The notes under the pieces: generated by a model
What the model was told of the DNA's origin: nothing
Seen by the model: the letters and a program-made list of their open reading frames with translations, nothing else
Database searches by the model: none
Part shown: positions 1 to 9,090 of the stretch, piece after piece
Numbering within the stretch: the stretch's first letter is position 1
Layout: each line of letters opens with the position of its first letter
DNA from: Alphaproteobacteria bacterium
GTDB taxonomy: Bacteria > Pseudomonadota > Alphaproteobacteria > UBA8366
Length of the DNA: 9,090 bases
Direction of reading: 5' to 3'
NCBI GenBank assembly: GCA_029861675.1
Contig: JAOTYV010000194.1
Coordinates: 1 to 9,090, forward strand
Translations under genes and position numbers: made by a program

Positions 1-977
1 TGTTTGTCGCGCAGCGCCGTCAGCTTGGCGGCTATTTCGTCGAGCGCCTGATCCCAGGAAATCGGCACCAGCGCGCCGTCGCCGCGTTTGCCGGTCCGCT
101 TCAGCGGCTGCGTCAGCCGGCGCTCGTTGTTGTAAAGCTGCAGCGTCATCTGCGACTTTGGACAGATGCGGCCCTGAAAATTGGGGTCTTCGTCGTTGCC
201 GGCGATGCCGACCACCTTGCCGTCCTTGAGGTGGAATTTCAGCGGGCAGCCGTTGAAGCAGATGTTGCAGCCGCCGGGCACCACGCGGTCGGCGGTGCGG
301 TCCGCGCGCGCGGCACGGTAGGGGCCTTCCATGGTCGCCGATTTGAGCGGATCGCGGCTCGAGGCATCGGCGACCAGGGCGAGCAGGCTGGGCACGGCGG
401 GTTCCACTGCGACAGGTTCCGCGGCCGCATTCGTGGTGTCGTCGGACTGCAGATAGACCGTGGCGGGTCCCATCAGATAATGGTCGTGATCGAGCGGCTC
501 TTGCGCCGCTTCGGCTGCCGTCGCCAGCAGGTCGTCGCGCTCGCCGAAGTGGATGGCGTGGCCGGGACAGACGCTGGCGCAGGCGGGGATGCCGCCCTTG
601 GCGCGGCGGTCGGCGCAGAGGTCGCACTTCACCGCATGTTGGTCGACCGGGTCGAATCCCATTGCGCCGTAAGGGCAGGCGATCACGCATTCGCCGCAAC
701 CGGTGCAGCGGCTCTCGTCGATCGAGACCACGCCGGTTGCAGGATCCTTCAGGATCGCCGGCGGATTGACCGGGCACGCGCGCAGGCAGGCGGGCCGCTC
801 GCATTGCTGGCAGGTCACGGTGAGAAAATCGGTCTTCGGCTTGCCCGGCGTCTCCAGCCACAGCACCTTGTTGCGGTATTCGTGCGGACCCAGCCCGTGT
901 TCCTGCTTGCAGGCGGCCTCGCAGCTCTTGCAGCCGATGCAGCGTTCCAGATCGATCATCAGGGCGAGGCGGCTCAT
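1..977 (-). CDS. Fused four-cluster ferredoxin / molybdopterin oxidoreductase (5' part; runs off the left edge)
   Basis: The frame is open from an ATG at 977 to the window edge, about 325 codons without a stop, so the C-terminus is missing. Residues 1-140 form a DmsB/NrfC-like ferredoxin domain with four cysteine sets for four [4Fe-4S] clusters: C13/C16/C19/C23, C56/C59/C64/C68, C91/C94/C97/C101 and C118/C121/C133/C137. An Ala/Pro-rich linker (about 150-230) leads to the start of a DMSO-reductase-family catalytic subunit, whose own cluster motif is CX2CX3CX27C (C237, C240, C244, C272) followed by K274. The electron-transfer and catalytic subunits, normally separate proteins, are thus one polypeptide. 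No twin-arginine signal is visible, which suggests a cytoplasmic enzyme. The start follows the cytochrome b-like gene by 19 bases, with a CAGGGAAG ribosome-binding stretch. With that neighbour it probably forms a quinone-linked membrane molybdoenzyme. SoeAB-like sulfite dehydrogenase is one candidate; polysulfide, thiosulfate or other DMSO-reductase-family activities are equally compatible. Confidence 0.9.
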   Translation of the reverse strand, partial: MSRLALMIDLERCIGCKSCEAACKQEHGLGPHEYRNKVLWLETPGKPKTDFLTVTCQQCERPACLRACPVNPPAILKDPATGVVSIDESRCTGCGECVIACPYGAMGFDPVDQHAVKCDLCADRRAKGGIPACASVCPGHAIHFGERDDLLATAAEAAQEPLDHDHYLMGPATVYLQSDDTTNAAAEPVAVEPAVPSLLALVADASSRDPLKSATMEGPYRAARADRTADRVVPGGCNICFNGCPLKFHLKDGKVVGIAGNDEDPNFQGRICPKSQMTLQLYNNERRLTQPLKRTGKRGDGALVPISWDQALDEIAAKLTALRDK

Positions 978-996
978 GGCAATGGACTTCCCTGTT

Positions 997-1821
997 TCAT
1001 CGATCCGGCCCGCCCCAATCGGCGAGGTGCCACCAGTGGATCGGGCCGCCATCGGCCACATAGCCTGCAAAGAAGGTGACGGTGACGACATGGATCACCA
1101 GCCCGAGCAGGAAGAGCGCGGCAACGGCCATGTGCAGCGCCCGCCAATAGGCTTGCGCCGCGGGTACGGCGCGGCGCTGGCCGATCAAGCCCAACTCCGC
1201 CCGCGCTAGGCGATGGTACCGCCAACTCCGGATCGGGTGCGTCCGCCAATGCGCCAAGGTGGGCCGGAACGTCGCTTCGGATTTATCCGCGTCCAGTGTG
1301 GCCAGGAGCGTGCGTTTGGCGTCGATGATCCGCGCGAGGTGTGCCTTATCCGGCGGATCGGGTGACAGGAAGGCGCGGTATTTGCCGCCGAAGGTACCGG
1401 CGATCCGGTGCGCCAGATAAATTCGCGCCCAAGCACCCTGGACGACCAGGAAGAGCCCGCCGGCGAGCAGCAGGGCCGGCGGTCGCCGCAGATATAATCC
1501 CGAATGAACGACCAGCAGGCCGACGCCAATACAGCCCGCGACCGCGTGCGCGATGAACCAGGCGGGCGGGTTCTCGCTATGCCCCGACCGTTTGGCGAGG
1601 AAATAGGCGAGGGGCGTCATTGCGAGTGCGGCCCCGACCACGCCAGTAAGATAGAGCTCCGGGCTGCCGGGCGACGACCACGCGGCGGGCAGGAAGCGCC
1701 GCAGCGCGAAAAACAGAATGACCGCCGCGGCCGTGCTCAGCACAACCGTCAGCAGGGCGCGCGTACCGAATGTCGGGCGCGGCGCGCTTGTGCCGGTTGT
1801 TGCGCTCACCGGGGCGTTCAC
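997..1821 (-). CDS. Di-heme cytochrome b-like integral membrane subunit
   Basis: A 274-residue membrane protein with about five hydrophobic helices (roughly residues 22-40, 57-76, 87-110, 115-135 and 228-254) and a long hydrophilic segment (about 140-225) before the last helix. Two helices each carry two histidines separated by 13 residues, H92/H106 and H230/H244. This is the HX13H spacing of bis-histidine b-heme ligation seen in bc1-type cytochrome b and in ferric-reductase-like membrane domains. It ends in a Trp/His-rich tail. The frame is open further upstream, but that extension lies inside the preceding dioxygenase gene and is Arg/Pro/His-rich, so I chose the GTG at 1819-1821. This GTG overlaps the dioxygenase TGA (1818-1820) as GTGA, a typical translational-coupling junction; no good Shine-Dalgarno is visible. 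A second GTG at 1807-1809 is a possible alternative start. The likely role is to pass electrons between the downstream Mo/Fe-S fusion protein and quinone. The fold is not the eight-helix NrfD/DmsC type, and the exact family is not recognised. Confidence 0.8.
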   Translation of the reverse strand: MNAPVSATTGTSAPRPTFGTRALLTVVLSTAAAVILFFALRRFLPAAWSSPGSPELYLTGVVGAALAMTPLAYFLAKRSGHSENPPAWFIAHAVAGCIGVGLLVVHSGLYLRRPPALLLAGGLFLVVQGAWARIYLAHRIAGTFGGKYRAFLSPDPPDKAHLARIIDAKRTLLATLDADKSEATFRPTLAHWRTHPIRSWRYHRLARAELGLIGQRRAVPAAQAYWRALHMAVAALFLLGLVIHVVTVTFFAGYVADGGPIHWWHLADWGGPDR

Positions 1822-2672
1822 CGGGGACGGTCGCCGGCCAGGGTGGTGCGGTGCAGGTGACGCGGTTCCGCCATGTCGTAGTCGTCGAGCGCGAGATGAA
1901 TGGTGCTGCGGTTGTCCCACATCACCAGGTCGCCGACCGCCCAGCGATGGCGGTAAATGAAGCGCGGCTGGGTCGCATGGCCGAACAGGAAATCCAGCAG
2001 GGCGCGGCTCTCCGCCTCGTGCATGCCGGTGATGCGGCGCGTGAAGCCCGGGTTGACGTAGAGCGCCTTGCGCCCGGTCTCGGGATGGGTGCGCACCACC
2101 GGATGCTCGACCGGCGGCACCGCCTCCTTCTCCGCGTCGCTCAGCGGCGGCCGCTCCGCGTGCCGCGAGAAGAAGGTCTCATAGGCGTTGGTGTAATCGT
2201 GTACCGCGACGAGGCCGTCCAGCATGCCCTTCATGATATCCGACAACGCGTCGTAGGCGGCGGCCATTCCGGCGAACAGGGTATCGCCGCCGTAACCCGG
2301 AATTTCCTTCGCGTGCAGCAGCGAGGCCATCGTCGGATGCGCCGTATAGGAGCAGTCGGAATGCCAATACTGGCCCGCGCGAATCGCGCCGGTGGGCTTG
2401 CCGCCTTCCGTCTTGTTGGAAATCTGGAAGACGTCCGGGTTCTCGGGCAGGGCGAATTGACCGAGCAGATGCTGCTCCAGCGGCCCGACGCGCTCGCTAA
2501 AGCGCACCAGCGCGTCGGGGTCGAGCGACTGGTTGCGGAAGACCAGCACGGAATACTCGTGGAAGGCGCCGAGGATGTCGGAGAAATCCTCGTTGCCGAG
2601 ATCCCGGGAGAGGTCGACCCCCGCTATCTCGGCGCCGGTCGCGCCGCCGAGCCGGTGTATTGCGACTGCCAT
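1818..2672 (-). CDS. TauD/TfdA-family Fe(II)/2-oxoglutarate-dependent dioxygenase (copy 1)
   Basis: A 284-residue protein of normal family length (E. coli TauD is about 283). Family enzymes hydroxylate a substrate using O2 and 2-oxoglutarate; with sulfonates this releases sulfite. The iron facial triad is H104, D106 (WHSD) and H259 (WDNRSTIH). R271 is placed like the 2-oxoglutarate-binding Arg of TauD and R275 like its sulfonate-binding Arg. The conserved HPVVRTHPETGRK block is at 190-202. H68 aligns with the taurine-contacting H70 of TauD. The ATG at 2670-2672 is preceded by GGAG about 11 bases upstream. It is the most divergent of the three copies in this window. It lies 83 bases after the TPR gene and is coupled by a GTGA overlap to the cytochrome b-like gene, which ties it to the redox module. 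The family call is secure; the substrate cannot be read from sequence. Confidence 0.93.
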   Translation of the reverse strand: MAVAIHRLGGATGAEIAGVDLSRDLGNEDFSDILGAFHEYSVLVFRNQSLDPDALVRFSERVGPLEQHLLGQFALPENPDVFQISNKTEGGKPTGAIRAGQYWHSDCSYTAHPTMASLLHAKEIPGYGGDTLFAGMAAAYDALSDIMKGMLDGLVAVHDYTNAYETFFSRHAERPPLSDAEKEAVPPVEHPVVRTHPETGRKALYVNPGFTRRITGMHEAESRALLDFLFGHATQPRFIYRHRWAVGDLVMWDNRSTIHLALDDYDMAEPRHLHRTTLAGDRPR

Positions 2673-2755
2673 CTTTTTTGTTGCTCCATATTCGGACGTT
2701 GCCTGGCAAATTTCACGGGCGTCGGGTTATTCGGTGGGGCAGGGCGGCCGCCGCG

Positions 2756-4144
2756 TCATGCCGCCAGCAGCGTCTTTGCGCGATCCAGCGCGTCGTCCGC
2801 GCCGGCGGCGTCGCCGACGCCTTCTAGGGCGCGGGCATAGGTCTTCCAGACATGCGGGTTGCCGGGCTTGAGCGCGGACCGCTCTGCCAGCAGCGCGCGC
2901 GCCAAGGCGTGCTGTCCGCCCTTCAGCGCGGATTCGATCAACATTTCGGCGTAGATATCGCGCTGCGCGTGGCTGCCGCCGATACGCTGAAGCCCGTAGC
3001 GGATCGGCATCATCAAATCGACCGCGCGTTCGTAGTCCCGGTCGCAATAGGCGAGCACCGATTTGGCGAGCGGAATGCTGACCTCGCGCATCACCGGGAC
3101 GCTGGTCGCGTTCCAGGTCGCGACGTATTCCTGCATGGAGTCGATCATCCGCTCGGCGGCGTCGCGCCGGCCGCCGCAGGCGACCGCCAGCAGGAAATGC
3201 GTGTCATGGAACGGCAGCAGGTGCTCGTTGATCCGCGGCGCGCATTTTTCCGCCAGTTCGGTCCAGCGGTCGCCGACATCGACATCGCGGAATTCGAGCC
3301 GCATCAGCAGGGCGACGGCGTTGGCGATGTCGCGGATCTGGTCGTTCTTGTCGGCCCTGATCCGCGTGTCGTAGAGCCGGAGTACTTCGTCAAACTCGCC
3401 GCGGTCGAGATGGTAGAGCGAACAGTGCCACCACAGGTGATAGCGGTAGTTGTTGCAATCGGCCCAATGGGGCTCCGTGCCCTCGATCCAGTCGATGCCT
3501 TCCCGGGGGCGGTCCTGCATTTCCATCACGTGGGCGACCGCGTGCACGGCGTAGGGGTCGTTTGGCTTGATCTCGATCGCCCGCTTCCCCGCGGCTTCCG
3601 CCGCCGGATAGTCGCCCGACTCCTCGAGGCCGAACGCGCGCATACCGAGCACGTTGCTGTAATGCGGCACGCCCTCATCCCAGGCCGGCATCACCCGGGC
3701 GATGCAATCGCGGATATTAGCGACGTCGCCGAGATACAAGTGCCCGAACTGGGCCAGCTTCAGGGCAAATACGTCGCGCGGATGGTCGATCAGGATCGAC
3801 TCCCAACGCGCGAGCGCGCCACTGAAATCGCGGCGGCACCACGCGCCGAGCGCGGCGACATGGGTGCGTTCGCGCTCCGTCGCGCCTTCGGCCCGCGCTT
3901 CCGCCTCGGCCAAGACCGCCTCGGCCCGGTCCAGCACGTCGGCATTCCCCATCAATTGCAGGAAATAGCCCTGGATGCAGTGGCCCATCACCAGGCCGGG
4001 GTCGATGTCGAGCGCATCTTGCAGGGCCGCACCCGTCTGCGGGCTGTATTCGAAAAATTGATCGACCATCCGGTCGAACGCGTCGACCGCTTCCTGGCTC
4101 GTCGCGGTCATGGAGAGACCGTGGACATCCTTATAGGTCGCCAT
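2756..4144 (-). CDS. TTC38-family tetratricopeptide repeat protein
   Basis: A 462-residue soluble, helix-rich protein with no signal peptide or membrane segment. Its length and landmarks match the TTC38 family (related to the StaR-like TPR group), which occurs in bacteria and animals. Shared stretches include VMGH near 53, RERTHVAAL near 91, an ESILIDHP stretch near 119, AVHAVAHVMEMQ near 201, a WWH-SLYHLDRGEFDE helix pair near 240, an AQRDIYAEMLIESAL stretch near 397 and ERSALKPGNP near 427. TPR proteins usually mediate protein-protein contacts; no enzymatic role is established for TTC38 that I can name. The start is firm: an in-frame TGA lies just upstream and GGGAG sits 9 bases before the ATG. 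It begins 20 bases after the stop of the copy-2 dioxygenase and precedes copy 1, so it is embedded in the dioxygenase operon. It may assist or scaffold that pathway (inference). Confidence 0.92.
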   Translation of the reverse strand: MATYKDVHGLSMTATSQEAVDAFDRMVDQFFEYSPQTGAALQDALDIDPGLVMGHCIQGYFLQLMGNADVLDRAEAVLAEAEARAEGATERERTHVAALGAWCRRDFSGALARWESILIDHPRDVFALKLAQFGHLYLGDVANIRDCIARVMPAWDEGVPHYSNVLGMRAFGLEESGDYPAAEAAGKRAIEIKPNDPYAVHAVAHVMEMQDRPREGIDWIEGTEPHWADCNNYRYHLWWHCSLYHLDRGEFDEVLRLYDTRIRADKNDQIRDIANAVALLMRLEFRDVDVGDRWTELAEKCAPRINEHLLPFHDTHFLLAVACGGRRDAAERMIDSMQEYVATWNATSVPVMREVSIPLAKSVLAYCDRDYERAVDLMMPIRYGLQRIGGSHAQRDIYAEMLIESALKGGQHALARALLAERSALKPGNPHVWKTYARALEGVGDAAGADDALDRAKTLLAA

Positions 4145-4164
4145 ATCGTATCACTCCCGCCAGT

Positions 4165-5037
4165 CTAAACCGGCCGGTCGCCGACGACCGTGACCCGGTG
4201 CATTTCGCGCCGCTGGCCGTGATAGTCGTTCAACGCATAGTGCTGAACGCAGCGGTTGTCCCAGAAGGCGATGGAACCCTTGCGCCAGCGGAACCGGCAG
4301 GTGAACTCCGGCCGCACCGCATGCGCATATAGAAACTTCAGCAGCGGCTGGCTCTCTTCTTCCGTCCAGCCCTTGAAGCGGCGGGTGAAGACATGATTGA
4401 CGAAGAGCGATTTGCGGCCGGTTTCCGGATGGGTGCGCACGACCGGGTGCTCGACTTCCGCGTCGGCCTCGTCGTCGTCGCCGACCCGCACGGTCATCGA
4501 TTTCTGCTTTGTGGTGTCAAAGCGTTTGTCCGTGCGGCCGTTCCGGCCGTAGGCGTTGGCGGCGTTATGCATCGCAGTCAGGCCGTCGAGCGTCGCTTTG
4601 AGCCCGTCGGACAGCGCCTCATAGGCGAGATACTGATTGGAAAACTGCGTGTCGCCGCCATGCGTCGGCACGTCGAGCGCGTAGAGGATGGAGCCGAGAG
4701 CAGGCTTCTCATAGAAGGTCACGTCGGAATGCCAAGTGCCGCCGAAATTGACGTCGGTCGTGTCGCCGGCTTCCTTGATCACCGGCAAGACCTCGGGAAA
4801 TTCGTCGAGGCCCGCGGCATAGGGATGGATGTCCAGGTCGCCGAAGCGCCGGCCGAAGGACAAATGCTGTTCGGGCGTGATTTTCTGGTCGCGGAAGAAG
4901 ATCACCTGATGGTCGAGAAAGGCCTGGTGGACAGCGTCGAATTCCGTGTTGCTGAGCGGGCCGCCGAGGTCGATACCGTGGATTTCAGCGCCCAGCGCGC
5001 CGGAAATTTTCTGTACCTCGATGCCGTTCGCCGCCAT
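4165..5037 (-). CDS. TauD/TfdA-family Fe(II)/2-oxoglutarate-dependent dioxygenase (copy 2)
   Basis: A 290-residue dioxygenase. The iron ligands are H103, D105 (TWHSD) and H266 (WDNRCVQH). R277 and R281 lie 11 and 15 residues after H266, exactly the spacing of the 2-oxoglutarate and sulfonate arginines in E. coli TauD. The HPVVRTHPETGRK block starts at 197. H71 and Y73 resemble the taurine-pocket H70/Y73 of TauD, but the segment before the WHSD motif (NFGGT) differs from the TauD segment carrying N95, so taurine is not a safe substrate call. An acidic loop (GDDDEADAE, about 187-195) is unusual. The frame extends 13 codons upstream, but the ATG at 5035-5037 has a perfect AGGAGG seven bases before it and aligns with the copy-3 N-terminus. 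It is clearly closer to copy 3 than to copy 1, consistent with tandem duplication. The stop is 20 bases before the TPR gene. Confidence 0.93.
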   Translation of the reverse strand: MAANGIEVQKISGALGAEIHGIDLGGPLSNTEFDAVHQAFLDHQVIFFRDQKITPEQHLSFGRRFGDLDIHPYAAGLDEFPEVLPVIKEAGDTTDVNFGGTWHSDVTFYEKPALGSILYALDVPTHGGDTQFSNQYLAYEALSDGLKATLDGLTAMHNAANAYGRNGRTDKRFDTTKQKSMTVRVGDDDEADAEVEHPVVRTHPETGRKSLFVNHVFTRRFKGWTEEESQPLLKFLYAHAVRPEFTCRFRWRKGSIAFWDNRCVQHYALNDYHGQRREMHRVTVVGDRPV

Positions 5038-5044
5038 GCCGTTT

Positions 5045-5050
5045 CCTCCT
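5045..5050 (-). promoter_or_regulatory. Strong Shine-Dalgarno that fixes the start of dioxygenase copy 2
   Basis: On the minus strand this reads AGGAGG, seven bases before the ATG at 5037. It decides against the upstream ATG at 5076, which would add 13 poorly conserved residues. Confidence 0.85.
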
Positions 5051-5127
5051 CTTGCAATGCCCGCGGACAATATCATCGGTGCGGCGCAGGTGCCACCGGC
5101 CGTGCCTCAAATGACGTCATATTCCTT

Positions 5128-5979
5128 TCAAAACGGCCGGTCGCCGTCGATCGTGATCCGGTGCATGCGGCGGCGCTGACCCGCGTAGTCGTTGACCGCC
5201 TGATGCAGGGTGCAGCGATTGTCCCACACCACCAGCGTGCCCGGCGCCCAACGGACCCGGCAGGTGAATTCGGGCCGGATGGCATGGCCGCAGAGGAAGC
5301 GCAGCAGGGGCGCGCTTTCTTCCTCGGTCCAGCCGGCGAAGCGCACGGTGTGCGAGCGGTTGAGGTAGAGCGACTGGCGGCCGGTCTCCGGATGCGTGAG
5401 CACCACCGGATGTTCGGCTTCGAGTTCTTCAGCTTCTTCCCGAAAGCCGTCTTTCATGCCGTTGATGGCGATCATCTTTCGCGCCCGGCCGCCGCGGTCC
5501 TTCTGGGCGGAACTGTTGACCGCGCGCAGCGTCGTCAACAAGTCCTTCATGCCATCCGACAGGGAGCCGAAGGCGAGATACAGATTGGCGAATTGCGTAT
5601 CGCCGCCGGCAGCCGGCACCTCATGGGCATAGAGCACGGTGCCGAGCGCGGGCTTCTCCATGTAGGTCGTGTCGGAATGCCAGTAGCCGCCGAAATTGAT
5701 TTGATCCGTCTCGGTCTTGAGGATCTCGGTGACCTCGGGCGCTTCGGGCAATCCGGCGATGAAAGGATAGACTCCGGGCGTGCCGAAACGCCGCGCGAAT
5801 GCCAGTTGCTGCTGCGGTGTGATGATCTGGTCGCGAAAGACGATCACCTGATGGTCGAGGAACGCAAGGTGAATTTCGGCGAAGACCGCATCGTCCAGCG
5901 GCTGCGACAGATCGGCGCCCGTGATTTCCGCGCCGAGCGCGCCGGAGAGGGGTCGGATGTCGAGGGTTGGATCAGGCAT
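5128..5979 (-). CDS. TauD/TfdA-family Fe(II)/2-oxoglutarate-dependent dioxygenase (copy 3, first of the dioxygenase operon)
   Basis: A 283-residue dioxygenase with the iron triad H101, D103 (YWHSD) and H259 (WDNRCTLH). R270 and R274 have the TauD spacing for the co-substrate and acid-group arginines, and the HPVVLTHPETGRQ block starts at 190. The N-terminal SGALGAEITG stretch and the NFGG-x-WHSD segment closely match copy 2, so the two look like a tandem duplicate pair. The position equivalent to the taurine-contacting His of TauD is Tyr here (VYP near 70-72), and the loop at about 153-188 is rich in Arg, Lys and Glu, so its substrate or orientation probably differs from copy 2. The ATG at 5977-5979 is the most upstream start possible because an in-frame TAG lies two codons before it. 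No strong Shine-Dalgarno is visible. The gene follows a 126-base gap, so a promoter may lie just upstream. Confidence 0.93.
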   Translation of the reverse strand: MPDPTLDIRPLSGALGAEITGADLSQPLDDAVFAEIHLAFLDHQVIVFRDQIITPQQQLAFARRFGTPGVYPFIAGLPEAPEVTEILKTETDQINFGGYWHSDTTYMEKPALGTVLYAHEVPAAGGDTQFANLYLAFGSLSDGMKDLLTTLRAVNSSAQKDRGGRARKMIAINGMKDGFREEAEELEAEHPVVLTHPETGRQSLYLNRSHTVRFAGWTEEESAPLLRFLCGHAIRPEFTCRVRWAPGTLVVWDNRCTLHQAVNDYAGQRRRMHRITIDGDRPF

Positions 5980-6105
5980 GGGCTATTCGCCAGGTTATCG
6001 TGTCCGCACCGATATGTGCAAACGCCGGCCCAGGCTATGGCCACGACTATTCAACTTCAATTCTTGGCCGATCAAGATGCGCAGCGGCGTCGTCCCGGTT
6101 GATGC
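5980..6105 (-). other. 126-base intergenic gap before the dioxygenase operon; possible promoter region
   Basis: This is the widest gap between same-strand genes here and has no credible small ORF. On the minus strand, TTGATC (+ strand 6071-6076) is a weak -35-like match, and GATAAC, about 14 bases before the ATG, resembles a -10. Neither makes a convincing complete promoter, and no terminator hairpin with a T-run follows the PyrE-like gene. Whether transcription restarts here is inference from spacing alone. Confidence 0.3.
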
Positions 6106-6759
6106 CTACGATTTGCCGATGCCGCCGTGCTGGTGCGACCATGCCGGCGCGTCGGCGGCAAAGCTCTCGATTTCCTGGAATTCGCGCGGGCCCAGATAGC
6201 CCTCGGTTCGCGCCTTGCGGATGATGTCGTCGAGCCGCGCCAGCGAGAGCATCCCATGGTCGGCCGGGAAGACATTGAAATCGATCAGGACGAACGTCTC
6301 CGGAACGTCGGCGTCGGCGCGTTGAAGCGTGTCCCGGAAGGTCGACTCGCTTGCGCCGTCCGTTGCGAGGTCATCGACCAGCAATGCCCGCTCGCCCGGC
6401 TCGAAACTGCCTTCGAACTGGGCCAGCCGTCCAAATCCCTTGCTTTGCTTGCAGACCAGGACGAGTGGCTTGTTCAAGCGGTCGGCAATCAGGGCCGCGA
6501 ATGGTACGCCCGTCAGTTCGCATCCGGCTACCACATCCAGGGAGTCTATTTCGGTGCCTGCCGCGATGCATTCGACGGCCATTGCCACGAGCAGGTCGCG
6601 GGCTTGCGGCGAGGAAATGAGCTTTTTGCAGTCGATGAAAACCGGACTGGCCCATCCCGATGAAAAATAGAACGGGTCGCCATCGGTTCGTGTATAGAGC
6701 GAGCGGCTTTCGATGATGATCCGGGCGGTCTCGGTCGCCCATTTTTCTGGCTCCGTCAT
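6106..6759 (-). CDS. Orotate phosphoribosyltransferase-like protein (divergent PyrE paralogue)
   Basis: A 217-residue type I phosphoribosyltransferase. Canonical PyrE joins orotate to PRPP to make OMP. The N-terminal hood stretch (SSGWASPVFID, 33-43) and the C-terminal AWSHQHGG (206-213) resemble alphaproteobacterial PyrE. The PRPP loop is at 128-137 (VDDLATDGAS) and the flexible catalytic loop at 103-110 (CKQSKGFG). Key deviations: Cys103 and Phe109 replace the Arg and His of the usual RK-x-x-K-x-H-G loop (R99 and H105 in Salmonella numbering), and Asp134 replaces the Thr or Ala usual in the PRPP loop. K104 and K107 are kept. It may therefore be altered in substrate, or not be the main OPRTase. 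Its ATG directly follows the TAA of the amidohydrolase gene (TAAATG), with CGGAG nine bases before the start, so translation is probably coupled. A role in pyrimidine or ureide metabolism with that neighbour is inference. Confidence 0.82.
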   Translation of the reverse strand: MTEPEKWATETARIIIESRSLYTRTDGDPFYFSSGWASPVFIDCKKLISSPQARDLLVAMAVECIAAGTEIDSLDVVAGCELTGVPFAALIADRLNKPLVLVCKQSKGFGRLAQFEGSFEPGERALLVDDLATDGASESTFRDTLQRADADVPETFVLIDFNVFPADHGMLSLARLDDIIRKARTEGYLGPREFQEIESFAADAPAWSHQHGGIGKS

Positions 6760-8085
6760 TTACCGGTACTCCGTTTTTCCGCTGGCGGAAGCGAGCATGG
6801 CGCCGCCCAACACTTCCGCGGCTAGAAAGAAATCCGATAGCTCCATCGCTTCGTTCGGGTTGTGGCTACCCTTGTCGTTTCTGACGAAGACCATGCCCGA
6901 CGGGACGCCCGCATTCGCGAAAACCGAAGAATCATGCCCGGCTCCTGACGCCAAAACCTCGTAGTCGATCCGTTGGTGTTCACAAATCATTTCCAGCATC
7001 GCGGCCAATTCGGAATTCATCGTCGCCGGATGGGTGAGGACCGGTGTGCCCAATTCGAACCGGACGCCGCGGTTGGCGGTGACCTGTTCACATTCCGACT
7101 GAATGAGCGCCTCGAAGGATTTGAGGGTTTTGAGGTCCTGGCTCCGATATTCCAAGGCGAAAGAGACCTCGCCGGGTACCCGGGAGACCGCGTGTTCCTT
7201 GGCGTTTGTTTCAACGATGCCCGAGGTCACGACCAAATCTTCGCCCCATTCAAGCAGCACCCTCCAGTGCTCGTCGATCCGCACCATCAAATCGGCCATG
7301 GCGAGAACGGCGTCTTTGCGCATCCACCGCGGCACCGCGCCGGAATGCGCCGCTTCGCCGTAACAAATGACCTTGCGGTGCCGGTGATTGCCGCGAATGC
7401 CGGTTACGATCCCGATGGGCTTGTCACGAGCAATCAGGACAGGGCCTTGCTCGATATGCAGTTCCAGCCAACACATCATTTCCGACGGATCACGTAACGG
7501 TTTGCCGGATCTTAGTCGCGCGACGTCCGCCCCCGCGGACCGCATACAGTCTTCCAGTGTTCTCGCGCCGTCACGGTGGACGGTTTGGAAGTCATCATCC
7601 GAAAGTTCGCCGAACAGCGCGCGCGAGCCGAAGTAGCACGGACCGCCAAACCATGCGCTCTCCTCGCCACGAAGAGCATAAACTTCCATCGTGCGACTTA
7701 ACGGTTTTTCTTGCTTGGCGGCGATCAGCACGGCCAGGCCGGCGATAACGCCCGCGGCGCCGTCGAAATTTCCGCCCTCCGGAACGCTGTCGAGATGGGA
7801 GCCGGTCGCGACGCAAGGCAATTCCGGATCTTGTCCCGGCAGCCGGATGATGAGATTGCGGGCGGCATCCCATTCGGTGGAAAGTCCCTCCGTGCGGGCA
7901 TAGGATTCGACGAGTTCGCACGCGGCGGTCTCGCTGGCGCCATAGGTTTCACGGGACACGCCAACGCCATCGAAGGACATTTCGCGAAGCTTTGTCAGCG
8001 CGTCGGCCGAGATCTGACGCACCGTATCTGTCAGGGAAAAGTCAGGGAGGACATCGCGCCCCGCGGGGGATAGCGTATGAACCAT
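6760..8085 (-). CDS. M20-family Zn-dependent amidohydrolase, hydantoinase/carbamoylase type
   Basis: A 441-residue cytoplasmic metallohydrolase of the N-carbamoyl-L-amino acid hydrolase / beta-ureidopropionase / allantoate amidohydrolase group, which removes the carbamoyl or ureido group from amino-acid derivatives. The dinuclear metal ligands are visible: H97 and D99 in GSHLDS, D108 in NFDGAAG, E141/E142 in RGEES (general base and metal ligand), H210 in ELHIEQGP and H408 in GSHNPNE. GAGHDSSVFA at 381-390 is typical of the family. The dimerisation-domain signature near 243-259 (GEAAHSGAVPRWMRKDA) is recognisable. The frame opens 32 codons further upstream, but the ATG at 8083-8085 has GGAGG six bases before it, and the extension is Cys/Trp/Arg-rich intergenic sequence. 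It is first in the leftward series and abuts the PyrE-like gene. The exact substrate (N-carbamoyl amino acid, ureidopropionate, allantoate or similar) cannot be decided. Confidence 0.9.
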   Translation of the reverse strand: MVHTLSPAGRDVLPDFSLTDTVRQISADALTKLREMSFDGVGVSRETYGASETAACELVESYARTEGLSTEWDAARNLIIRLPGQDPELPCVATGSHLDSVPEGGNFDGAAGVIAGLAVLIAAKQEKPLSRTMEVYALRGEESAWFGGPCYFGSRALFGELSDDDFQTVHRDGARTLEDCMRSAGADVARLRSGKPLRDPSEMMCWLELHIEQGPVLIARDKPIGIVTGIRGNHRHRKVICYGEAAHSGAVPRWMRKDAVLAMADLMVRIDEHWRVLLEWGEDLVVTSGIVETNAKEHAVSRVPGEVSFALEYRSQDLKTLKSFEALIQSECEQVTANRGVRFELGTPVLTHPATMNSELAAMLEMICEHQRIDYEVLASGAGHDSSVFANAGVPSGMVFVRNDKGSHNPNEAMELSDFFLAAEVLGGAMLASASGKTEYR

Positions 8086-8292
8086 AGACCGCCTCCAAAT
8101 AAAAAAGGCGGCACCACAAATATTGGCACCAGCTCTATTTTGGAAGTGACTATATTTAACCCAAATCGCTCGACAGCACAAATGCAGGGTGCTCGCTGGG
8201 TTGTACCGGGACGCTAGGTTGCCATCGGCCGTATCGGAAAATCGAGACCGGTGACATCAAATGAAAACAGGTATTTAAGAAGGCAGGCTGCC
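8086..8292. promoter_or_regulatory. Divergent intergenic region with candidate promoter and repeats
   Basis: About 207 bases separate the leftward amidohydrolase from the rightward MBL hydrolase, including an AT-rich patch unlike the rest of the window. For the leftward gene, the minus strand reads TATAGT at 8149-8154, a 5/6 match to a -10 box, but no good -35 sits at the right distance. Two GGTGCC direct repeats (minus strand; + strand 8110-8115 and 8125-8130) lie 15 bases apart in the leftward leader. For the rightward gene, TTGCCA at 8219-8224 is a 5/6 -35 match without a matching -10. Both divergent promoters are expected here, but their exact sites are uncertain. Confidence 0.4.
8089..8111 (-). 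promoter_or_regulatory. Possible hairpin overlapping the amidohydrolase ribosome-binding site
   Basis: In mRNA sense, CCGCC and GGCGG flank a 13-base loop that is mainly U/A. The right arm overlaps the GGAGG ribosome-binding site (8092-8096), which sits six bases before the ATG. Only five base pairs are perfect, so an RBS-masking role is speculative. Confidence 0.25.
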
Positions 8293-9033
8293 ATGTCGGT
8301 TCAGGTGAATTTCGTTGGTTCGGGCGATGCGTTCGGCAGCGGCGGTCGGTTCAATACCTGTATCCTGGTCGACGCGCCGGGCATCCGCTTCACCATCGAC
8401 TTCGGCGCGTCGTCGCTGATCGCGCTCAATGCGCAAGGCATCGCGCACAACTCGATCGACGCCGTCCTGCTGACCCATATTCATGGCGATCATTCGGCCG
8501 GCATTCCGTTCCTGTTGCTGGACGCGATGCTCGGCGCCAGGCGCGACCGGCCGCTGACCATCGCGGGACCGAAGAACCTCAAGGCACGGCTCGCGGAGGC
8601 GGCCGAGGTCCTGTTCCCGGGCATGGACGCGATGACGCCGAAATTCCCGATCGATTTTGTCGAGCTGCCGGTCGGCGAAACCAGCGAATTCCTGGGTCTG
8701 AAGGCGACGCCCTTTCCCGCCAAGCACACCTGGCAGACCGATCCGACGGCGCTGCGGGTCGAAGTGGGTGGCAAGGTCGTGACCTATTCCGGCGACGGCG
8801 ACTTTACGCCGGAACTGGCCGAGGCGAGCCGGGGCGCCGATCTGTTCATTGCCGAATGCTATTTCCACACGAAGCCCATCAAGTGGCATCTGAACTATGC
8901 CGCGATTCAGGAACATCGGGAGGAATTCGGCGCAAAACGCATGATCCTGACCCATATGAGCCCCGAAATGCTGGCGGTGGCCGATACCGTGCCGGAAGAG
9001 TGCGCGTATGACGGGCTGGTCGTCGAATTGTAA
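8293..9033 (+). CDS. RNase Z-like metallo-beta-lactamase-fold hydrolase
   Basis: A 246-residue metallo-beta-lactamase-fold protein of the RNase Z / Lactamase_B_2 type. The metal motif HxHxDH is at 62-67 (THIHGDHSAG), the third-motif His is H145, the bridging Asp is D168 in YSGDGD, and the last ligand His is H221 in LTHMS. H199 lies where RNase Z enzymes carry an accessory catalytic His. There is no signal peptide and no exosite arm large enough to claim tRNA 3' processing, so I call it only a metal-dependent hydrolase. The frame is open from a GTG at 8251, but the ATG at 8293 is preferred: AAGAAGG lies nine bases before it, and the conserved fold begins immediately (VNFVGSGDAFGSGG). It is transcribed away from the rest of the cluster and stands alone in this window. 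The substrate is unknown. Confidence 0.88.
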   Translation: MSVQVNFVGSGDAFGSGGRFNTCILVDAPGIRFTIDFGASSLIALNAQGIAHNSIDAVLLTHIHGDHSAGIPFLLLDAMLGARRDRPLTIAGPKNLKARLAEAAEVLFPGMDAMTPKFPIDFVELPVGETSEFLGLKATPFPAKHTWQTDPTALRVEVGGKVVTYSGDGDFTPELAEASRGADLFIAECYFHTKPIKWHLNYAAIQEHREEFGAKRMILTHMSPEMLAVADTVPEECAYDGLVVEL

Positions 9034-9090
9034 CAAATCGGTGCTATACCGGGCGCCGTTGCGGCGCGCCGCAAACGGGACCCAAACGGG
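9034..9090. other. Intergenic tail with a perfect 16-base palindrome
   Basis: No gene is visible after the TAA at 9031-9033. TTGCGGCGCGCCGCAA at 9059-9074 is its own reverse complement, and with one bulged base the pairing extends outward to CCGTT/ACGG. It could form a strong hairpin, but no T-run follows, so it is not a standard intrinsic terminator. TGCTATACC at 9042-9050 resembles an extended -10 box and might belong to a gene beyond the window. Confidence 0.4.

Follow-up and report, generated by a model that had tools for sequence, protein, structure and literature searches.

Three TauD/TfdA dioxygenase genes and the genes of a membrane molybdoenzyme run along one strand of a 9,090-nucleotide stretch of alphaproteobacterial DNA, hereafter the window. 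Do they encode a pathway in which a sulfonate is cleaved and the released sulfite is oxidized by a SoeABC-type enzyme, as a preliminary description proposed? The genes concerned are the following, in order along the strand.

M20 hydantoinase/carbamoylase-family amidase: 6760..8181, minus strand; abuts the PyrE-like gene
Orotate-phosphoribosyltransferase-like (PyrE-like) gene: 6106..6759, minus strand; 126 bases upstream of TauD1
TauD1: 5128..5979, minus strand; TauD/TfdA 2OG dioxygenase
TauD2: 4165..5037, minus strand; TauD/TfdA dioxygenase with an alternative in-frame ATG start at 5076
TPR-repeat protein: 2756..4144, minus strand; matches generic TPR models
TauD3: 1818..2672, minus strand; TauD/TfdA dioxygenase of a subfamily that abuts CytB-FeMo
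CytB: 997..1821, minus strand; membrane protein with four invariant His, b561-like di-heme type
FeMo: 3..977, minus strand; N-terminal four-cluster ferredoxin fused to a MopB Fe4S4/molybdopterin domain

A recheck of the window confirmed gene order, coordinates and spacings as first described. From the PyrE-like gene onward, the gaps measure 126, 90, 20 and 83 bases, followed by a GTGA overlap of the TauD3 and CytB genes and a gap of 19 bases; the 90 bases between TauD1 and TauD2 become 51 if TauD2 starts at 5076. FeMo is present with its first 325 aa, its C-terminal part lying beyond the window edge. No importer, ComA or sulfatase gene was found within the window itself.

FeMo carries the Pfam domains Fer4_11, Molybdop_Fe4S4 and Molybdopterin, with the ferredoxin part and MopB fused in one frame. 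In 38 aligned full-length proteins (of 48), 16 ferredoxin Cys, 4 further Cys and the Mo-ligand Cys are invariant. No exported-protein leader was seen on FeMo, which suggests that it is located in the cytoplasm. CytB gave no Pfam match at E 0.001. His92, His106, His230 and His244, which form two pairs 14 residues apart, are invariant in 64 aligned homologues (59 of the 120 listed plus five locus proteins), and this supports the earlier reading of CytB as a probable di-heme cytochrome; a basic loop of the protein holds 16 K/R against 7 D/E. The anatomy of a CytB anchor and a leaderless FeMo likewise argues for the proposed quinone-linked, cytoplasmic membrane molybdoenzyme. A MopB catalytic part, a four-cluster ferredoxin part and a membrane anchor, as in complex iron-sulfur molybdoenzymes, are all present, the anchor not being of the NrfD kind.

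In 64 of 80 FeMo loci (judged from tblastn in the AT-richer loci L030, L036, L042, L051 and L057), CytB, encoded on the same strand, was the next match upstream of FeMo at a distance of up to about 0.5 kb; the other 16 had no CytB match at E 1e-8. Since this holds for all 64 loci having both, the pairing goes beyond chance. According to record titles, the FeMo family occurs in Alpha- and Betaproteobacteria and Nitrospinota. Its distribution is patchy: of 385 genomes in a single class only five carry it, and four of these had already contributed to the collected loci.

Two papers (PMC10100899, PMC8076601) describe SoeABC of Allochromatium and Aquifex as having a cytoplasm-facing Mo-bisPGD subunit with a Cys ligand, a four-cluster ferredoxin and a membrane subunit that interacts with quinone. 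FeMo-CytB shares the Cys-liganded Mo subunit, cytoplasmic as judged from the absent leader, the four-cluster ferredoxin and a quinone-side membrane subunit. However, SoeA and SoeB are separate, whereas the Fe-S subunit is fused in FeMo, and SoeC is an NrfD/DmsC-like, heme-free protein without redox cofactors, whereas CytB is a four-His cytochrome. In the Mo-subunit tree, from which three near-duplicate rows (two FeMo, one SoeA) were left out, FeMo formed its own clade with support 100/100. SoeA and FeMo as one clade were rejected (p-AU 0.0008) and deeper joins taking in SoeA gave p-values of 0.06 and 0.04, the SoeA rows being loci called SoeA by architecture, with the Allochromatium sequence not among them. 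A DmsC-like gene of the SoeABC type was also detected elsewhere in 19 of 23 FeMo genomes, including 11 of 11 TauD-linked ones, and the full SoeABC-type A-B-C order in seven of nine regions read. With FeMo outside the SoeA clade, its Fe-S subunit fused, a four-His anchor and separate SoeABC-type operons in such genomes, we abandon the assignment to SoeABC.

A firm position of the Mo subunit in a non-sulfur clade, which the preliminary description had named as evidence against its proposal, was found in half: FeMo stands in its own clade, nearer to formate dehydrogenase/NapA, with support 93/91 for the deeper join. These two are also its nearest folds and its best general HMM. The formate dehydrogenase family is defined by a Cys/Sec-His motif and Arg333, and the FdnGHI anchor is also a b-type cytochrome. 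In 19 FeMo rows the Mo-ligand Cys is followed by Ser, Ala or Asp and position 333 holds no Arg, so that the family motifs are absent; in addition to this His and Arg, FeMo lacks the exported leader of FdnGHI/FdhA/NapA and differs from them by the Fe-S subunit fused at its N-terminus.

In local alignment FeMo scored higher against PhsA (229 bits) than against SoeA (at most 140 bits), and the A, B and C functions of PsrABC/PhsABC are all represented in FeMo-CytB. Its Cys ligand aligned to Cys 173 of Thermus polysulfide reductase, which we take to be the Mo ligand of that enzyme. PhsA has a twin-arginine-type start, read by eye, and FeMo does not. FeMo of locus L012 scored 310.1 bits against a PhsA/PsrA NCBIfam equivalog cutoff of 694, and a constrained clade of FeMo, its near group and PhsA, the latter a single row, was not the best tree but was not rejected either (p-value 0.166). 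Among the best 25 of 58 NCBIfam rows, FeMo reached no curated equivalog cutoff. The sister clade of FeMo is a split-subunit MopB of Nitrospira/Hydrogenophilales (L063-L065), whose MopB part is 37-38% identical to FeMo along its full length and whose ferredoxin is 47-49% identical; it differs by separate subunits, by twin-arginine-type starts (L064, L065) and by the lack of a CytB match at E 1e-8. Judged by these comparisons, FeMo-CytB appears to be a separate, uncharacterised family of complex iron-sulfur molybdoenzymes distinct from SoeABC.

All three dioxygenases matched PF02668 (222-244 bits) and carry His-X-Asp...His and the 2OG Arg of the TauD/TfdA superfamily. They fell short of taurine dioxygenase proper, with 243.9, 302.4 and 246.9 bits against an equivalog cutoff of 313, TauD2 being close. 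Asn95 is replaced by Gly in all three, Tyr73 is also replaced, and the taurine amine-contact residues (roles as given in PMC9304159) are missing from all three. TauD1 keeps the Fe ligands and has Tyr at the His70 position. Like TauD2, it scores best against phenoxypropionate dioxygenases; among solved structures, the (R)-phenoxypropionate enzyme is the top relative of TauD2. TauD3 scored best against a taurine dioxygenase. It belongs to the fold family of the E. coli enzyme and has the same Fe ligands, 2OG Arg, His70 and Arg270, and retains Arg266, but is changed at the Tyr73, Asn95 and Ser158 positions and falls below the equivalog cutoff; His70 and Arg270 might equally bind a carboxylate. 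Pfam returned generic TPR models for the TPR-repeat protein and left its suggested TTC38 identity unconfirmed.

Is the dioxygenase linked to the molybdoenzyme beyond this window? Across 22 genomes, the number of TauD genes in a genome ranged between 1 and 72 or more (72 being the scoring cap), with up to 146 first-look candidates, and being so common they make a cluster of three unremarkable by itself. This abundance raises the odds of chance neighbours at CytB. A TauD gene directly precedes CytB in 12 of 60 CytB-FeMo loci with upstream sequence; the remaining 48 have other neighbours (acyl-CoA-synthetase/GNAT, GreA and others), and FeMo must therefore have a TauD-independent use. No TauD was found at CytB in the closest relatives of the window (L001-L006; the L001 contig begins at CytB).

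Members of the TauD3 subfamily, by comparison, abut the same CytB-FeMo pair in seven other genomes. Seven of 25 genomes searched had TauD3 matches of at least 57%, all other matches listed being at most 52%; in five of the seven the match was the copy touching CytB, and two further such genomes were found separately. Window TauD3 falls inside this subfamily (support 98/89), and window CytB-FeMo falls in a different clade from that of the subfamily's partners (SH-aLRT 98) in a tree of the 79 rows left after filtering by length and score, which removed L061 among others. L198 was scored there as TauD-less, but its contig breaks off immediately upstream of CytB, and one of the four changes counted may therefore be spurious. 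Elsewhere, the TauD3 islands combine a sulfatase with a ComA-like gene, and those whose surroundings were read also encode an importer resembling SsuABC/TauABC (SsuA-type binding protein, TauB-like ATPase, two permeases); in two further genomes TauD3 lies beside such an importer without the CytB-FeMo pair. We consider an organosulfur role for TauD3 plausible.

Lack of conservation in related genomes, also named by the preliminary description as evidence against its proposal, was not borne out for TauD3-CytB-FeMo, which is conserved. The TauD-TPR part recurred in none of 30 TPR loci. In two loci of the SAR116 type, a TPR homologue is the gene that directly follows FeMo. Links of TauD2 and the TPR protein to the module are weak. 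TauD1 belongs to a clade holding a second CytB-adjacent TauD type plus many unlinked copies, and in 11 of 25 genomes a relative at least as close to it lies away from CytB. The interpretation given in the preliminary description is partly supported.

Building on the genes, cofactor ligands, linkage and clade as read from the sequence, we infer substrate, pathway order and direction of electron flow as follows. TauD3 would hydroxylate a compound whose head group is a sulfonate or otherwise acidic; from a sulfonate, this would yield sulfite and an aldehyde inside the cell. FeMo, located in the cytoplasm and acting as a Cys-liganded oxidoreductase of the molybdo- or tungsto-bis-pyranopterin kind, would oxidize a small product of this step, and electrons would pass through five [4Fe-4S] clusters and the di-heme-type CytB to quinone. 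We give this catabolic or respiratory TauD3-CytB-FeMo module a probability of roughly 50%. Because TauD3-type dioxygenases adjoin this molybdoenzyme in other bacteria too, the two probably share one pathway, and the substrate is probably an organosulfonate; sulfite is one candidate substrate of FeMo. Only tentatively do we propose that FeMo-CytB represents a new family of respiratory molybdoenzymes which, in several lineages, specifically serves a product of TauD3-type organosulfonate cleavage.

FeMo-CytB could instead be a dehydrogenase that delivers electrons to quinone from the carbon product, or from some other small molecule, by aldehyde- or formate-like chemistry, with sulfite left to SoeABC or assimilation. 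This is possible but doubtful, as two residues of formate dehydrogenase, Arg333 and the His that follows the Mo ligand, are absent and direct evidence for any carbon substrate was not found. It is unlikely that the dioxygenases release sulfite and FeMo-CytB acts on it as a sulfite:quinone oxidoreductase like SoeABC but from another family: the organosulfur surroundings of the TauD3 orthologues, the cytoplasmic Cys-liganded enzyme with its quinone-side anchor and a gene of the sulfate-exporter family, which a plasmid of Pseudohalocynthiibacter carries within 7 kb of its CytB-FeMo genes, would fit, but the tree and the higher score against PhsA oppose it and SoeABC-type genes are already present in the same genomes. 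That CytB-FeMo is an independent accessory respiratory enzyme, adjoined by TauD genes through their sheer copy number, agrees with the candidate counts, the varying genes upstream of CytB and the relatives of TauD1 away from it. We nevertheless judge it improbable, as random insertion would rarely place the TauD3 subfamily against CytB in two separate CytB-FeMo clades, and the spacings are short or overlapping. An RdpA-like pathway, in which the substrate is an aryloxy or other carboxylate and the Mo enzyme takes over the acid or phenol derivative set free from it, would suit the top scores of TauD1 and TauD2 and the lost amine contacts, but is quite improbable given the taurine dioxygenase score of TauD3 and the sulfonate-type importers beside its orthologues.

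TauD-type enzymes are usually regarded as sulfur-scavenging. If the TauD3-CytB-FeMo module is real, a dedicated quinone-linked molybdoenzyme beside TauD would mean that energy is also drawn from the oxygenase reaction, which would then, beyond the scavenging of sulfur normally ascribed to it, feed electrons straight into the quinone pool. A relative of CytB-FeMo is encoded on a plasmid of the cultured Pseudohalocynthiibacter aestuariivivens RR4-35, which makes the question of the module open to experiment.

Genome contigs were scanned with the window's fragment of FeMo, the ferredoxin-MopB fusion that forms the Mo subunit, yielding at least 80 loci. In 64 of the 80 loci scanned, the next match upstream was CytB, the four-histidine, b561-like membrane cytochrome, on the same strand and within about 0.5 kb; none of the remaining 16 had a CytB match at E 1e-8. 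We take CytB and FeMo to form a genuine unit. Full-length FeMo (about 980 residues) has an N-terminal ferredoxin part, with 16 cysteines invariant among aligned homologues, followed by a MopB domain, aligned with four invariant cysteines and a cysteine Mo ligand. No twin-arginine or other leader was seen in the window's FeMo or in 19 listed FeMo starts. Histidine pairs 92/106 and 230/244 of CytB are invariant in an alignment of 64 chosen homologues, and the single strongly basic loop of the window's protein (16 K/R versus 7 D/E) fits a cytoplasmic docking face. The pair is rare: carriers number 5 among 385 genomes from a single class, and 9/297, 6/14 and 13/43 in three orders, draws that each include genomes already known as carriers. 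The family it represents is uncharacterised and lies inside a known superfamily; its Fe-S part is fused and its anchor is a cytochrome. No description of it was recognised in a literature search whose coverage excluded most subscription journals.

The pair is also borne by a plasmid of a cultured strain of Pseudohalocynthiibacter aestuariivivens (L165, NZ_CP049042.1). To one side lie a putative sulfate exporter gene, betB and genes of the Rieske, amidohydrolase and LysR types; to the other lies another molybdoenzyme gene. A FeMo-related MopB protein (34% identity) is encoded on Streptomyces plasmid NZ_CP109189.1 (L164:5806-8331), in an arsenic-resistance-type cluster with ArsR, ACR3 and ArsO-type genes. 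Loci from three MAGs titled Bordetella parapertussis (L025, L028, L032) cluster with environmental Burkholderiales in the CytB+FeMo tree, and these titles look like mislabelled bins.

Rechecked coordinates bore out the positions and every gap reported in the preliminary description for the six minus-strand genes; the end of TauD3 and the start of CytB share GTGA. The PyrE-like and M20-amidase genes further upstream share this strand and might be part of one transcript with them. At 6106-8181, the orotate-phosphoribosyltransferase-like gene is directly abutted by the M20 amidase, which suggests a pyrimidine or N-carbamoyl compound step immediately upstream. The proposed single operon recurs elsewhere in part: TauD3-CytB-FeMo is found in seven genomes, whereas among 30 loci with homologues of the TPR gene only one, a divergent case, has a TauD neighbour. 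Because a TPR homologue directly follows FeMo in L035 (13001-14287) and L036, both SAR116-type genomes nested within the TauD3-linked CytB-FeMo clade, the TPR protein is possibly an accessory of the pair, in these two genomes only.

When searched against 25 genomes, the window's TauD3 had seven matches at 57-60%, the others among the matches listed reaching at most 52%. By position and gene order, five of the seven matches are the CytB-abutting copy, and two more genomes bring those with TauD3 abutting CytB to seven. In the TauD tree, the window's TauD3 groups with the copies of these seven genomes and with the two unlinked copies (support 98/89). A second TauD type, in a separate clade, abuts CytB in L041, L042, L051, L052, L053, L057 and L061 and is also CytB-adjacent in genomes G254 and G733. 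TauD1 falls in this clade (100/98), so that, judged by the tree, the window carries members of both TauD clades that abut CytB-FeMo elsewhere. The best TauD1 match is the CytB-adjacent copy in 6/7 genomes with second-type linkage. Matches of 60-66% lie away from CytB in 11/25 genomes, and TauD1 is therefore not counted as a specific partner.

Upstream sequence was present in 60 of the 64 CytB-FeMo loci, and TauD lies directly upstream of CytB in 12 of these. Pfam assignments of 46 complete same-strand upstream neighbours, a set omitting three TauD loci where the gene finder missed CytB, were acyl-CoA synthetase/GNAT (10), TauD (9) and GreA (8), with others scattered. Therefore, CytB-FeMo has no general tie to TauD; where present, however, the link is specific. 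TauD/TfdA is hugely expanded in the genomes of L002-L005 (G013-G016), with 113-146 first-look candidates per genome, at least 72 of them scored.

On the CytB+FeMo tree (79 rows), TauD linkage needs four changes, one perhaps a short-contig artefact (L198). The window sits with L001-L006 (SH-aLRT 98 at the fork containing them), away from other TauD3-linked loci, and L001-L006 show no TauD at the CytB-FeMo locus. Either the linkage is old and was kept in two places with loss between, or it arose twice. Either history favours a functional link between TauD and CytB-FeMo.

One gene order around TauD3 is shared by L196 and L197, from nearly single-contig genomes:

First part: SsuA-family binding protein, TauB-like ATPase, two permeases, second TauD, HAD hydrolase
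Middle: BisC-type molybdoenzyme, ComA (phosphosulfolactate synthase) family protein, choline-sulfatase-like sulfatase
Last part: GntR-like gene (named by eye), LysR, TauD3, CytB, FeMo

Island families were scanned in the copies of L008, L026 and L197, and names were transferred to the others by identity. Five other TauD3-linked loci (L007, L008, L012, L017, L026) conserve the segment running from the ComA-like gene through to FeMo, with a TauD and the HAD gene beyond the ComA-like gene; the BisC-type gene was called in all but L026. The permease end was read in L026 only, as the other four loci begin inside it. In G018 and G054, TauD3 lies together with a second TauD next to an SsuA/TauB-like importer (binding protein, ATPase, two permeases), with CytB-FeMo on a different contig; the L149 binding protein scanned as SsuA-family. 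None of the importer, second-molybdoenzyme, HAD, ComA-like, sulfatase or other extra island genes occurs in the window.

All three window TauDs keep His99, Asp101, His255, Arg266 and Arg270 (E. coli numbering) in the alignment. His70 is kept in TauD2 and TauD3 and is Tyr in TauD1; in all three, Asn95 is Gly, Tyr73 is changed and the Ser158 position holds Ala or Lys. PMC9304159 describes His70 and Arg270 as hydrogen-bonding taurine in TauD, and Asp94, Asn95 and Ser158 as positioning its amine. Because His70/Arg270 are kept and Asn95/Ser158 changed, TauD3 could accommodate an acidic head group and, on these residues, could not hold a taurine-like amine as TauD does. A search of solved structures placed TauD3 nearest a taurine dioxygenase and both TauD1 and TauD2 nearest phenoxypropionate dioxygenases.

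While gene order, overlaps, cofactor ligands, clades and neighbours are read from sequence, the mechanism is one we infer. We put at about even odds that TauD3 hydroxylates an imported organosulfonate. As the substrate of FeMo, a carbon product or another small molecule is a tentative candidate; sulfite, proposed in the preliminary description through SoeABC-type oxidation after sulfonate cleavage, is somewhat less probable. FeMo-CytB may also run in reverse, as a quinol-driven reduction. In the oxidative direction, FeMo would oxidise a product of the TauD3 reaction, and electrons would pass from ferredoxin through CytB to quinone.
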